This document shows positions 1 to 64,000 of a stretch of 64,000 nucleotides of DNA, piece by piece. The notes beneath the pieces are model-generated. The model was not told the DNA's origin and searched no databases. It worked only from the letters and a program-made list of their open reading frames with translations. This stretch comes from Thermochromatium tepidum ATCC 43061. GTDB taxonomy: Bacteria; Pseudomonadota; Gammaproteobacteria; Chromatiales; Chromatiaceae. The stretch's first letter is position 1. Every line of letters begins with the position of its first letter. The translations under genes were made by a program, and so were the position numbers. The stretch is taken from the NCBI RefSeq assembly GCF_009664085.1, contig NZ_CP039268.1:1907501-1971500 (forward strand), given 5' to 3'.

Positions 1-480
1 TTGCTACCGGCCTACACCAGCGTCGTGGATCAGGCCCTGCGCGGCGCGCGCGACTATTATGTCCGCGCCGGCTCGATCCGGGACATCCGGCTGCACGGCG
101 ACTGTCATCTCGGTAACCTGCTTTGGACCGACGCCGGACCGCATTTTGTCGACTTCGACGACGCGTGCCAGGGGCCCGCTGTTCAGGATCTCTGGATGTT
201 GCTCTCCGGCGAGCGCGAGGAGATGCGTCGGCAGCTTGCGGCCGTGCTCGCCGGTTATGAGGATTTCCAGGAATTCAACCCACGCGAGCTGCATCTGATC
301 GAGGCGTTGCGCACGCTACGCCTGATCCACCATGCCGCCTGGATCGCGCGTCGCTGGAGCGACCCTGCCTTTCCGTCCGCCTTCACCTGGTTCGGAGACA
401 GGCATTATTGGCAGAACCATATCCTGCAACTGCGCGAACAGATCGCTGCGATGGAGGCCGGCCCGCTCCACGGACTCTGA
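1..480 (+). CDS. srkA: Stress response kinase A (SrkA/YihE), 3' part
   Basis: This is the C-terminal half (about 159 codons) of an aminoglycoside-phosphotransferase-fold protein kinase; the start lies before the window. The Brenner-type catalytic loop is visible (HGDCHLGNLLW, with catalytic Asp and Asn), followed by the metal-binding VDFDDA. The ending (HYWQNHILQLREQI) is typical of SrkA/RdoA, which in E. coli is a Ser/Thr kinase countering stress-induced cell death. E. coli SrkA has about 328 residues, so roughly half is missing only because of the window edge. The first in-frame codon here, TTG, is internal and not a start. The family call rests on motif recognition. Confidence 0.8.
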   Translation: MLPAYTSVVDQALRGARDYYVRAGSIRDIRLHGDCHLGNLLWTDAGPHFVDFDDACQGPAVQDLWMLLSGEREEMRRQLAAVLAGYEDFQEFNPRELHLIEALRTLRLIHHAAWIARRWSDPAFPSAFTWFGDRHYWQNHILQLREQIAAMEAGPLHGL

Positions 481-562
481 ATCCCAGCGAATGCGCCGGG
501 GCGCGGTTTAGAATGCACCACTCTCCAACCAACACCCCTATCCAGAACCCGAGGGCTTATCC

Positions 563-859
563 ATGCACAACGGCGACAGACAGCGCCAACCGGAGGACAG
601 CGCGTTCAGCGACACGGACTGGCTCGGTAAGGCCAAGGATCTGATCAATCAAGGCAATCTCAGGCGCCTCATCGTGCGCCGCCCGAACGGGCGCCTCCTG
701 CTGGACGCCCCATTGGTTGCCGGTCTTGCCGTCATTGCGCTCCTCATCCTGGTCGTACCGATGCTGATGGCGCTCGCCGCCCTGGCGGCGCTCGTGATGC
801 AGTTCAAACTCGAGATCGAACGCGAACCTGGGGTCTATGAGGATCGCGACCACGATTGA
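563..859 (+). CDS. DUF4342 domain protein
   Basis: A 98-residue protein. The pattern KAKDLINQGNLRRLIVRRPN followed by a hydrophobic stretch (residues 52-75) and a basic/acidic tail matches the DUF4342 family. An N-terminal helix-rich segment leads into a membrane-anchoring region. No function is established that I can name. The gene is monocistronic on the plus strand, and cvpA converges on it with 28 bp between the stops. The ATG at 563 is the only sensible start and gives the family's usual short length. Confidence 0.75.
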   Translation: MHNGDRQRQPEDSAFSDTDWLGKAKDLINQGNLRRLIVRRPNGRLLLDAPLVAGLAVIALLILVVPMLMALAALAALVMQFKLEIEREPGVYEDRDHD

Positions 860-887
860 TCTCTAAGGATGCCCGCAGGCGATCCGG

Positions 888-1379
888 TCAGATCTGTTTC
901 AGGCGATTTTCGAGTTCGGGTGGTATCAGGCTGAGCAGCCACTGACTGATTGAGTCGAAATCCTTGATCAGTGTCGATTCCTTCCAGGCCGGATCGTCCG
1001 GCGCGGGTGTCAGGGCCGCCAGATAGACGGCCATGGACACCAGAACCACACCGCGCGCGGCGCCAAAGGCCATCCCGAGCAGACGATCGACTCCCGTCAG
1101 CCCCACAGAGTCAATCAGCGCCGTTAGCAGCGTGCCCAGGATGGCACCGGCGATCAGCACCAGCAGCACCAGCCCGATGAAGGCCACGCCCTTCCTGACC
1201 AGCGGATGAGCTAACTGCCCGCTCAGCAGGTCGGCCAGTTCCTGATGAAAGAACCAGGCGATGACAAGCGCCGCGACCCAGGTGCCCAGTGATAGCACCT
1301 CACGAATCAGGCCGCGCGCCACGCCGACCAGGGCCGAGAGCCCAATGGTTACGAGGATAATGTAATCGACCCAATTCAT
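888..1379 (-). CDS. cvpA: CvpA family inner-membrane protein
   Basis: A 163-residue protein with four hydrophobic segments (about 5-25, 28-48, 64-88, 100-122). The opening MNWVDYIILVTIGLSALVGV and the GxxRGLIREVLSL motif after the first helix are signatures of CvpA, named for colicin V export in E. coli. It follows the SPOR gene with 15 bp between them, on the same strand. The dedD-cvpA pairing is conserved in gammaproteobacteria. The usual next gene, purF, is absent here: the neighbour downstream is convergent. Confidence 0.9.
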   Translation of the reverse strand: MNWVDYIILVTIGLSALVGVARGLIREVLSLGTWVAALVIAWFFHQELADLLSGQLAHPLVRKGVAFIGLVLLVLIAGAILGTLLTALIDSVGLTGVDRLLGMAFGAARGVVLVSMAVYLAALTPAPDDPAWKESTLIKDFDSISQWLLSLIPPELENRLKQI

Positions 1380-1394
1380 TGGTTTGGGACAGGG

Positions 1395-2156
1395 TTACTG
1401 ATAGCGTTGAATGAGGGTATCGAGCTTCTGCTGTTTGCGCAGCATCTCGGCCGTGCGCTCGGCGTTGGCGCGATCGATGTCCGGACCGACGCGGACGCGA
1501 TAATACGTCTTGCCGCCGACCTCGGCGCGTTCGACGAAGGCCGAGTATCCGGCCTGCTTGAGTTTGTCGGCCAATTTTCCGGCCGCCTCCGGCGAGCCGA
1601 GACTGGAGACCTGAACCACCCAGGACGACAGTCCGTCAGCGCGTGATCTCGGGGGCTCCGGCAGGGAAACAGGCGCCTCCGGCTTGGGCGGCGACGCTGG
1701 GGCCGGTTGTTGTGACGCTCTAGGGGACTGCTGAGGCGGCTTGGCGGCCTGACTCTTTGTCGGGGGTGGCGTTTGAGTCGCCGGACGGCTCTCGCGCGTC
1801 GGCCTGGCTGGAGGCGAGACAGGCTCCTGAACCGGCGCGAACGCGCCCTCCGCCGATTCGTGCCCCAAAGATGCCGTTTCGTCGGCCTCGAAGCCCCGCA
1901 TGGGCTGAGGCGGCGTCAGAAGTGTCTCTTCAGCGGTCAGATCGCTGATAGTGCCAGACACCGGCGGCGGCGTTCCGGCCCGGGTGTCGGGTGCACCGGA
2001 CACGAATGGATCTTGGAATCCGGGTTCTGGCGGAAGCGTTCCCTGGACAGGGGGTGGCGCGAGCGACTTATCCTCAAACAGCATGGGCACAAAGATCACC
2101 GCCAGGGTGACGATCACCACGGTGCCGACGAGTCGTTTCTTGGCTCCTTCTTGCAT
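1395..2156 (-). CDS. SPOR-domain protein (DedD-like)
   Basis: A 253-residue cell-envelope protein. A short cytoplasmic N-terminus (MQEGAKKRLVG) leads into one transmembrane helix (about 10-27). A long Pro/Ala/Gln-rich periplasmic linker (about 35-172) follows, then a C-terminal SPOR domain (about 175-250; WVVQVSSLGSPEAAGKLADK). SPOR domains bind denuded peptidoglycan at the division septum. Position directly upstream of cvpA supports DedD, a septal-ring protein. The linker is low-complexity, so only the two ends are informative. Confidence 0.85.
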   Translation of the reverse strand: MQEGAKKRLVGTVVIVTLAVIFVPMLFEDKSLAPPPVQGTLPPEPGFQDPFVSGAPDTRAGTPPPVSGTISDLTAEETLLTPPQPMRGFEADETASLGHESAEGAFAPVQEPVSPPARPTRESRPATQTPPPTKSQAAKPPQQSPRASQQPAPASPPKPEAPVSLPEPPRSRADGLSSWVVQVSSLGSPEAAGKLADKLKQAGYSAFVERAEVGGKTYYRVRVGPDIDRANAERTAEMLRKQQKLDTLIQRYQ

Positions 2157-2321
2157 TGCTCATCACCCCAGGGATCAGGGTCCCGCTGAATGTGCCCGCG
2201 TATTGATGCCATTTGTGCCACGACGGGGCACGCCCCAGTATAACTCAGAGCCGGAAGTGGATTAGAACCCCGGCGATGGATGGCGACACTCGCTTGGCGT
2301 CGAGGCTGGATCGATGCGCCA

Positions 2322-4208
2322 TCAGTCCGATGGCCCGCATGGGGCAACCTGCAGACGCTGAGGGGGCACGGATGCCTCAAGACAGGCGTCGACATTGATC
2401 CGACCCTCCGCCCCCTCACGCAGTTGCAACTCCCAAAGCGCGGCATACCGACCGCCGGCCTCCAGCAGGGTACGATGGGTCCCTTGCTCGCGGATGCGTC
2501 CCTGTTCGATCACCAGAATCCAGTCGGCATCGACCACGGTCGAGAGCCGGTGGGCGATGACCAGGGTGGTATGGTTCTCGGCCACCTCGGCCAGGGTCTG
2601 CTGGATCGCCTGCTCGGTCTGGCTATCGAGCGATGAGGTCGCCTCGTCGAAGATGAGGATGCGCGGTTGCTTGAGGATGGCACGGGCGATGGCCACACGT
2701 TGCTTCTCGCCGCCCGAGAGTTTCAACCCCCGTTCGCCGACAATGGTATCCCAACCATCGGGCAGGCCCTCGATGAAGGCGCGGATATGGGCCATCTCAG
2801 CGGCGCGCTCGATCTCGGCGCGGGTGGCCGCGGGGCGACCATAGGCGAGGTTGTAATAGAGGCTCTCGTTAAACAGCACTGTATCCTGGGGCACGATGCC
2901 GATGGCGGCGCGCAGGCTCTCCTGGGTCAGATCGCGGATGTCCTGGCCATCGATCAGGATGCGCCCGCCCGTGACGTCATAGAAGCGAAACAGCAGCCGG
3001 GCCAGGGTCGATTTGCCAGCGCCGCTGTGTCCGACCACCGCCAGCTTCTGGCCCGGCTCGATGGCGAAGTCGATGCCGTGCAGGATCGGGCGCTCGGGCT
3101 GATAGTGGAAATCGACCTGCTCGAAGCGGATCGCCCCCCGCTTGAGCACCAGGGGTTTGGCCCCGGGTCGATCCGCGATCTCGGGCCGTTGCTCCAGGAG
3201 CTTGAACACCAGGTCCATGTCGGCCAGGGCATATTTGATCTGACGATAGACGATCCCCAAAAAGCCGAGCGGGATGAAGAGCTGGAGCATCAGGGCATTG
3301 ACCAGCACCAGGTCGCCGACGCTGAGGGCCCCGCGGACCACGCCCTGGGCGGCGAGCGTCATGATCAGCGTGACCCCGATGGCGATGATCGCCCCCTGCC
3401 CGAAGTTGAGCGCCGACATCGAGGTCTGGCTGGCGACCGCCATCTCCTCCCATTCGGCCAGGGTGTCGTCGTAGCGTTTGAGCTCCAGCTCCTCGTTGTT
3501 GAAGTATTTGACCGTCTCGTAGTTGATGAGACTGTCGAAGGCCTGGGTGTTGGCCTGGGAGTCCAGGTAGTTCATCCGGTGACGATAGTCCATCCGCCAC
3601 TCGGTGATGGCAAAGGTGAAGGCGAAATAGACCGCGACCGTCCCAAAGGTCACGAGCGTAAAGCGCAGGTCGTAACGCTCGATCATGACGGCGGCCACCA
3701 GACCGAACTCGACCGCCACCGGCAGCACGCTGAAGACCAGATAATTGAGGATGGTCGAGACCGAGCGGGTGCCGCGCTCCAGGTCGCGACTGATGGCCCC
3801 ACTCTGGCGCTCCAGGTGATAGCGCAGCGACAGCCGGTGCAGATGCCCCAGGACCCGGGTCGAGAGTCGGCGCATGGCGCGATAGCGCACCCGGGCGAAC
3901 ACCACATCGCGCAGCTCGTTAAAGAGCGCGGCACTGAGTTTGAGTCCGCCATAGGCCAGCAGTAGGCTGAACGGCAGGATTGCGATCTGGGCGGGCGACC
4001 CCTGGAGGCGATCGACGATGTCCTTCAGAATGAGTGGCACGCCGACAGTGGCGACCTTGGCCAGCACCAGACAACCGAGCGCCAGCGCCGCCCGGCCCCG
4101 GAACTCCCACAGATAGGGCAACATGCCGCGCAGATTGTGCCAATCGCGCCGGTCGCCGTGGGGGCGCTCGGTGGCGAGGATACGATTCATTTGGCCTTGG
4201 GTCTTCAT
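2322..4208 (-). CDS. ABC exporter, fused permease/ATPase of the ATM1/HMT1 type
   Basis: A 628-residue half-transporter. Five or six membrane helices span roughly residues 30-330, with the NBD from about 370. The NBD has Walker A (GHSGAGKST), the signature LSGGEKQRVAIARA, Walker B ILIFDEATSSLD and the H-loop IAHRLST. The RDLERGTRSVS and LNYETVKYFNNE stretches in the membrane domain are typical of the ATM1/HMT1 group, which exports glutathione-linked or heavy-metal-linked substrates; the substrate here is unknown. MNRILATERP at 4190 is an alternative start, since neither start has a strong ribosome-binding site. It is divergent from the S24-fold gene with 47 bp between them. Confidence 0.85.
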   Translation of the reverse strand: MKTQGQMNRILATERPHGDRRDWHNLRGMLPYLWEFRGRAALALGCLVLAKVATVGVPLILKDIVDRLQGSPAQIAILPFSLLLAYGGLKLSAALFNELRDVVFARVRYRAMRRLSTRVLGHLHRLSLRYHLERQSGAISRDLERGTRSVSTILNYLVFSVLPVAVEFGLVAAVMIERYDLRFTLVTFGTVAVYFAFTFAITEWRMDYRHRMNYLDSQANTQAFDSLINYETVKYFNNEELELKRYDDTLAEWEEMAVASQTSMSALNFGQGAIIAIGVTLIMTLAAQGVVRGALSVGDLVLVNALMLQLFIPLGFLGIVYRQIKYALADMDLVFKLLEQRPEIADRPGAKPLVLKRGAIRFEQVDFHYQPERPILHGIDFAIEPGQKLAVVGHSGAGKSTLARLLFRFYDVTGGRILIDGQDIRDLTQESLRAAIGIVPQDTVLFNESLYYNLAYGRPAATRAEIERAAEMAHIRAFIEGLPDGWDTIVGERGLKLSGGEKQRVAIARAILKQPRILIFDEATSSLDSQTEQAIQQTLAEVAENHTTLVIAHRLSTVVDADWILVIEQGRIREQGTHRTLLEAGGRYAALWELQLREGAEGRINVDACLEASVPPQRLQVAPCGPSD

Positions 4209-4255
4209 GAGGGGCAGCGGCTAAACGTCCGTGAGACTGAACACGATGAGGACAT

Positions 4256-4615
4256 ATGATGACGGATTCGATCCTTGAAGGCATGGGCTGCGCCCTGCGC
4301 GAACCCTTTGCCCTGCGCGTACTCGGCGACGAGATGGAGCCTGAGTTCCCAGACGGGTGTATCATCATCATCGAGCCCAACGACCGCTGCCCAAATCCGA
4401 GCTATATCTTTGTCGAGGTCGAGGGGGTACGCTGGTTCCGCCAGTACGTGCGCGATGCCGATGGACGTGAACGACTGGTCGCCCTCAATCCGCTCTATCC
4501 CGAGATCGATCTCACTGGGCTGGAGTGGTCGGTACTCGGGGTCGTCATCCAGCGCAACGTCCGGCGCCGGATCAAGCACTACGACTATTCCGCTCAGACG
4601 TCCGACCGGCATTGA
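4256..4615 (+). CDS. S24/LexA-fold protein lacking the Ser-Lys dyad
   Basis: A 119-residue single-domain protein. The stretch ALRVLGDEMEPEFPDGCIII and the closing LEWSVLGVVIQRNVRRR match the S24 (LexA/UmuD C-terminal, signal-peptidase) fold. In LexA the first motif reads G-x-S-M with the nucleophilic Ser; here it is G-D-E-M, so Ser is replaced by Glu. Where LexA has its general-base Lys (V-K-R), this protein has W-F-R-Q. No helix-turn-helix is present. It is therefore probably not a self-cleaving repressor, and the function is unknown. It lies divergent from the ABC exporter and 173 bp before nrdA. Start 4256 or 4259 (tandem ATGs) after TGAGGAC. Confidence 0.7.
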   Translation: MMTDSILEGMGCALREPFALRVLGDEMEPEFPDGCIIIIEPNDRCPNPSYIFVEVEGVRWFRQYVRDADGRERLVALNPLYPEIDLTGLEWSVLGVVIQRNVRRRIKHYDYSAQTSDRH

Positions 4616-4673
4616 CCGCAAGCCGGCGCCCCCGCGAGGCGGATAACCAGGCGATGGCTTCAACATCGCCAAG

Positions 4674-4721
4674 ACACAATATGTTGTGGTTGACTTGGTA
4701 TTATTTACGTATATATTGAGC
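4674..4721 (+). promoter_or_regulatory. nrdA promoter with two NrdR boxes
   Basis: Box 1 (4674-4689, ACACAATATGTTGTGG) is an almost perfect match to the NrdR consensus acaCwAtATaTwGtgt. Box 2 (4706-4721, core TATATATTG) is weaker. They start 32 bp apart, which is three helical turns, the usual NrdR spacing. Between and over them lies a sigma70-like promoter: TTGACT (4690-4695), 16 bp, TATATT (4712-4717). Box 1 abuts the -35 and box 2 covers the -10, so bound NrdR should block RNA polymerase. The nrdA start is 68 bp downstream of box 2. Confidence 0.85.
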
Positions 4722-4788
4722 GGCTTCCTAGGGTGTCGCTCATCAAACCGGGAGCGGCGCCGGCCCCAGCATTCCCCCGGGAGGAGCC

Positions 4789-7722
4789 ATGTCCGCCAAC
4801 CGCCTGACCCTGATCCTTCAGCATACCGCCCAGACTCGCCACACCGATCCGGGCGCACCCCAGACAGCCACGACAAACGGCACCGAGAGCAGCGGCATCG
4901 GTCAGGTCCCAGGCCGGATCCAGGTCATCCGTCGCAACGGCCAGGTCACGCACTTCGATCCGAACAAGATCATGGTGGCCATGACCAAGGCGTTCCTCGC
5001 CGTCGAGGGCGATGCAGCGGCGGCCTCCAGTCGCATCCACGATCGCGTCGCCGAGTTGACCGAGCAGGTGGTCGGCGCCCTCACCCGCCGGCTGTCGGGC
5101 GGCGGCACGGTGCATATCGAGGACATCCAGGATCAGGTCGAGCTGGCGCTGATGCGCGCCGGCGAGCATCGGGTCGCACGCAACTATGTGCTCTATCGCG
5201 AGGCGCGCGCCCGTGAGCGTGCCGCCAAGTCGGACGCGACGGTAGCGCGGCGCGAACTGCACCCGATCCATGTCACCCTGGCCGATGGCTCGACCCGTCC
5301 GCTGGACGTGGCACACCTGGCGCGTCTGCTAGAGGAGGGCTGTCGCGATCTCGACGCGGTCGATCCCGATGCCATCCTGAGCGATGCCCTGCGCAATCTC
5401 TTCGATGGCGTGCGCGAGGCCGATGTACGGCAGGCGCTGGTGATGTCGGCGCGGACCTTGATCGAGCGCGAGCCGCAATACAGCCAGGCGGCCGCGCGTC
5501 TGCTGCTCGACATCCTTCGACGCGAGGCGCTCGACTTTCTCGGTCTGGCCACCGGGGTCGAAACCCAGGCCGACATGGCCGAACGCTATGGCGATTATTT
5601 CGCGGTCTATATCAAGCGCGCCGTGGATCTCGGTCACCTCGACCCCAGGCTCGCCCACTACGACCTCGAACGGCTCGGGGCGGCGCTCAAACCGGAGCGC
5701 GATCTTAAGTTCAGCTATCTGGGTCTAAAAACCCTCTACGATCGCTATTTCATCCATACCGCCGAGGGGATCCGCCTCGAACTGCCGCAGGCGTTCTTCA
5801 TGCGCGTGGCCATGGGGTTGGCGATCAACGAGATCGAACGCGAGGAGCGCGCCATCGAGTTCTATGACCTGCTCTCCAGCTTCGATTTCATGTGCTCGAC
5901 GCCGACCTTGTTCAATTCAGGCACCCTTCGCCCGCAGCTAAGCTCCTGTTTCCTGACCACGGTGCCGGACGATCTCGACGGCATCTACAGTGCGATCAAG
6001 GATAATGCGCTCCTGTCCAAGTTTGCCGGCGGGCTGGGCAACGACTGGACACGGGTGCGCGGCCTGGGCGCGCATATCAAGGGGACCAATGGGAAGAGTC
6101 AGGGGGTGATCCCCTTCCTCAAGGTCGCCAATGACACGGCCATCGCCGTGAACCAGGGTGGTCGGCGACGCGGAGCGGTTTGTGCCTATCTCGAAACCTG
6201 GCACATCGACATCGAGGAGTTCCTGGAGCTGCGCAAGAACACGGGTGATGACCGCCGCCGCACCCATGACATGAACACCGCCAACTGGGTGCCGGATCTG
6301 TTCATGAAGCGGGTCGCCGAGGATGGGCATTGGACACTGTTCTCGCCCGATGAGACACCGGACCTGCACGACCTCACCGGGCAGGCGTTCGAGCAAGCCT
6401 ATGTCGCCTATGAGGAGCGCGCTGCGCGCGGTGAACTCAAGATCAGCAAACGCCTCAAGGCCGTGGATCTGTGGCGCAAGATGCTGGCGATGTTATTTGA
6501 GACCGGGCATCCCTGGATCGCCTTCAAGGATCCCTGCAATCTGCGCTACACCAACCAGCATGTCGGCGTGGTGCACAGCTCCAACCTTTGCACTGAAATT
6601 ACCCTGCACACCAACGACCACGAGATCGCGGTCTGCAACCTCGGCTCGGTCAATCTGGCCGCGCACATCACCGACCAGGGGCTCGATACCCAACGCCTGC
6701 GCCGGACCGTGCGCACCGCCATGCGCCTCCTCGACAACGTCATCGACTACAACTTTTACACCGTCCCCCAGGCGCGCGCCTCGAATCTGCGTCATCGTCC
6801 GGTGGGGCTGGGGCTCATGGGCTTTCAGGACGCGCTCTACCGTCTTCGGATCCCCTATGCCAGCCTGGAGGCCGTGGCCTTTGCCGATCAGAGCACCGAA
6901 TACCTAAGCTACTACGCCATCGAGGCCAGTGCGGATCTCGCCGCCGAGCGCGGGCGGTATCCGAGCTTCGAGGGGTCGCTATGGAGTCGGGGCATCCTGC
7001 CGATCGACAGCATCAGCCTGTTGGAGCAGGGACGCGGCGGCTATCTCCAGATGGACACCAGCCACACGCTGGATTGGGATCGCCTGCGCGAACGGATCAA
7101 GTGCGTCGGAATGCGCAACTCCAATTGTCTGGCCATCGCCCCGACCGCGACCATCAGCAACATCGTCGGGGTCAGCCAGTCGATCGAGCCGACCTACCAG
7201 AACCTGTTTGTCAAATCCAACCTCTCGGGCGAGTTCACGGTCGTCAACCCCTATCTGGTCGCGGATCTCAAGGCGCGCGGGCTGTGGGATGCGGTCATGG
7301 TCAATGACCTCAAGTATTACGACGGCTCGCTCCAGCCCATCGAGCGGATCCCAGATGACCTCAAGGCGCTCTATGCCACCGCCTTCGAGATCGACCCGCG
7401 CTGGCTGGTCGAGGCGGCCAGCCGGCGCCAGAAGTGGCTCGATCAGGCCCAGAGCCTCAATCTCTACCTGGCTGAACCCAGCGGCAAGAAGCTCGACAAC
7501 CTCTACAAGCTCGCCTGGGTGCGCGGTCTAAAGACGACCTATTATCTGCGTTCACTGGGGGCAACCCATGTCGAGAAATCGACCCTGGCCGATGCCAGCC
7601 GCGCCAATCGGCTGAGTGCAGTTGGGGGTAACTATCTCGGGCGGCAGACCGCCAAGTCGAACGACACGACCGCGCCCGGCGCCTGCTCGCTCCTGGATCC
7701 CAACTGCGAGGCCTGCCAATGA
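4789..7722 (+). CDS. nrdA: Class I ribonucleoside-diphosphate reductase, alpha subunit
   Basis: A 977-residue NrdA that makes dNDPs from NDPs. An N-terminal ATP cone (about 44-137, IQVIRRNGQVTHFDPNKI) senses ATP/dATP. A second, more diverged cone-like region (about 155-245) follows, as in the long Pseudomonas-type NrdA. Catalytic residues are visible: SSCFLTT (substrate Cys), NLCTE (Asn/Cys/Glu), VCNLGS (partner Cys), TTYYLRS (radical-transfer Tyr pair) and the C-terminal C-E-A-C shuttle pair. The radical-generating beta subunit (nrdB) is not in the window. GGAGGAG before the ATG is a strong RBS. The gene overlaps pdxH by 4 bp and is controlled by the NrdR-box promoter. Confidence 0.95.
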   Translation: MSANRLTLILQHTAQTRHTDPGAPQTATTNGTESSGIGQVPGRIQVIRRNGQVTHFDPNKIMVAMTKAFLAVEGDAAAASSRIHDRVAELTEQVVGALTRRLSGGGTVHIEDIQDQVELALMRAGEHRVARNYVLYREARARERAAKSDATVARRELHPIHVTLADGSTRPLDVAHLARLLEEGCRDLDAVDPDAILSDALRNLFDGVREADVRQALVMSARTLIEREPQYSQAAARLLLDILRREALDFLGLATGVETQADMAERYGDYFAVYIKRAVDLGHLDPRLAHYDLERLGAALKPERDLKFSYLGLKTLYDRYFIHTAEGIRLELPQAFFMRVAMGLAINEIEREERAIEFYDLLSSFDFMCSTPTLFNSGTLRPQLSSCFLTTVPDDLDGIYSAIKDNALLSKFAGGLGNDWTRVRGLGAHIKGTNGKSQGVIPFLKVANDTAIAVNQGGRRRGAVCAYLETWHIDIEEFLELRKNTGDDRRRTHDMNTANWVPDLFMKRVAEDGHWTLFSPDETPDLHDLTGQAFEQAYVAYEERAARGELKISKRLKAVDLWRKMLAMLFETGHPWIAFKDPCNLRYTNQHVGVVHSSNLCTEITLHTNDHEIAVCNLGSVNLAAHITDQGLDTQRLRRTVRTAMRLLDNVIDYNFYTVPQARASNLRHRPVGLGLMGFQDALYRLRIPYASLEAVAFADQSTEYLSYYAIEASADLAAERGRYPSFEGSLWSRGILPIDSISLLEQGRGGYLQMDTSHTLDWDRLRERIKCVGMRNSNCLAIAPTATISNIVGVSQSIEPTYQNLFVKSNLSGEFTVVNPYLVADLKARGLWDAVMVNDLKYYDGSLQPIERIPDDLKALYATAFEIDPRWLVEAASRRQKWLDQAQSLNLYLAEPSGKKLDNLYKLAWVRGLKTTYYLRSLGATHVEKSTLADASRANRLSAVGGNYLGRQTAKSNDTTAPGACSLLDPNCEACQ

Positions 7723-8363
7723 CTATCGATCCCGACACCCTAAGGCGCGAGCTGATGGGGCATGGACTCTCGCGCTCCGAACTCGATCCAGATCCGATCC
7801 GGCAGTTTCAGCTCTGGTATGAGCTGGCCATCGCCGCCGATCTGCCCGAACCCAATAGCCTGACCCTCTGTACCGTCGATGCCCAGGGTCAACCCTCGGC
7901 GCGTACCGTATTGCTCAAGCTCTACGATGAACGCGGTTTCGTCTTCTTCACCAACTACCAGAGCCGCAAGGCGCGTGAGATCGCGACCAATCCACGAGTT
8001 GCCATGCTCTTTCCTTGGGTAGCCCTGGCGCGACAGGTCCAGATCACCGGACGCGCCGAACCCATCTCGACGGCCGAATCCCTGGCCTATTTTGCCACCC
8101 GGCCGCGCGGCAGCCAGATCGGCGCCTGGGCCTCGCCTCAGAGCCAGGTTATCCCATCGCGCGCCTTGCTCGAGATGAAGGTCGCCGAGATGGCACGCCG
8201 TTTCTCCCAGGGTGAGGTTCCCCTGCCCGACTTCTGGGGTGGCTATCGCGTCGTGCCGGACATGTTCGAGTTCTGGCAAGGGCGGGAAAACCGGTTGCAT
8301 GACCGTTTCCGCTATGTCCGACAGGAGCATGGGGGCTGGGTGATCGAACGGCTGGCGCCCTAA
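7719..8363 (+). CDS. pdxH: Pyridoxamine/pyridoxine 5'-phosphate oxidase
   Basis: A 214-residue FMN-dependent oxidase that converts PNP/PMP to PLP. Visible family features are the substrate/FMN motif ARTVLLKLYDERGFVFFTNY, the QVRITG-like VQITGRAEP, the SRPRGSQIG-like ATRPRGSQIGAWAS, and the ending FWQGRENRLHDRFRY...WVIERLAP. The length is normal. The ATG overlaps the nrdA TGA (ATGA), so translation is probably coupled to nrdA, an uncommon pairing that puts pdxH under the same promoter. Confidence 0.95.
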   Translation: MTIDPDTLRRELMGHGLSRSELDPDPIRQFQLWYELAIAADLPEPNSLTLCTVDAQGQPSARTVLLKLYDERGFVFFTNYQSRKAREIATNPRVAMLFPWVALARQVQITGRAEPISTAESLAYFATRPRGSQIGAWASPQSQVIPSRALLEMKVAEMARRFSQGEVPLPDFWGGYRVVPDMFEFWQGRENRLHDRFRYVRQEHGGWVIERLAP

Positions 8364-8901
8364 GGCCAGCCTGGGGCGTGAATAAATGGTACGTGCCTTC
8401 TCCGGCTCGGTGTAACGAGGAGTGGTGAGTGGTGAGTGACGCATCACTCACCCGGACGACTGCCCCATGAGGCGCGGTTTGTCTGTCAGGGCGGCGGCCA
8501 ATCACGCCCACGCCGATCCCAACGCCACGCCGGTCATCGCGGTGCGGGCCGGGTGGCCGACGGACAGGTGGTCGAAGACGTCAAGAAACGCTGTGCGCCC
8601 AAGCGTGCAAGGGTCAGGTCGGAGGGTCCGAACCGGCGGGATTGATCCAGCGAATGCCTGTGGAGAACGCACGAAGATGCGGTCGTGGCCGTGCGCCCGT
8701 GCGGCGTTCGCTGAGGGCCTGCCCGCGTGCAGGCGGGCAGTAAAGCCCAGCTATACACCAAGGGCTTTAGCGGGGGCTTTATAACTGGCCTCTCGGTGTT
8801 GACAGATCCAAGAGGTATTCGAGATAATGCCCGCCCCGGTTGGATTTGAACCGGGTTGGTTGGCGTAGATTCCAAAATCAGCCAACCACCGGCATATTCA
8901 A
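8364..8901. other. Gene-free stretch with hairpins before tRNA-Arg
   Basis: No convincing protein gene is seen; the short ORFs here have no family-like features. Several perfect inverted repeats occur: 8431-8439 with 8444-8452 (9 bp, inside a GAGTGGT-rich run), 8741-8748 with 8762-8769 (TAAAGCCC/GGGCTTTA), 8836-8841 with 8849-8854, and 8858-8864 with 8881-8887. The last two lie inside the predicted tRNA leader. None is followed by a T-run, so none is called a terminator. Confidence 0.5.
8799..8828 (+). promoter_or_regulatory. Promoter of tRNA-Arg(ACG)
   Basis: TTGACA at 8799-8804 and GATAAT at 8823-8828 with an 18-bp spacer form a near-consensus sigma70 promoter. The predicted start is near 8835, leaving a leader of about 65 nt before the mature tRNA. 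The same TTGAC/GATAAT layout precedes the second tRNA-Arg gene at 36.9 kb. Confidence 0.7.
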
Positions 8902-8978
8902 GCGCCCGTAGCTCAGTTGGATAGAGTACCTGGCTACGAACCAGGTGGTCGGGAGTTCGAATCTCTCCGGGCGCGCCA
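8902..8978 (+). tRNA. tRNA-Arg (anticodon ACG)
   Basis: A 77-nt cloverleaf with encoded CCA. The acceptor stem GCGCCCG pairs with CGGGCGC. The D-arm is GCTCAGTTGGATAGAGT. The anticodon stem CCTGG/CCAGG encloses the loop CTACGAA, with anticodon ACG at 8936-8938, which deamination to ICG would let read CGU/CGC/CGA. The T-arm is GGGAG-TTCGAAT-CTCTC. The first 28 nt are identical to the tRNA-Arg at 36904. Confidence 0.97.
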
Positions 8979-8986
8979 ATAAAGAC

Positions 8987-9020
8987 AACGGCCTAGACGG
9001 TTACCGTCTAGGCCGTTTTT
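8987..9020 (+). terminator. Rho-independent terminator of tRNA-Arg
   Basis: A perfect 14-bp inverted repeat (8987-9000 with 9004-9017, 3-nt TTA loop) runs into a T-tract ending at 9020. It starts 9 nt after the tRNA CCA. The group II intron remnant begins about 6 nt further on. Confidence 0.92.
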
Positions 9021-9025
9021 CTTGG

Positions 9026-9684
9026 TGCGCCCGGCAGGGCGCACTTACTTGGAGGTGAAAGTCCTCTACTCGCCCGACAAGGGGAAGGGTTAGCCGAACG
9101 GCAAGGGTGTTCTGGGCGACTGGAAATCTGGAGGAAGCCGAAGGCAAAGCGCTGGTCTGACGAACAGGAAGCGGATACGAGGCCCCGAAACTGAGGATAG
9201 CGCCGCCCAGCCTGATACGGCTGGAAGACAAAATCCGCGAAGCACTCAAGGGCGCGCGAGGACGCCGCCTGACGACAGTCATCGCCGAACTCAACCTGCT
9301 CCTGCGTGGCTGGATGGCGTATTTCAAGCTGACCGAGACCAAGAAGGCAGTGGAAGAGCTGGATGGCTGGATCAGGCACAAACTGCGCTGCAGCCTGTGG
9401 CGCCAGTGGAAGCGCCCTTATACGCGGGCCAAGAACTTGATGAAGGCAGGGCTGATGGAGGAGCGGGCGTTTCGCTCCGCATTCAACCAACGCGGGCCGT
9501 GGTGGAACAGTGGCGCAAGCCACATGAACCAGGCCTTCCCGAAGTCCTTCTTTGATCGATGAGGTCTGGTGTCGCTGCTCGATACGATGCGACGACTCCA
9601 GTGTGTTCAATGAACCGCCGGATGCGGAACCGCACGTCCGGTGGTGTGAGAGGGCGACGGGGGTAACCCCGTCCCCTACTCGAT
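9026..9684 (+). mobile_element. Deleted group II intron (reverse transcriptase lost)
   Basis: The 5' end GTGCGCCCGGCAGGGCGCAC (9026-9045) is a typical group II intron start, followed by domain-I-like sequence (GGTGAAAGTCC, AGGGTTAGCC, GGTCTGACGAACAGGAAG). Domain V is recognisable at about 9611-9649 (GAACCGCCGGATGCGGAACC then GCACGTCCGGTGGTGTG). A domain VI hairpin GACGGGG-GTAA-CCCCGTC and the 3' end CCCTACTCGAT follow. Only about 660 bp remain where an intact element has about 2 kb or more; most of the intron protein gene has been deleted. Both ends are estimated from motifs. Confidence 0.85.
9206..9613 (+). pseudogene. Group II intron maturase, C-terminal remnant
   Basis: The reading frame of the intron-encoded protein is recognisable from about [12 protein letters not shown] through [40 protein letters not shown], the [12 protein letters not shown] motif and FPKSFFDR. 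This is the maturase (domain X) end of LtrA-type proteins. The polymerase domain with its YADD motif is missing. A TGA at 9560-9562 interrupts the frame where related proteins have Leu (FFD[10 protein letters not shown]). The frame then reads on as [16 protein letters not shown] to a stop at 9611-9613, at the edge of domain V. The left boundary is approximate. Confidence 0.85.
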
Positions 9685-10098
9685 TGCGACAGCCTTGCCC
9701 CAGTCCGTAGGGCAAGTCATGTCGGCGGTAACCCGCTGTTTTAGACTTAACTCGCTCCTGAGCGCGCTGCGCGCAGGCGGGCGGAACTCGCTCTACCCTT
9801 GGGGTCGTCTCGTCCAGCGGGAACGGGTTGACATCGCCTGTCGAGCCGACGAAAACCTTCGAGACGACACTAAAACGAGGCCACCCAAGGAAGACTAGCT
9901 TTCATGGAAGCTGTTCAAGCCCGCGCACCCGCGCCAAGGCATCAGCGCCGAGCGGGATGACCGCTCGGTCACTTGACATGGGGATCAACAGAAGTATGCA
10001 ATCCATCCATGTCTGCGCGAGCACCAACAATTCACAGGCGCGACTTCACCGCCCCGCAAAGATGCGGACACTCGATCACCCCGAACGCGGTGCACACC
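9685..10098. other. Gene-free spacer between intron remnant and DUF58 gene
   Basis: No supported gene. The stretch contains two AACTCGCTC copies within about 40 bp (near 9750 and 9785), a 9-bp inverted repeat GTCGTCTCG/CGAGACGAC (9804-9812 with 9860-9868), and a perfect hairpin CCGAGCGG-GATGA-CCGCTCGG (9948-9968). A moxR-family ATPase gene would normally stand here, upstream of DUF58, but no trace of its Walker motifs is seen. The composition suggests mobile-element debris of unidentified type. Confidence 0.45.
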
Positions 10099-11016
10099 AT
10101 GAGCCTCTACCCCAGACTCGACGATCTACTGGAACTGCGCCATCAAGCCCATGCCCTGGGTCTGCCCTCGCATCATCTGGTCAACTCGGCCTTTGCCGGA
10201 CTCTATGCCTCGGTGTTCCGGGGCGCAGGGGTCAACTTCGAGGAGGTACGCGAATACCGCGAGGGCGATGACATCCGCTACATGGATTGGAAGGTGACGG
10301 CGCGCACCAATGAGCCGCATATGAAGATCTTCCGCGAGGAGCGCGAGCGCTCGGTGGTGCTCTGTGTCGACAAGGGGCCGCACATGAGCTTTGGTACCCG
10401 TGGCACCTTCAAATCAGTGCAGGCAGCGCGTGCCGCGGCGCTGATCGGCTGGGCGGCAAGTCGGCTCAATGACCGGGTCGGCGGGCTGGTGTTCGGCGAT
10501 CCCCAAGCCGGGCTACAACACTTCCGCCCCGCGCGCGGACGCCGTGCGCTGTGGCAGATGTTACGGACCCTGACCGAACCGGGGGCCGAGATGGACCCCT
10601 CGATCGACTGTCTGAGCGGGGCGCTGCGACGTGCGACCTCGGGGCTGCCGACCGGCTCGCTGGTGTTCGTGATTGCCGATCTCAACCGTGAGGCGGCAGG
10701 GCTGGAACAGGTGTTGGGCGATCTCTGTCAGCGTAACACCGTGGTCTTGATCCCGGTTGATGACCCGGCCGACTGGGAGATCCCAGCCATGGGGGTGGTG
10801 ACCTTCGCCGGCACCGATGGCGAGCTGATCGAGATCGACACCGACGATCCCGAGGCCGCGCGCAGCTATCGACGACTGTGGGAGGATCGACGCGCCCGGC
10901 TCCAGGCGATGGCGCAGCGGCTGCACATCCTGCTGCTGCCAGTGCGTACCGACACCGAGATCCATCTCAGCCTCATCCGTCACCTCGAACAGCGTGCGCG
11001 CTCGCGGGCAGTCTGA
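10099..11016 (+). CDS. DUF58 domain protein (MoxR-associated)
   Basis: A 305-residue protein of the DUF58 family, a VWA-like fold found in MoxR/Bat operons. The hallmark VNFEEVREYREGDDIRYMDW and RERSVVLCVDKGPHMSFG are present. The ATG at 10099 is chosen because the family begins close to this point (LDDLLELRHQA); the frame stays open 42 codons further but into non-family sequence. First gene of a tight four-gene plus-strand cluster with DUF4381 and two VWA proteins (1-bp gap, then overlaps). Such clusters are thought to act in envelope or chaperone-like assembly with a MoxR AAA+ ATPase, which is missing here. Confidence 0.88.
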   Translation: MSLYPRLDDLLELRHQAHALGLPSHHLVNSAFAGLYASVFRGAGVNFEEVREYREGDDIRYMDWKVTARTNEPHMKIFREERERSVVLCVDKGPHMSFGTRGTFKSVQAARAAALIGWAASRLNDRVGGLVFGDPQAGLQHFRPARGRRALWQMLRTLTEPGAEMDPSIDCLSGALRRATSGLPTGSLVFVIADLNREAAGLEQVLGDLCQRNTVVLIPVDDPADWEIPAMGVVTFAGTDGELIEIDTDDPEAARSYRRLWEDRRARLQAMAQRLHILLLPVRTDTEIHLSLIRHLEQRARSRAV

Positions 11017-11017
11017 C

Positions 11018-11566
11018 ATGGATACGGATCCCTTCCTCACCCCCATCGAACCGCCCATTCCGGCCCTGCGCGACATCCATGACCTCCCACCGCTCCCCTG
11101 GTGGCCACCGGCGCCGGGCTGGTGGCTGCTGGCGCTGGCCCTCTGCGCGCTCGGCTACGCCCTCTGGCGCTGGCGCGTTCCGCTCAGTCTGCGCGTGCCC
11201 ATTCCGGGCATCACGCTCGGCACCTGGCGCTGGGAGGCAGCCCAGGCGCTGCGCGATCTGCACCGCCGGGCGCGTGCCGGTCAGGATACCAAGACCCTGG
11301 CCGGCGAGTTGTCAGAACTGATGCGGCGCATCGCCATGGCACGGCTCGGGCGTTCGGCCTGTGCCGGTCTGACCGGAACCGACTGGCTCGCCTGGCTGGC
11401 GGCCAATGATCCGAACGGCTTTCCTTGGCACGAACGCGGACAGGCGTTGGTGGTGGCGCCCTATGCACCGCCCGGTATTCAAGTACCTGAGCTCCAGGCG
11501 CTGATCGCCGCCGCCGCGGGCTGGGTGAGCACCGGGGATCCCAAGCGAGGTGCGCGCCATGTTTGA
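11018..11566 (+). CDS. DUF4381 membrane protein
   Basis: A 182-residue protein. The N-terminal LRDIHDLPPLPWWPPAPGWW followed by a single hydrophobic helix (about 28-47) is the DUF4381 signature. A soluble helical domain follows, containing ELMRRIAMARLGR and GLTGTDWLAWL. The ATG at 11018 starts one base after the DUF58 stop. The gene overlaps the next VWA gene. The family occurs almost only inside MoxR/VWA clusters. Confidence 0.88.
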   Translation: MDTDPFLTPIEPPIPALRDIHDLPPLPWWPPAPGWWLLALALCALGYALWRWRVPLSLRVPIPGITLGTWRWEAAQALRDLHRRARAGQDTKTLAGELSELMRRIAMARLGRSACAGLTGTDWLAWLAANDPNGFPWHERGQALVVAPYAPPGIQVPELQALIAAAAGWVSTGDPKRGARHV

Positions 11567-12599
11567 GTTCGCATGGCCCTGGGCGGCACTGCTGCTGCCG
11601 CTCCCCTGGCTCCTGCCTGTGCTATGGCCGGATCGGCGCCCGCCGGGCGATGAGACCCTGGAGGGCCGGCGCCAGACCCTGCTCCATCCGCGCCTCGCGG
11701 ATCTGCGCGCGGCCTTCACCGCCCAGCGCCCCGGGCGCCAGATCGCTACGTGGCTCTATCGCGCCCTGCTCTATCTGTTGTGGATCGCGCTAGTCGCGGC
11801 CCTGATGCATCCGCAGTGGCTCACACCCTATACCGAGGTCAGTACCCCGGGCTACGACCTGATGATCGCGGTCGATGCCTCGCACTCGATGGAGGCGCTC
11901 GATTTCACGGTCGAGGGGCGACAAGTCAACCGGATGGCGGTGGTCAAGGGGGTCATGGGACGCTTCATCGACGCACGCGAAGGCGACCGGGTCGGGCTGA
12001 TCGTCTTCGGCACCCAGGCGTTTATCCTCTCGCCGCTCACGCTCGATCGCCATGCCGCGCGCCAGTTGCTCGATGGCATTGTGCCGGGCATCGCCGGTCC
12101 GGCCACGGCGCTCGGCGATGCCATTGCGCTCGGGGTGAGCAAGCTGCGCGAGCGCCCCGAGGGCTCACGGGTGATGATCGTGATCGCCGACGGTGACAAC
12201 AACGCCGGCAGCTTCGCGCCCAAGGAGGCGGCGCTGCTGGCGCGCGCCACCGGGACGCGGATCTACGTCATCGGCGTCGGCAGCAAACAGCCGAGCATCC
12301 CGATCCTGGAGGACGGCAGTGTGCGCTATCGCGACGACCTGACCATGGACGAGGCCACACTCCAGGAGATCGCCGACCTGACCGGCGGGGGCTACTTCCG
12401 CGCGACCGACACCCGCGCCCTGGAAGAGATCTCATCGCGCATCGGTCGGCTCGAAAAGACCGAGGCCGAGGCGCGCACCGCCTTCTTGCCCCGACCGCTC
12501 TATCGTTGGCCCCTGGGGGTGGCCCTCTTGGCCCTGCTCGGACTGGGGCTGTTCCCCGAGGGTCGCAAACGCTTCGCGCGGAGGCTTGCCAGTGCTTGA
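11559..12599 (+). CDS. VWA domain protein, BatA-like
   Basis: A 346-residue membrane-anchored protein with two N-terminal helices (about 3-25 and 63-83), a von Willebrand A domain and a C-terminal helix near 315-332. The metal-ion-dependent adhesion site is intact: DASHSM (DxSxS) near residue 108, then the threonine of GPATALGDAI and the Asp of VIADGDNNAGS. The start ATG 11559 follows GCGAGG; GTG at 11550 is possible but lacks an RBS. The 3' end overlaps the next VWA gene by 8 bp. Confidence 0.9.
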   Translation: MFEFAWPWAALLLPLPWLLPVLWPDRRPPGDETLEGRRQTLLHPRLADLRAAFTAQRPGRQIATWLYRALLYLLWIALVAALMHPQWLTPYTEVSTPGYDLMIAVDASHSMEALDFTVEGRQVNRMAVVKGVMGRFIDAREGDRVGLIVFGTQAFILSPLTLDRHAARQLLDGIVPGIAGPATALGDAIALGVSKLRERPEGSRVMIVIADGDNNAGSFAPKEAALLARATGTRIYVIGVGSKQPSIPILEDGSVRYRDDLTMDEATLQEIADLTGGGYFRATDTRALEEISSRIGRLEKTEAEARTAFLPRPLYRWPLGVALLALLGLGLFPEGRKRFARRLASA

Positions 12600-13710
12600 C
12601 CGAGGCTTTCATTTCGAGCAACCGCTGTGGTTTCTGGGGTGGCTGTTGATCCCCCTGGTGGCCCTGTGGCTGGCGCGTAGCGCGGCCCAGGCGGCGCGTG
12701 CCCCCATCCATCGCTATGCCGATCCCCATCTGTTGCCGCATCTGACCGGGACGCGCGATCTGAGCGCCCCCGAACGTTGGGGACGGTTTCTACACTGGAG
12801 CCTGCTGTGGGCGCTCCTGTTGACGGCCATGGCCGGGCCGCGCTGGGATTACACGGATCTGCGGTTATTCCATCCGGGCAACAACCTGCTGGTGCTGCTC
12901 GATGTGTCGCGCTCGATGCTGGCCGAGGACGTGAGTCCAAACCGGCTCGGGCGCGCGCGTCAGGAGTTGCAGGATCTGATCGTCCAGAACCGTCAGGTGC
13001 GACTGGGGTTGATCGTGTTCGCCACCGTGCCCCATGTGCTGGCGCCCATCACCGAGGACACGACGAGCCTGCTCAATGCCCTGCCGGCGCTCGCGGCGGA
13101 TCTGGCCAGTCCGGGGCTTCAGGGGAGCAGTCTGACCCGCACCCTGATGCGTGCCGAGACCCTGCTCGCCGGGCTGCCCGAGGACAGCGCGCGCGCCATT
13201 CTGCTGATCTCGGATGGGGATTTCGACGAGCCCGGATTGCGCGAGCAGGTCGCCCGGTTGGCGGAGCAAGGGGTACGCTTTCACGCCTTGGGTATAGGCA
13301 CGCCTGAGGGTGCGACTGTGCCCGCGCCTCAGGGTGGCGTGATCGTCGATCCGAGCGATCCGCAACGCCGACCGGTACGCTCGATCCTAAACGAACCCCT
13401 GCTCAAAGAACTGGTCCAGGCCGGCGGTGGGGTCTATCGGCGCGCCGACTATCGCAACGGCGACACCAAGGCCATCCTGGAGGCAGCGACCATCAGTCGT
13501 CTGCCGCCCGAGGCGAGCGATGCGCGCACCCGGATCTGGAACGAGCGTTACTGGCTGCCGGTGCTGCTCATCGGGGCACTGCTGTTGCCGAGGCTTCGCG
13601 AGCTCGCGCGCCGACCGGTGCGGCGTCCGGACGATCGGGAGTCGGCGGAACCTCGTTCAGGGTCGATCCCTTCCAGCTCGCGGTCTCCCCAATCGCAAGG
13701 GAGTCATTGA
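12592..13710 (+). CDS. VWA domain protein, BatB-like
   Basis: A 372-residue second VWA protein. N-terminal helices (about 9-27 and 58-78), MIDAS DVSRSM, then the Thr-containing GSSLTRTL and LLISDGDFDEP. A C-terminal helix follows (LPVLLIGALLLPRL). The GTG at 12592 is preferred because GGAGG lies 7 bp upstream; TTG at 12586 is closer than usual to it. In many gammaproteobacteria this protein carries C-terminal TPRs and is followed by BatD. Both are absent here, so the cluster is shorter than usual at both ends. Confidence 0.88.
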   Translation: MLDRGFHFEQPLWFLGWLLIPLVALWLARSAAQAARAPIHRYADPHLLPHLTGTRDLSAPERWGRFLHWSLLWALLLTAMAGPRWDYTDLRLFHPGNNLLVLLDVSRSMLAEDVSPNRLGRARQELQDLIVQNRQVRLGLIVFATVPHVLAPITEDTTSLLNALPALAADLASPGLQGSSLTRTLMRAETLLAGLPEDSARAILLISDGDFDEPGLREQVARLAEQGVRFHALGIGTPEGATVPAPQGGVIVDPSDPQRRPVRSILNEPLLKELVQAGGGVYRRADYRNGDTKAILEAATISRLPPEASDARTRIWNERYWLPVLLIGALLLPRLRELARRPVRRPDDRESAEPRSGSIPSSSRSPQSQGSH

Positions 13711-13802
13711 TCTTGGCCGTCTGGCCCTGAGTCTCCTGCGCGAAACCGATATAGACGTATCCGCATACATCTACACAGCACCAGAAGATCAGGAATCTTT
13801 CC

Positions 13803-15476
13803 ATGCTATCCGATGACATGGCGCGCTTTGCCATCGAGCATACGCCACTAGAGATCTACTGGGCCGACCTCGATGGACGCTTCGTCGAGGCGAACCCAGC
13901 GACCTTGCGCGCGCTTGGCTACAGCCGCGAGCAGATGTGCGGTCTTTCACTCTGGGATGTCGATCCGAACCTGTTGCCGCAACGCTGGAACAGTCTCGTC
14001 GAGACCTTGCGACACGAGGGATACATGCGTCTGGAAACAGAGCACCATCGCTGCGATGGCAGTCTCTATCCGGTCGAGGTCACGCTGTCACTGGTTGAGC
14101 ACGCCAGCCGTCTTCTGATCTGCGGCTTCGCGCAGGACATCAGCGAGCGCCGGCGCATGGAACGGGAACTGATGGAGAGCGAGCAGCGTTTACGCGTGCT
14201 CATCAACTCCACACCCGACATCATCTGCTTTAAGGACGGCGCCGGACGCTGGCTCGAAGCCAATGAGGCCGATCTCGAGCTCTTCGCCCTGACCGAGGTC
14301 GACTATCGTGGCAAGACCGACAGCGAGCTGGCCGACTATACCCATCCGATCTATCGCCAATCGTTCCTGACCTGTGAGACAAGCGACGAGATCGCCTGGA
14401 AGGCTGGACGACTCTCACGCACCGAAGAGGTCATCGCGCGTCCCGACGGCGTCGTCAAGGTCTATGATGTCATCAAGGCGCCGGTGTTTGAGCCGGACGG
14501 TCGGCGCAAGGGATTGATCGTGCTCGGACGCGACATCACCGACCGCAAGCGTTTCGAGGAGGCGCTTAGGAAGGAACGCGAATTCTTGCAGAACGTGATC
14601 GACAGCATCGACGACCCCATCCTCGTCATCGGCACCGATTATCAGGTGTTACGTATGAACCGGGCCGTACGCGAACTTGCTGACAATCAAGGACTAGTCG
14701 AGCACTACGCGACCTGTTTTCAGGTCACCGAGAATCGGTGTCGCTGCTACAACGGTGACAATTATACTTGCGCGCTGCGCACCATTCAGGAGACCCATCA
14801 GCCCTGCAAGCTGATTCGCCACTATCGCGCCCCGGACGGCGTAACGCGCCGCTACGAGGTCTCGGCCAGTCCGCTGTTCGGCGAGGACGGCGAGTTACGC
14901 GGTATCATCGAGGTCTTGCGCGACATCAGCGCGCATCTCGCCCTGGTCGACGAGCTGCGCGAGCGCGGACTGAGCTATGCCCATCAGGCCCAGCACGATC
15001 CCCTGACCGGCCTGCCAAACCGCTTGCTGTTCGCCGATCGTCTCAGTCAGGCTATCCACAGCGCCCATCGCAACAAACATCGCTTTGCCGTTCTCTTCAT
15101 CGATCTCGATGGTTTCAAGGAGGTCAACGACACCTTTGATCACAGCCAGGGCGACCTGGTATTAAAAGACGTCGCCGATCGGCTCAGCGGGCTCTTTCGC
15201 GAGGACGATACCATCGCGCGCCTGGGCGGCGACGAGTTTATCGTCATCCTCAATCACATCCGGCGCGATCCGGACGTCGCTGTGATCGCGCGCAAGATCT
15301 TGAAACTGTTCGAGACGCCCTTCAAGGTGCTGGGGCATGACATCTTTCTGGGCGCCAGCATTGGCATCAGCCTTTACCCCGAGCACGGCACTACGGTCGA
15401 CGAGCTGGTCCAGCATGCCGACAACGCCATGTATCGCGCCAAGGCGAATGGAGGCAACGGCTTTCAATTTTACTAA
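13803..15476 (+). CDS. Diguanylate cyclase with three PAS domains
   Basis: A 557-residue protein without membrane segments. It has PAS 1 (about 8-120), PAS 2 (about 128-250), PAS 3 (about 262-378) and a GGDEF domain (about 395-557). The active site is RLGGDEF. A product-inhibition I-site R-E-D-D sits five residues upstream of it, so the enzyme should be active and feedback-regulated. PAS 3 is Cys-rich: C-x7-C-x-C-x7-C-x11-C between CFQVTENR and HQPCK, suggesting a metal- or redox-sensing site. Monocistronic; its signal is not known. Confidence 0.92.
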   Translation: MLSDDMARFAIEHTPLEIYWADLDGRFVEANPATLRALGYSREQMCGLSLWDVDPNLLPQRWNSLVETLRHEGYMRLETEHHRCDGSLYPVEVTLSLVEHASRLLICGFAQDISERRRMERELMESEQRLRVLINSTPDIICFKDGAGRWLEANEADLELFALTEVDYRGKTDSELADYTHPIYRQSFLTCETSDEIAWKAGRLSRTEEVIARPDGVVKVYDVIKAPVFEPDGRRKGLIVLGRDITDRKRFEEALRKEREFLQNVIDSIDDPILVIGTDYQVLRMNRAVRELADNQGLVEHYATCFQVTENRCRCYNGDNYTCALRTIQETHQPCKLIRHYRAPDGVTRRYEVSASPLFGEDGELRGIIEVLRDISAHLALVDELRERGLSYAHQAQHDPLTGLPNRLLFADRLSQAIHSAHRNKHRFAVLFIDLDGFKEVNDTFDHSQGDLVLKDVADRLSGLFREDDTIARLGGDEFIVILNHIRRDPDVAVIARKILKLFETPFKVLGHDIFLGASIGISLYPEHGTTVDELVQHADNAMYRAKANGGNGFQFY

Positions 15477-15495
15477 CCCGCCAAGGCCAGAGCCA

Positions 15496-16308
15496 TTAGA
15501 TGCCCCTTGCATGAGAGGGCCGCTTGACCAGGGCATTGATGGCACGCGCCGCCGCAAACAGCCCCAGACTGGCCGTGACCGTGACCACCGAACCGAAACC
15601 CGCGCAGTTGAGTCCGCTCGACCCCGAACGGCTCGTGTCGCAGATCATCCCGGCAGCCAGGGTCTGCACGGGTTCGATGGAATAGACCGCCGCAACGCCG
15701 AATCTCTTGTTCGGTGCGCGCGTAAAACCGTGCCTCTTGCGTAACTGGGCGCGCACGCGCGCCAGCAAGGGATCCTGGATGGTGCGGGCGAGATCATCGA
15801 CCCGGATTCGGGTCGGATCGGTCTTGCCCCCTGCCGCACCGCAAGTCACCAAAGGGATGCCCGCCCGATGACAGAGGGCGATCATGGCCACCTTGGCGCT
15901 GACTGAGTCGATGGCGTCGATTACATAGTCGAGGTCGTTATCGAGGTATTCGGCGGCATTTTCAGGGGTCAGGAAGTCATCGATCAGGGTCGTGACGCAG
16001 TCCGGTGCATAGCTGGCGATGCGCGCACGCATGGCCTCGACCTTGGCCTGACCGAGGGTGGAATCGGCGGCCTGGACCTGGCGGTTGATGTTGGACTCGG
16101 CGACATGGTCCAGGTCGATCAGGGTCAGACGACCGACACCGCTGCGCGCCAGTGCCTCCGCCGCCCAGGAACCTACACCACCGATGCCCACGACGCAGAC
16201 ATGGGCTGCCGCGAGCCGGGCCTGTCCGTCCTTGCCATAGAGTCGTGTCGGACCGCTGAAACGGCGGCGATGGTCAGAGGGGCATTCGGGGTGCAGCGGA
16301 TTCGGCAT
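15496..16308 (-). CDS. tcdA: tRNA t6A37 dehydratase (cyclic t6A synthase)
   Basis: A 270-residue E1-like ThiF/MoeB-fold enzyme. TcdA (CsdL) uses ATP to dehydrate t6A at tRNA position 37 to cyclic t6A. Visible features are the start RRFSGPTRLYGKDGQARL, the nucleotide loop VVGIGGVGSWAAEAL, the adenylation residues LIDLDHVAESNINRQ, and DYVIDAIDSVSAK. The ATG at 16308 fits the E. coli length; the open frame runs 63 codons further upstream without homology. Divergent from trmO, which acts on the same modified nucleoside. Confidence 0.92.
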   Translation of the reverse strand: MPNPLHPECPSDHRRRFSGPTRLYGKDGQARLAAAHVCVVGIGGVGSWAAEALARSGVGRLTLIDLDHVAESNINRQVQAADSTLGQAKVEAMRARIASYAPDCVTTLIDDFLTPENAAEYLDNDLDYVIDAIDSVSAKVAMIALCHRAGIPLVTCGAAGGKTDPTRIRVDDLARTIQDPLLARVRAQLRKRHGFTRAPNKRFGVAAVYSIEPVQTLAAGMICDTSRSGSSGLNCAGFGSVVTVTASLGLFAAARAINALVKRPSHARGI

Positions 16309-16517
16309 AAGACTTGAGCAACACGCGCTCGGGGACAAGAAAATCGCACGATGATGCCGCCTCCGACTGTTTTTGGTCCAAGGGTAACAACCGTCTAGGC
16401 GTCGCATCGACGCATAGACCCAGTACCCGTTATCCTCGATGTGAGTCCGGCGAAGGCACCGAGATCCCATCTCTGATGTCACACGTGGCACTTCCATCTC
16501 CTTTGCTGTAAGTCTTT

Positions 16518-17225
16518 ATGGTCTTTGAGCCGATCGGGTATATCCGCTCGCCCTATACGGACAAGTTCGGCATCCCGCGCCAGCCCGGACTGGTCAAGGC
16601 CGCCGAGGCGCGGCTGGAACTGCGGCCCGAGTTCGCGCGTGAGGAGGCCTTCAAGGCGCTCGATGGCTTCTCGCATGTCTGGATCCTGTTCATCTTCCAT
16701 CAGGATTGTCCGGAGGCCGGCTGGAATCCAACGGTTCGGCCGCCAAGGCTCGGCGGACGCGAATCGGTCGGGGTCTTCGCCAGCCGTGCCCCCTACCGGC
16801 CCAATCCGATCGGACTCTCGGCGGTCGAGCACCTGGGTCTGGTTCGGGACGCGCGCGGGCTGGCGCTGCGCCTGCGCGGTGTCGATATGCTCGACGGCAC
16901 GCCCGTGCTCGACATCAAGCCCTATGTGCCCTATGCCGACGCCATCCCCGAGGCGCGCGGCGGATTCGCCGTCGCACCGCCATCCGACCCACGCGAGGTG
17001 CGCTTCAGCCCGATGGCCGATTCCGATCTGGAACGCCTCGACCCCGACGGCACACGCGCCCTGCGCACACTCATCACCCAGGTCCTGGAACAGGACCCGC
17101 GCCCTGGTTATATGGATCGCTACCCAAAGCGACGCGAATTTGGTCTGCGGCTCATGGAGTTCGACATCCGCTGGTGTCTGGAGGCCGGGCACATCGAGGT
17201 GACGAGGATTTACCCAGCCCCCTGA
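16518..17225 (+). CDS. trmO: tRNA t6A37 N6-methyltransferase TrmO
   Basis: A 235-residue TsaA/TrmO beta-barrel SAM enzyme that methylates t6A37 of tRNA-Thr(GGU) in E. coli. Key stretches: the start FEPIGYIRSPYTDKFGIPRQ, LDGFSHVWILFIFH, VGVFASRAPYRPNPIGLS (SAM/substrate loop) and LDIKPYVPYADA. The C-terminal domain has DRYPKRREFGLRL. The length matches the E. coli protein. The 209-bp gap to tcdA presumably holds both promoters. Confidence 0.93.
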   Translation: MVFEPIGYIRSPYTDKFGIPRQPGLVKAAEARLELRPEFAREEAFKALDGFSHVWILFIFHQDCPEAGWNPTVRPPRLGGRESVGVFASRAPYRPNPIGLSAVEHLGLVRDARGLALRLRGVDMLDGTPVLDIKPYVPYADAIPEARGGFAVAPPSDPREVRFSPMADSDLERLDPDGTRALRTLITQVLEQDPRPGYMDRYPKRREFGLRLMEFDIRWCLEAGHIEVTRIYPAP

Positions 17226-17295
17226 GTCCCGCTAGGCGCAACCGTCTGGTATGGCCGACCTAACCATGCGATCATTCCGACGACCAGTCTGGGAG

Positions 17296-17307
17296 ATCTT
17301 TAAAGAT
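17296..17307. repeat. Perfect palindrome upstream of the REC-cheC-GGDEF operon
   Basis: ATCTTTAAAGAT is a 12-bp perfect palindrome ending 23 bp before the response-regulator start codon. Its position fits an operator or an overlap with the promoter -10 region, but no regulator is identified. Confidence 0.4.
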
Positions 17308-17330
17308 ACCTCGAGGCACTCTGTAACATC

Positions 17331-17702
17331 ATGGGCACACACAACCACTCACTCCTCATCGTTGACGACAGCCGGATATCACGCATGATGCTAACCCGCC
17401 TGATCGCGGATCTGCGTCCGGACTGGCGCATCACCGAGGCGGCGAGCGGCAACGAGGCCTTGGAGATGATCGAGCGCGACCCACCGACCCTGGTCAGTCT
17501 CGACATCAACATGCCCGGCATGAGCGGACTGGAGACCGCCGGGCGCATCCGACTCCACAACCCCGATATCCGGGTCGTCATCTGCACCGCCAACATCCAG
17601 GACTATGTGCGCCAGGCGGCCGAGAAGGCCGGCGTGCACTTTGTCTCCAAGCCGATCACACCCGAATCCGTGGTGCGCATGGTGGCCTTCTTCGAGGAAT
17701 GA
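17331..17702 (+). CDS. CheY-like single-domain response regulator
   Basis: A 123-residue receiver domain only. The acidic pair is in LLIVDDSR, the phosphoacceptor Asp in SLDINMPGMSG (residue 57 or so), the Thr switch in ICTAN and the conserved Lys in VSKPI. All catalytic receiver residues are present. First gene of an operon with cheC (4-bp gap) and a GGDEF gene; no kinase gene is adjacent. A CheC partner next to it suggests its Asp-phosphate is actively removed. Confidence 0.93.
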   Translation: MGTHNHSLLIVDDSRISRMMLTRLIADLRPDWRITEAASGNEALEMIERDPPTLVSLDINMPGMSGLETAGRIRLHNPDIRVVICTANIQDYVRQAAEKAGVHFVSKPITPESVVRMVAFFEE

Positions 17703-17706
17703 ATCG

Positions 17707-18324
17707 GTGTCCGAACTCAGCGAGCTCCATCGCGATGCACTCAGCGAGCTGTTTAACCTTGGGGTTGGGCGCGCGGCACACAGCCTCAGTCAGATGGTGC
17801 GCGACGAGATCGAACTGTCGGCGCCCTTCGTCGATGTGATCCAGGCCCATGAAGTGAGCGCTGTCCTGATCGGCTCGGAGTTCAGGGAACTGAGCATGGT
17901 GACCATCGACTTTGAGGGGCCGTTCGTCTCTAAGGCCATCCTGCTGTTCCCAGAGCGCAATGCGCTCGCCATCCTCAGCAACATGCTCGATCCGGATCTG
18001 ACGCCTGAGGAGGTCTCAGAGTTCGAGCAGGAAGCCATGTGCGAGATCGGTAACGTCATCCTCAACGCCTGCATGAGCGCGCTCGCCGACGAATTCGGCA
18101 TCGAGCTGTACGGCAGTCTGCCCAAGCATTATTTCAGCGACACCGATTCATTGCCGATCTTCGTCGGCGGCAACGCCGAGCAACGGCTTCTCTTGCTTCA
18201 GATCCAGCTCACCATGCGTCAGCAATTGATTCAGGGCCATCTGGTGTTTCTAATGGGCGTCGGCTCACTACTGGATCTGCGCAATTGTCTCGATGCGTAT
18301 CTCGATCGGCTTGGAATGCGTTGA
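17707..18324 (+). CDS. CheC-type phosphatase
   Basis: A 205-residue CheC/CheX/FliY-family protein. Two active-site-like helices are seen: the first with ELFNLGVGRAAHSLSQM and the second with EQEAMCEIGNVILNACM (Glu/Asn pairs). CheC dephosphorylates CheY-P in Bacillus and Thermotoga. The GTG at 17707 is chosen because the homologous region starts right there (SELSELHRDALSELFN); the frame is open upstream but overlaps the receiver gene. It overlaps the next gene by one base (TGATG). The likely substrate is the receiver encoded just upstream. Confidence 0.88.
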   Translation: MSELSELHRDALSELFNLGVGRAAHSLSQMVRDEIELSAPFVDVIQAHEVSAVLIGSEFRELSMVTIDFEGPFVSKAILLFPERNALAILSNMLDPDLTPEEVSEFEQEAMCEIGNVILNACMSALADEFGIELYGSLPKHYFSDTDSLPIFVGGNAEQRLLLLQIQLTMRQQLIQGHLVFLMGVGSLLDLRNCLDAYLDRLGMR

Positions 18325-19373
18325 TGGACATCGAACTCGGCGCTCAGTTGATCGACAGCCTGCAGGTCGGGCTGATCCTGCTCGATCATGAGGGTCGCGT
18401 GGTGTCCTGGAACGGCTGGATGAAGCGCCACAGCGGTCTTGGACTCGCCGATGTCGCCGGTCGGCGACTCGCGGAACTCTTCCCCGAGGTGAGCGGCAGC
18501 CGCCTGGAATCCAGCATCTCGGACACGCTGCGCTTCAAGCTCTCATCCATGCTGGCGCCGAACCTCAATCCAAACCTGCTTCCGCTCTACCATCGAGCGG
18601 CGGATCGCCAGCGCGACCAGCGCATGTATCAGCTCATCTATGTCACTCCGCTGCGTCATGATCACTGCGCCTGCCTGATCCAGATCCATGACATGACGTC
18701 CGCTCTGCGCCGCGAGCGGCGTCTGCGCGCCCAGTCGACACGCTTGATCGAAAGCAGCTATCAGGACCCGCTCACGGGTGTCGGCAACCGTCGCCGCTTC
18801 GATCAGGATCTGGCGCAGCGTTTCAGACAGGCCAAAGACAGGCAGCGCTCGATCGCCCTGCTCATGATCGATGTCGACAACTTCAAGGCCTATAACGACC
18901 ACTTCGGCCATCAGGGCGGCGACGCCTGCCTGATCCAGGTGGCGCGGACACTGCGCGATGGTTTGCGACGCGATGGCGATCGGGTCTCGCGCTATGGCGG
19001 CGAGGAGTTCGCGATCTTGCTGGCCGACACCGATGGACCATCAGCCTGCGCGATCGCCGAGCGGCTGCGGCTGACCATCGAACAGCTCAACCTCCCTCAC
19101 CCCGCCGCCCCCGGTATCGGCCGGGTCAGCATCAGTGTCGGTATCGCGGCCATGGTGCCGAGCGACGAGCAGTTCTGCCACATCCTGGTCGCTCAAGCCG
19201 ATCTCGCGCTCTATTCGGCCAAGGATGCCGGGCGCAATTGTTGTATGTGGTATGACCCGGCGACCAGCGGGGCGCGCGCCCTGTCCAAATGCAACTCGGA
19301 CAGAGGACAAGGCGCCGATAAGCCATTCACCAGCGAGCCGCTACGCGGCGCCCTCGCCGACACCCTGGCCTAG
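18324..19373 (+). CDS. PAS-GGDEF diguanylate cyclase
   Basis: A 349-residue protein with one PAS domain (about 6-120; LIDSLQVGLILLDHEGRVVSW) and a GGDEF domain (about 148-310). The active site is RYGGEEF, and the I-site R-D-G-D lies five residues upstream. The Cys pair in HDHCACLIQ at the end of PAS is notable. The ATG at 18324 overlaps the cheC stop, implying coupling. The last 4 bp overlap the convergent sbcB. Together the operon encodes receiver, phosphatase and c-di-GMP output. Confidence 0.92.
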   Translation: MDIELGAQLIDSLQVGLILLDHEGRVVSWNGWMKRHSGLGLADVAGRRLAELFPEVSGSRLESSISDTLRFKLSSMLAPNLNPNLLPLYHRAADRQRDQRMYQLIYVTPLRHDHCACLIQIHDMTSALRRERRLRAQSTRLIESSYQDPLTGVGNRRRFDQDLAQRFRQAKDRQRSIALLMIDVDNFKAYNDHFGHQGGDACLIQVARTLRDGLRRDGDRVSRYGGEEFAILLADTDGPSACAIAERLRLTIEQLNLPHPAAPGIGRVSISVGIAAMVPSDEQFCHILVAQADLALYSAKDAGRNCCMWYDPATSGARALSKCNSDRGQGADKPFTSEPLRGALADTLA

Positions 19374-20803
19374 CCGGCGTCGAGCACCTGCTCAGCCCAA
19401 TCACCCAAGGCATCGAGAATCGCCAGCTTGGCCGGATCCTCAGCATGGATCTCAGCCAGTTCGGCACGCCGTGCCTCATACTCATGGATCTGAAGACTGG
19501 AACCGCCCTCAGGGTCGGTGAGGCGCGCGAGGCGGTAGGCATCCCAGTCCTCGCGTTCCTGTGGACTCAGGGTCTCTGGCCAGTTGCGGGCGCGATAGCG
19601 AAACAGCAGCGTGCCGAGACGCGGGTCGCTGAAAGACGGCGGCGCCGTTGCCAGTTGGGTGGGGTTGGAGCGCAAGACCTGATCGCAAGCACGACGGTCG
19701 GCATCGGAGAGGAAACCACCCGAATAGAGCATCAGCTCAGGGTCGATCTCGGCCGGAGGCGGTCGTTGATGGACCTCGCGCACGCGCTGTTCGATTTCGC
19801 CGGCTAAATTCGCAATCCAGCGCGCATACCACACGACTCGATCGGGATCGATCTGCCAGCACTCGGCGCTTTGCGGGGTCAGGGTGGCAAGCGGTGCGAG
19901 CATGGGCGCATGATTGACATGCACGGTCTTGAGCGGGACGCGCTCGACGCCTGCGGGGAGATCCTCGCTCGGCGTGAAGAGCCGGCGCCGGATCTCGTCC
20001 ACCGAGAGATCCAGGAGCTGCGCCGGATCGGCGCGCAGATCGAAACAGATCACGCCATTGCCGTTGGTCGGATGGGCGGCGACCGGAATGATCGGCGCGA
20101 TACAGCCGAGCGCCGCCGCAAAGCGCGCCGAGACATGCAGCAAAGGTCGGCGTTCATCGAGCAGCGCACGCACCCGGCGTTTGTCACGCAAGCTTAGGGC
20201 ATAACTGAACAACCTGGGTTGGGCAGTACGCAGTCGACGCGCCAGGGCGATGGTCGCGCGCACATCGGCCAGGGCGTCATGGACCTGACCATGCGGGATG
20301 CCATTGGCCTCGGTCAGATGCTCCAGCCGGAACGAGGTCGTGCCCTCATCGCTGCGCGGCCACTCGATCCCTGCAGGACGCAACGCATGCGCCAGCCGTA
20401 GCACATCGATCAGATCCCAACGCGAGTTGCCGCAGCGCCATTCGCGTGCATAGGGGTCGAGGAAATTGCGGTAGAACAGATGCCGGGTGACCTCGTCGTC
20501 GAAGCGCAGGCTGTTGTAACCGACGCCACAGGTCCCGGGCCGGCTCAGCTCGGCATGGATGGCGCGCGCGAACTCGGCCTCGATCAGACCCGCGCGCGCG
20601 ACGCGCTGAGGTGTGAGACCCGTGGCCAGACAGGCCTCCGGATGGGGAAGGACATCCTCGCTCGGACGACAGAAAAGGATGAGCGGGTCACCGATCTCGT
20701 TGAGATCGGCATCGGTGCGGATCCCAGCGAATTGACAGGGCCGATCGCGGCGCGGATCGGCGCCCCAGGTCTCGTAATCGTGCCAGTAGAAGGTCTCGGG
20801 CAT
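19370..20803 (-). CDS. sbcB: Exodeoxyribonuclease I
   Basis: A 477-residue 3'-5' ssDNA exonuclease. The DEDD nuclease motif I is FYWHDYETWG (Asp/Glu). Further landmarks are GYNSLRFDDEVTRHLFYRN, a later HDALADVRATIALA (motif III) and the ExoI C-terminal domain (YPETLSPQE-like WPETLSPQER). The length matches E. coli SbcB (475). Read in the same direction as the rplS operon 30 bp away, but probably a separate unit. Confidence 0.95.
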   Translation of the reverse strand: MPETFYWHDYETWGADPRRDRPCQFAGIRTDADLNEIGDPLILFCRPSEDVLPHPEACLATGLTPQRVARAGLIEAEFARAIHAELSRPGTCGVGYNSLRFDDEVTRHLFYRNFLDPYAREWRCGNSRWDLIDVLRLAHALRPAGIEWPRSDEGTTSFRLEHLTEANGIPHGQVHDALADVRATIALARRLRTAQPRLFSYALSLRDKRRVRALLDERRPLLHVSARFAAALGCIAPIIPVAAHPTNGNGVICFDLRADPAQLLDLSVDEIRRRLFTPSEDLPAGVERVPLKTVHVNHAPMLAPLATLTPQSAECWQIDPDRVVWYARWIANLAGEIEQRVREVHQRPPPAEIDPELMLYSGGFLSDADRRACDQVLRSNPTQLATAPPSFSDPRLGTLLFRYRARNWPETLSPQEREDWDAYRLARLTDPEGGSSLQIHEYEARRAELAEIHAEDPAKLAILDALGDWAEQVLDAG

Positions 20804-20833
20804 GGGCCGGACCCCCAGGTCTGGAGGTCGGGC

Positions 20834-21178
20834 TTACACCTTCTCGCGGATACGCGCGGCCTTGCCGGTGAGATCGCGCAGATAGTAGAGCTTGGCGCGG
20901 CGCACGTCGCCCTTGCGCTTGACCTCGATCGCGGCGATCGCTGGGCTATAGGTCTGGAACACCCGCTCCACGCCCTCGCCGTGTGAGATCTTGCGCACGG
21001 TGAAGGATGAATTCAGACCGCGGTTACGCATCGCGATGACGACACCCTCGAACGCCTGCAGGCGCTCGCGGTTGCCTTCCTTGACCCGGACCTGGACGAC
21101 GACGGTGTCGCCTGGGGCGAAATCCGGGATTTCGCGGGTCATCTGCTCTCGTTCGAGCTGCTGAATGATGTTGCTCAT
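20834..21178 (-). CDS. rplS: 50S ribosomal protein L19
   Basis: A 114-residue L19. Typical stretches are [61 protein letters not shown] and [13 protein letters not shown]. Last gene of rpsP-rimM-trmD-rplS, in the usual order. Confidence 0.98.
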
Positions 21179-21198
21179 GGTTTTCTTGGCTCCTGTTC

Positions 21199-21948
21199 TC
21201 AGCCGGCGCCACCCTCGCGATGGGCCAGTATGAATTCATCGAGTAATACGCGCTCGGTCTCACTGAGACCGCGGCGCTTAAGTAGATCCGGGCGGCGCCG
21301 CCAGGTCCGTCCCAGCGCCTGCCGCAGCCGCCAACGCTCGATGGCGGCATGGTCGCCGCCGAGCAGCACGGAGGGAACCGAGCCTTCCTCGATCCGCTCC
21401 GGGCGGGTGTAATGTGGGCAATCCAAGAGCCCATCCATGTGAGAATCCTGCCGCGCCGAGTCGGCATGACCGAGCGCACCCGGCAACAGACGGATGACCG
21501 CGTCCATGACCACCATCGCCGGCAGCTCACCACCGCTCAGGACATAGTCGCCGATCGACCATTCCTCATCGACATGGGCCTCGATCAGGCGCTCATCGAC
21601 CCCCTCATAGCGCCCGGCAAGCAGGATCCAGCCCGGATATGCCGCGATCTCGCGTATCGCGGCCTGGTCCAGCACCCGACCCTGAGGAGACAGATAGGCC
21701 ACGCGGCTCTGAGGTGCCGCTGCCCGCGCGGCCCGGATCGCTGCGCGCAGTGGCTCGACCTTCATCACCATCCCCGGACCACCACCGTAGGGACGGTCGT
21801 CGACGGTGCGATGGACATCGTGCGTGAAGTCGCGCGGGTTCCACAGATACAGCTCGGCCAGACCGCGCGCCAGCGCCCGTCCGGTCACACCCTGATCCGA
21901 GAGGATGCGAAACAGATCCGGAAAGAGCGTAATGACGTCGAAGCGCAT
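21199..21948 (-). CDS. trmD: tRNA (guanine37-N1)-methyltransferase
   Basis: A 249-residue SPOUT enzyme that forms m1G37. It starts [16 protein letters not shown], with [35 protein letters not shown], the trefoil-knot [16 protein letters not shown] and the C-terminal YTRPERIEE. The ATG at 21948 is the family start; the open frame extends 11 codons upstream. It lies 10 bp after rimM. Confidence 0.97.
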
Positions 21949-21958
21949 GAACACAGAC

Positions 21959-22468
21959 TCAGAACGCGGGATCCCAGTCAACCCGGATCAGACCGCGGTC
22001 GAAATCTACGTCCAGGATCACGTCGCCCCAGAAAAAGGGGATCAGACGTTCGCGCTTACCCTGGACGACCAGCACGTCGTTGGCACCGGTCGAAAACAGA
22101 TGCGAGACCCGTCCAAGCTCGACATCGGTCTGGGTGACGACGGTCAGACCCTCGAGATCGATCCAGTAAAACTCATCCGGGCGCGGCGGCGGAAGCTGAT
22201 CGCGTCGGATCGCGATCTCCTGCCCGATCAGTGCGGCGGCCTGGTCGCGGTCATCACAGCCCTCTAGTCTGGCGATGAGCCCCTTGCCGTGCACCCGCCC
22301 CTCGATGAGGCGCCGTGAGACAGCCTCCGGCCCCAGCAGCCAGGGCGAGTAACTCAGGATGCCCTCGCGTGGATCGGTCTCGGAATAGACCCTGACCCAT
22401 CCCTTGACGCCATAGAGCCCCGAAACGCGCCCGAGCACGACCCGAACGGATGACGACGCCCCAGACAC
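21959..22468 (-). CDS. rimM: Ribosome maturation factor RimM
   Basis: A 169-residue 30S assembly factor. The N-terminal domain has [20 protein letters not shown]. The PRC-barrel half has [27 protein letters not shown] and [14 protein letters not shown]. It is encoded between rpsP and trmD, 16 bp after rpsP. Confidence 0.96.
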
Positions 22469-22484
22469 ACCGACTGACCTAAAA

Positions 22485-22742
22485 TCAAACAGCCGCCGCC
22501 GCGCGCTTTGCCTGCTTGATCAGCTGCTTGGCACGATCGGTCGGCTGCGCCCCCTGACGGATCCAGTGCTGGGCGCGCTCGGTATCGAGCCGCAGCGGGA
22601 CCTCGCCGCCGCGCGCGTTCGGGTTGAAGAACCCAAGACGCTCGATGTAACGACCATCACGCTTGGAGCGGATATCGGCGACGACGATGTGGTAGAAGGG
22701 GTTCTTTTTGGAACCACAACGTGACAAACGAATCTTAACCAT
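22485..22742 (-). CDS. rpsP: 30S ribosomal protein S16
   Basis: An 85-residue S16: [34 protein letters not shown], and [20 protein letters not shown]. First gene of the operon. Its leader contains a 7-bp hairpin (22775-22781 with 22787-22793), about 30 bp upstream of the start, with no assigned role. Confidence 0.98.
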
Positions 22743-22926
22743 GTGCTGTCCTGGCTCAAGAGCTCAATGGAAGGCCCGAAGAAGACCTTCGGGTAAACGC
22801 GCAAATATACAGAATTGCGCGCAAAATGGAAGTCCGGAGTTGACTCAGCGACCTGGGATGACGCAAAACACGCATTGCCCGGAAGGACGCCGGCCCGTAT
22901 CCTCCCCCATCGACTCCCCATTGATT

Positions 22927-22950
22927 GTGTGGGAGCGGCTTGAGCCGCGA
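22927..22950. repeat. REP-like short palindromic repeat
   Basis: GTGTGGGAGCGGCTTGAGCCGCGA has the layout of the GTGGGAGCGGC..GCCGCGA repeats scattered between genes in Pseudomonas and relatives: a GTGGGAG lead and a GC-rich hairpin (22935-22940 with 22943-22948). Only one copy is seen in the window, between rpsP and cydD, so the assignment is by resemblance. Confidence 0.45.
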
Positions 22951-22999
22951 TTCGGGGAGACGCGATTGATTCAGTGTCCCTTAGGGAACTTAAGCGTAC

Positions 23000-24778
23000 A
23001 TGTCAGTCAACGCCTGGCTCAAAGCACAACGACCGCTGGCGGACAGGTCGCTCGTGTCGGCGATCTGGCTCAACACCGCCAATGGCCTTCTGGCCATCAA
23101 TCAGGCCTGGGCGTTGGCCGTGATCCTGGATGCCGTGATCTTCAAGGACGCCGATCTCACCGAGGTCCGTTCCTGGCTCTGGGGTCTGCTTGCGCTCTTC
23201 GCCACGCGGGCACTCATCGTCTGGCACGCCGAGCGCGCGGCCTTCCAGGCCGCGGCCTCGGTGCGGGTCAAGCTGCGCGATCAGGTCTATCGCCATCTGC
23301 AACGGCTCGGCCCGGCCTATCTCTCTGGACAGCAGAGCGGCGCCCTGATCGAGACCCTGACCAAGGGCATCGATGACCTCGAAGGCTATTATGCCCGTTT
23401 CGTCCCGGCCATGGCCCTGGTGATGATCCTGCCCCCCGCCATCCTCGTGGCCGTGATGCCGATGGATTGGCTTTCGGGCCTGATCATGCTGATCACAGCC
23501 CCCCTGATCCCGCTGTTCATGATCCTGATCGGTTCGGGGGCTGAGGCGCGCAATCGGCAGCAATGGCAACGGCTCGCGCGCCTGGGCGCGCACTTTCTCG
23601 ACGTCATCCAGGGTCTGACCACGCTCAAACTCTTTGGCGCCAGCCGACGCGAGATCGAGATCCTTGCCCGCATCTCGGATGAATACCGCCACAGCACCAT
23701 GCAGGTGTTGCGCATCGCCTTTCTTTCCTCAGCGGTGTTAGAGTTCTTCGCCAGCGTCGGGATCGCCCTGGTGGCCGTCCTCATCGGCTTTCGGCTCTAT
23801 GACCTGGCGTTGCCGGTGCCAGACTGGATCCCAATCCCGAACCTGACCTATCTGCAAGGGTTGTTCGTGTTGATGCTCGCACCCGAGTTCTATGCCCACT
23901 TGCGCCATCTCGGCACCCAATACCATGCGCGCCTGGGCGCGGTGGCGGCGGCCGAACAGCTGGTCCAGATACTGGACACCCAACCGAGTCAAATCAATCC
24001 GGGTAAGGAGCCATTGGCAGCGACCCCTCCGTTCGGGGTGCGGTTCGATGAGGTGTCTTTTAGCTATGAGCCGGGGCGCGAGGTGCTTAAGGGTCTCAGC
24101 CTCGAGATCCCGCCGGGGCAGTGCATCGCCCTGATCGGCCCCAGCGGGGCGGGCAAGACGACCGTCATCAACCTGTTGCTCGGCTTCCTGGTCCCGACCC
24201 GCGGGCGCATCCTGATCGGCTGGCAGTCGCTCGCCGAGCTCGACCTGGACGACTGGCGCCGTCATCTGGCCTGGGTCCCGCAGCAACCGCGGCTGTTCCA
24301 GGGGACCATCGCCGACAACATCCGGCTCGGGCGACCCGAGGCGGATCTGGCGACAGTGCGCGCGGCGGCGCGGCGGGCCCGGGCGGACGCCTTCATCGAG
24401 ACCCTGCCGCTCGGGTATGACAGCCCGGTCGGCGAGCGTGGTACAGGGCTGTCGGGCGGGCAGATCCAACGCATCGCCCTGGCGCGCGCCTTCGTGCGCG
24501 ACGCGCCTCTGGTGATCCTCGATGAGCCCACCGCCAACCTCGACCCCGAGAGCGAGCGTCTGGTCCAGGAGGGCATCGCAGAATTGGCCCGTGACCGCAC
24601 CCTGCTGGTGATTGCCCATCGGCTCTCGACGGTGCGCCGCGCCGATCGCATCCTGGTCCTCGATCAGGGGCGGCTCATCGAGCAAGGGACACACGACGAA
24701 CTGATCGCTGCCGGTGGGTTTTATGCGCGGATGCTCGCTGCCCAGGGTCCGCTTCAGCAGGGGGGATGCGGTGGATGA
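23000..24778 (+). CDS. cydD: Thiol-reductant ABC exporter subunit CydD
   Basis: A 592-residue half-transporter. Six helices lie in about residues 20-310 and an NBD from about 350. The NBD has Walker A (GPSGAGKT), signature LSGGQIQRIALARA, Walker B LVILDEPTANLD and H-loop IAHRLST. The early MSVNAWLKAQRP and the NGLLAINQAWALA segment are typical of CydD. With CydC it exports cysteine/glutathione to the periplasm, needed for cytochrome bd and c assembly. No cydAB genes accompany it here. It overlaps cydC by 4 bp. Confidence 0.93.
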   Translation: MSVNAWLKAQRPLADRSLVSAIWLNTANGLLAINQAWALAVILDAVIFKDADLTEVRSWLWGLLALFATRALIVWHAERAAFQAAASVRVKLRDQVYRHLQRLGPAYLSGQQSGALIETLTKGIDDLEGYYARFVPAMALVMILPPAILVAVMPMDWLSGLIMLITAPLIPLFMILIGSGAEARNRQQWQRLARLGAHFLDVIQGLTTLKLFGASRREIEILARISDEYRHSTMQVLRIAFLSSAVLEFFASVGIALVAVLIGFRLYDLALPVPDWIPIPNLTYLQGLFVLMLAPEFYAHLRHLGTQYHARLGAVAAAEQLVQILDTQPSQINPGKEPLAATPPFGVRFDEVSFSYEPGREVLKGLSLEIPPGQCIALIGPSGAGKTTVINLLLGFLVPTRGRILIGWQSLAELDLDDWRRHLAWVPQQPRLFQGTIADNIRLGRPEADLATVRAAARRARADAFIETLPLGYDSPVGERGTGLSGGQIQRIALARAFVRDAPLVILDEPTANLDPESERLVQEGIAELARDRTLLVIAHRLSTVRRADRILVLDQGRLIEQGTHDELIAAGGFYARMLAAQGPLQQGGCGG

Positions 24779-26490
24779 ACGAACTACGTCCTCTCTGGCG
24801 ACTCTTTCGCCCCTATCGCGGCTGGATGCTGTTCGGGACCCTGGTCGCGCTCCTCACCCTGCTGGCCAATGTCGCCCTCATGGCCGCCGCCGGTTGGTTC
24901 TTGACTGCCATGGCCACCGCTGGTGCCGCGGGCGTGACCATCAATTATTTCACCCCGGCGGCCTTGATCCGCGGCAGCGCCATACTCCGAACCGTTGGAC
25001 GCTATGGTGAACGGCTCATCAACCATGAGGCGACCTTCCGGCTGATCGCCGGCCTGCGCGTCTGGTTCTACCGACACCTCGAACCCCTGGCCCCGGCACG
25101 GCTTCAGCAGTATCACAGCGGCGATCTCTTGAGCCGCATCCGCGCCGATATCGATGCGCTCGATACCCTCTATGTGCGGGTGTTGATCCCGCTGGCGGTG
25201 GCCGGTCTGAGCCTCCTGCTGTTCACCGGCTTTCTGCTCTTTCACCATCCAGTCCTTGCGCTCACCGGTCTGGGCTTCTGGCTGCTCGCTGGGGTTGGGC
25301 TCCCGCTCTGGTCGCAGGTGCGGGGTCGGGAGCCCGGACGCCGGATCGCCGCAGACGAGGCGGCCTTGCGGGCAGCGGTGATCGATGGCGTCCAGGGTCT
25401 GGCCGAACTCGGGGTCTATGGCGCCGCCGAGCATCAGGCCCAGCGGATCGCGACACTCAGCCGGGACCTGATCGCCGAGCAGGGGCGCTTGAGCAGCGAC
25501 CAGGGGCTGACCCAGGCCGGCGTCGGGCTGTGCGCCAACCTCAGCCTGTGGCTGCTGCTGTGGATTGCCATCCCCCTGGTCGATGACGGACGGCTCATGC
25601 CGCCACACCTGGCGATGCTGGCGCTCTTCACCCTCGCCAGCTTCGAGTCCGTCGCCCCCCTCGCCCCGGCATTCCAGATGCTCGGGCGCACCCAAGCCGC
25701 CGCGCGCCGACTGTTCGCCATCGTGGACACCAAACCGGCGGTGAGCGAGCCGAGCGCGCCCTCGCCCCGACCCGAACGCTTCGACATCGAGTTTAGGGAC
25801 GTGAGCTTCACCTACCCGGGCGCCAGCCGTCCGGCGCTCTCTGGGATCCGGCTCGCGGTCCCTCAGGGCGGGCGTGTGGCCGTGATCGGGGCCACGGGTT
25901 CGGGTAAGAGCACGCTGTTCAATCTGCTGCTGCGTTTCTGGACGCCGGACGCCGGGAGCATCCATCTCGGTGGCTACGACATCCTGGACTTCCACGGCGA
26001 TGACCTGCGCCGCTCCATCGCCGTGGTCAGCCAGCACACCCATCTGTTTGCGGCCAGCATCCGCGAGAATCTGCGGATCGCCGCCCCCGAGGCCAGCCAG
26101 GAGGCGCTCGAATCCGCCTGTCGCGTCGCCCAGATCCACGACTTCATCGCCGGATTGCCCGAGGGCTATGACACCTGGGTCGGTGAGACCGGTGTGCGGC
26201 TCTCGGGCGGTCAAGGGCGCCGGATCGCCGTGGCCCGTGCCCTGCTCAAGGACGCCCCGATCCTGCTCCTCGATGAGCCGACCGAGGGTCTGGATGCGGA
26301 CACCGAGCGCGAGCTGATGCGCGCGCTCGACACCCTCATGGTCGGACGCACCGTGTTGCTCATCACCCATCGTCCGGCTGGACTGGACTGGGTCGATCAG
26401 GTCCTGGTGCTCGACCAGGGGCGCGAGTTGGCGCGCGGTGACGTCTCGGTCATCCCGAGCGCGTTACAGACCCATCTGCTGCCGCTCTAA
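24775..26490 (+). CDS. cydC: Thiol-reductant ABC exporter subunit CydC
   Basis: A 571-residue partner of CydD. Membrane domain with LRTVGRYGERLINHEATFRL, a CydC hallmark (heme-linked region in E. coli). The NBD has Walker A (GATGSGKST), signature LSGGQGRRIAVARA, Walker B ILLLDEPTEGLD and H-loop ITHRPAG. The ATG at 24775 overlaps the cydD stop (ATGA) and has GGGGGATGCGG upstream at good spacing; ATG 24766 sits directly on that RBS. Confidence 0.93.
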   Translation: MNELRPLWRLFRPYRGWMLFGTLVALLTLLANVALMAAAGWFLTAMATAGAAGVTINYFTPAALIRGSAILRTVGRYGERLINHEATFRLIAGLRVWFYRHLEPLAPARLQQYHSGDLLSRIRADIDALDTLYVRVLIPLAVAGLSLLLFTGFLLFHHPVLALTGLGFWLLAGVGLPLWSQVRGREPGRRIAADEAALRAAVIDGVQGLAELGVYGAAEHQAQRIATLSRDLIAEQGRLSSDQGLTQAGVGLCANLSLWLLLWIAIPLVDDGRLMPPHLAMLALFTLASFESVAPLAPAFQMLGRTQAAARRLFAIVDTKPAVSEPSAPSPRPERFDIEFRDVSFTYPGASRPALSGIRLAVPQGGRVAVIGATGSGKSTLFNLLLRFWTPDAGSIHLGGYDILDFHGDDLRRSIAVVSQHTHLFAASIRENLRIAAPEASQEALESACRVAQIHDFIAGLPEGYDTWVGETGVRLSGGQGRRIAVARALLKDAPILLLDEPTEGLDADTERELMRALDTLMVGRTVLLITHRPAGLDWVDQVLVLDQGRELARGDVSVIPSALQTHLLPL

Positions 26491-26510
26491 GCGGGCGGAC
26501 GGACGCAAGG

Positions 26511-26981
26511 CTAGGGGATCTCGGGGTAGCGACGGCGCACCGGACGCACAGTCTGGGGTTCGGTGCGTTGCCGTGGCAGAGGCGGTTGACGGAAGAACTC
26601 GATCAGGCCCAGGACCAGACAGGTCAGCGAGACCCCGAGACCGAGCGCCGAGTAGACCGCCATGTGCAGCATGCCGGCCTGCACCTCGGGCCAGTTGTTG
26701 AGACGCACCCGGACCATGTCGGGTGTCACGAAATAGGCCAGCCCCTCCGAACCGAGCGCGGTGAGCGAGTGGCGAGCCAGATGGTTGCCGAGGGGTTCAC
26801 CATCGATCAGGAGTTGGAAGTGTCCTCCAGTCTGTTCCAACGGCAGGGCCATCGCGGCGGGCGTCCACCAGATCTGGGTCTCACCCCAGAGGGCGCGGCC
26901 ATAGTCCATGCCGAACTGAGTCCCGGCGATTGGGGTCCCGATCAGCCCGATCATCAACAATAGATTCAGCTTGCGTCTCAT
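26511..26981 (-). CDS. Membrane protein of unknown function
   Basis: I do not recognise this 156-residue protein. It has a basic N-terminus (MRRKLN), a hydrophobic segment (about 5-20) that could be a signal anchor, a soluble region with WWTPAAMALPLEQTGGHFQL, and a second helix near 112-132. The tail is Arg/Pro-rich. Topology suggests a periplasmic loop of about 90 residues. The ATG at 26981 is chosen because the hydrophobic start begins there; the longer open frame upstream is probably noncoding. Convergent with cydC. Confidence 0.6.
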   Translation of the reverse strand: MRRKLNLLLMIGLIGTPIAGTQFGMDYGRALWGETQIWWTPAAMALPLEQTGGHFQLLIDGEPLGNHLARHSLTALGSEGLAYFVTPDMVRVRLNNWPEVQAGMLHMAVYSALGLGVSLTCLVLGLIEFFRQPPLPRQRTEPQTVRPVRRRYPEIP

Positions 26982-27138
26982 ATCTATCCCGAAGTGGCGG
27001 TCCAAAGGCTGAGGTCTCCAGCATATCGGGCCTCGCTGGTCAACTATACCGTTAAATGCGCTCGAATGGAGACCGCGCGCGCCCTGGATCAGAGGGCCGG
27101 GTACAATGGTCGCCCTCTTTTGTACCCCTGGAGACATC

Positions 27139-28125
27139 ATGGCGAGATATCACATCTATGGCCTCGGCAATGCCCTGGTCGACATGGAATACGAGGTCAA
27201 GCCCGAGGATCTGGGCATCCTCGGCCTCGACAAGGGCGTCATGACCCTGGTCGACGAGCGCCAGCAGCTCGACATCATGCATCACCTGCGCGACCACCCA
27301 CATCGGCGCGGCTCGGGCGGCTCGGCGGCCAATTCGATCGTCGCCTTCACCCAGTTCGGCGGTCAGTGTTTCTATTCCTGCAAGGTCGCTGATGACGAAC
27401 TGGGCCATTTCTATATGCAGGATCTGATCGCAGCTGGGGTGGACACCAACCACCATAGCGAGAAGGATCAGGGTCATACCGGACGCTGTGTGGTGCTGGT
27501 GACCCCAGACGGCGATCGCACGATGTGTACATTCCTGGGTGTGAGCGGTAACCTCTCGACTCGAGAACTGGTCGTCGAGGCGCTGTGCGACTCGGAGTGG
27601 TTCTATACCGAGGGCTATCTGGCCACCTCAGATTCGGCACGCGCCTCCGTGCTCGAGGCCAAGCGCATCGCCGAGGCTGCAGGCGTCAAGACCGCCCTTT
27701 CGCTTTCAGATCCCAACATGGTCAAGTTCTTCAAGCCAAGGCTTCTAGAGATGATCGGCTTGGGGGTGGACCTGTTGTTTGCCAACGAGTTTGAGGCCAT
27801 GGGTATGGCCGGATCGGACGATCTGCACCAGGCGACCGACTATCTCAAGACCCTCGCCCGCCATTTCGTCATCACCCGCGGCCCCGCCGGCGCCCTGGTC
27901 TGGGATGGAGAGCGCCTGATCGAGATCGCACCGGTCAGGGTCGAGGCGGTAGACACTGTGGGTGCTGGGGATATGTTCGCCGGGGCCTTCCTCTACGGCC
28001 TGAGTCAGGGCTTAAGCTTCCAACGCGCGGGTGATCTCGCCTCTACGGCCTCGGCCAGACTGGTGACAACGCTCGGGCCACGCCTCCCGACCGAAGTGAT
28101 CCAGGCCATCCTAAAGGACTTCTGA
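27139..28125 (+). CDS. Adenosine kinase (PfkB family)
   Basis: A 328-residue sugar-kinase-fold enzyme. Start YHIYGLGNALVDMEYEV; glycine-rich RRGSGGSAANSIVAF; and the catalytic DTVGAGDMFAGAFLYG with its Asp base near residue 265. The best family fit is the bacterial adenosine kinase group, which salvages adenosine to AMP; other nucleosides are possible. The ATG at 27139 follows GGAGAC. A hairpin without a T-run (28136-28142 with 28147-28153) lies just past the stop. Confidence 0.8.
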   Translation: MARYHIYGLGNALVDMEYEVKPEDLGILGLDKGVMTLVDERQQLDIMHHLRDHPHRRGSGGSAANSIVAFTQFGGQCFYSCKVADDELGHFYMQDLIAAGVDTNHHSEKDQGHTGRCVVLVTPDGDRTMCTFLGVSGNLSTRELVVEALCDSEWFYTEGYLATSDSARASVLEAKRIAEAAGVKTALSLSDPNMVKFFKPRLLEMIGLGVDLLFANEFEAMGMAGSDDLHQATDYLKTLARHFVITRGPAGALVWDGERLIEIAPVRVEAVDTVGAGDMFAGAFLYGLSQGLSFQRAGDLASTASARLVTTLGPRLPTEVIQAILKDF

Positions 28126-28274
28126 GGTGCCGTTTGGTCGCAAAACTGCGACCGAGTCGACACATCGCGCGACCCAATAAGGCTAGCATGGCGATCAGGT
28201 ATCCATGGTCCGGTTATGGGCTCCAGGCCCTTCAGGCATGACCAAGGGCTGATTCGCATGACAGGAGTCGTCCA

Positions 28275-29192
28275 ATGTCCAGCTTCGACGCCGAATCCAT
28301 CCCCTCGCCGCTCGCCATCCGCGAATATGCGCGGCTGCGCTTCGATACCGACCTGGAGGCCCTCAAGGATTGGCTGTCTGGACTCAGGGCGCGCGGCGGA
28401 CATCAGGCCGGTCCGGCGCTCGTCCTGGCCTTGGAAGGTCTGCGTAAGGCCGATCTATCGGCCAGACGCCGGATCAGCATCCTGTCGCTGCTGAAGGTTC
28501 CTGTACTCAAGACCTGTGCCGGACTGCCAAAACCCTACGCAAACGAGCCCGGAGGTGCCCGCGGTCTCACCATGGAGCAGCGACTCGGACGCCTGATGTT
28601 CGTCAACCTCGATCGCGCGCTGCACCAGCTCGACAAGGAGTATCCTGTCCCGAACGAACGCCAGCAACACCAACGCCTGTGGTTGATCCGCAACCTGTTC
28701 CGCTTCGCCAACCGCCAGATCCGTTACGCGATCCAATGGAAAAAGGCCTTGCCGGAAGGCCAGTGGCGTGAGCTGCACGAGCTCTATCTCTATCTGACCT
28801 TGCGCCGGCCCACGTCGCTCTGGGATCTCGACCGACCTCCGATGACCGTCGGCGAGTTCGATCACGAGGTCCAGTACAAGACCCTGCTGCTGCTGGGCCT
28901 TGCCGCCAAGCTCAAAGACGCGCTGGCACAGAGCGAAGACTTCATGCAGGCGCTGCCGGCCTGGGCGGCCCAAACCCGATTGGAGGATCCGCACCGCCTG
29001 CTGGGCCGGATGCGCCTATTCATCGTCGAGGTCTCAGCCGACAGGCCGCCGCGCCAGCTCATGGGTAGTCTGGACACGGCCTTCCGCGGCTGGGTACTGC
29101 AACCTCCATCCCTCTATCTCCAAAAACTTGCAAGCGACCGGTTCGAGGCGGGGATTCTCGGCGACCAGATGCTCGAACTCGTCAGTCTTTGA
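28275..29192 (+). CDS. Conserved-looking protein of unknown function
   Basis: A 305-residue soluble protein that I cannot assign. It is helix-rich, with no signal peptide or membrane segment. Distinct stretches are RLGRLMFVNLDRALHQLDKE, LRRPTSLWDLDRPPMTVGEF, and RMRLFIVEVSADRPP. Codon use matches the neighbours and the TCGTCCAATG start region is clean, so it is a real gene. Its stop is 5 bp before the tsaB ATG, so the two are likely co-transcribed. Nothing in the sequence shows a catalytic motif. Confidence 0.7.
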   Translation: MSSFDAESIPSPLAIREYARLRFDTDLEALKDWLSGLRARGGHQAGPALVLALEGLRKADLSARRRISILSLLKVPVLKTCAGLPKPYANEPGGARGLTMEQRLGRLMFVNLDRALHQLDKEYPVPNERQQHQRLWLIRNLFRFANRQIRYAIQWKKALPEGQWRELHELYLYLTLRRPTSLWDLDRPPMTVGEFDHEVQYKTLLLLGLAAKLKDALAQSEDFMQALPAWAAQTRLEDPHRLLGRMRLFIVEVSADRPPRQLMGSLDTAFRGWVLQPPSLYLQKLASDRFEAGILGDQMLELVSL

Positions 29193-29197
29193 GGCCC

Positions 29198-29899
29198 ATG
29201 AAACTCCTCGCCATCGACACCTCCAACGAAACCTGTTCGGCTGCGCTCCTCATCGACCGGGACCTGGTTCAGGCGCTCAGCTTTGCCCCCCGCCGCCACG
29301 GTGAGCTCATCCTCGGCATGATGCAGCGACTGCTGGATCAGTCGGGTCTGGAGCTGCATCAATTGGATGCCTTAGCCTTCGGTTGTGGTCCGGGATCCTT
29401 TACCGGTATCCGCATCGCGACCGCTGTGATCCAGGGCGCGGCCTTCGGTGCCGAGCTGCCCGTAGTCCCGGTCTCGACGCTCGCCGCCATGGCCCAGGGC
29501 CAGTTCCGACGTGAAGGACAGCGTCGCCTGCTGACGGCCCTGGATGCGCGCATGGACGAGGTCTATTGGGGCTGCTATGAGATCGGCGCGCGCGATCTGG
29601 CCGAGCCGTGCTGCGCCGAGCGGGTCTGCGCGCCCGAGCAGGTCAGCTGGCCAGGGGGCGAGGGCTGGCAAGGTGTGGGTCCAGGCTGGGGGGTATATGG
29701 CGAGACGCTGACACGGCGACTCGGACCGGCCCTGAGCGGGATCAATCCGGACGCGGTCTGCGAGGCGCAGGACATCGCGCGCCTGGCTGCCGCCGATCTG
29801 GCGTCCGGTCGCTGGGTCCCGGCCGAGCAGGCGCTCCCGGTCTATCTACGCGACCAGGTCACGCGCCCGTCTCAAGGATCCCCTCAGGGGCGGCCCTGA
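29198..29899 (+). CDS. tsaB: tRNA t6A biosynthesis protein TsaB
   Basis: A 233-residue ASKHA-fold protein. Start MKLLAIDTSNETCSAALL; LDALAFGCGPGSFTGIRI; LTALDARMDEVYWGCY. It partners TsaD in forming t6A37, the substrate of the TcdA and TrmO enzymes encoded 12 kb away. The ATG at 29198 is chosen over TTG 29189 because the ASKHA strand starts here. Its 3' end overlaps the convergent small gene by 16 bp. Confidence 0.93.
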   Translation: MKLLAIDTSNETCSAALLIDRDLVQALSFAPRRHGELILGMMQRLLDQSGLELHQLDALAFGCGPGSFTGIRIATAVIQGAAFGAELPVVPVSTLAAMAQGQFRREGQRRLLTALDARMDEVYWGCYEIGARDLAEPCCAERVCAPEQVSWPGGEGWQGVGPGWGVYGETLTRRLGPALSGINPDAVCEAQDIARLAAADLASGRWVPAEQALPVYLRDQVTRPSQGSPQGRP

Positions 29900-30126
29900 G
29901 CAACCGGCTGGTTGTGTCGGCAGTGGCGTCTCAGACAACTGACGACATAGTACAGCAAGGTTGCACCAACCACGATAAAGGCGATCAGCGTGGCGAGGAG
30001 ACGCTGCCAGGGTTCGATCGCCGAGAGTCCAAGGATCAGCCAGGTCAGAAAGGCGATGACAGCGGTGATGGTTAGGATGACGGCGAACGGCCAGAGTGGG
30101 CGGTCGCATTTGGGACAGAGATTCAT
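29884..30126 (-). CDS. Small membrane protein with N-terminal CxxC
   Basis: An 80-residue protein. A half zinc-ribbon-like CPKC at residues 4-7 precedes two hydrophobic helices (about 13-35 and 43-63). A second Cys pair C-L-R-R-H-C follows, so the CxxC and this pair could face the same side of the membrane and bind a metal. I do not recognise the family. The RBS is unclear. Confidence 0.55.
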   Translation of the reverse strand: MNLCPKCDRPLWPFAVILTITAVIAFLTWLILGLSAIEPWQRLLATLIAFIVVGATLLYYVVSCLRRHCRHNQPVAQGRP

Positions 30127-30287
30127 TCAGGTACGGCTCCATTGGGCAAAAAGACGGCTGCCCCGGACACTCCCAAGACCAGGACGCACGGCGTGACGAA
30201 ACGAGCGACGTCCGATCGCCCAAGGGCAGACAGTCTGCACCCAGAGTCGATGCGAACACATTGAAATCATTCAATTGATGACGATCG

Positions 30288-31544
30288 ATGCAGACCACGC
30301 CAGACCCTCGTCATACACTCCTCGATCTGCTGACCCTTGCACTCGATGCCGTCTCCGGCGCGCGCTCGGTCCGGCGCGCGCTCAATGTCCGTCCGATCAT
30401 CGGGCCGGTCTGGATCGCGGCCATCGGCAAGGCGGCCGAATCCATGACACTGGGCGCGCTCGAGGTGCTTGGCGACGCCTGCCGGGGCGGGATGCTCATC
30501 ACCAAGCCCGGACACGCCGATCCGAGCCGTTTTCGGGATTTTGGGATCGAGGTCTATTTCGGCGGCCATCCGCTCCCCGATACCGGCAGTCTTGTAGCCG
30601 GTGAACGGCTCTTGGGGCAGCTAGACGCCCTTCCCAGCGGGGAACAAATTCTGTTCCTGCTCTCAGGCGGCGCCTCGGCATTGATCGAGGCGCCGGTCAG
30701 TGGTCTTGGACTCTCCGAACTGCGCGCACTCAATGCCTGGTTACTCGGTTGCGGATGGCCGATCGACGCCATAAACCGCGTGCGTCAGTCGGTCTCGCGT
30801 CTCAAGGCCGGCGGTCTGCTGCATCATCTCGGTGGGCATCCCGTCCGCCAACTGGCCATCTCGGATGTGCCTGGTGACCATCCAGATGTCATTGGCTCCG
30901 GGCCGCTGGTGCCCGTGCCGGATCTGGCCGATCAGGTCGGGCGACTCGCGCTGCCGGATTGGTTGAAAGACTGGGTGTTGCGTGGACTCGCCGAGCGCGG
31001 CACGCCCCCTGAGCGCGGTCCTGAGATGGAACTGGTCGCCACGCTGGCGCTGGCCAAGGCGGCGGCCGCCAAGGCCGCCGCGTCCAGTGGCTGGCGGGTC
31101 TGGCTGCATCCGGATTTTATCGCGGGTGATGCCACCGACCAGGGCCGAGCGCTCGCTCGGACGCTCATCGAGGGTGCGCCCGGTCTGCATGTCTGGGGTG
31201 GTGAGACCACGGTTCAGACCCCCGAGCATCCGGGACGCGGCGGACGCAATCAACATCTGGCGCTGGCCGCCGCGATCGAGCTTGCCGGGCGCGACGACGT
31301 CTGGCTGCTGAGTGTTGGCACCGACGGCAGCGACGGCCCAACAGAAGACGCCGGGGCCTTGGTCGACGGCGGCACCCTAAAACGGGCCGCGCTCGCCGGA
31401 TTCGATCTCGATGCCAGCGCCTGCCTGAGGCGCGCCGACGCCGGGCGTTTTCTGGAGGCGAGCGGTGATCTCATCTACACCGGACCGACCGGAACCAACG
31501 TCATGGACCTGATCCTCGGCTACAAGGCCCAGCCCCCGCTCTGA
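30288..31544 (+). CDS. Glycerate 2-kinase (GckA/TtuD, MOFRL family)
   Basis: A 418-residue protein of the DUF4147-MOFRL type that phosphorylates D-glycerate to 2-phosphoglycerate. Visible are IAAIGKAAESM, GGHPLPDTGSL, the glycine-rich LLSGGASALIEAP, VSRLKAGGLLHH, VPGDHPDVIGSGP, and in the MOFRL domain GGETTVQ..GRGGRNQHLAL and SVGTDGSDGPT. In an autotroph it could recycle glycerate from 2-phosphoglycolate (inference). Monocistronic. Confidence 0.9.
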   Translation: MQTTPDPRHTLLDLLTLALDAVSGARSVRRALNVRPIIGPVWIAAIGKAAESMTLGALEVLGDACRGGMLITKPGHADPSRFRDFGIEVYFGGHPLPDTGSLVAGERLLGQLDALPSGEQILFLLSGGASALIEAPVSGLGLSELRALNAWLLGCGWPIDAINRVRQSVSRLKAGGLLHHLGGHPVRQLAISDVPGDHPDVIGSGPLVPVPDLADQVGRLALPDWLKDWVLRGLAERGTPPERGPEMELVATLALAKAAAAKAAASSGWRVWLHPDFIAGDATDQGRALARTLIEGAPGLHVWGGETTVQTPEHPGRGGRNQHLALAAAIELAGRDDVWLLSVGTDGSDGPTEDAGALVDGGTLKRAALAGFDLDASACLRRADAGRFLEASGDLIYTGPTGTNVMDLILGYKAQPPL

Positions 31545-31593
31545 GGCGATTTCCAGGAAGGGCGAGCCGTACTGACCACTCAATCGCCGCGCG

Positions 31594-32517
31594 TCAGCGC
31601 GTCAGATAGCCGAGCTGGTCGATGCCGAAACGGGTTGGGGTCAACCCGAGACGGGCGAAGCTGTCGTTCTCGGTGCAGACATTCCCTTCCATGAGCATCT
31701 GGATCTGATCACGTGAGATAGGGAACCAGGGAAAGCGGTCGAACAACCCCGCCGCCGCCTTGATCGCCAAGGCCGGTGCCGGAACCATCCACTTGGTCCG
31801 CCCCGAGGCGGCGGCGATGGTCTCGAGGATCGCCTTCCAGCTCAGTCGCTCCGGACCGCACAGCGAATAGGTCTGGGACTCAGTGCGCGACTCGCTGAGC
31901 GCCAACACGAAGGCGGCGGCCACGTCCTTGATACTGACCGGCGCGAGCTCGAACAGCCCGGCCTTGGTCGGCAGCAGACCGGCATGAAACAGGGGTGCCG
32001 GCAGCGGACTGTCGATGATGTCCTTCTTGAGCTGCGAACAGAACTCCATCCGCCCCTCGGGGTCGCCGAAGATCACCGACGGACGGAAGATCGTCCAGCG
32101 CAACCCCGAGGCCTTGAGCGCCTGCTCGGCCCGGTACTTGGTACGTTGATAGGCCGTGCCATCAGGACGGACGCCATTGGCACTCATCAGGATGAAACGC
32201 CCGACGCAATTTTCCCGCGCGGCGGCGATCGTATCGACCACACCCTGATATTGGAGCGCCTCGAAGGTGATGCCCCGAGCAGGAAACTCGCGCAAGATGC
32301 CGATTAGATAGATGACCGCGTCGCAGCCGCGCACGCACTCCACCAACGAGGGCAGATCGCGCACCTCGCCGTGGACGATTTCGCAGGACGCAGGCTGCTC
32401 GACCTTCGACTCGCTGCCTGGACGCACCAGCAGGCGCGGTACATGCCCGGACGCCAGCAGCTGACGTGTGATGTGCAGACCGACAAAACCGGTCCCGCCG
32501 ATGATTGCAACCTTCAT
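31594..32517 (-). CDS. NAD(P)-binding NDUFA9-like protein (atypical SDR)
   Basis: A 307-residue Rossmann protein. Start MKVAIIGGTGFVGLHITRQL (GxxGxxG); DAVIYLIGILREFPARG and FEALQYQGVVDTIAAARENC; then MSANGVRPDGTAYQRTKYRAE, where the YxxxK motif is shifted as in atypical SDRs. It groups with bacterial homologues of the complex I NDUFA9 subunit. The exact role is unknown. The ATG at 32517 is the family start; the longer frame is not homologous. Confidence 0.85.
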   Translation of the reverse strand: MKVAIIGGTGFVGLHITRQLLASGHVPRLLVRPGSESKVEQPASCEIVHGEVRDLPSLVECVRGCDAVIYLIGILREFPARGITFEALQYQGVVDTIAAARENCVGRFILMSANGVRPDGTAYQRTKYRAEQALKASGLRWTIFRPSVIFGDPEGRMEFCSQLKKDIIDSPLPAPLFHAGLLPTKAGLFELAPVSIKDVAAAFVLALSESRTESQTYSLCGPERLSWKAILETIAAASGRTKWMVPAPALAIKAAAGLFDRFPWFPISRDQIQMLMEGNVCTENDSFARLGLTPTRFGIDQLGYLTR

Positions 32518-32612
32518 TGTAGGCCTTCCCCTGTTTGGATCCGGAATCCCAACGAGATGGGTGCAGAGGACCAGAGGCTCAAGGCAAAACGACACCCCAA
32601 GCATCCTGGGCG

Positions 32613-32975
32613 TCAGTGGGTCAGGATTTGAGCACCGGCGGTGAACGTTTTGGACGTAGTAGGCGCGAGATCGAGGACGGTCTGGCGACGCAGCCGGCGC
32701 ACACTGCGACGGGCGGCGGCAAAGACCTCGCTGATGGCCTCGGCGGCCACCTTGCGCGCCTCGCGCACGACCACCTGACGACCTGAACCCAGCTTGGCGC
32801 TCAGTTCGCAGCGCACGCGATGACCGTGCAATGGGTCGAACTCTTCCTGGACATTGACCTGGGCCTCGATCGACTCGCCGGGAAAACGATCCTTGAGTTT
32901 ACGGGCTTCTGTTTCGATCTGACGACGGATAGCGGCATCCAACGCCAGCAGATCGCCGCCTATCTTTAGGACCAT
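32613..32975 (-). CDS. HPF/RaiA-family ribosome-associated protein
   Basis: A 120-residue protein. The pattern EFDPLHGHRVRCELSAKLGS and VVREARKVAAEAISEVFAAA shows the S30EA/HPF beta-alpha-beta fold that binds the 30S decoding centre in resting ribosomes. It is not at the usual rpoN-hpf locus, so it is likely a paralogue. Ends with a Ser/Thr-rich tail. Confidence 0.7.
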   Translation of the reverse strand: MVLKIGGDLLALDAAIRRQIETEARKLKDRFPGESIEAQVNVQEEFDPLHGHRVRCELSAKLGSGRQVVVREARKVAAEAISEVFAAARRSVRRLRRQTVLDLAPTTSKTFTAGAQILTH

Positions 32976-33179
32976 AGATGATACTCTCCATGGGCTCGAT
33001 CGCCGGTCTGGTCGCGTGCGATCGCGACGACGTAGATCGAGCGAATTGACTTCGAGGGCAAACGCCTCGTCGATTGAACACGTCGCTGAAGTGGCTCTAG
33101 AGGCCGCAAGGGGGCGCGGCTTGAGTCGCGCGACGGTAGGTGGATCATGGCGTCCGAGCGCGCGAAATGCAAGATCGAA

Positions 33180-33734
33180 TCACTCAAAGAGGTTGCGATA
33201 GGCACGCGCAAAGTGCCTGTAGGCGTCCCAGCCGTCCTTGTCCATGACCTGATCGATCACCCAGCGGTTCTCTTCCGACTCGCCCATGATGGACTGGATC
33301 TCATGACCGAGATGACGCAAAAAGGCGTAGCTGGGTCCGTCTTCGGCGAACTGGAACTCGGCATACTCGCCCGAGCGCGTATCGAGCAGCGCGATGAATG
33401 GGCCGCCATAATCGCCTGGACCGAGCAGGTCCTGGCTGTTGTCCTGCACATGGCCGAAGAGCTTCTTGGCGAACTCGACGATCAGGGTACGCCGGTCGGC
33501 CTCGCCCAATTCGGCATGCGCCAAGCGGTCGGCGATCTGGACCAGGAACACCAGATACTCCTGAATCACGGCCAGGCGCTGCGCGTCGTCGCGATAGACG
33601 AAGCGCTCGCAATGCAGATTGATGGCCTTATCGAGCGCGATGCGCCAGGCGATAGAGGCCAGGGCGCCGGCAATCTCCGCCAGGGAGCGCTCGCGCGACT
33701 CGTCCTTCCAGTGACTCTTGATGTGTAATGCCAT
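33180..33734 (-). CDS. Conserved-looking protein of unknown function
   Basis: A 184-residue soluble, helix-rich protein that I cannot name. It starts MALHIKSHWKDESRERSLAE and contains VIQEYLVFLVQIADRLAH, GGPFIALLDTRSGEYAEF and a C-terminal DGWDAYRHFARAYRNLF. No catalytic motif or membrane segment. ATG 33734 is chosen because the residues before it look noncoding. About 240 bp upstream begins the divergent PilZ gene. Confidence 0.65.
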   Translation of the reverse strand: MALHIKSHWKDESRERSLAEIAGALASIAWRIALDKAINLHCERFVYRDDAQRLAVIQEYLVFLVQIADRLAHAELGEADRRTLIVEFAKKLFGHVQDNSQDLLGPGDYGGPFIALLDTRSGEYAEFQFAEDGPSYAFLRHLGHEIQSIMGESEENRWVIDQVMDKDGWDAYRHFARAYRNLFE

Positions 33735-33972
33735 GAATCGATTCCGAAGAGGCGTGGAACGTTGCGACAGCGCCCTAATGTAGGGGCGGATCGCACTGAA
33801 TACAGGGCCCGCCACAGGAGGCGCTCATGGGGAATGCACAGACCCTTGCGTTTGACTCGAGGGTTGACGATGGGTTCACGTTCACGTGCTCGTCACGGGC
33901 GCTGAATACAATCGTCAAGATCCGCGCCTAACATATCTCTAAAAGACATCGAGGATACATCCGGAGCCGACC

Positions 33973-34329
33973 ATGAATGTCGAACAGTGCTACCGCACGC
34001 GCCGCGCGAGTGATATCGAAGTCCAGATCCAGTACCGCAACCGCCGCTTTCACAGCGCCAGGGGGCGTCATCTTTCCGACCAGGGCATGTATCTCGAGAT
34101 CAGCAACCTGACATTGCCCACAGGCACCCAGGTGGTGCTTGAGGTCCGGGATATGGACCACGAGTGGCGCATCCCAGCCACCGTAGTTCACCAGGATGAT
34201 ACCGGGATCGGCGTCATGTTCCGTGACGCCCATCCCGAGTTTCTGCAAGCAAACACCGAGTCGCTTTCGTCTCCCATGCCGCTCACGACCTTCGGCACCA
34301 AGACCGGCCCAGGACTGAGCGCCGCCTGA
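33973..34329 (+). CDS. PilZ domain protein
   Basis: A 118-residue single PilZ domain. The c-di-GMP motifs are present: an Arg-rich RTRRASDIEV and (D/N)xSxxG as HLSDQGMYLEI. A beta-barrel follows (VVLEVRDMDHEWRIPATVV...DTGIGVMF). A probable c-di-GMP receptor and a possible partner of the two diguanylate cyclases at 13.8 and 18.3 kb; no direct link is visible. Confidence 0.8.
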   Translation: MNVEQCYRTRRASDIEVQIQYRNRRFHSARGRHLSDQGMYLEISNLTLPTGTQVVLEVRDMDHEWRIPATVVHQDDTGIGVMFRDAHPEFLQANTESLSSPMPLTTFGTKTGPGLSAA

Positions 34330-34373
34330 ACTTAGAGTCACGCGGATTGAGCGGGATCCGATTCGGGCGCGCT

Positions 34374-34751
34374 TTAGCGCCAGTCGAACAACACCCACTG
34401 CGGCACCGAGATGTTGTGCGCCGCCCGCTCCTGGGCATCGATCAGCCCGTCCCCGTTGAGGTCATAGAGATAGTATGGCGGACCGAACGGCGGCTGCACC
34501 CGCACCATGTAGAGGACGCCGCGCACCCGGTATTCGTAGAAGATCTCGCCGCCAGATTCGCGGATGGTAATGTCCGGTTCGACCGCCTCGCCCGTGACGG
34601 GTGACGGTACGACCTCGGGGGCCTGCAGGAAGCCGCCCGCATCCTGTCCTTCCGCTTCGTCTTGGGCGTGGACGGCCGTCAGGCAGGACGCGAGAATCAA
34701 AACGGCAAGTCGTCGGTTGAGCACGATATCATCAGCCAGGTCGGGGAACAT
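34374..34751 (-). CDS. DUF2782 secreted protein
   Basis: About 125 residues. A signal-peptide-like segment (LNRRLAVLILASCLTAVHA) is followed by an acidic linker and a DUF2782 core with EIFYEYRVRGVLYMVRVQP, and FGPPYYLYDLNGDGLIDA. The last part resembles an EF-hand loop. GTG 34724 would put the signal peptide at the N-terminus and may be the true start; ATG 34751 is given for completeness. Divergent from rep. DUF2782 genes usually lie near polA; not here. Confidence 0.75.
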   Translation of the reverse strand: MFPDLADDIVLNRRLAVLILASCLTAVHAQDEAEGQDAGGFLQAPEVVPSPVTGEAVEPDITIRESGGEIFYEYRVRGVLYMVRVQPPFGPPYYLYDLNGDGLIDAQERAAHNISVPQWVLFDWR

Positions 34752-34833
34752 GGCCCGAATGTTAGTACGATCCGCGCTTGATTGCTCGCTCGATCGGGCA
34801 TAATGCCCCTCCCCGCCCCCGCACACCGACATC

Positions 34834-36843
34834 ATGGTCGAACTCAATCCGCGACAACTCGAGGCCGTGCGCTACACGGAAGGCCCGCTGCTGGTGCTCG
34901 CTGGCGCAGGCTCTGGCAAGACGCGCGTCATCACCCAGAAGATCGCATACCTGATCGAGCAGATCGGACTCGCGCCGCGCCATATCCGCGCCCTAACCTT
35001 CACCAATAAGGCCGCGCGCGAGATGCGCGAGCGGGTGAGCCGACAGCTCAGGGCTACCCAGACGCGCGGTCTGGCCATCTCGACCTTCCATCGGCTGGGA
35101 CTGGAGATCCTGCGCCGTCATCCCGAGGCCGCGGGGCTGAATCCGGGGTTCGCCCTACTCGACGCCCAGGATGCCGAATCCCTGCTCAAGGAGGGGTTGC
35201 GCGATCTGGCCGAGGCCGATGCGCTCAGTCCGGGGGCGGTGCAGCACCGGATCTCACGCTGGAAGAACGATCTCATTAATCCCGAGCACGCGGCCCAACT
35301 CGCCGAGGATGCCTTCGAGGCCCGGCTCGCGGCACTCTATGCCGACTATGAACGCCGTCTGCGCGTCTACAATGCCGTGGACTTCGACGATCTGATCCTG
35401 GCGCCGACGCGCCTGTTCCGCACCGAGTCGGCGATCCTGGAGCAGTGGCGCCGCCGCATCCGCTATCTGCTGGTCGACGAGTATCAGGACACCAACAGCG
35501 CCCAGTATGAGCTGGTGCGCCAATTGACCGGCGCGCGCGGGGCCTTCACCGTGGTCGGCGACGACGATCAGTCGATCTATGCCTGGCGCGGAGCGCGTCC
35601 CGAGAACCTGGCGCGTCTACAGGAGGACTATCCGGCCCTGCGGGTCATCCTGTTGGAACAGAACTATCGCTCCAGTGCGCGTATCCTAGGGCTTGCCAAT
35701 ACCCTGATCGCCAATAATCCGCGTGTGTTCGAAAAACGGCTATGGAGCGAGCATGGCCCCGGTGAGCGCGCCCGCGTCATCTGCTGTCGCGATGAGAGCG
35801 ATGAGGCCGCGCGCGTGGTCTCTGAGATCCTGCATCTGAGGTTCGCCGAGAGGCGTCGCTTCGGCGACATCGCCATCCTGTTTCGCGGCAACCATCAGGC
35901 ACGCCCCTTCGAACAGGCGCTGCGCGAGCACAATGTCCCCTATTTCCTCAGCGGTGGGACGTCCTTCTTCGCGCGCACCGAGATCAAGGACGTCATGGCC
36001 TATCTGCGTCTGCTGGCCAATCCGAGCGACGACACTGCCTTTCTGCGCATCATCAACACGCCTCGGCGCGAGATCGGCTCGACCACGCTCGAACAGCTCG
36101 CCGACCACAGTCGCCGGCGGGGCCTGAGCCTGCTCGCCGGGTGCCTAGACCCGGGGCTGAACGAGCATCTCAATCCGCGTCAGCGCGAGCGGCTCGCCGC
36201 CTTCGCCCGGCTCATCGCCGAACACCGCGAACGGGGCCGAACCGATCCGGTCGGCGCGGCACGCGCGCTGCTCCAGGCCATCGGCTACAAGGGCTGGCTG
36301 CGCGAGACTGCCTCCAGTCAGCCGGTCGCCGAGCGACGCAATCAGAACGTCGAGGATCTGCTCGATTGGCTCCGACGTCTGCATCAGGGCGAGTCGCCCA
36401 AGACCTCGCTCGTCGAGTTGGTCGATCATCTCGCGCTCATGGACGTGCTCGACCGGCAGGACGAGGACGCGGGTGGCGATCGGGTACATCTGATGACCCT
36501 GCACGCGGCCAAGGGGTTAGAGTTTCCGCAGGTGTTCCTGGTCGGCATGGAGGAAGAACTGCTGCCGCATCGCACTAGCCTCGAGGAAGACAGCCTCGAG
36601 GAAGAGCGACGGCTGGCCTATGTCGGCATCACCCGTGCGCGCGAGGCGCTTACCTTCACACTCGCACGTCGGCGACGACGCTATGGCGAATGGGTCCGAA
36701 GCGAGCCGAGTCGCTTTCTCAGTGAACTGCCCCAGGATCAGCTCGACTGGAACGGCGAGCGCCGCGAGGACAGCCCTGAGGACCGCAAGGCGCGTGGCCG
36801 AGCGCATCTGAACGCACTCAAGACGATACTGGCGTCCAGGTGA
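34834..36843 (+). CDS. rep: ATP-dependent DNA helicase Rep
   Basis: A 669-residue superfamily 1A 3'-5' helicase (E. coli Rep has 673). Q-motif LNPRQLEAVRYTEGPLLVLA, Walker A AGAGSGKTRV, motif Ia LTFTNKAAREM, motif II VDEYQDTN, motif III GDDDQSIYAWRGA, motif IV EQNYRSS, motif V MTLHAAKGLEF and motif VI YVGITRARE. It helps restart forks and clear proteins from DNA. Starts MVELNPRQ with no obvious strong RBS. Transcribed into the tRNA-Arg(CCG) region. Confidence 0.93.
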   Translation: MVELNPRQLEAVRYTEGPLLVLAGAGSGKTRVITQKIAYLIEQIGLAPRHIRALTFTNKAAREMRERVSRQLRATQTRGLAISTFHRLGLEILRRHPEAAGLNPGFALLDAQDAESLLKEGLRDLAEADALSPGAVQHRISRWKNDLINPEHAAQLAEDAFEARLAALYADYERRLRVYNAVDFDDLILAPTRLFRTESAILEQWRRRIRYLLVDEYQDTNSAQYELVRQLTGARGAFTVVGDDDQSIYAWRGARPENLARLQEDYPALRVILLEQNYRSSARILGLANTLIANNPRVFEKRLWSEHGPGERARVICCRDESDEAARVVSEILHLRFAERRRFGDIAILFRGNHQARPFEQALREHNVPYFLSGGTSFFARTEIKDVMAYLRLLANPSDDTAFLRIINTPRREIGSTTLEQLADHSRRRGLSLLAGCLDPGLNEHLNPRQRERLAAFARLIAEHRERGRTDPVGAARALLQAIGYKGWLRETASSQPVAERRNQNVEDLLDWLRRLHQGESPKTSLVELVDHLALMDVLDRQDEDAGGDRVHLMTLHAAKGLEFPQVFLVGMEEELLPHRTSLEEDSLEEERRLAYVGITRAREALTFTLARRRRRYGEWVRSEPSRFLSELPQDQLDWNGERREDSPEDRKARGRAHLNALKTILASR

Positions 36844-36856
36844 GGCCGAGCAGCCT

Positions 36857-36885
36857 TTGACGAATCGAGCGCCAAGGGTGATAAT
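36857..36885 (+). promoter_or_regulatory. Promoter of tRNA-Arg(CCG)
   Basis: TTGACG (36857-36862), a 17-bp spacer and GATAAT (36880-36885) form a good sigma70 promoter right after the rep stop, ending 18 bp before the mature tRNA. It has the same -10 and almost the same -35 as the promoter of the other tRNA-Arg. Confidence 0.7.
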
Positions 36886-36903
36886 GACCACCCTTCACGA
36901 CAC

Positions 36904-36980
36904 GCGCCCGTAGCTCAGTTGGATAGAGTACAGCCCTCCGAAGGCTGGGGTCAGAGGTTCAAGTCCTCTCGGGCGCGCCA
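36904..36980 (+). tRNA. tRNA-Arg (anticodon CCG)
   Basis: A 77-nt cloverleaf with encoded CCA. Acceptor GCGCCCG/CGGGCGC; anticodon stem CAGCC/GGCTG with the loop CTCCGAA, anticodon CCG at 36938-36940 (reads CGG); T-arm AGAGG-TTCAAGT-CCTCT. The first 28 nt and the acceptor 3' strand match the ACG isoacceptor at 8902. The convergent TatD gene stops 2 bp beyond it. Confidence 0.97.
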
Positions 36981-36981
36981 A

Positions 36982-37761
36982 TCACCCCAAGCCGCTCAAG
37001 ACCGCGCGCGCATTGGCCGTGGTCTGCTCGGCCACCTCCGATGGCTCCAGATCGCGCAGACGCGCCAGCACCTCCAGCACCTCGGGCAGATATTCCGGAC
37101 TGTTGCGTCCGCCCTGATGCGAGGCGACCGTCAGGTCGGGCGCATCGGTCTCGAGCACCAGGGCCTCGAGCGGTAGCTCACTGGCCAACCGCCTGAGCTT
37201 GCGCGAGCGCTCGAAGGTCAGCATCCCACCAAAACCCAGCTTGAAACCCAACCCAAGATACTGATGCGCCTGCTGGAGACTGCCATTGAAGGCATGGGCG
37301 ATGCCGCCGGCCGGGATGGGGTGACGACGCAAGAGCGCCAGCACCTCATCGTGCGCCTTGCGCACATGGAGCAGTACAGGTAGCCCCGCGGCGCGCGCGA
37401 TCGCCAATTGGCGTTCCAGAAGCCGCCTCTGGCGCTTCGGATCCAGCCCATCGACATGATGGTCCAACCCGATCTCGCCGATCGCGATCACGTCTCGCTC
37501 AGCGACCAGGGTCTCGAGCCGCGCCAGATCGGCATCTCGATGTGAATCCAGATAGACCGGATGCAGGCCCAGTGCCGGATGCAGACTCGGTCCATCCGGC
37601 GGCGCGGAGTCACAAAGCGCCAGCAACGCCTCCCAGCCGGCGGCATCGATGGCGGGCACCACCAGGGCCTCGACCCCGGATGCACGCGCACGCGCCAACA
37701 CCGCCGCGCGATCGGCGTCGAACTCGGTCACATCGATATGGCAATGGGTGTCGATCAACAT
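36982..37761 (-). CDS. TatD-family metal-dependent hydrolase
   Basis: A 259-residue TIM-barrel DNase/hydrolase. Metal ligands are visible: IDTHCHID (HxH), AIGEIGLDHHVD (Glu), VLLHVRKAHDE (His), GIAHAFNGS (His) and ETDAPDL (Asp). The length is standard. It lies head-to-tail after the DUF2058 gene with 33 bp between. The YcfH group is usually next to holB-pilZ; here it is 23 kb away. Confidence 0.9.
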   Translation of the reverse strand: MLIDTHCHIDVTEFDADRAAVLARARASGVEALVVPAIDAAGWEALLALCDSAPPDGPSLHPALGLHPVYLDSHRDADLARLETLVAERDVIAIGEIGLDHHVDGLDPKRQRRLLERQLAIARAAGLPVLLHVRKAHDEVLALLRRHPIPAGGIAHAFNGSLQQAHQYLGLGFKLGFGGMLTFERSRKLRRLASELPLEALVLETDAPDLTVASHQGGRNSPEYLPEVLEVLARLRDLEPSEVAEQTTANARAVLSGLG

Positions 37762-37794
37762 CGCATCGGTCGTCGCTGATCGCCGGACGTTTGA

Positions 37795-38349
37795 CTACCA
37801 AATCAAATCATCAGGGACCTGATACTCGGCATAGGGATCGTCAGCAAAGGGATCGTCGGGCTTTGCCTCATCCCTGGAGCGATTGAACACCAGCACCAGC
37901 GAGGCATCGTGTGCCTGGACACGCTCGGCGATCTCGGCGGGGACCAGCTCATAGAAGTTGTCCTGACGCACGATCGCCAAGCGCCCGGCGACCAGCTTGG
38001 CATGCTGATCCTTGTTGACATAGAGCCGCTTGAGCGTGCTGCCGTCGGTGAAGTTGTAAGCCAGATCCCCGCCATCGCGCACGACGCGATGGGTGTGGAT
38101 GAGCTGCCGGATCTCGTTCTCGGCGGCGCGCCGCGCCACCTTTTCCTGATACTGACGATTGAGCTCGCGGTCGCGCGCGAGCTTCTCGGCACGCGCACGC
38201 TCGGCCGCGGCCTGGGCCGCCTGGGCCTCGGCGGTCGGTCGGCCACCGGTCTGTTTGATCTGTTTACGCCTGTCCGCGCGCGCCTGCTTGAGCTTCTGCT
38301 CATTGACCAGACCCGCTTTGAGCAGCTGCTCTTGAAGTGAGTTACCCAC
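37795..38349 (-). CDS. DUF2058 domain protein
   Basis: A 184-residue YaiL-like protein. MGNSLQEQLLKAGLVNEQKL is the family N-terminus. Then a highly charged Ala/Arg/Glu-rich coiled coil (about 35-80), and VDGGDLAYNFTDG-like RDGGDLAYNFTDGSTLKR. The C-terminus is acidic (DDPFADDPYAEYQ). GTG 38349 is chosen because the family start follows it exactly. Function is not known; members are often nucleoid- or ribosome-associated by annotation only. Confidence 0.82.
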   Translation of the reverse strand: MGNSLQEQLLKAGLVNEQKLKQARADRRKQIKQTGGRPTAEAQAAQAAAERARAEKLARDRELNRQYQEKVARRAAENEIRQLIHTHRVVRDGGDLAYNFTDGSTLKRLYVNKDQHAKLVAGRLAIVRQDNFYELVPAEIAERVQAHDASLVLVFNRSRDEAKPDDPFADDPYAEYQVPDDLIW

Positions 38350-38541
38350 GGCAAGGGATCTCCGGGATCGAACGATGGATAGAGTCGTGATCGCGAGAGG
38401 ATCTATCAGCACGTCGCTGGAGGCAAGCCCGCTCGGACGCGAAGCGCCGGTGGTTTTGCCCGAACCGAACGACGGTTACAATTCGATTCCTGGTCCAATG
38501 ACCAACGCCTTCGACTACGCCAACCAATTTGGAGTGCATCC

Positions 38542-39057
38542 ATGTCCCGTCTGCTTCTGTTGGCCGCCCTGATCGCGGCCCTGAGCCTGTCCGTCCAGGC
38601 CCTAGCCAATGAGGGTGTCGGCTTCGTCGACATGCAAAGGGTGCTGGAGGAGAGCAAGCTTGGTCAGCGCTTGCAGAAACAATTACGCGACGAGTTTGAG
38701 CCGCGTACCAAGGGCTTCGTCGACGAGGAGCGCGAGATCGCCCAGATGCAGCAGGACCTCGCCAAGGACAGGCCGCTGATGAGCAACGAGCAGATCGCCA
38801 AGAAGGAACAAGAAATCAAGACACGCATCGAGACCTATCAGAAAAAGACCCTGCCCATCCAGCAGGAACTGATGAAGGCCCAGCAAGAAAAGGGCCGCGA
38901 GATCCTAGAACCGGCGCGCGAGGCACTGAATGCAGTCGCCAAAAAGAAAAAGCTCGGCATGGTGTTCGAGCGCAATGTCGGTGGATTGCTCTATGCAGAC
39001 GAGGGGCTCGACATCACGGCCGAGGTCATTCAGCAGATGGATGCCAAGACCAAATGA
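38542..39057 (+). CDS. OmpH/Skp-family periplasmic chaperone-like protein
   Basis: A 171-residue protein. Signal peptide with cleavage after ALA (about residue 22), start of mature VGFVDMQRVLEESKLGQRLQ, a charged coiled coil (about 45-130), and the returning strand KLGMVFERNVGGLLYADEGLDIT. This is the Skp jellyfish layout. It is not beside bamA/lpxD, so it is probably an Skp-like paralogue. It follows a 190-bp gap and has its own likely promoter. Confidence 0.85.
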   Translation: MSRLLLLAALIAALSLSVQALANEGVGFVDMQRVLEESKLGQRLQKQLRDEFEPRTKGFVDEEREIAQMQQDLAKDRPLMSNEQIAKKEQEIKTRIETYQKKTLPIQQELMKAQQEKGREILEPAREALNAVAKKKKLGMVFERNVGGLLYADEGLDITAEVIQQMDAKTK

Positions 39058-39237
39058 CCGTTCATCGAACACTTCCGTGACCAGACTGTTTCGGCGGGGC
39101 GCCGCTGGGCTATACTCCAGACGCCTTGGGCGTCCCGCCTCGCCCGAGGTCCGGATCGGCTCCGAGGTGGGTCTCGGAGTCACTCCCCTAACGCGCGCGG
39201 ATGAACCGCGCCGGACCGACTCAAAGGAGCGGACTCC

Positions 39238-39474
39238 ATGCTTGGTGAATCACACGATCTGCTTCATGAATTCCCCGATCTCGAGCAGAAGATCGCCGCG
39301 CTGCGCGTCGATAACCCCGAATTCGCACGGATCATGGACGAATACGACAGCCTCGATGCGCGCGTGCGCCAGATTGAGGAACTGGGTACTCCGGTGGCCG
39401 ACGAGACCATCGAGGATCTCAAGAAACAGCGCCTTTATCTCAAGGACAGGCTCTATGAGATGATTCGGAGATGA
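39238..39474 (+). CDS. YdcH family protein (DUF465)
   Basis: A 78-residue helical-hairpin protein. HDLLHEFPDLEQKIAALR, NPEFARIMDEYDSLD and KKQRLYLKDRLYEMI are characteristic of YdcH/DUF465. Function is not known. RBS AAAGGAG sits about 10 bp before the ATG. It is 21 bp upstream of the MBL hydrolase gene, so likely co-transcribed. Confidence 0.9.
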   Translation: MLGESHDLLHEFPDLEQKIAALRVDNPEFARIMDEYDSLDARVRQIEELGTPVADETIEDLKKQRLYLKDRLYEMIRR

Positions 39475-39495
39475 TTCGGGCCTAACGGGACGACC

Positions 39496-40140
39496 TTGGA
39501 GTTCCAGATCCTACCTGTCACCGCCTTGCAGCAGAACTGCACCCTGTTGTGGTGCGCACGCACGCGCCGGGCGGTCATCGTCGATCCGGGCGGAGAACCG
39601 GATCGCATCGAGGCGCGGCTGAACCAGCTCGCGCTGGAACCCGAGCGCATTCTGCTGACCCATGGTCATCTGGATCATGTCGGGGCTGCTGTCGAGCTGG
39701 CCAAGCGGTTGGCGATTCCGATCATGGGGCCGCATCCAGACGATGCCTTTCTGCTCAAGTCACTGGCCGAGCAGTGCCGGATGTTCGGTTTTCCGAGGAT
39801 CGACGCCTTCGAGCCGGATCTTTGGCTCCAGCCAGGGGAGCGGATCGCGGTCGGCGAGGAGAGCCTGGAGGTCATCCATTGCCCCGGACACACACCCGGA
39901 CACATCGTCTTGTATGATCCGCGGTCGCAGCTGGCCCAGGTCGGCGACGTACTCTTTCGCGGCTCGATCGGACGCACCGACTTTCCGCGCGGCAATCATC
40001 TTCAGCTCCTTGACTCGATCCGACAAAGGCTGTTTCCGCTCGGCGATGCGGTGCGCTTCATCCCCGGTCATGGCCCCATGTCGACCTTTGGTGAGGAGCG
40101 ACGCAGCAACCCCTTCGTCGGCGACCGCAACCCGGGCTAG
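39496..40140 (+). CDS. Hydroxyacylglutathione hydrolase, GloC/YcbL type
   Basis: A 214-residue metallo-beta-lactamase-fold enzyme, close in pattern to E. coli YcbL (GloC), a type II glyoxalase. It has FQILPVTALQQNCTLLWC, LLTHGHLDHVGAA (metal site HxHxDH), HCPGHTPGHIVLY, VGDVLFRGSIGRTDFPRG and FIPGHGPMSTFGEER. The start is TTG at 39496; family members begin at exactly this point and no upstream ATG is in frame. Confidence 0.9.
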   Translation: MEFQILPVTALQQNCTLLWCARTRRAVIVDPGGEPDRIEARLNQLALEPERILLTHGHLDHVGAAVELAKRLAIPIMGPHPDDAFLLKSLAEQCRMFGFPRIDAFEPDLWLQPGERIAVGEESLEVIHCPGHTPGHIVLYDPRSQLAQVGDVLFRGSIGRTDFPRGNHLQLLDSIRQRLFPLGDAVRFIPGHGPMSTFGEERRSNPFVGDRNPG

Positions 40141-40261
40141 ACCGCGTGGATCCATCCGGATGGATCCCAGACGCAATACCATGCCCGGCCGATCGGACTT
40201 GGCTTGGGAAATGCTGAAAACATCCATCTATGGATCTTTTCAGCTCGCCTTGTCCCGGGAC

Positions 40262-40293
40262 GGGCTTAAAGCGAATCCAGGGCCTTTAAGCCC
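40262..40293. repeat. Inverted repeat after the GloC gene
   Basis: GGGCTTAAA (40262-40270) and TTTAAGCCC (40285-40293) are perfect 9-bp arms around a 14-nt loop. A second GC hairpin (GGGGCATCCTGCCCC) follows near 40309. There is no T-run, so it is not a clear terminator. Confidence 0.4.
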
Positions 40294-40381
40294 TGGTTCG
40301 CGCCGGGGCATCCTGCCCCAGACGGGGGGCGCCGCTTGAATCGGTGCTCCCCTTGGGCACGAATTCTCGGAGCAGAATCCC

Positions 40382-42955
40382 ATGCTATTTCAGCGATGGC
40401 TCAAACGGCACCCGGCGAACGCCGACCAGACCCCCGACACCTCCAGGGCGGCACCCGCCCCCCCGCCCCCCCAGCCTCGTCTCCCTGAGACCCTACCCGA
40501 GAGGGCGCGTCTGCACCCGGATCCGGCTCAGCGTCTCGCGGCCATCGAACAGCTCGATGATCCTTCCGTGCTCGTCGAGTGTGCCATCCACGACACCCTG
40601 GCCGCCCATCGCGCCCGCGCGCTCGAACGGATCGACGACAAGGCCGCGCTCGAAGAGGTCGTGCGGCGCATCGGCAAGAAGGACAAGCGCGTCTATCGCA
40701 TGGCGCGCGAGAAGCTGCGTCGGATCGCCGAGCGCGAGCAACGTCCGCAGGTCCTACGCGAGCGTTGCGAGGAGCTCTGCGCCCAGGTCGAGCGTCTCGG
40801 TCGGCTCGGTCAGTGGAGCCAGGACCGCGCCCTGCTCGAACACCTTGAACGCCAATGGGGCGCGCTCCAGGACGAGGCCGAGCCGCACTACCGGGACCGT
40901 TTCGAGCGCGAACGGGCGCGTTTCCTCGACGCCTATGCTGCCCATCTCCAGGAACAGGCCCGGCGCCAGGCCGCGACCGAGGCGCGCGCCGTCGTCCGTG
41001 CCGAGCCCCAACCGACCGAATCCAGCCGGCCCGAGACGGGTTCGAGCCCCCAAGCGCACGCGCCCGCCCCCGGCCTGATCGAGTCGCCCAAGGCCGAACC
41101 GCTTGCGCGTCCGGACGACCCGCGCGCACTCGAACGTTTAGAGAAGACCTGCGCCAAGCTCGCGGAGATGCTCAGGGCCTCCAAGCCGCTCGACCACAAA
41201 CAGGCACGCCGGCTGCTCGACCAGGGATACGCCCTGGCCACGCACTGGTCCACCTCCGAGCCGGCGCGCGCCTTCCAGTCGCTCGCCGAGCGGCTGGAGG
41301 CGCGTCTGCGCGCCCAGCACAAACACGCCGAGCAGCGTCTGCGTCAATTCCCCGAACGGCTCGCCGAGCTGGAGGCCCATCTGGACGCGGGCGAGCTCAA
41401 ACAGGCCGAACCCCTGCATCAGAGCCTGCTGTCGGCGCTTGAGCTCATCCAGTCGAGCGGCATCGACCCCCGTCAGGCCGCCGATTTCAACCGCCGTCTG
41501 CGCGCCCTGGCGCCGCGTCTGCGCGAACTCCAGCACTGGCGCCGTTGGGGTGCCGACCAACACCGCGAGATGCTCTGCACCGAGATGGAGGCGCTGCTCG
41601 CTTCCGAGGACCTGGAACCCGCCACCCTCGCCGAGCGGCTGCACGCACTCCAGATGGACTGGAAGCGGCTCGACCAGATCGGCTCTCCGACCAATCAGGC
41701 CCTCTGGGAGCGCTTCCATGCCGCCTCCGAGCGCGTCTATGCGCGCTGTCGGCCCTTCATGGAGGCCCAGGCGGCTGAACGCGAACACAACCGCCTGGCC
41801 CGCGAACGGCTGTGCGAACAGCTTGAGTCTTTTCTCACCCAGGTCGATTGGGACCAGGTGGATTGGAAGCAGGTGCTCAAGACCGAGCGCGAGCTGCGTC
41901 AGGACTGGGCGGCCATAGGTCCGACCGAGGGGCGGGTGCGCAAGGCCCTCGAACGCCGCTTCCATCAGTCGCTGCGCATCCTCGATCGCCATCTGGATGC
42001 CGAGCGCGCGCGCAATCAGGCACTCAAACGCGACCTGATCGCGCGCGTCCAGGCCCTGGTCGATCTGCCTGACCTGGATGCCGCGATCGAACAGACCAAG
42101 GCACTGCAACGCGAATGGCACACCACGGTCCCGGCACGTCAGAAGGAAGAAAACCGGCTCTGGTGTGAATTCAGGTCCGCCTGTGACGCCGTCTTCGCGC
42201 GGCGCACCTTACGCCAACGGGCCCAGGCCCAGGAGCTGGCCGAGCATCTGGCGCTGCGCGAGGCACTCTGCGAGGAGGCCGAGCGTCTGGCCGCAGAGGA
42301 GCAAGATCCGAAACGACTGGCCGCCGCCCAGCGCGATCTGAGCGCGCGTTGGCGCGAGGCCGAGTCACTGCCGGTACCCCGTCAGGCTGCGGCCCAGAGC
42401 GCGCGCCGCTGGCAGGCGTGTCGCGAGGCCCTGGAGCGACGGCGCCAGGCCATCGAGCGCCGCCAACGGCTGGACGCACTCGCACGTCTGGAGCATCAGG
42501 CGGCGTTCTGCGAGCGTCTGGAGCTGGCGCTGATCGAGGGACGGACCGAGGGACTCGACCCCGAGGCGCTGCACCGTGAATGGGCCGAACTGCCCGCCCA
42601 GGAGGACCCTGGCCTGCAGCGCGCGATTGCGGCGCGCTTCGAGCGGGCCCTGAAGGCGATCGGGGATGCGACCGAACGCGATGCCCTGCGCCAGGCGTTT
42701 GCGGACAATGGGCCGCGCCGCGCCCAGCTCTGTCTCCAACTCGAGATCGCCGCCGGGATCGAGACCCCGCCCGAGTTTGCCAAACAACGCCTGGAGCTTC
42801 AGGTCGCGCGTCTGGCCGAGCGTCTGAGCGAGGGCGAGGAGGATTCTCTCCAGGGCGGTCTGCGGCTGCTCGACGATTGGTATCTGCTGGGTCCGGCACC
42901 GCGCGATCCGGCGCTCGAGCGGCGTTTTGAGCGCATCAGGGCGGCGCTGGTCTGA
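40382..42955 (+). CDS. DUF349 domain protein
   Basis: An 857-residue, Arg/Glu/Leu-rich, almost wholly helical protein. A proline-rich patch (about 20-40) is followed by HEAT-like helices (AAIEQLDDPSVLVECAI). Repeated DUF349 units follow, each with a W-x(4-6)-G or W-Q/W-A pattern (HWRRWGADQHREML, QDWAAIGPTEGRVRKALERR, REWHTTVPARQKEENRLW). The family is widespread in gammaproteobacteria with no assigned biochemical role. The stop at 42955 is 46 bp before the direct repeat that borders the defence-like debris. Confidence 0.85.
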   Translation: MLFQRWLKRHPANADQTPDTSRAAPAPPPPQPRLPETLPERARLHPDPAQRLAAIEQLDDPSVLVECAIHDTLAAHRARALERIDDKAALEEVVRRIGKKDKRVYRMAREKLRRIAEREQRPQVLRERCEELCAQVERLGRLGQWSQDRALLEHLERQWGALQDEAEPHYRDRFERERARFLDAYAAHLQEQARRQAATEARAVVRAEPQPTESSRPETGSSPQAHAPAPGLIESPKAEPLARPDDPRALERLEKTCAKLAEMLRASKPLDHKQARRLLDQGYALATHWSTSEPARAFQSLAERLEARLRAQHKHAEQRLRQFPERLAELEAHLDAGELKQAEPLHQSLLSALELIQSSGIDPRQAADFNRRLRALAPRLRELQHWRRWGADQHREMLCTEMEALLASEDLEPATLAERLHALQMDWKRLDQIGSPTNQALWERFHAASERVYARCRPFMEAQAAEREHNRLARERLCEQLESFLTQVDWDQVDWKQVLKTERELRQDWAAIGPTEGRVRKALERRFHQSLRILDRHLDAERARNQALKRDLIARVQALVDLPDLDAAIEQTKALQREWHTTVPARQKEENRLWCEFRSACDAVFARRTLRQRAQAQELAEHLALREALCEEAERLAAEEQDPKRLAAAQRDLSARWREAESLPVPRQAAAQSARRWQACREALERRRQAIERRQRLDALARLEHQAAFCERLELALIEGRTEGLDPEALHREWAELPAQEDPGLQRAIAARFERALKAIGDATERDALRQAFADNGPRRAQLCLQLEIAAGIETPPEFAKQRLELQVARLAERLSEGEEDSLQGGLRLLDDWYLLGPAPRDPALERRFERIRAALV

Positions 42956-43000
42956 GGCCCCCAGAACAACCCTGGCCAGGGCCAGGGTTAGGCTCCATCC

Positions 43001-43043
43001 CTTCACCTGCCGCCGACGAGATGTACGGTAAAACCCAGTGCGC
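43001..43043. repeat. Direct repeat, left copy (43 bp)
   Basis: This 43-bp stretch is repeated at 45511-45553 with two mismatches (positions 21 and 24 of the repeat). The right copy is the natural 3' end of the CxC gene, encoding ALGFTVHLVGGR and stop on the minus strand. The left copy keeps that C-terminal coding pattern but is fused to NurA-like sequence instead. The few bases before the repeat (TCCAT) are also similar. Confidence 0.85.
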
Positions 43044-43395
43044 CGCGCTGCGCAACAGACCGTCGCAGACGATCAAGGTGTCGGCGCCAAAGTCCTTTTT
43101 GAGGATGGCAAACAAGATCGCCCACTCGACCAGCTCCCGATAGACCTGCACCCAGCCCGGCGAAACCGGCTTGCCCTTGTCGGTTGGCCGAATCATGTGG
43201 GAGGGCGCCGGCAGGCTGTCTACACCCAAAAAGGCCATCATCTCGCCCAGAGCCGTCCGAGGTGTTCCATCGGGTTCGAATTGGCGCTTATCGAGCTTGT
43301 CGATGGGCGTCGTCGGCGAGATTGCCTCCAGGCAGTACTCGTTGTTGCTGCTGTCTACCACCCGGAACAGTTGGATAAGGGTCCTGGCGGACATC
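43044..43395 (-). pseudogene. NurA-domain nuclease fragment
   Basis: The minus strand encodes an open piece of about 117 residues: RTLIQLFRVVDSSNNEYCLE, PTDKGKPVSPGWVQVYREL, VEWAILFAILKKDFGADTLI and VCDGLLRS. This resembles the middle to C-terminal region of NurA-domain proteins, nucleases that pair with HerA ATPases and occur in defence islands. It is cut at the right where the BrxF-like start begins, and at the left by fusion to the 43-bp repeat. No start codon or nuclease N-terminus is present. Similarity is from memory of family motifs. Confidence 0.5.
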
Positions 43396-43500
43396 ATGGC
43401 GAAAATGGCTGAAGGGCAGCCGGAAATGCTCACTCGACTGGACCGTCTGGTCGACGAGATCGCGGCCCTGCACAGCAAGCTGATCCTGCTTGGGAGAACC
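43396..43500 (+). pseudogene. BrxF-like ATPase, N-terminal fragment
   Basis: From ATG 43396 the plus strand reads MAKMAEGQPEMLTRLDRLVD, EIAALHSKLILL. It then changes abruptly where a Walker A (GxxxxGKT) would be expected, and hits a stop in another frame. The helix-then-LILL layout resembles the small P-loop protein BrxF of type 3 BREX. Only about 33 codons remain, so the call is weak. It is joined directly to the next fragment. Confidence 0.4.
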
Positions 43501-44156
43501 AGGGTGTCAGCTACCGCGACATCGTCAACGTGACCGCTGGTCTGGCCCTCGGCGCCCACTTCGCGGATCTGGCGCCGGACTTGCGCCGCGACCCGCGCAT
43601 GGCGACCCTGCGGGCGCTCGCCGGCATCTCGCTCATGCCCACCGGGCAGCCGACCACCTTCGAGGACAAGCTGGACAAGCTCAAGATCTGCGCGTCCCTG
43701 GTCGAATCCGAGCTGGCCGCCAACCCGGTTTGCCCGCACTGCGGCTTCCGCCCCGCCAACGAGCAGGGCGAGCTGCTACCGGCGGCCAACGTGCTCAAGA
43801 CGCTGGACGACGAGCTCGATCGCCTGCTCGATGGATGGCGGCAAACCCTGCTGGACAACCTCGACGATCCGATCATCCAGGCCAACTTCGAGCTGCTGAA
43901 GGCCGCACAGCGAGATCTGATCAGGGGCTTCCTTGCCTCGAAGTCCTTGCCAGACCCGGTCACGCCCGAGTTCGTCGCGGCCGTGCAGGAGCCGGCAACC
44001 CGTTGGTGTGCCTACATCCCGGACGGTGACGATCGCTCAAGCCCCTGCCAGATGCGCCTTGCCAACTGTCGCCAACTGGCCTTCCCGTGCTGCCTGTATC
44101 CAGTTCCTGGCAGCTCTTCGGCATCGAGCACCTACCAGCGGCCAAAACGGAATTGA
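43490..44156 (+). pseudogene. C-terminal fragment of a large defence-type ATPase (DUF6079/BrxC-like)
   Basis: The frame begins mid-protein (ENQGVSYRDIVNVTAGLALG) and continues through LRALAGISLMPTGQPTTFED, KICASLVESELAANPVCPHC and CGFRPANEQGELL to TPEFVAAVQE. It then diverges near 44000 into cysteine-rich residues that look noncoding. The CPHCGF half-ribbon and the helical layout recall the C-terminus of the large DUF6079/BrxC/PglY ATPases of BREX-like systems. No start codon, Walker motifs or natural C-terminus remain. Confidence 0.45.
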
Positions 44157-44396
44157 CAGAAGGAACGATACACAACTTCGCCTTTCATCCGACTCTTATC
44201 GCGCCACCTGTTGGGACGACGGGATGTTTGATGCAATCGCCCTGAGGTCTGCCCCTCGAGGGGAGAGACGCGAGCTGTGAATCGCCGCAGTGTCGGATGG
44301 ACGCAGCGCAGGGCGATGGCAGCGCCGGGCGGCGGGAGCAGAGGGGGCAATGATGGCTGTGAATCGGCCCCAGCGGCCTTCCGGTCGGCGAGCGGA

Positions 44397-45509
44397 TCAG
44401 AAGAGTTTCAGTTGTGCTATGGACGATGCTTGCATTGCAGGTGGCTGGAACAACTCGCAGCGTAACGCCGGCCAGTCTTGGTCGAGCCCCAAGCGCCGGC
44501 AGGCGAGGCGGAAACGCTGCGCGAGCAGGTCAGCAAGCGGCCCTTCACCGCGCATGCGCCGGCCGAAACGGGCATCGTTCAGCGCTCCGCCGCGCATCTG
44601 GGTGATCAGGCTGAGCACACGGGCGGCACGCCCTGGGTAGTGAGTGTGCAGCCATTGCTGGAACAGACCGGCCACCTCACCCGGCAGGCGCACAAGCTGC
44701 CAGTCGGCCCGACACGCGCCCACCTTGCGCGCGGCAGCGAGCAGCGTCTCCAGTTCGTCGTCGTTGAGGCCGGGAATGATCGGGGCGACCATGACGCCGA
44801 CCGGCACGCCGGCCTCGCTCAAGCGGCGCATGGCGGCAAGCCGGCGCTGTGGCGCACTGGCGCGCGGTTCGAGCCGGCGCGCCAGTGTGCCGTCGAGCGT
44901 GGTGAGCGAGAGGCTGACGTGCACCAGCCCGTCGCGCGCCAGATCGGTCAGAAGATCGATATCGCGTTCGATGAGCGCCGATTTGGTGACGATCCCGACC
45001 GGATGCCGGCATTCGGCCAGCACTTCCAGCAGCGCGCGCGTCAGGCCGAGCTGGCGCTCGATGGGTTGCCAGCCATCGGTGTTGCCGCAGAGCGCCAGCG
45101 GCTGACAGCGATAGCTGGGGCGGGCGAGCTCACGGCGCAACAGCTCCGCCGCCGCCGGTTTGGCGATGAGTCGCGTTTCGAAATCGAGACCGGGTGAGTC
45201 GCCGAGATAGGCATGCGAGGGTCGGGCATAGCAGTAGATACAACCATGTTCGCAGCCGCGATAGGGATTGGCCGACTGCGCAAAAGGCACGTCCGGCGAA
45301 TCGTTGCCGCTGATGATCGTGCGGGCAGTCTCGAAAGTCAGTTCGGTCGGCACGGTGTCGACAGCGGCTTCGGCGTGTCGCCAGCCGTCATCGACGGCCT
45401 GCCGCTGCCAGGCCTCGAAGCGACCGCTGGCGTTGCTGAGTGCGCCCCGACCACGTTGCCGTGCGCCCGCCGGCGGAGCGGTTGGACCTTCGTCGAGGGT
45501 CCGGTCCAT
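44397..45509 (-). CDS. PA0069-family radical SAM protein
   Basis: A 370-residue enzyme with a radical SAM cluster motif in NPYRGCEHGCIYCYARPSHA (CxxxCxxC). Other landmarks are ISGNDSPDVPFAQSANPY, LCGNTDGWQPIERQLGLTRA, the VGIVTKSALIERDIDLL strand and VMVAPIIPGLND. This is the PA0069/SplB-like group of proteins; the reaction is unknown. Its ATG is 3 bp after the stop of the CxC gene, so it is probably the last gene of that operon. The left-hand 43-bp repeat lies about 1.4 kb beyond its 3' end. Confidence 0.85.
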   Translation of the reverse strand: MDRTLDEGPTAPPAGARQRGRGALSNASGRFEAWQRQAVDDGWRHAEAAVDTVPTELTFETARTIISGNDSPDVPFAQSANPYRGCEHGCIYCYARPSHAYLGDSPGLDFETRLIAKPAAAELLRRELARPSYRCQPLALCGNTDGWQPIERQLGLTRALLEVLAECRHPVGIVTKSALIERDIDLLTDLARDGLVHVSLSLTTLDGTLARRLEPRASAPQRRLAAMRRLSEAGVPVGVMVAPIIPGLNDDELETLLAAARKVGACRADWQLVRLPGEVAGLFQQWLHTHYPGRAARVLSLITQMRGGALNDARFGRRMRGEGPLADLLAQRFRLACRRLGLDQDWPALRCELFQPPAMQASSIAQLKLF

Positions 45510-45510
45510 G

Positions 45511-45553
45511 CTTCACCTGCCGCCGACGAGGTGCACGGTAAAACCCAGTGCGC
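45511..45553. repeat. Direct repeat, right copy (43 bp)
   Basis: Second copy of the repeat at 43001-43043 (41 of 43 identical). Here it is the last 13 codons and stop of the CxC gene. The repeat ends 2 bp short of the radical SAM start codon. Confidence 0.85.
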
Positions 45554-46444
45554 GGATGGATGGGCAGCCTGCGGCGTCCGGCTCGGTCAGCTCGACCTGC
45601 TCGACCCTCAGCGCGCCGCGGCCAAAGCGTTCGATGTCGGCGATGTCTGCGGCGGTCGGCGCACGCACAGTGGCGACTTTGGGTGAGAAGATGAAGCGGC
45701 GCGGGTTTTCCGGGCCGGCCTCCGCGCCGTAATCGCGTGTGGTGCAGCGCTGCGGGTCGGCAAGGAAGTGCCAGCCTTCGATGTCGCGCGGATTGGGCAT
45801 GAAGTGCCAGGGTGGTGTCAGACGGGCGAGGTTGTCCTCCTGGCCATGCTCACGGATCACGATCTCCCAGCCGTGCGGTCGGGGTTCGAGACGGAACTCG
45901 AAGCGGCCACCGAAGCGTTGCCGGAATGTCTCGCCCGCCCGCAGGTGGCCGCGGATGCGCAGATCGAAGGCGGGTGGACGCAGCCTCTTTTTCAGTTCGG
46001 CAAGCGGCAGGCGTTGGCTATCGGTCGCGTCGGCAAAGATCTTGCCGCTTGCCATGCCATGATCGACGCGCAACCAGTATTCGCCACAGTGCGACAGCGC
46101 CCAGCCTTGGCCCGGCTTGGCACCGGGGCCGTTCAAGGCCAGCAGCCATTCGGTACCGGGCGGAAAGTCGGTCATCGGCGGACGACAGTGCATGCCATCG
46201 CCCATGGCGACGAGCAGGCCGCTGTCGAGGAGGCCGCCTTGCAGGGTGTCCAGCACCTGCACGCTCATCTTCGCTTCCGGCCCGGCGTGGTGGCGCAGGA
46301 TGCGGCCATGCACGATGAGCGACGCATTCCTGGCGACTTCGAGGAAGTTGCCCTCCAGGCACAGGAGCAGGCCAGCGCGATGACAGGCACGCCAAGGAGT
46401 ATGGCGCCAAGCCACCAACGGCGCGATAGGACAAAACGGCGCAT
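45513..46444 (-). pseudogene. Secreted CxC protein, frameshifted
   Basis: The start MRRFVLSRRWWLGAILLGVP and signal peptide (to about IALACSC) are in one frame. The mature part (EGNFLEVARNASLIVHGRIL to ALGFTVHLVGGR) is in another. The total length (932 bp) is not a multiple of three. Near 46358-46366, reading the coding strand as TCC-TGTG-CCTGG, removing one TG restores CSCLEGNF, so a 2-bp tandem duplication explains the break. The N-terminal CxC and following strand resemble NTR/TIMP-like domains (weak). The ATG overlaps the stop of the upstream gene. It could be a sequencing error rather than a true pseudogene. Confidence 0.7.
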
Positions 46445-47049
46445 CAGGGTTGCCTCGGCTGGCGTTTTTGCAGCTCGCGCGCCAGACAGGCGACCGCTGG
46501 CCGGCGGCTGACGAGTACGGGTGCGAGGGCCTGCTCGAAACGACGGGAGAGCCCGGCCTGCATCTGGGGCGGTGCCCAGCGCTGCGCCGCCTGGAGGCGA
46601 TGGGCGAGCAGCAGATGCAGAAAGGGGGCGATGGCGGTGTCGGCATGGGCGGCGAGCCAGTCGGCGACGAAATCCGCTTCGGCGAGCGGGCTGTCGACCA
46701 TGCCTTCCCACTCGACGGCGAGCGGGAAGTCCTGGGCGAAGGCCGTTGCCTCATCGCGCACCGATTCACCCAGCACGGCCACCATCTGTTCGACCAGGCG
46801 ACGCCGCAGCAACGGCAGGGCGGTTTCGGCCGAGGCGGGCGGCGACATCCGCCACAGCGGCGAGTGCGGCGCCACGCCGGCGAGATAACTGGCCAGACAG
46901 TCCGGGTCGCTGGCCGGGGCGATGGCACGGGGCAGTTCGCTGAGCGGCAAGACGCCATGCAACACCACATCGGCGAGCGTAAGCCGCGTTTCGGCCGCGA
47001 CACTGCCGCCAACGCGCCCAAGGAGCCAAAGGAGGACGAGGCCACGCAT
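46444..47049 (-). CDS. Secreted protein of unknown function
   Basis: A 201-residue protein with a short signal peptide (MRGLVLLWLLGRVGGSVAA). The mature part is helix-rich, with LPRAIAPASDPDCLASYLAG, LRRRLVEQMVAVLGESVRDE and FLHLLLAHRLQAAQRWAP. I do not recognise the family. It is the first gene of a tight operon: its TGA overlaps the ATG of the CxC gene, which abuts the radical SAM gene. A small secreted protein, a CxC partner and a radical SAM enzyme together suggest a modification or envelope role, but this is inference. Confidence 0.6.
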   Translation of the reverse strand: MRGLVLLWLLGRVGGSVAAETRLTLADVVLHGVLPLSELPRAIAPASDPDCLASYLAGVAPHSPLWRMSPPASAETALPLLRRRLVEQMVAVLGESVRDEATAFAQDFPLAVEWEGMVDSPLAEADFVADWLAAHADTAIAPFLHLLLAHRLQAAQRWAPPQMQAGLSRRFEQALAPVLVSRRPAVACLARELQKRQPRQP

Positions 47050-47134
47050 CAGTCGTGCCGCTCATCGGGTGCCGCGCCGAAAGAAAGGCCGAAGCGCTCG
47101 CGGCCCACGCGGCTTCGACCGCGGCGCTGAGGTC

Positions 47135-48373
47135 TCAGGCCCCACGTCCGCGCCCGTAGTGCGATTCGATGTAGGCATCGACCAGGCGCTTGAACTGCTC
47201 GGTGATGCCCTCGCCCTTGAGTGTGGCGACCTTCTCGCCATCGACATAGACGGGCGCGGCCGGACGCTCGCCGCTGCCGGGCAGGCTGATGCCGATGTTG
47301 GCATGCCTGCTCTCGCCCGGTCCATTGACCACGCAGCCCATCACCGCCACCTTCAGGGTCTCGATCCCCGGATACCGGGTGCACCATTCAGGCATCCGCG
47401 CGCGCAGATAGCCCTGGATGTCCTTGGCCAGGTGCTGGAAGGTGTCGCTGGTGGTGCGTCCGCAGCCGGGGCAGGCGGTGACCATGGGCGCAAACGCACG
47501 CAGCCCCATGGATTGTAGGATCTCCTGTGCCACCACCACCTCGCGGGTGCGCGACTCACCCGGTTCCGGGGTGAGCGAGACGCGGATGGTGTCGCCGATC
47601 CCCTCCTGTAACAAGACGGCAAGGGCCGCGGTCGAGGCGACGATACCCTTGGTGCCCATGCCGGCCTCGGTCAGACCCAGATGCAAGGCGTGATCGGTGC
47701 GGGCCGCGAGCATCCGATAGACCCGGATCAGGTCCTGCACCCCGCTCATCTTGCACGAAAGCACGATATGATCCCTCGGCAGACCCAGTTGCACCGCACG
47801 CTCGGCACTGCTGATGGCCGACTCGACCATGGCCTCGTACATGATCTGGTCGCTGTCCTTGGGCTGGGGGGCCCGGGCGTTGTCATCCATCATCCGCGCC
47901 ACCAGCTCCTGATCCAGACTCCCCCAGTTGACCCCGATCCGCACCGGGCGGTCGTAACGGCAGGCCAGCTCGATCAGGGTCGCAAACTGGCTGTCCCGCT
48001 TTTCGCCCGTGCCGACATTGCCCGGATTGATCCGGTACTTGGCCAGGGCCTGGGCGCACTCGGGATAGTCGGTCAGCAGCCGATGGCCGTTGAAATGGAA
48101 GTCACCCACCAGCGGGACCGAGCAGTCCTGGGCATCGAGCGCCGCGCGGATCGCCGGGACGGCCTTGGCGGCCGATTCATGGTTGACGGTCAGACGTACC
48201 AGCTCGGAGCCGGCACGCGCCAGCTCGATCACTTGACGCACGGTCGACTCGATGTCGGCGGTGTCGGTGTTGGTCATGGACTGGACGACGATCGGTGCTC
48301 CGCCACCGATGGTCAGGTGGCCGACGGTCACGGGTAGGGTCGGGCGGCGCTGGGGGGTGTTGGTTTGGCTCAT
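47135..48373 (-). CDS. ispG: 4-hydroxy-3-methylbut-2-enyl diphosphate synthase
   Basis: A 412-residue MEP-pathway enzyme (GcpE) that converts MEcPP to HMBPP. It has [34 protein letters not shown], and [20 protein letters not shown]. The C-terminal [4Fe-4S] ligands are in [14 protein letters not shown] and [17 protein letters not shown], with the conserved Glu. The ATG at 48373 is followed by an unstructured lead-in ([11 protein letters not shown]); the frame stays open 21 codons further. Confidence 0.96.
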
Positions 48374-48432
48374 GGGTGCGACTCGTTCTACATCGGCGAT
48401 AAGGGACACAAGGGGGTTGATCCAGGCGGTCT

Positions 48433-49287
48433 TCAAGGCAGGGGTGCGCGCAGCCCGGCTAGGATCTCAAGATAATCCGGCTCATCCGGGGCGATGAAAC
48501 CATGCCGGATCAGAAAGTCGATGATGGTCAGGTTGCAGTTGAGCTTGAAGGCCTCGGTGTCGCGCACCAGCGCGGCGACCTCGGCCAGCGGCAGTCGCCG
48601 GAAGGACTCGACCTCGCCATCGGTACAGACCGGCTCAAAGTCCTCCGGCAGTTCCAAATCGTAGCAGTACATGACATCCGGCTTGAGCCCCTCCGGCGCG
48701 GCGCGGCAATAGGTGATGGCGCCCACCGCCACCGCCCGATCGGCGAGCACAGACGGTATCCCGGCCTCCTCGGCGCATTCCTTGCGCAGATTATCCGCCA
48801 GACTCAACCCATACGGGAGCCCGCCGGCGACCAGATTGTCCAGATGGAGCGGATAATGACGCCGATCCGCCGCACGCCGCCCGACCCACATCTCGGTCCC
48901 ATGTGGGGTGCGGACATAGCCGTTGAGGTGCTGGCCAAAGGCGCGTGCACCGAGAAAGGGGGCATAGGCGCGGTCGATCAGACAGCAGACCTGGTCGCGG
49001 GTGCCGGCGGTCAAGGGATAGCGCTCGCCGTGCGGCGGGCCGACCACACCCTCCTCGGCCAGGGCGGCAAAGAGGGTATCCAACACCTCGGTGCGCGCTG
49101 CGAATCCCTCCGGCGCGCCGAACCAGATCACGGCCTCGGACTCGACCCCAAACTGTCTCGGCCAGCGCCGCAGGTGGTCGCGGGCGCGGCGATGCAACCA
49201 GCCGATCTGGGTCCCATTGAGCCACAGGGGCACGAAATCGCCCGGATTCCAGGCGTTACAGGCACGAATCTTGTCAAGAAAGCCCAT
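48433..49287 (-). CDS. DUF4743-Nudix hydrolase
   Basis: A 284-residue two-domain protein. N-terminal DUF4743-like domain ([32 protein letters not shown]) is joined to a Nudix domain. The Nudix box reads [20 protein letters not shown] (Gx5Ex7REUxEExGU, with the first Glu replaced by Ser). Members related to yeast Tnr3 hydrolyse damaged thiamine diphosphates. ATG 49287 chosen (MGFLDKI); ATG 49296 is an alternative. It lies 12 bp after ppsR. Confidence 0.85.
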
Positions 49288-49299
49288 CGCGACCACACC

Positions 49300-50148
49300 T
49301 CAAAACCCGGTCTCAACGATGGTCAGTGCCCCCTGACCTTCCTGGTTCTCCTTAAGCGCCTTGACGACCTGCGAGGAGATCTCCTCGATCGACTGCGAGG
49401 TGGTGTTGAGCACCGGCACCTGCAAGCGCCTGTAGATCTGATGCGCCAGGCGGATCTCGTCCTGACAGCGTTTGAGCGAGGCATAGGGGCTACCGGGGCG
49501 ACGTTCCTCGCGGATGAGCTGTAAGCGCTGCGGATCGATGGTGAGGGCAAAGAGCTTGTGTCTGCAGTCGTAGAGTAACTGCGGCACATCGCCGCGTTCG
49601 AAGTCCTCCTCGGTGAGCGGATAATTGGCCGCGCGCAGGCCATAATGCATCGCCAGATAGAGACAGGTCGGGGTCTTGCCCGAGCGCGACACCCCAGTCA
49701 GGATCACATCGGCACGATGGAAGTTTTCGGGGCGCACGCCGTCGTCGTTGGACATGGCGAAATTGATCGCCTCGATGCGCTTGGTGTAGTAGCTCGGCTT
49801 GGTGATGGCGTGGCTGCGACCGGCCTTGAGACTCGGCGGCACCCCGAGCTCGCGCGCCAGCGGCTCGACAAAGACCTCGAACAGTTCGATATAGAAGCAA
49901 TTGCCGCCCTTGAGGATGGCGCGGATGCCGTCGTCGAGCATGGTGGCGAAGACGATCGGACGCACGCCATCACGCTCGGCCGCCTCCTGCATGCGCTGGG
50001 TCAGGGCCTGCGCGCGCAGTTCGGTGTTGATATAGGGCATATAGACCTGCTCGAACTCGACGGTATCGAACTGTGACAGCAGGCTGTGGCCCAGGGTCTC
50101 GGCGGTGATGCCGGTGCTCTCGGAGACAAAGAAGACGGTACGGCGCAT
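49300..50148 (-). CDS. ppsR: PEP synthase regulatory protein (bifunctional kinase/pyrophosphorylase)
   Basis: A 282-residue DUF299 protein that inactivates and reactivates PEP synthase by phosphorylating and dephosphorylating a Thr. MRRTVFFVSESTGITAETLG is the family start; the P-loop is VILTGVSRSGKTPTCLYLA; later ITKPSYYTKRIEAINFAMSN, DDG. It ends NTTSQSIEEISSQVVKAL. The ppsA gene is not in the window. Confidence 0.94.
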   Translation of the reverse strand: MRRTVFFVSESTGITAETLGHSLLSQFDTVEFEQVYMPYINTELRAQALTQRMQEAAERDGVRPIVFATMLDDGIRAILKGGNCFYIELFEVFVEPLARELGVPPSLKAGRSHAITKPSYYTKRIEAINFAMSNDDGVRPENFHRADVILTGVSRSGKTPTCLYLAMHYGLRAANYPLTEEDFERGDVPQLLYDCRHKLFALTIDPQRLQLIREERRPGSPYASLKRCQDEIRLAHQIYRRLQVPVLNTTSQSIEEISSQVVKALKENQEGQGALTIVETGF

Positions 50149-50418
50149 GGCGACTCAAAATACAGGACAACGCGAACCTGGGACCGACTGGAGGTGATCG
50201 GCCCAGAAGTATGACATGCTGGCGGTCCGAGGCGTGGAACGAGAATGGCCATGCCAGATCGAATCGCCGATCTTGGCCGGGCGCCCGAGCCGCCCGCGCG
50301 GCTGCTTTTGCGGGAAGTTCGGAAAAGCGCACCGGCTTGCGATTATCATTGGGCCTCCGGTTCCCCCCACAAACGAAGCATTAGCGCCCCATCCGCGAGA
50401 CGGGGCCGCGGAGGACTC

Positions 50419-51678
50419 ATGCAGAACGACCGTATCATCGCCTTCGTCATGGCCGGTGGCCAAGGCTCCCGGCTCCAGCCCTTGACCACCGGACGCTCCA
50501 AGCCCTCGGTGCCCTTTGGATCGCGTTACCGGATCGTCGACTTCGTGCTCAGCAATCTGGTCAACTCGCAGATCCAGACCATCTATCTGCTAGTGCAGTA
50601 CAAGTCACAGTCGCTCATCGAGCACGTGCGCAAGGCCTGGACCATCTCGCCGCTCCTCCAGAATCAGTTCGTCACCGTGGTGCCGCCGCAGATGATGGCC
50701 GGTGAGCACTGGTTCCAGGGTACGGCCGATGCGGTCAACCAGAACATCAACCTGATCGAGGAGCATCGCCCAGGGTTGGTCGCGGTGTTCGGCGCCGACC
50801 ACATCTATCGCATGGATATCCGCCAGATGGTCGACTTCCATCGCGAGCGCCAGGCCGATGTCACCATCGCTGCCCTACCGGTGCCGCTGCACGAGGCCTC
50901 CAGTTTCGGCGTCATCGTCGCCGATGAGACCGGACGCATCCAGGCGTTCGAGGAAAAACCGGCCCAGCCAACGCCCATGCCAGTGAATCCAAACATGGCC
51001 TTCGCCTCCATGGGCAACTATATCTTCAACACGGACGTCCTGATCAAGGCCCTGCACCAGACTCAGCAGGCCGGTGAGACCGATTTCGGTCAGCACGTCC
51101 TGCCGCGGCTACTGCGCACCCATCGGCTTTTCGCCTACGACTTCGCCACCAACCGCATCCCCGGCGTGCAGCCCTATGAAACTCAGGTCTACTGGCGCGA
51201 CGTCGGCAACCTGGATGCCTATTTCGAGGCCCATCGCGACGTGCTGGGCGCCGAACCCGTGTTCGATGTCTTCAATCCGGAATGGCCGATCTATTCGAGC
51301 AGCTATCAGGGCCCGGTGGCGCGCGTGCTCGGCGGCCAGATCGAGAACACCCTGCTTGGCGCCGCGACCCTGGTCTATCCAGGCGCGAGGCTCCGCAACT
51401 CCATCATCCGACGCGAGGCGGTGATCGAAGAAGATGCGGTGCTGGACGAGTGCATCATCATGGACTATGTGCGGATCAGCCGGGGCGCGCGGCTGCGGCG
51501 GGTGATCGTCGATCGCCACAATTTCATCGCCCCGGGCGATGAGATCGGTTTCGACCGCGCCCGTGATGCCGAGCGCTTCCATGTCAGTCCGGGCGGCGTG
51601 ACCGTCATCCCCCAGGGACAGGTCAGCTATTTCGCGCGCGACATCCGCGGCTCGGGTCGGCGCGGCTATTCGGAATAG
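50419..51678 (+). CDS. glgC: Glucose-1-phosphate adenylyltransferase
   Basis: A 419-residue ADP-glucose pyrophosphorylase that commits sugar to glycogen. FVMAGGQGSRLQPLTTGRSK, KPSVPFGSRYRIVDFVLSN, QGTADAVNQNI, ADHIYRMD and GVIVADETGRIQAFEEKP are visible. The C-terminal left-handed beta-helix starts near residue 300. ATG 50419 follows GGAGGAC at good spacing; the open frame upstream is not homologous. No other glg genes are adjacent. Confidence 0.95.
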   Translation: MQNDRIIAFVMAGGQGSRLQPLTTGRSKPSVPFGSRYRIVDFVLSNLVNSQIQTIYLLVQYKSQSLIEHVRKAWTISPLLQNQFVTVVPPQMMAGEHWFQGTADAVNQNINLIEEHRPGLVAVFGADHIYRMDIRQMVDFHRERQADVTIAALPVPLHEASSFGVIVADETGRIQAFEEKPAQPTPMPVNPNMAFASMGNYIFNTDVLIKALHQTQQAGETDFGQHVLPRLLRTHRLFAYDFATNRIPGVQPYETQVYWRDVGNLDAYFEAHRDVLGAEPVFDVFNPEWPIYSSSYQGPVARVLGGQIENTLLGAATLVYPGARLRNSIIRREAVIEEDAVLDECIIMDYVRISRGARLRRVIVDRHNFIAPGDEIGFDRARDAERFHVSPGGVTVIPQGQVSYFARDIRGSGRRGYSE

Positions 51679-52176
51679 TCAGCCGCCTTGGATCTCGACC
51701 AGGGTGCCGTTGGGGGTCTGGTCGAAGAGCTCAATCAGATCTGGGTTGCGCATCCGGATACAGCCATGCGAGCGCGGCACCCCCATGGGTTCGGAGTCCG
51801 GGCAGCCGTGGATATAGATAAAGCGGCGCAGCGTATCGACCTGCCCGCCGCGATTGCGCCCAGGTTCGCAACCCGTGAGCCAGAGGATGCGGGTCAGGAT
51901 CCAGTCGCGCCCCGGATAGAGCGCTGCCAGGGATTCATCATAGATCTCGCCGGTCGGACGCCGTGCGCGAAAGACGGTGCCGATCGGACAGCCATCGCCG
52001 ATGCGCAACCGCACGCGATGCAGACCGCGCGGGGTGCATCCGCTGCCGAATGCCTCGCCGGCGCCGTTCGCGCCGGTCGAGACCGGATAGCGTCGCATCG
52101 GACGCGCACCGACCAAGAGCGTCAGTCGCTGGGTGTCGAGGTCGACCACGAGGCGCCGTTCGGTCAGGGGAGCCAT
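51679..52176 (-). CDS. L,D-transpeptidase (YkuD domain)
   Basis: A 165-residue YkuD protein. RRLVVDLDTQRLTLLVGARP, PVSTGANGAGEAFGSGCTPR and the active site HGCPDSEPMGVPRSHGCIRM (His..Ser-His-Gly-Cys) are visible. No signal peptide or LysM domain is seen, which is unusual for a peptidoglycan cross-linker, so it may act in the cytoplasm or use an upstream start. ATG 52176 gives a compact domain; the open frame runs to 52233. Confidence 0.85.
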   Translation of the reverse strand: MAPLTERRLVVDLDTQRLTLLVGARPMRRYPVSTGANGAGEAFGSGCTPRGLHRVRLRIGDGCPIGTVFRARRPTGEIYDESLAALYPGRDWILTRILWLTGCEPGRNRGGQVDTLRRFIYIHGCPDSEPMGVPRSHGCIRMRNPDLIELFDQTPNGTLVEIQGG

Positions 52177-52238
52177 TTCATCGAGGCTTGATAGCGCAAC
52201 GCCGGATCGACTGGTTTGGGACTTGCCGCACACCTGGT

Positions 52239-52538
52239 TCAGAAGACCCAGGCAATCAGCAGCGTCAGGATGAGAAAAAAGGAGAAGAAGGCGCCAAGCA
52301 TGAATTGCAGCTCGCCGATCAACCCATCACCGGCCACAAGCGCGAAGAAGGCGATGAGTGCGACGGTCAGACCAAAGCCCCAGGGGACGGACTCCCGCAG
52401 TCCCAGCCCTTCGTTCAGCGTACCGATGATGGGTGTAGCGGCCGGCAGCAGGAACAGGACCAGGAGCGCCAACACCAGGACGGCCATCAGGACGACCACC
52501 GCCAGCCACTTGAGATCACCGCGATCGCCGGCGCCCAT
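52239..52538 (-). CDS. Small polytopic membrane protein
   Basis: A 99-residue, very hydrophobic protein with three segments (about 10-34, 52-72, 77-99). I do not recognise it. It starts within 10 bp of the end of the PH-domain gene, so the two are probably one transcript. ATG 52547 is an alternative start. Confidence 0.6.
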   Translation of the reverse strand: MGAGDRGDLKWLAVVVLMAVLVLALLVLFLLPAATPIIGTLNEGLGLRESVPWGFGLTVALIAFFALVAGDGLIGELQFMLGAFFSFFLILTLLIAWVF

Positions 52539-52543
52539 GATAC

Positions 52544-53032
52544 TCAAGCCCCGCAGGCCGGTTGCGCCTTGATCAGTTCGCGGATCCGTCCCGGATCAGG
52601 CAGACCGCGCACCACCAGCTCGGGCGTATCGCCGGCGGTGTAGATGCTGATGTCGCCGGCATTCATGATGCGCTGAAACAGCGTCTGTGTGACCCGGACC
52701 GTGCGTACCGAGGCCATGTTGATCTCGGTGTACTGCTTGCTGAACAGACCGTGGGTCCAGAGGATCTCATCGGACGTGATCTCGAGATGATCGCTCAGGG
52801 TTGCAACCCACCAGGTCAGGAGCTGGAGCGTGAAGAACACGAAGACGCCGATGCCGATCATCTGGAGCGTCCGCCCGTCGCTCTGAATCTGAGACCTAAG
52901 CTCCGGCGGAACGAGCTGATCGCCGGTCACTGCAATCAGGATACCGCCGAGCATGAGCAGAACGGTCAGCAGGGTACCGAATGGACGGGTACGCAGCAGC
53001 GAGGGATGGGCGTCGTAGAGGACTTGGGGCAT
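52544..53032 (-). CDS. PH-domain membrane protein (YdbT/YdbS-like)
   Basis: A 162-residue protein. Two N-terminal helices (about 19-40 and 58-80) precede a bacterial PH domain (bPH2): LSDHLEITSDEILWTHGLFS, EINMASVRTVRVTQTLFQRI and GDISIYTAGDTPELVVRGLP. The family is widespread with no settled function. Confidence 0.8.
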   Translation of the reverse strand: MPQVLYDAHPSLLRTRPFGTLLTVLLMLGGILIAVTGDQLVPPELRSQIQSDGRTLQMIGIGVFVFFTLQLLTWWVATLSDHLEITSDEILWTHGLFSKQYTEINMASVRTVRVTQTLFQRIMNAGDISIYTAGDTPELVVRGLPDPGRIRELIKAQPACGA

Positions 53033-53294
53033 CGGACACTCCTACCATGACCTTCATCAAAGTGGGCGGGCGCGTGGCGATACTAGCGCAAGCCCTCAGG
53101 ATTAAAAAGCGATTCACTTATGACCCGCTCAGGCTGGGCAGTCGTGCTTCTTTAATCAAAGGTATTTGTCGATTCGCTGCACCCAGGTGCCAACCTGAGC
53201 CTTTAATCTGAACCCGCCGGGGTTATCGCGCTCCAAGTCCTGGCAGCTCGTCACTGTTCGAGCCGCGTCCACTCATCCGATGAGGAACCATGCT

Positions 53295-53858
53295 ATGAAC
53301 GATCGACTGGTCCACACCAGACTGCCCCGCACCGGCGCCGCACTCGGCCTGATCCTGACCACCACGCTTATCGGCACCACAACGGTCCAGGCCTGTCCGG
53401 GCCTGGACTGGCAAGGCGGACCGGACATGGACGTCGGCTCCAAGATCGAATCCATGGCCAAACGTCTCGATCTGACCCCGGAGCAGCAGGCCCAGGTGCG
53501 CGCCATCCTGGAGCAGACCCGCCAGGAACAGAGGCGTCTGCGCCAGGAGAGTCGCGCCCAGATCGAAGCCCTGCTGACCGAGGAGCAAAAGGCCAAGCGC
53601 GCCGAGCGCCAGGCGAGGGCCGTGAACCGTCAGGTCGAACGCCTGACCGACTGGCTCGAGCTCAGCAACGAACAGGCCGACCGGATCAAGACGCTCCTCA
53701 CCGAGCAGCGCCAGAATCCGGAGCTGACCCGCGCCGAGCTGTATGAGCGGATGTCTGCCATCCTGACCGCCGAGCAGCGCGCCGAGTTCGAACAGGGACG
53801 CGGACGCGGTCTCGGCGGCGATCGGCGTGGACGCGGCGATGGCTGCCTCGCCGACTGA
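53295..53858 (+). CDS. Spy/CpxP-like periplasmic protein (LTxxQ)
   Basis: A 187-residue protein. Signal peptide (residues 1-33, ending VQA), then a helical domain with two LTxxQ-type motifs (LDLTPEQQAQVRAILEQ and LELSNEQADRIKTLL), the mark of Spy/CpxP chaperones. A third LTAEQRAEFEQ is near the end. The tail is Gly/Arg-rich. ATG 53295 is preferred because GAGGAACC lies at the right distance; ATG 53280 is less well placed. A 260-bp spacer precedes it. Confidence 0.8.
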   Translation: MNDRLVHTRLPRTGAALGLILTTTLIGTTTVQACPGLDWQGGPDMDVGSKIESMAKRLDLTPEQQAQVRAILEQTRQEQRRLRQESRAQIEALLTEEQKAKRAERQARAVNRQVERLTDWLELSNEQADRIKTLLTEQRQNPELTRAELYERMSAILTAEQRAEFEQGRGRGLGGDRRGRGDGCLAD

Positions 53859-53866
53859 TCGGCCCC

Positions 53867-54622
53867 TCAAGCCGGCGGCTCACGCCGGCGACGATCGCGA
53901 TTTCCCTTGAGCCGAAACAGCGTCCAGGCCGGCCCGGAGACGGCATAGGTCAGGGCCATCAGGAACAGCACCAGCGGCGGATGGATGAAGACGACGGCAA
54001 AGCCGAGCATCATCATCACCGCCAGCAGAAAGGGCACACGCCCCTGCAGGTTGATCTGCTTGAAGCTGTAATAGCGGAAGTTGCTGACCATCAGGAGTCC
54101 GGCCCCTGCCGTCAAGAAGGCCGCCAGCCAGGACACGTCCTGTCCTTCGACCCCGAACTCCTGGGCCGTCCAGATCCCCATCGCGATGATGGCCGCTGCC
54201 GGCGGGCTGGGCAACCCCTGGAAATACCGCTTGTCGGCGATCCCGACCTGGGTGTTGAAACGGGCCAAACGCAGCGCCGCCGCTGCCGTAAAGATAAAAG
54301 CCGCCAACCAACCGATCTTGCCCAAGGCCCCCAGGGCCCAGTGATAGGCAACCAGGGATGGCGCCACTCCGAAGGCGACCATGTCGGAGAGGCTGTCGTA
54401 CTCAGCCCCGAAGGCGCTCTGGGTATTGGTCAGACGCGCGATGCGACCATCGAAGCCGTCGAGGAACTGCGCCGTGAGGATCGCGATGGCCGCGGCCTCG
54501 AAGTGTCCCTGGGTGGCCGAGAGCACGGCATAGAAGCCGGCGAAGAGCGCGGCGGTTGTAAACAGATTTGGCAGCAGATAGATACCGCGATGGGTTTTGC
54601 GTGGATCCGGGGTTTCGTCCAT
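53867..54622 (-). CDS. pssA: CDP-diacylglycerol-serine O-phosphatidyltransferase
   Basis: A 251-residue membrane enzyme making phosphatidylserine, precursor of phosphatidylethanolamine. The CDP-alcohol phosphotransferase motif is DGFDGRIARLTNTQSAFGAE, then YDSLSDMVAFG (DGx2ARx8Gx3Dx3D). About seven helices. YLLPNLFTTAALFAGFYAV is the usual N-terminal helix. Divergent from hoxE with 75 bp between. Confidence 0.94.
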   Translation of the reverse strand: MDETPDPRKTHRGIYLLPNLFTTAALFAGFYAVLSATQGHFEAAAIAILTAQFLDGFDGRIARLTNTQSAFGAEYDSLSDMVAFGVAPSLVAYHWALGALGKIGWLAAFIFTAAAALRLARFNTQVGIADKRYFQGLPSPPAAAIIAMGIWTAQEFGVEGQDVSWLAAFLTAGAGLLMVSNFRYYSFKQINLQGRVPFLLAVMMMLGFAVVFIHPPLVLFLMALTYAVSGPAWTLFRLKGNRDRRRREPPA

Positions 54623-54697
54623 AGTATCTATTGTCGGTTAGCGAAACATCGTGGCAAACATGATAGCAAGCACCGCAACCCTCGAAGCGGAGGATCC

Positions 54698-55192
54698 ATG
54701 ACACTGCCGCCTACCAGACCGCCGCTGCCGAGCGACGATCCGCGCTGGAAGCTCGTGAATGCCACCATGCGCCGCAACGGCTACGCCGGGCACGCCCTGA
54801 TCGAGACCCTGCACAGCGTCCAGGACGCCTTTGGCTATCTCGACGAGACGGCGCTGCGTTTCGTCGCCGCCTCGCTCGACCTGCCGCTCAGCAAGGTCTT
54901 CGGGGTCGCGACCTTCTACCATATCTTCATGCTCAAACCGAAGGGTCGGCATACCTGTGTGGTCTGCATCGGCACCGCCTGTTACATCAAGGGCGCGAGT
55001 GGCCTGATCGAGGGACTCCAGGGGCGCTATGACATCAATCCGGGCGAGACCACCGCCGACGACCAGCTCTCGCTGCTGACGGCGCGTTGTGTCGGTGCCT
55101 GTAGTCTGGCCCCGGCTGTGGTCATCGACGGCGAGGTCCTGGGCAAGCAGACCCCAGAGACCCTGATCACCACCCTGGAGGGGTTGAGCTGA
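54698..55192 (+). CDS. hoxE: NAD-linked bidirectional hydrogenase, HoxE subunit
   Basis: A 164-residue NuoE-like subunit binding one [2Fe-2S] cluster: [10 protein letters not shown] and [10 protein letters not shown] supply the four Cys. It sits at the electron-transfer junction of the diaphorase half. The ATG at 54698 has GGAGGA just upstream and fits the family length; the open frame upstream is antisense to pssA. Its stop overlaps the hoxF start by one base. First gene of hoxEFUYHW. Confidence 0.93.
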
Positions 55193-56808
55193 TGCATCTC
55201 GAAGACCTGGCCGAACAGGCCGCCCAGTATCGCGCCGAGGAGGCGCACATCGAGCGCGAGATCCGCGTCTGTGTCGCGGCCAGCTGTCAGTCCTCCGGTG
55301 CGCTGCCGGTGCTGGAGGCGCTTAGGTCCGCCTGCGAGGCCCAGGGTCAGGGGAGATGCAAGGTCAAGGGCGTGGGCTGCATGGGGCTGTGTTCGGCCGG
55401 TCCCCTGGTTGCGGTGGCCGACAAGGACGCCGGCCTTGACCAATCCGTGCTCTATCGCGCCGTCACACCAGACGACGCACCCGAGATCTTGGCCAGCGTC
55501 TATGGTGCGCCGGTCGCGCGTCTCCAGTGCCCGACCGATCAGCCCTTCTTCACCCGTCAGCAGCGGATCGTGCTTGAAAACTCGGGCGTGATCGACCCGG
55601 AGAGCCTGCGCGGCTACATCGCCGTCGGCGGCTATGCGGCGCTCGTCCAGGCCCTCACCGAGATGACGCCCGCTGAAGTGGTGCGCGAGGTCACCGCGAG
55701 CGGGTTGCGTGGGCGCGGCGGCGGCGGCTATCCGACCGGGCTCAAGTGGTCGACCGTTGCCAAGATGCCAGCCGGCCAGAAGTATATCGTCTGCAATGCC
55801 GACGAGGGCGACCCCGGGGCCTTCATGGACCGCGCCGTCTTGGAGTCCGACCCCCATCGGGTGCTCGAAGGCATGGCGATTGCGGGCTATGCGGTCGGGG
55901 CGAGTAAGGGCTATGTCTATGTGCGCGCCGAGTATCCACTCGCCGTCGCGCGCCTCGAGACCGCCATTCGCAAGGCCAGACGCGCCGGTTTTCTGGGGAC
56001 CAAGGTCGCTGACACCCAATTTGCCTTCGACATCGAACTTCGGCTCGGGGCCGGGGCCTTCGTCTGCGGTGAGGAGACCGCGCTCATGGCCTCGATCGAG
56101 GGGTTGCGCGGCCAGCCGCGCCCGCGCCCGCCCTACCCCGCCGAGTCCGGTCTCTGGGGCTGCCCGACCCTCATCAACAATGTTGAGACCTTCGCCAACA
56201 TCCCCCCGATCATCCGCAACGGCGGCGACTGGTTTGCCACGATCGGTACCGAGGGCTCCAAAGGGACCAAGGTCTTCGCCCTGGCCGGCAAGATCCGGAA
56301 CACCGGCCTGATCGAGGTGCCCATGGGGACCTCGCTGCGCGAGATCATCGAGGTCATCGGCGGCGGTATCCCGGGCGGCAAAGGCTTCAAGGCGGTCCAG
56401 ACCGGCGGCCCCTCGGGCGGCTGTATCCCGGCAGATTATCTCGATATCCCAGTCGACTATGACAGCCTCAAGTCGCTCGGAACCATCATGGGCTCGGGCG
56501 GCATGATCGTGATGGACGAGACCTCGTGCATGGTGGATGTGGCGCGCTTCTTCATGGAGTTCTGCATGAGTGAGTCCTGTGGCAAGTGCGTCCCCTGCCG
56601 CACCGGGACCTGGCAGCTGCATGCACTCCTTGCCAAGATCGCCAAGGGCCAGGGGACGCGTGCCGATCTGGCGTTGCTCGAGGACCTGTGCGAGGTGGTG
56701 CGCGCGACCAGCCTCTGCGGGCTCGGCCAGACCGCGCCCAATCCGGTGCTCAGCACACTGCGCCATTTCCGTGACGAGTATGAAGCCAAGTTGCAGAGAG
56801 ACGCTTAA
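55192..56808 (+). CDS. hoxF: Hydrogenase diaphorase subunit HoxF
   Basis: A 538-residue NADH-binding subunit. The N-terminal thioredoxin-like domain ([23 protein letters not shown]) holds a [2Fe-2S] cluster. A NuoF-like core follows, with the FMN/NAD site [14 protein letters not shown] and [14 protein letters not shown]. The [4Fe-4S] site is [11 protein letters not shown] plus SLCGLGQ. It passes electrons between NAD(H) and the HoxU iron-sulfur chain. It starts on the last base of hoxE. Confidence 0.95.
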
Positions 56809-56831
56809 GCGCCGTCTTTGAGGATCCACTC

Positions 56832-57560
56832 ATGCCCAGATCGACCCAGCCCAATGTGCGCGTCGTCACCCTCCGCATCGACGATCGGGATCTCTCGGCA
56901 CGCGAGGACGAGACCCTGATCGAGGTCTGTCGCGAAAACCAAATCCCCATTCCCAGTCTCTGTTATCTCGACGGGCTCTCGCCCTGGGGCGGTTGCCGGC
57001 TGTGCATGGTCGAGCTCGTCGGTCAGGGTCGGCTGGTCGCTGCCTGCACCACGCGCGTCGCCGAGGGCCTGGCGGTCCGCACCGATACCGAACGGCTCCG
57101 CCACTATCGACGCACCCTCATCGAGCTGTTGTTTGCCGAACGCCATCATGTCTGCTCGGTATGCGTCTCCAATGGCCATTGCGAGCTCCAGACGCTCGCC
57201 CAACGCTGCGGCGTTGATCACGTCCGCCTGCCCTATCGCCAAGTGTCCTACCCGGTCGATAGCTCACATGAGATGTTCCGGCTCGACCACAACCGCTGCA
57301 TCCTGTGCACCCGCTGCGTGCGGGTCTGTGACGAGATCGAGGGCGCCCATACCTGGGATGTCATGAATCGCGGCAGCGACTGTCGCGTCATCACCGATCT
57401 GGCCCGCCCCTGGGGTGAGAGCGAGACCTGCACCAGTTGCGGCAAGTGCGTGCAGGTCTGCCCGACCGGCGCCCTGGTCAAGCAGGGCACCTCGGTGGGC
57501 GAGATGGTCAAGGATCAACACTTCCTGCCGATCCTGGCGCGCCGGAGACACGCGCGATGA
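56832..57560 (+). CDS. hoxU: Hydrogenase diaphorase subunit HoxU
   Basis: A 242-residue NuoG N-terminal-like subunit. It carries a [2Fe-2S] ferredoxin domain ([15 protein letters not shown]), the His/Cys cluster [16 protein letters not shown], and two [4Fe-4S] motifs [13 protein letters not shown] and [14 protein letters not shown]. It wires HoxF to HoxY. The ATG is 23 bp after hoxF, with GAGGATCC as RBS. The last 4 bp overlap hoxY (ATGA). Confidence 0.94.
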
Positions 57561-58099
57561 GCACCCAACCCAAGATCACGGTCGCCACCGCCTGGCTCGA
57601 TGGCTGTTCGGGCTGTCATATGTCCTTGCTCGATCTCGACGCGCGTTTGCTCGAACTCATCGAGCAGGTCGAGATCGTCTACAGCCCCCTGGTCGATGCC
57701 AAGGAGCTGCCCGCACGGGTCGATATCGGCCTCCTGGAGGGGGCGATCAGCTCCGAGGACGATCTGGCCAGGGCGCAGCTGTTTCGCGCGCGCTGCCAGC
57801 GCCTCGTCAGCCTGGGCGACTGCGCCGTCACCGGCAATGTCCCGGCCATGCGCAATCATTTCAAACTCGCCGATGTGTTTGATCGCGCCTATCATGAGAA
57901 CGTGACGCTTAAGCCACAGATCCCGACCCGCGAGGTCCCGGCCCTGCTGACGCCGGTCAGGCCGGTCCACAGCGAGGTCAGGGTCGATGTCTTCGTGCCC
58001 GGCTGTCCGCCGAGCGCCGATGCCATCTGGTATGTGTTGACCGAACTGATCGCAGGGCGGGTGCCGGACCCACCTGCCGTCACGCGCTTCGGCGCCTGA
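57557..58099 (+). CDS. hoxY: [NiFe] hydrogenase small subunit HoxY
   Basis: A 180-residue small subunit with the proximal [4Fe-4S] ligands in [28 protein letters not shown] and [13 protein letters not shown]. Only one cluster, as in the cytoplasmic NAD-linked group (3d), and no Tat signal. ATG 57557 overlaps the hoxU stop. The 42-bp gap to hoxH contains no obvious signal. Confidence 0.95.
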
Positions 58100-58141
58100 G
58101 GCACAGAGGATCCTTGCCGCTTCATCCGGGGGTTTCAGGCC

Positions 58142-59575
58142 ATGAGCCGCACCATCACCATCGAGCCGGTCACCCGCATCGAGGGCCATGCCCGGATCAC
58201 GCTCCAGCTCGGCACAGACGGGCGGGTCGCAGATGCCCGCCTCCATGTCACTCAGTTTCGCGGCTTCGAGAAGTTCTGCGAGGGGCGCCCCTATCGCGAG
58301 ATGCCGGCCCTGACCGCGCGCACCTGCGGCATCTGTCCGGTCAGCCACATCATCGCCTCCAACAAGGCCTGCGACCATCTGCTGGCGGTCGAGATCCCGC
58401 CGACCGCCGCCAAGCTGCGCCGGATCCTGAACCTGGCCCAGCTCGTCCAGTCACATGCCCTGTCGTTCTTCCATCTGTCTTCGCCGGATCTCTTGCTCGG
58501 CTGGGATGCAGACCCGGCCACCCGCAACCTCTTCGGCGTCATGCATCAGAACCCCGAGCTGGCGCGCGATGGCATCCGGCTGCGTCAGATTGGCCAGACC
58601 CTGATCGAGACCCTGGGTGGCAAGAAGATCCATCCGGCCTGGGTCGTACCGGGCGGGGTGTCCGAGGCGCTCACCGCCGAGAAGCGCGAGGCCATGCTCA
58701 GGCTGCTGCCCGAGGGGCTGGAGATCGCCCAGCGTACCTATGCCTTCTACAAGACGCTGGTCCCCAGGTTTAAGGATGAGTCTGAGCACTTTGGCAATCA
58801 GCCGACGCTGTTTTTGAGCCTGGTCACCCCCCAGGGCCAGCTCGAGCACTATGACGGCGTGTTGCGCATCAAGGACGCCCAGGGGCGGATCCTGGAGGAT
58901 CAGGTACCACCCGAGGACTATGGGCGCCTGATCGGCGAGGCGGTCGAGGACTTCAGCTACATGAAGTTCCCCTATTACAAGCCCCAGGGCTACCCGCAGG
59001 GGATCTATCGCGTTGGACCCCTGGCTCGGCTCAACAACGTCCAGGCGTGCGGTACGCCCTATGCCGATGTCGCCCTGGCCGAGTTCCACCTGCTCCAGGA
59101 GTCTGGCCCCGTCCTCAGCAGCTTCCACTATCACTATGCGCGCCTGGTTGAGATCATCTACGGCCTGGAGATGATCGAGCGCCTGCTCAAGGATCCAATG
59201 ATCCTGGATTCGCGGGTACGTGCCCGTGCCCGCAGCAACCGTTACGAGGGGATTGGGGTCGCCGAGGCGCCGCGTGGGACACTCATCCATCACTACCGGA
59301 TCGACGACGACGGACTCATCACCTGGGTCAATCTCATCATCGCCACTGGGCACAACAACCTGGCCATGAATCAGGCGATCCGCCAGGTTGCGGCGACCTA
59401 TGTCGATGGCAACAGGCTTGAGGAGGGGATGCTCAATCGGGTCGAGGCGGTGATCCGCTGCTACGACCCCTGTCTGTCCTGCGCCTCACATGCCTTCGGT
59501 CAGATGCCGCTTGCAATCGAGCTGCGGGATGCGGCAGGCCAGGTGATCGATCGGCTGGCACGCCGAGACCCTTGA
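58142..59575 (+). CDS. hoxH: [NiFe] hydrogenase large subunit HoxH
   Basis: A 477-residue large subunit. The Ni-Fe ligands lie in TARTCGICPVSH (L1) and DPCLSCASH (L2) near the C-terminus. A short tail of about 22 residues (AFGQMPLAIEL...) after the final His is removed by the maturation protease. TITIEPVTRIEGHARITLQL opens the protein. It catalyses H2/H+ interconversion linked to NAD(H) through HoxYUFE. The last 4 bases are shared with hoxW. Confidence 0.96.
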   Translation: MSRTITIEPVTRIEGHARITLQLGTDGRVADARLHVTQFRGFEKFCEGRPYREMPALTARTCGICPVSHIIASNKACDHLLAVEIPPTAAKLRRILNLAQLVQSHALSFFHLSSPDLLLGWDADPATRNLFGVMHQNPELARDGIRLRQIGQTLIETLGGKKIHPAWVVPGGVSEALTAEKREAMLRLLPEGLEIAQRTYAFYKTLVPRFKDESEHFGNQPTLFLSLVTPQGQLEHYDGVLRIKDAQGRILEDQVPPEDYGRLIGEAVEDFSYMKFPYYKPQGYPQGIYRVGPLARLNNVQACGTPYADVALAEFHLLQESGPVLSSFHYHYARLVEIIYGLEMIERLLKDPMILDSRVRARARSNRYEGIGVAEAPRGTLIHHYRIDDDGLITWVNLIIATGHNNLAMNQAIRQVAATYVDGNRLEEGMLNRVEAVIRCYDPCLSCASHAFGQMPLAIELRDAAGQVIDRLARRDP

Positions 59576-60063
59576 GAAAGACCCTCATCATTGGCTATGG
59601 CAACCCGATCCGGGGCGATGACGTCATCGGTCCGCTGGCGGTCGAGCGTCTGGTCGAACGCGGCCTGCCGAATGATGTGGAGGCCATCGCGTGCCATGCC
59701 CTGACGATCGAGCTGGCCGCCGAACTGGCCGACTGCGAGCGGGCGATCTTTATCGACGCGGCGACCGGCGGCAAACCGGGCCAGGTGCAGATACGGCTTC
59801 TGGTCCCTGCCGCGGATCCACACTCCATGCTGGTCCACACCCTAGACCCGTCTGGTCTGTTGGCCTGGTGTCGCCACCTGTATGGACGCGCCCCTGAGGC
59901 CTATCTGCTCACCCTGACTGGATCCTACTTCGGCTATGCCGACGGCGAGCTGAGCCCGGTCGTCGCGGCGGCGCTCGGGTGCTTGATCGATCAGGTCGCG
60001 CGGCTGTGCGAATCTCCAGGGCTGGGACCAAGCCGGGCCTCCCCTGTCCAGGACAAGTCTTAA
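59572..60063 (+). CDS. hoxW: HoxH maturation protease HoxW
   Basis: A 163-residue HycI/HybD-fold endopeptidase. LIIGYGNPIRGDDVIGPLAV is the family N-terminus, with the Ni-sensing Asp. AIFIDAATG carries the second ligand and HTLDPSGLLA is the conserved His region. The start is TTG at 59572 overlapping the hoxH stop (TTGA); no ATG is available. Coupling keeps protease and substrate synthesis in step. The hyp genes are not in the window. Confidence 0.9.
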   Translation: MRKTLIIGYGNPIRGDDVIGPLAVERLVERGLPNDVEAIACHALTIELAAELADCERAIFIDAATGGKPGQVQIRLLVPAADPHSMLVHTLDPSGLLAWCRHLYGRAPEAYLLTLTGSYFGYADGELSPVVAAALGCLIDQVARLCESPGLGPSRASPVQDKS

Positions 60064-60389
60064 CCATCGACCGGCAAGGGCTCGCGCAGATACGCCATGA
60101 GTTGGCGGCGCTGGGTCTTAAGGCATGCAGTGAACCGCGTCGCCGGCGTGGTGAGGGTCGCCTCATCGACCCTGCCATCCGCCTTGGCCTTCTCTTCCAA
60201 CGCATTCGATGGCGCTTTGGGCCAGTTCCAGCGCCCTGAGATCGACCCAGTGCGCGACAAGCCCCGCCGTTCAGGGCGGGATCGGGGCGCACGGAGAAGC
60301 GACTCAAGGGGCGGCGCAATGCCGTGCCTCAAGCGCCGTAGGAATCTCTGACCTTCAAGCCGGGGAGGATGTCAAGGAGCGGTTCTAGA
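60064..60389. other. Debris between hoxW and pilZ with IS200/IS605-like end
   Basis: Two IS200/IS605-like palindromic features are seen. CCCGCC-GTTCA-GGGCGGG lies at 60263-60280. At 60341-60376 GGAATCTCTGACCTTCAAGC continues as CGGGGAGGATGTCAAG, close to the GGAATCcccg..cggggAGGATGTCAA right-end pattern. The minus strand also holds coding-like pieces in two frames (HWVDLRALELAQSAIE, then ALEEKAKADGRVDEATLTTP, LKTQRRQLMAYLREPL). A single frameshift near 60200 would join them; the protein is not recognised. Confidence 0.5.
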
Positions 60390-60758
60390 CTAGAGGGTAT
60401 AGGTCGGGCGTTCAGAGACCAAGGCGCCGGCCAGATATTCCTCGATCTTGCGCCGAGTGGCGCCCTTGTCTTGATCGTTGAATTGGACCCCAATCCCGAC
60501 GGTGCGGTTGCCCTCGGCTCCGGCGGGGGTGATCCAGACCACGCGCCCGGCGACTGGGATGCGATCGGGCTCGTCCATCAGCTGGAGCAGCAGAAAGAGC
60601 TCGTCGCCGAGCTGATAGCTCTTGTTGGTGGGGATGAAGAGTCCGCCATTCTTGATGAAGGGCATGTAAGAGGCATAGAGGTTGCCCTTGTCCTTGATGG
60701 CGATGCTCAGGATACGTTGTTGGCCGCCGAGTCCGCCTGCTGGATTGGGTGTGCTCAT
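60390..60758 (-). CDS. pilZ: PilZ protein of the holB cluster
   Basis: A 122-residue PilZ-type protein: ILSIAIKDKGNLYASYMPFI, KNGGLFIPTNKSYQLGDELF, LDEP-like LMDEPDRIPVAGRVVWITP and VGIGVQFND. It follows holB (151 bp away), the order seen in Pseudomonas, where PilZ is needed for type IV pilus assembly. Like Pseudomonas PilZ, it lacks the N-terminal Arg motif, so c-di-GMP binding is doubtful. Confidence 0.85.
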   Translation of the reverse strand: MSTPNPAGGLGGQQRILSIAIKDKGNLYASYMPFIKNGGLFIPTNKSYQLGDELFLLLQLMDEPDRIPVAGRVVWITPAGAEGNRTVGIGVQFNDQDKGATRRKIEEYLAGALVSERPTYTL

Positions 60759-60799
60759 CTACTCGATCCTCCGGACCTCCCAAGGAGTACTGAATAACT

Positions 60800-60891
60800 C
60801 CCTCTCCCTCGGGGAGAGGGTTGGGGTGAGGAAAATAGGCACATGATTTGATGACCACCTCAGCCTGCCCTCTCCGCTTGCAGGGAGAGGG
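60800..60891. repeat. Paired CCCTCTCC hairpins
   Basis: Two hairpins with the same arm: 60800-60808 with 60812-60820 (9 bp, 3-nt loop) and 60868-60875 with 60884-60891 (8 bp). The first is followed by TTGGGGTGAGG. CCCTCTCCC...GGGAGAGGG intergenic repeats of this kind are widespread in proteobacteria and are regarded as mobile palindromic (MITE/REP-like) units. They lie between pilZ and holB. Confidence 0.6.
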
Positions 60892-60909
60892 GATTGAATC
60901 AGCGTTTCC

Positions 60910-63628
<2,719 letters not shown>

Positions 63629-63636
63629 TGGGCCGA

Positions 63637-64000
63637 TCACCCCGGCGTACAGGCGGCCTGATACAGCCGATCGAGCAGGTCCCAAGGCAGCAGCGCCAGA
63701 TCGAAGCGGCGTCCCTCCAACGCGCGCACCGGCCAGACGCCGATGATCGAGTTGGTCAGAAAGAGCCCGCATGCCTGATCGAGCGCGGCCCGATCGAGGC
63801 GCATGACCAGACACTCGATCCCCAGGTGCGCCGCGAGTTCCAGCGTCAGACCACGCACGGTGCCGGCGATGCCACTGCGATCGACCGGCGGCGTCATCAG
63901 ACAGCGACCGTCCCACAAAAAGACATTGGTCATGGTACCGCCGACCAGATCGCCGTTGGCATCGAACATGAGCCCCTCGGCGATGGCTGGATCCTTCCAC
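63637..64000 (-). CDS. pabC: 4-amino-4-deoxychorismate lyase, C-terminal part
   Basis: The last 120 or so residues of a fold-type IV PLP enzyme that releases p-aminobenzoate for folate; its 5' end is beyond the window. Visible are the AEGLMFDANGDLVGGTMTNV segment, FLWDGRCLMTPPVDRSGIAG, and LTNSIIGVWPVRALEGR. It is the first gene of pabC-mltG-tmk-holB-pilZ in this window. Confidence 0.9.
   Translation of the reverse strand, partial: WKDPAIAEGLMFDANGDLVGGTMTNVFLWDGRCLMTPPVDRSGIAGTVRGLTLELAAHLGIECLVMRLDRAALDQACGLFLTNSIIGVWPVRALEGRRFDLALLPWDLLDRLYQAACTPG

Follow-up and report, generated by a model that had tools for sequence, protein, structure and literature searches.

Genes and relics between DUF349 and ispG

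The window, that is, the whole stretch of 64,000 nucleotides analysed here and to which the coordinates below refer, sits in a single-contig genome (G000) of 2,958,290 bases. The following features are present at the locus, from left to right:

40382..42955, forward strand: DUF349 gene, the intact resident left neighbour (PF03993, E 2.6e-37; 80% identical in G001, G004 and G006)
42941..42961, forward strand: left copy of an outer repeat, comprising the final codons of DUF349, its stop and the 6 bases that follow
42968..42989, no strand assigned: hairpin with a 9-bp stem between the DUF349 stop and the left 43-bp copy (predicted fold)
43001-43043, reverse strand: left copy of the 43-bp repeat, an orphan CxC 3' end
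43047..43380, reverse strand: internal fragment of a HerA-partner gene, both ends cut (86% DNA identity to G000:C1:1129217-1129550)
43578..43991, forward strand: C-terminal fragment of a BREX BrxC/PglY (DUF6079) gene (PF19557, E 2e-44, profile positions 1048-1182 of 1238)
44143..44177, no strand assigned: solitary terminal repeat of IS256 (Mutator) type, the remainder of the element being absent
44397..45509, reverse strand: full-length radical SAM gene, PA0069 family (NF033668, 495 bits, cut-off 360)
45511-45553, reverse strand: right copy of the 43-bp repeat, the native CxC 3' end, as far as which homologues align
45513..46445, reverse strand: CxC gene, a guest, absent here in relatives (body 48-55% identical to homologues)
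46444..47049, reverse strand: ORF201, a frequent partner of CxC
47121..47143, forward strand: right copy of the outer repeat, overlapping the ispG stop
47135..48436, reverse strand: ispG, the intact resident right neighbour (TIGR00612, E 2.1e-119)

The two 43-bp copies enclose the radical SAM gene and the relics of defence genes, as the sequence-only reading had stated. The HerA-partner fragment is 334 bp long and has an intact paralogue in the same genome, beside a HerA ATPase gene (PF01935) at 1.13 Mb. The HerA partner is presumably NurA-like, by position only, and naming it NurA by family was rejected, since neither NCBIfam, Pfam nor the solved structures gave a match. The site of the intact paralogue (L033, G000:C1:1124000-1132500) also has a tyrosine integrase and a DNA methylase near the HerA ATPase, as well as type I modification-like genes recognised by eye only.

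The BrxC/PglY fragment was also matched by the PADLOC model BrxC-PglY (E 5.4e-42), and the two smallest candidate BREX pieces (43426-43491 and 43497-43580) were not counted because both came from one tblastx set that included chance matches. A BREX-type set with full-length BrxC/PglY, PglXI, an AAA ATPase and PglZ is present in G006 (L064, G006:C1:992000-1010500). The C-terminal piece resembles what a degraded BREX defence island would leave, with G006 having BrxC/PglY, PglXI and PglZ together, but only a scrap of the system remains here.

Short stretches similar to the IS256-type end occur at three other places in G000 and at two in G006, and two of these five adjoin a PF00872 transposase frame (L037, L062). 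It was the sole IS-type end found, inside the interval, in a search that was not systematic for other IS families; no identical short repeats abutting IS inverted terminal repeats, the pattern of a target-site duplication, were seen. With its single IS256-type end a short way past the BrxC fragment, the locus recalls an IS256-mediated deletion scar, but nothing is left of the body of the element and no IS end is found in either 43-bp copy. Within the family the radical SAM gene has a patchy distribution, 26 of 116 genomes, our own among them, scoring above the cut-off. In G005 its homologue adjoins a rep/uvrD-like helicase (L032, G005:C1:1851000-1862000), and in the window about 8 kb separate the radical SAM gene from the homologue of that helicase, which is on its left. 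The hairpin was rejected as a terminator, since the terminator scan did not list it and its stability was not above that of shuffles (z -0.4 and -0.6).

The DUF349–ispG junction in relatives

The DUF349 gene is present in seven of the eight genomes of the genus, our own included, and its surroundings were compared in the other six. In four of them (G002, G004, G005 and G006) it is directly followed by ispG in convergent orientation, and in G001 and G007 by something other than ispG; CxC, ORF201, the radical SAM gene and the other insert pieces had no match in any of the six DUF349 regions. DUF349 protein identity is 66% for G005, 76% for G002, 85% for G004 and 84% for G006, and because the more distant G005 and G002 have the direct junction as well as G004 and G006, it is most simply read as the ancestral state in the genus. 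Outside the genus, 27 other family genomes with DUF349 gave no ispG or CxC match downstream, the DNA available there being at least 1 kb in 24 genomes and 14 to 564 bases in three.

The convergent DUF349–ispG junction is therefore interrupted by about 4.2 kb, at about 42962-47120, that the genus relatives lack. As the derived stretch runs from the DUF349 stop to the ispG stop, it includes the source gene of the 43-bp repeat; CxC belongs to the derived insert and is a guest gene, since DUF349 and ispG are directly adjacent without it in four of the six relatives. The 43-bp pair is internal to an acquired, broken patch and does not mark the edges of that patch. The earlier description of the repeat as framing the debris holds for the inner 2.5 kb, but the region missing in relatives extends to ispG at 47135. 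It is very improbable that CxC was resident beside DUF349, as had been assumed, and that a single element at its 3' end left 43001-45553 as the whole insert: repeat anatomy and position would fit, but CxC is absent between DUF349 and ispG in all four relatives keeping the junction, and the three of 54 other relatives that have CxC carry it elsewhere in the genome or on other contigs.

In addition, the distribution of CxC was followed beyond these relatives. CxC was found at 17 loci in genome_contigs, of which 10 are titled deltaproteobacterial or related groups (two of these being the ends of one contig), and viral contigs gave no CxC match. An ORF201 homologue is directly upstream of CxC at nine of the 17 loci and in none of the three relatives having CxC, and the radical SAM gene was found in the available surroundings of none of 20 CxC loci outside our own genome. 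Because ORF201 precedes CxC at nine of 17 loci and the radical SAM gene is near none of the 20, the ORF201-CxC pair is often a unit of its own.

The CSCxW motif is located near the mature start in the 11 homologues read, and here it is encoded in another frame, the CxC frame breaking just after the motif (window 46330-46440, minus strand), so that the gene is either truly broken or affected by a sequencing error. The CxC homologue of G005 (L030, G005:C1:2199057-2199902) has an internal TAG in frame, and decay of CxC may thus be under way in another genus member as well. Moreover, two CxC loci lie at contig ends of JAABQB010000013.1 in opposite orientation (L045 and L046); they are equal in length with the same match coordinates and are not letter-identical, possibly reflecting an assembly artefact or a terminal inverted duplication.

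The 43-bp repeat and its source gene

The direct repeat reported from the sequence alone is present, its copies at 43001-43043 and 45511-45553 agreeing at 41 of 43 positions; the runner-up site in the window reaches 24 of 43 and the best on the opposite strand also 24, which places the repeat far beyond chance. Its assignment to a gene end was likewise borne out, since the right copy consists of the last 12 codons and stop of CxC (45513-45551) plus 2 bases on each side. The left copy is part of no intact gene, as had been proposed, but the gap between it and the DUF349 stop (42955) is 45 bases instead of 46.

Identity between the copies ends 2 bases beyond the CxC stop codon. A tandem duplication of CxC would carry the likeness on past both ends of the copied segment. 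Continuing the alignment beyond the stop codon adds 17 columns only with two gaps, and at the opposite end the likeness is cut short by an unrelated fragment of a gene, the HerA-partner piece, which begins 3 bases away and is itself cut there. Both mismatches fall at third codon positions and are synonymous. Since 33 of the 117 possible single substitutions in the 39-base gene end are synonymous, two random changes would both be so in 8% of cases (13% for transitions), and the mismatches therefore only hint at a functional gene end as the ancestor of the left copy.

These details bear on two explanations without an insertion at the CxC 3' end. It is quite possible, if tentative, that the left copy is all that survives of another CxC, slightly diverged and either a duplicate or an allele brought in on foreign DNA, the body of which was deleted on joining to the HerA-partner fragment. 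Synonymous mismatches would be expected of a gene kept under selection, the copy ends 3 bases before another truncated gene, and the other inner pieces, except the radical SAM gene, are likewise cut fragments; but the protein search of our genome gives one CxC match and no second copy, the likeness of the two copies past the stop codon is not convincing, and one more deletion is needed than with two successive insertions for the same facts. Alternatively, the 43 bases may have been copied into a break during repair, as a templated patch or by illegitimate recombination, while scraps were joined. The patchwork of short fragments with unrelated neighbours does suggest repeated end joining, but this origin is unlikely, as the copy closely matches the last codons and stop of the gene with synonymous changes, neither of which a random patch need show.

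The 43-mer was absent from the seven other genus genomes at up to 3 mismatches (one carrier among eight, our own) and from 368 other class genomes (one among 369, again our own), and in the six DUF349 regions of relatives its best ungapped match was only 24 to 26 of 43. Carriage by phages or plasmids was rejected, since viral contigs gave no match, and phages and plasmids gave only short ones (E about 3 to 10). No empty site with a single 43-bp copy was found among the seven genus and 368 class genomes, and the strain that the sequence-only reading had looked to, with one copy and with DUF349 beside CxC, was not among them. The converse arrangement, relatives with both copies and no insert, was not seen either; four of the six DUF349 relatives have neither copy.

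Gene-end repeats and a proposed history of insertion

When 60 bases around each synteny-defined edge were compared, a second, imperfect repeat was found. The two outer copies align as GCGGCGCT--GGTCTGAGGCCCC against GCGGCGCTGAGGTCTCAGGCCCC (21 of 23 bp, local score 30), a score reached by about 1 per 10,000 random 60-mer pairs from the window and by 2.5 per 10,000 at a GC fraction of at least 0.6, figures that are somewhat flattering because the match was spotted by eye before the score was chosen. In the right copy, GCGGCGCTG is 5 bases from the ispG stop, which is the spacing of the DUF349 end in the uninterrupted G006 site; in G002, G004 and G005 the spacing at the uninterrupted site is longer, so that the 5-base spacing occurs in one of four. 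From its sequence and position, the outer pair looks like a duplicated DUF349 3' end, and for this pair an uninterrupted junction exists in four relatives. Direct repeats of gene 3' ends are thus found at two levels, as the inner 43-bp pair and as the outer 21/23-bp pair at the synteny-defined borders.

An integrase acting at the CxC 3' end, the enzyme expected by the sequence-only reading, was sought in the window without success: tyrosine integrases (PF00589) have four matches in the genome and resolvases (PF00239) two, none of them in the window. When the integrases of our genome were searched for at the other CxC loci and in the window, no match was obtained either; each of the four integrase loci was represented by its longest frame, which at L067 and L070 may be a frame other than the integrase. 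The idea that the CxC 3' end serves generally as a landing site was rejected: at 17 other CxC loci (leaving out L046, which is the other end of the L045 contig, and L054 and L055, in which the 3' end is missing) no credible second copy was found, and the CxC end is therefore not a known landing site. Weak matches were seen at two of the 17, of 33 bp at L045 and of 13 bp at L043, the former being rejected as a CxC 3' duplicate because it is inside an unrelated open frame.

Prophage e14 in icd of E. coli is an example of an element that integrates into the 3' end of a protein gene and restores the gene. Like islands and prophages of this kind, the locus has a direct repeat of last codons, with synonymous differences, around acquired DNA; unlike them, it has no integrase, intact element or single-copy 43-bp empty site, and the gene concerned is itself acquired. 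Gene-3'-end integration as first proposed thus stands in the duplication, its gene-end origin and its position around the relics, and falls in the borders and in the residency of CxC. According to one report, islands often restore the gene they enter (PMC12884075). In the portions of the literature that were available, no treatment of this locus was found.

The locus is an ordinary decayed island with a double footprint. As its history we prefer two successive insertions, at a probability of roughly 0.4; this reading is unproven, and a remnant of a second CxC is almost as likely. The first arrival would have been the ORF201-CxC pair, inserting at the 3' end of DUF349 and leaving about 21 bp of that end duplicated. 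Further acquired DNA, with the radical SAM gene and the BREX and HerA-partner genes, would then have inserted at the CxC 3' end, with the complete gene end remaining to its right and the 43-bp end displaced to its left along with the hairpin. Finally, only scraps of the second insert would have survived deletions and the action of an IS256-type element, through which any integrase would also have been lost.

Two successive insertions are preferred because DUF349 and ispG are direct neighbours in four of the six other genus members with DUF349, because nested repeats fit successive insertions at gene 3' ends, because the outer repeat sits at the synteny-defined edges with its right copy at the spacing of the G006 empty site, and because the 43-bp identity ends just past the stop codon with synonymous changes, as with a gene-restoring element. 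In addition, the inner interval consists of cut genes and one intact radical SAM gene, and ORF201-CxC occurs apart from that gene. Against this history stand the window without a tyrosine-integrase or resolvase match, the lack of credible duplicates at other CxC 3' ends, and the failure to find a genome with the first layer only. The left copy, moreover, abuts a gene fragment cut there, a cut that a clean att junction does not require; neither repeat is perfect, only one of four uninterrupted sites has the 5-base spacing, and chance alone would make two changes synonymous in 8-13% of cases.

The locus illustrates how a convincing repeat may give a wrong idea of an island's borders: only comparison with relatives exposed the foreign source gene and the shorter border repeat. 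If the history of two insertions is true, the locus would be a small record of sequential gene-3'-end insertions without a surviving integrase. In a more specific version, the small ORF201-CxC unit would enter where the ends of two genes converge, duplicate about 21 bp at the 3' end of the resident gene, and then provide, with its own 3' end, the attachment site of a second element. This version is improbable; if it were true, islands would grow as each guest offers the next landing site.
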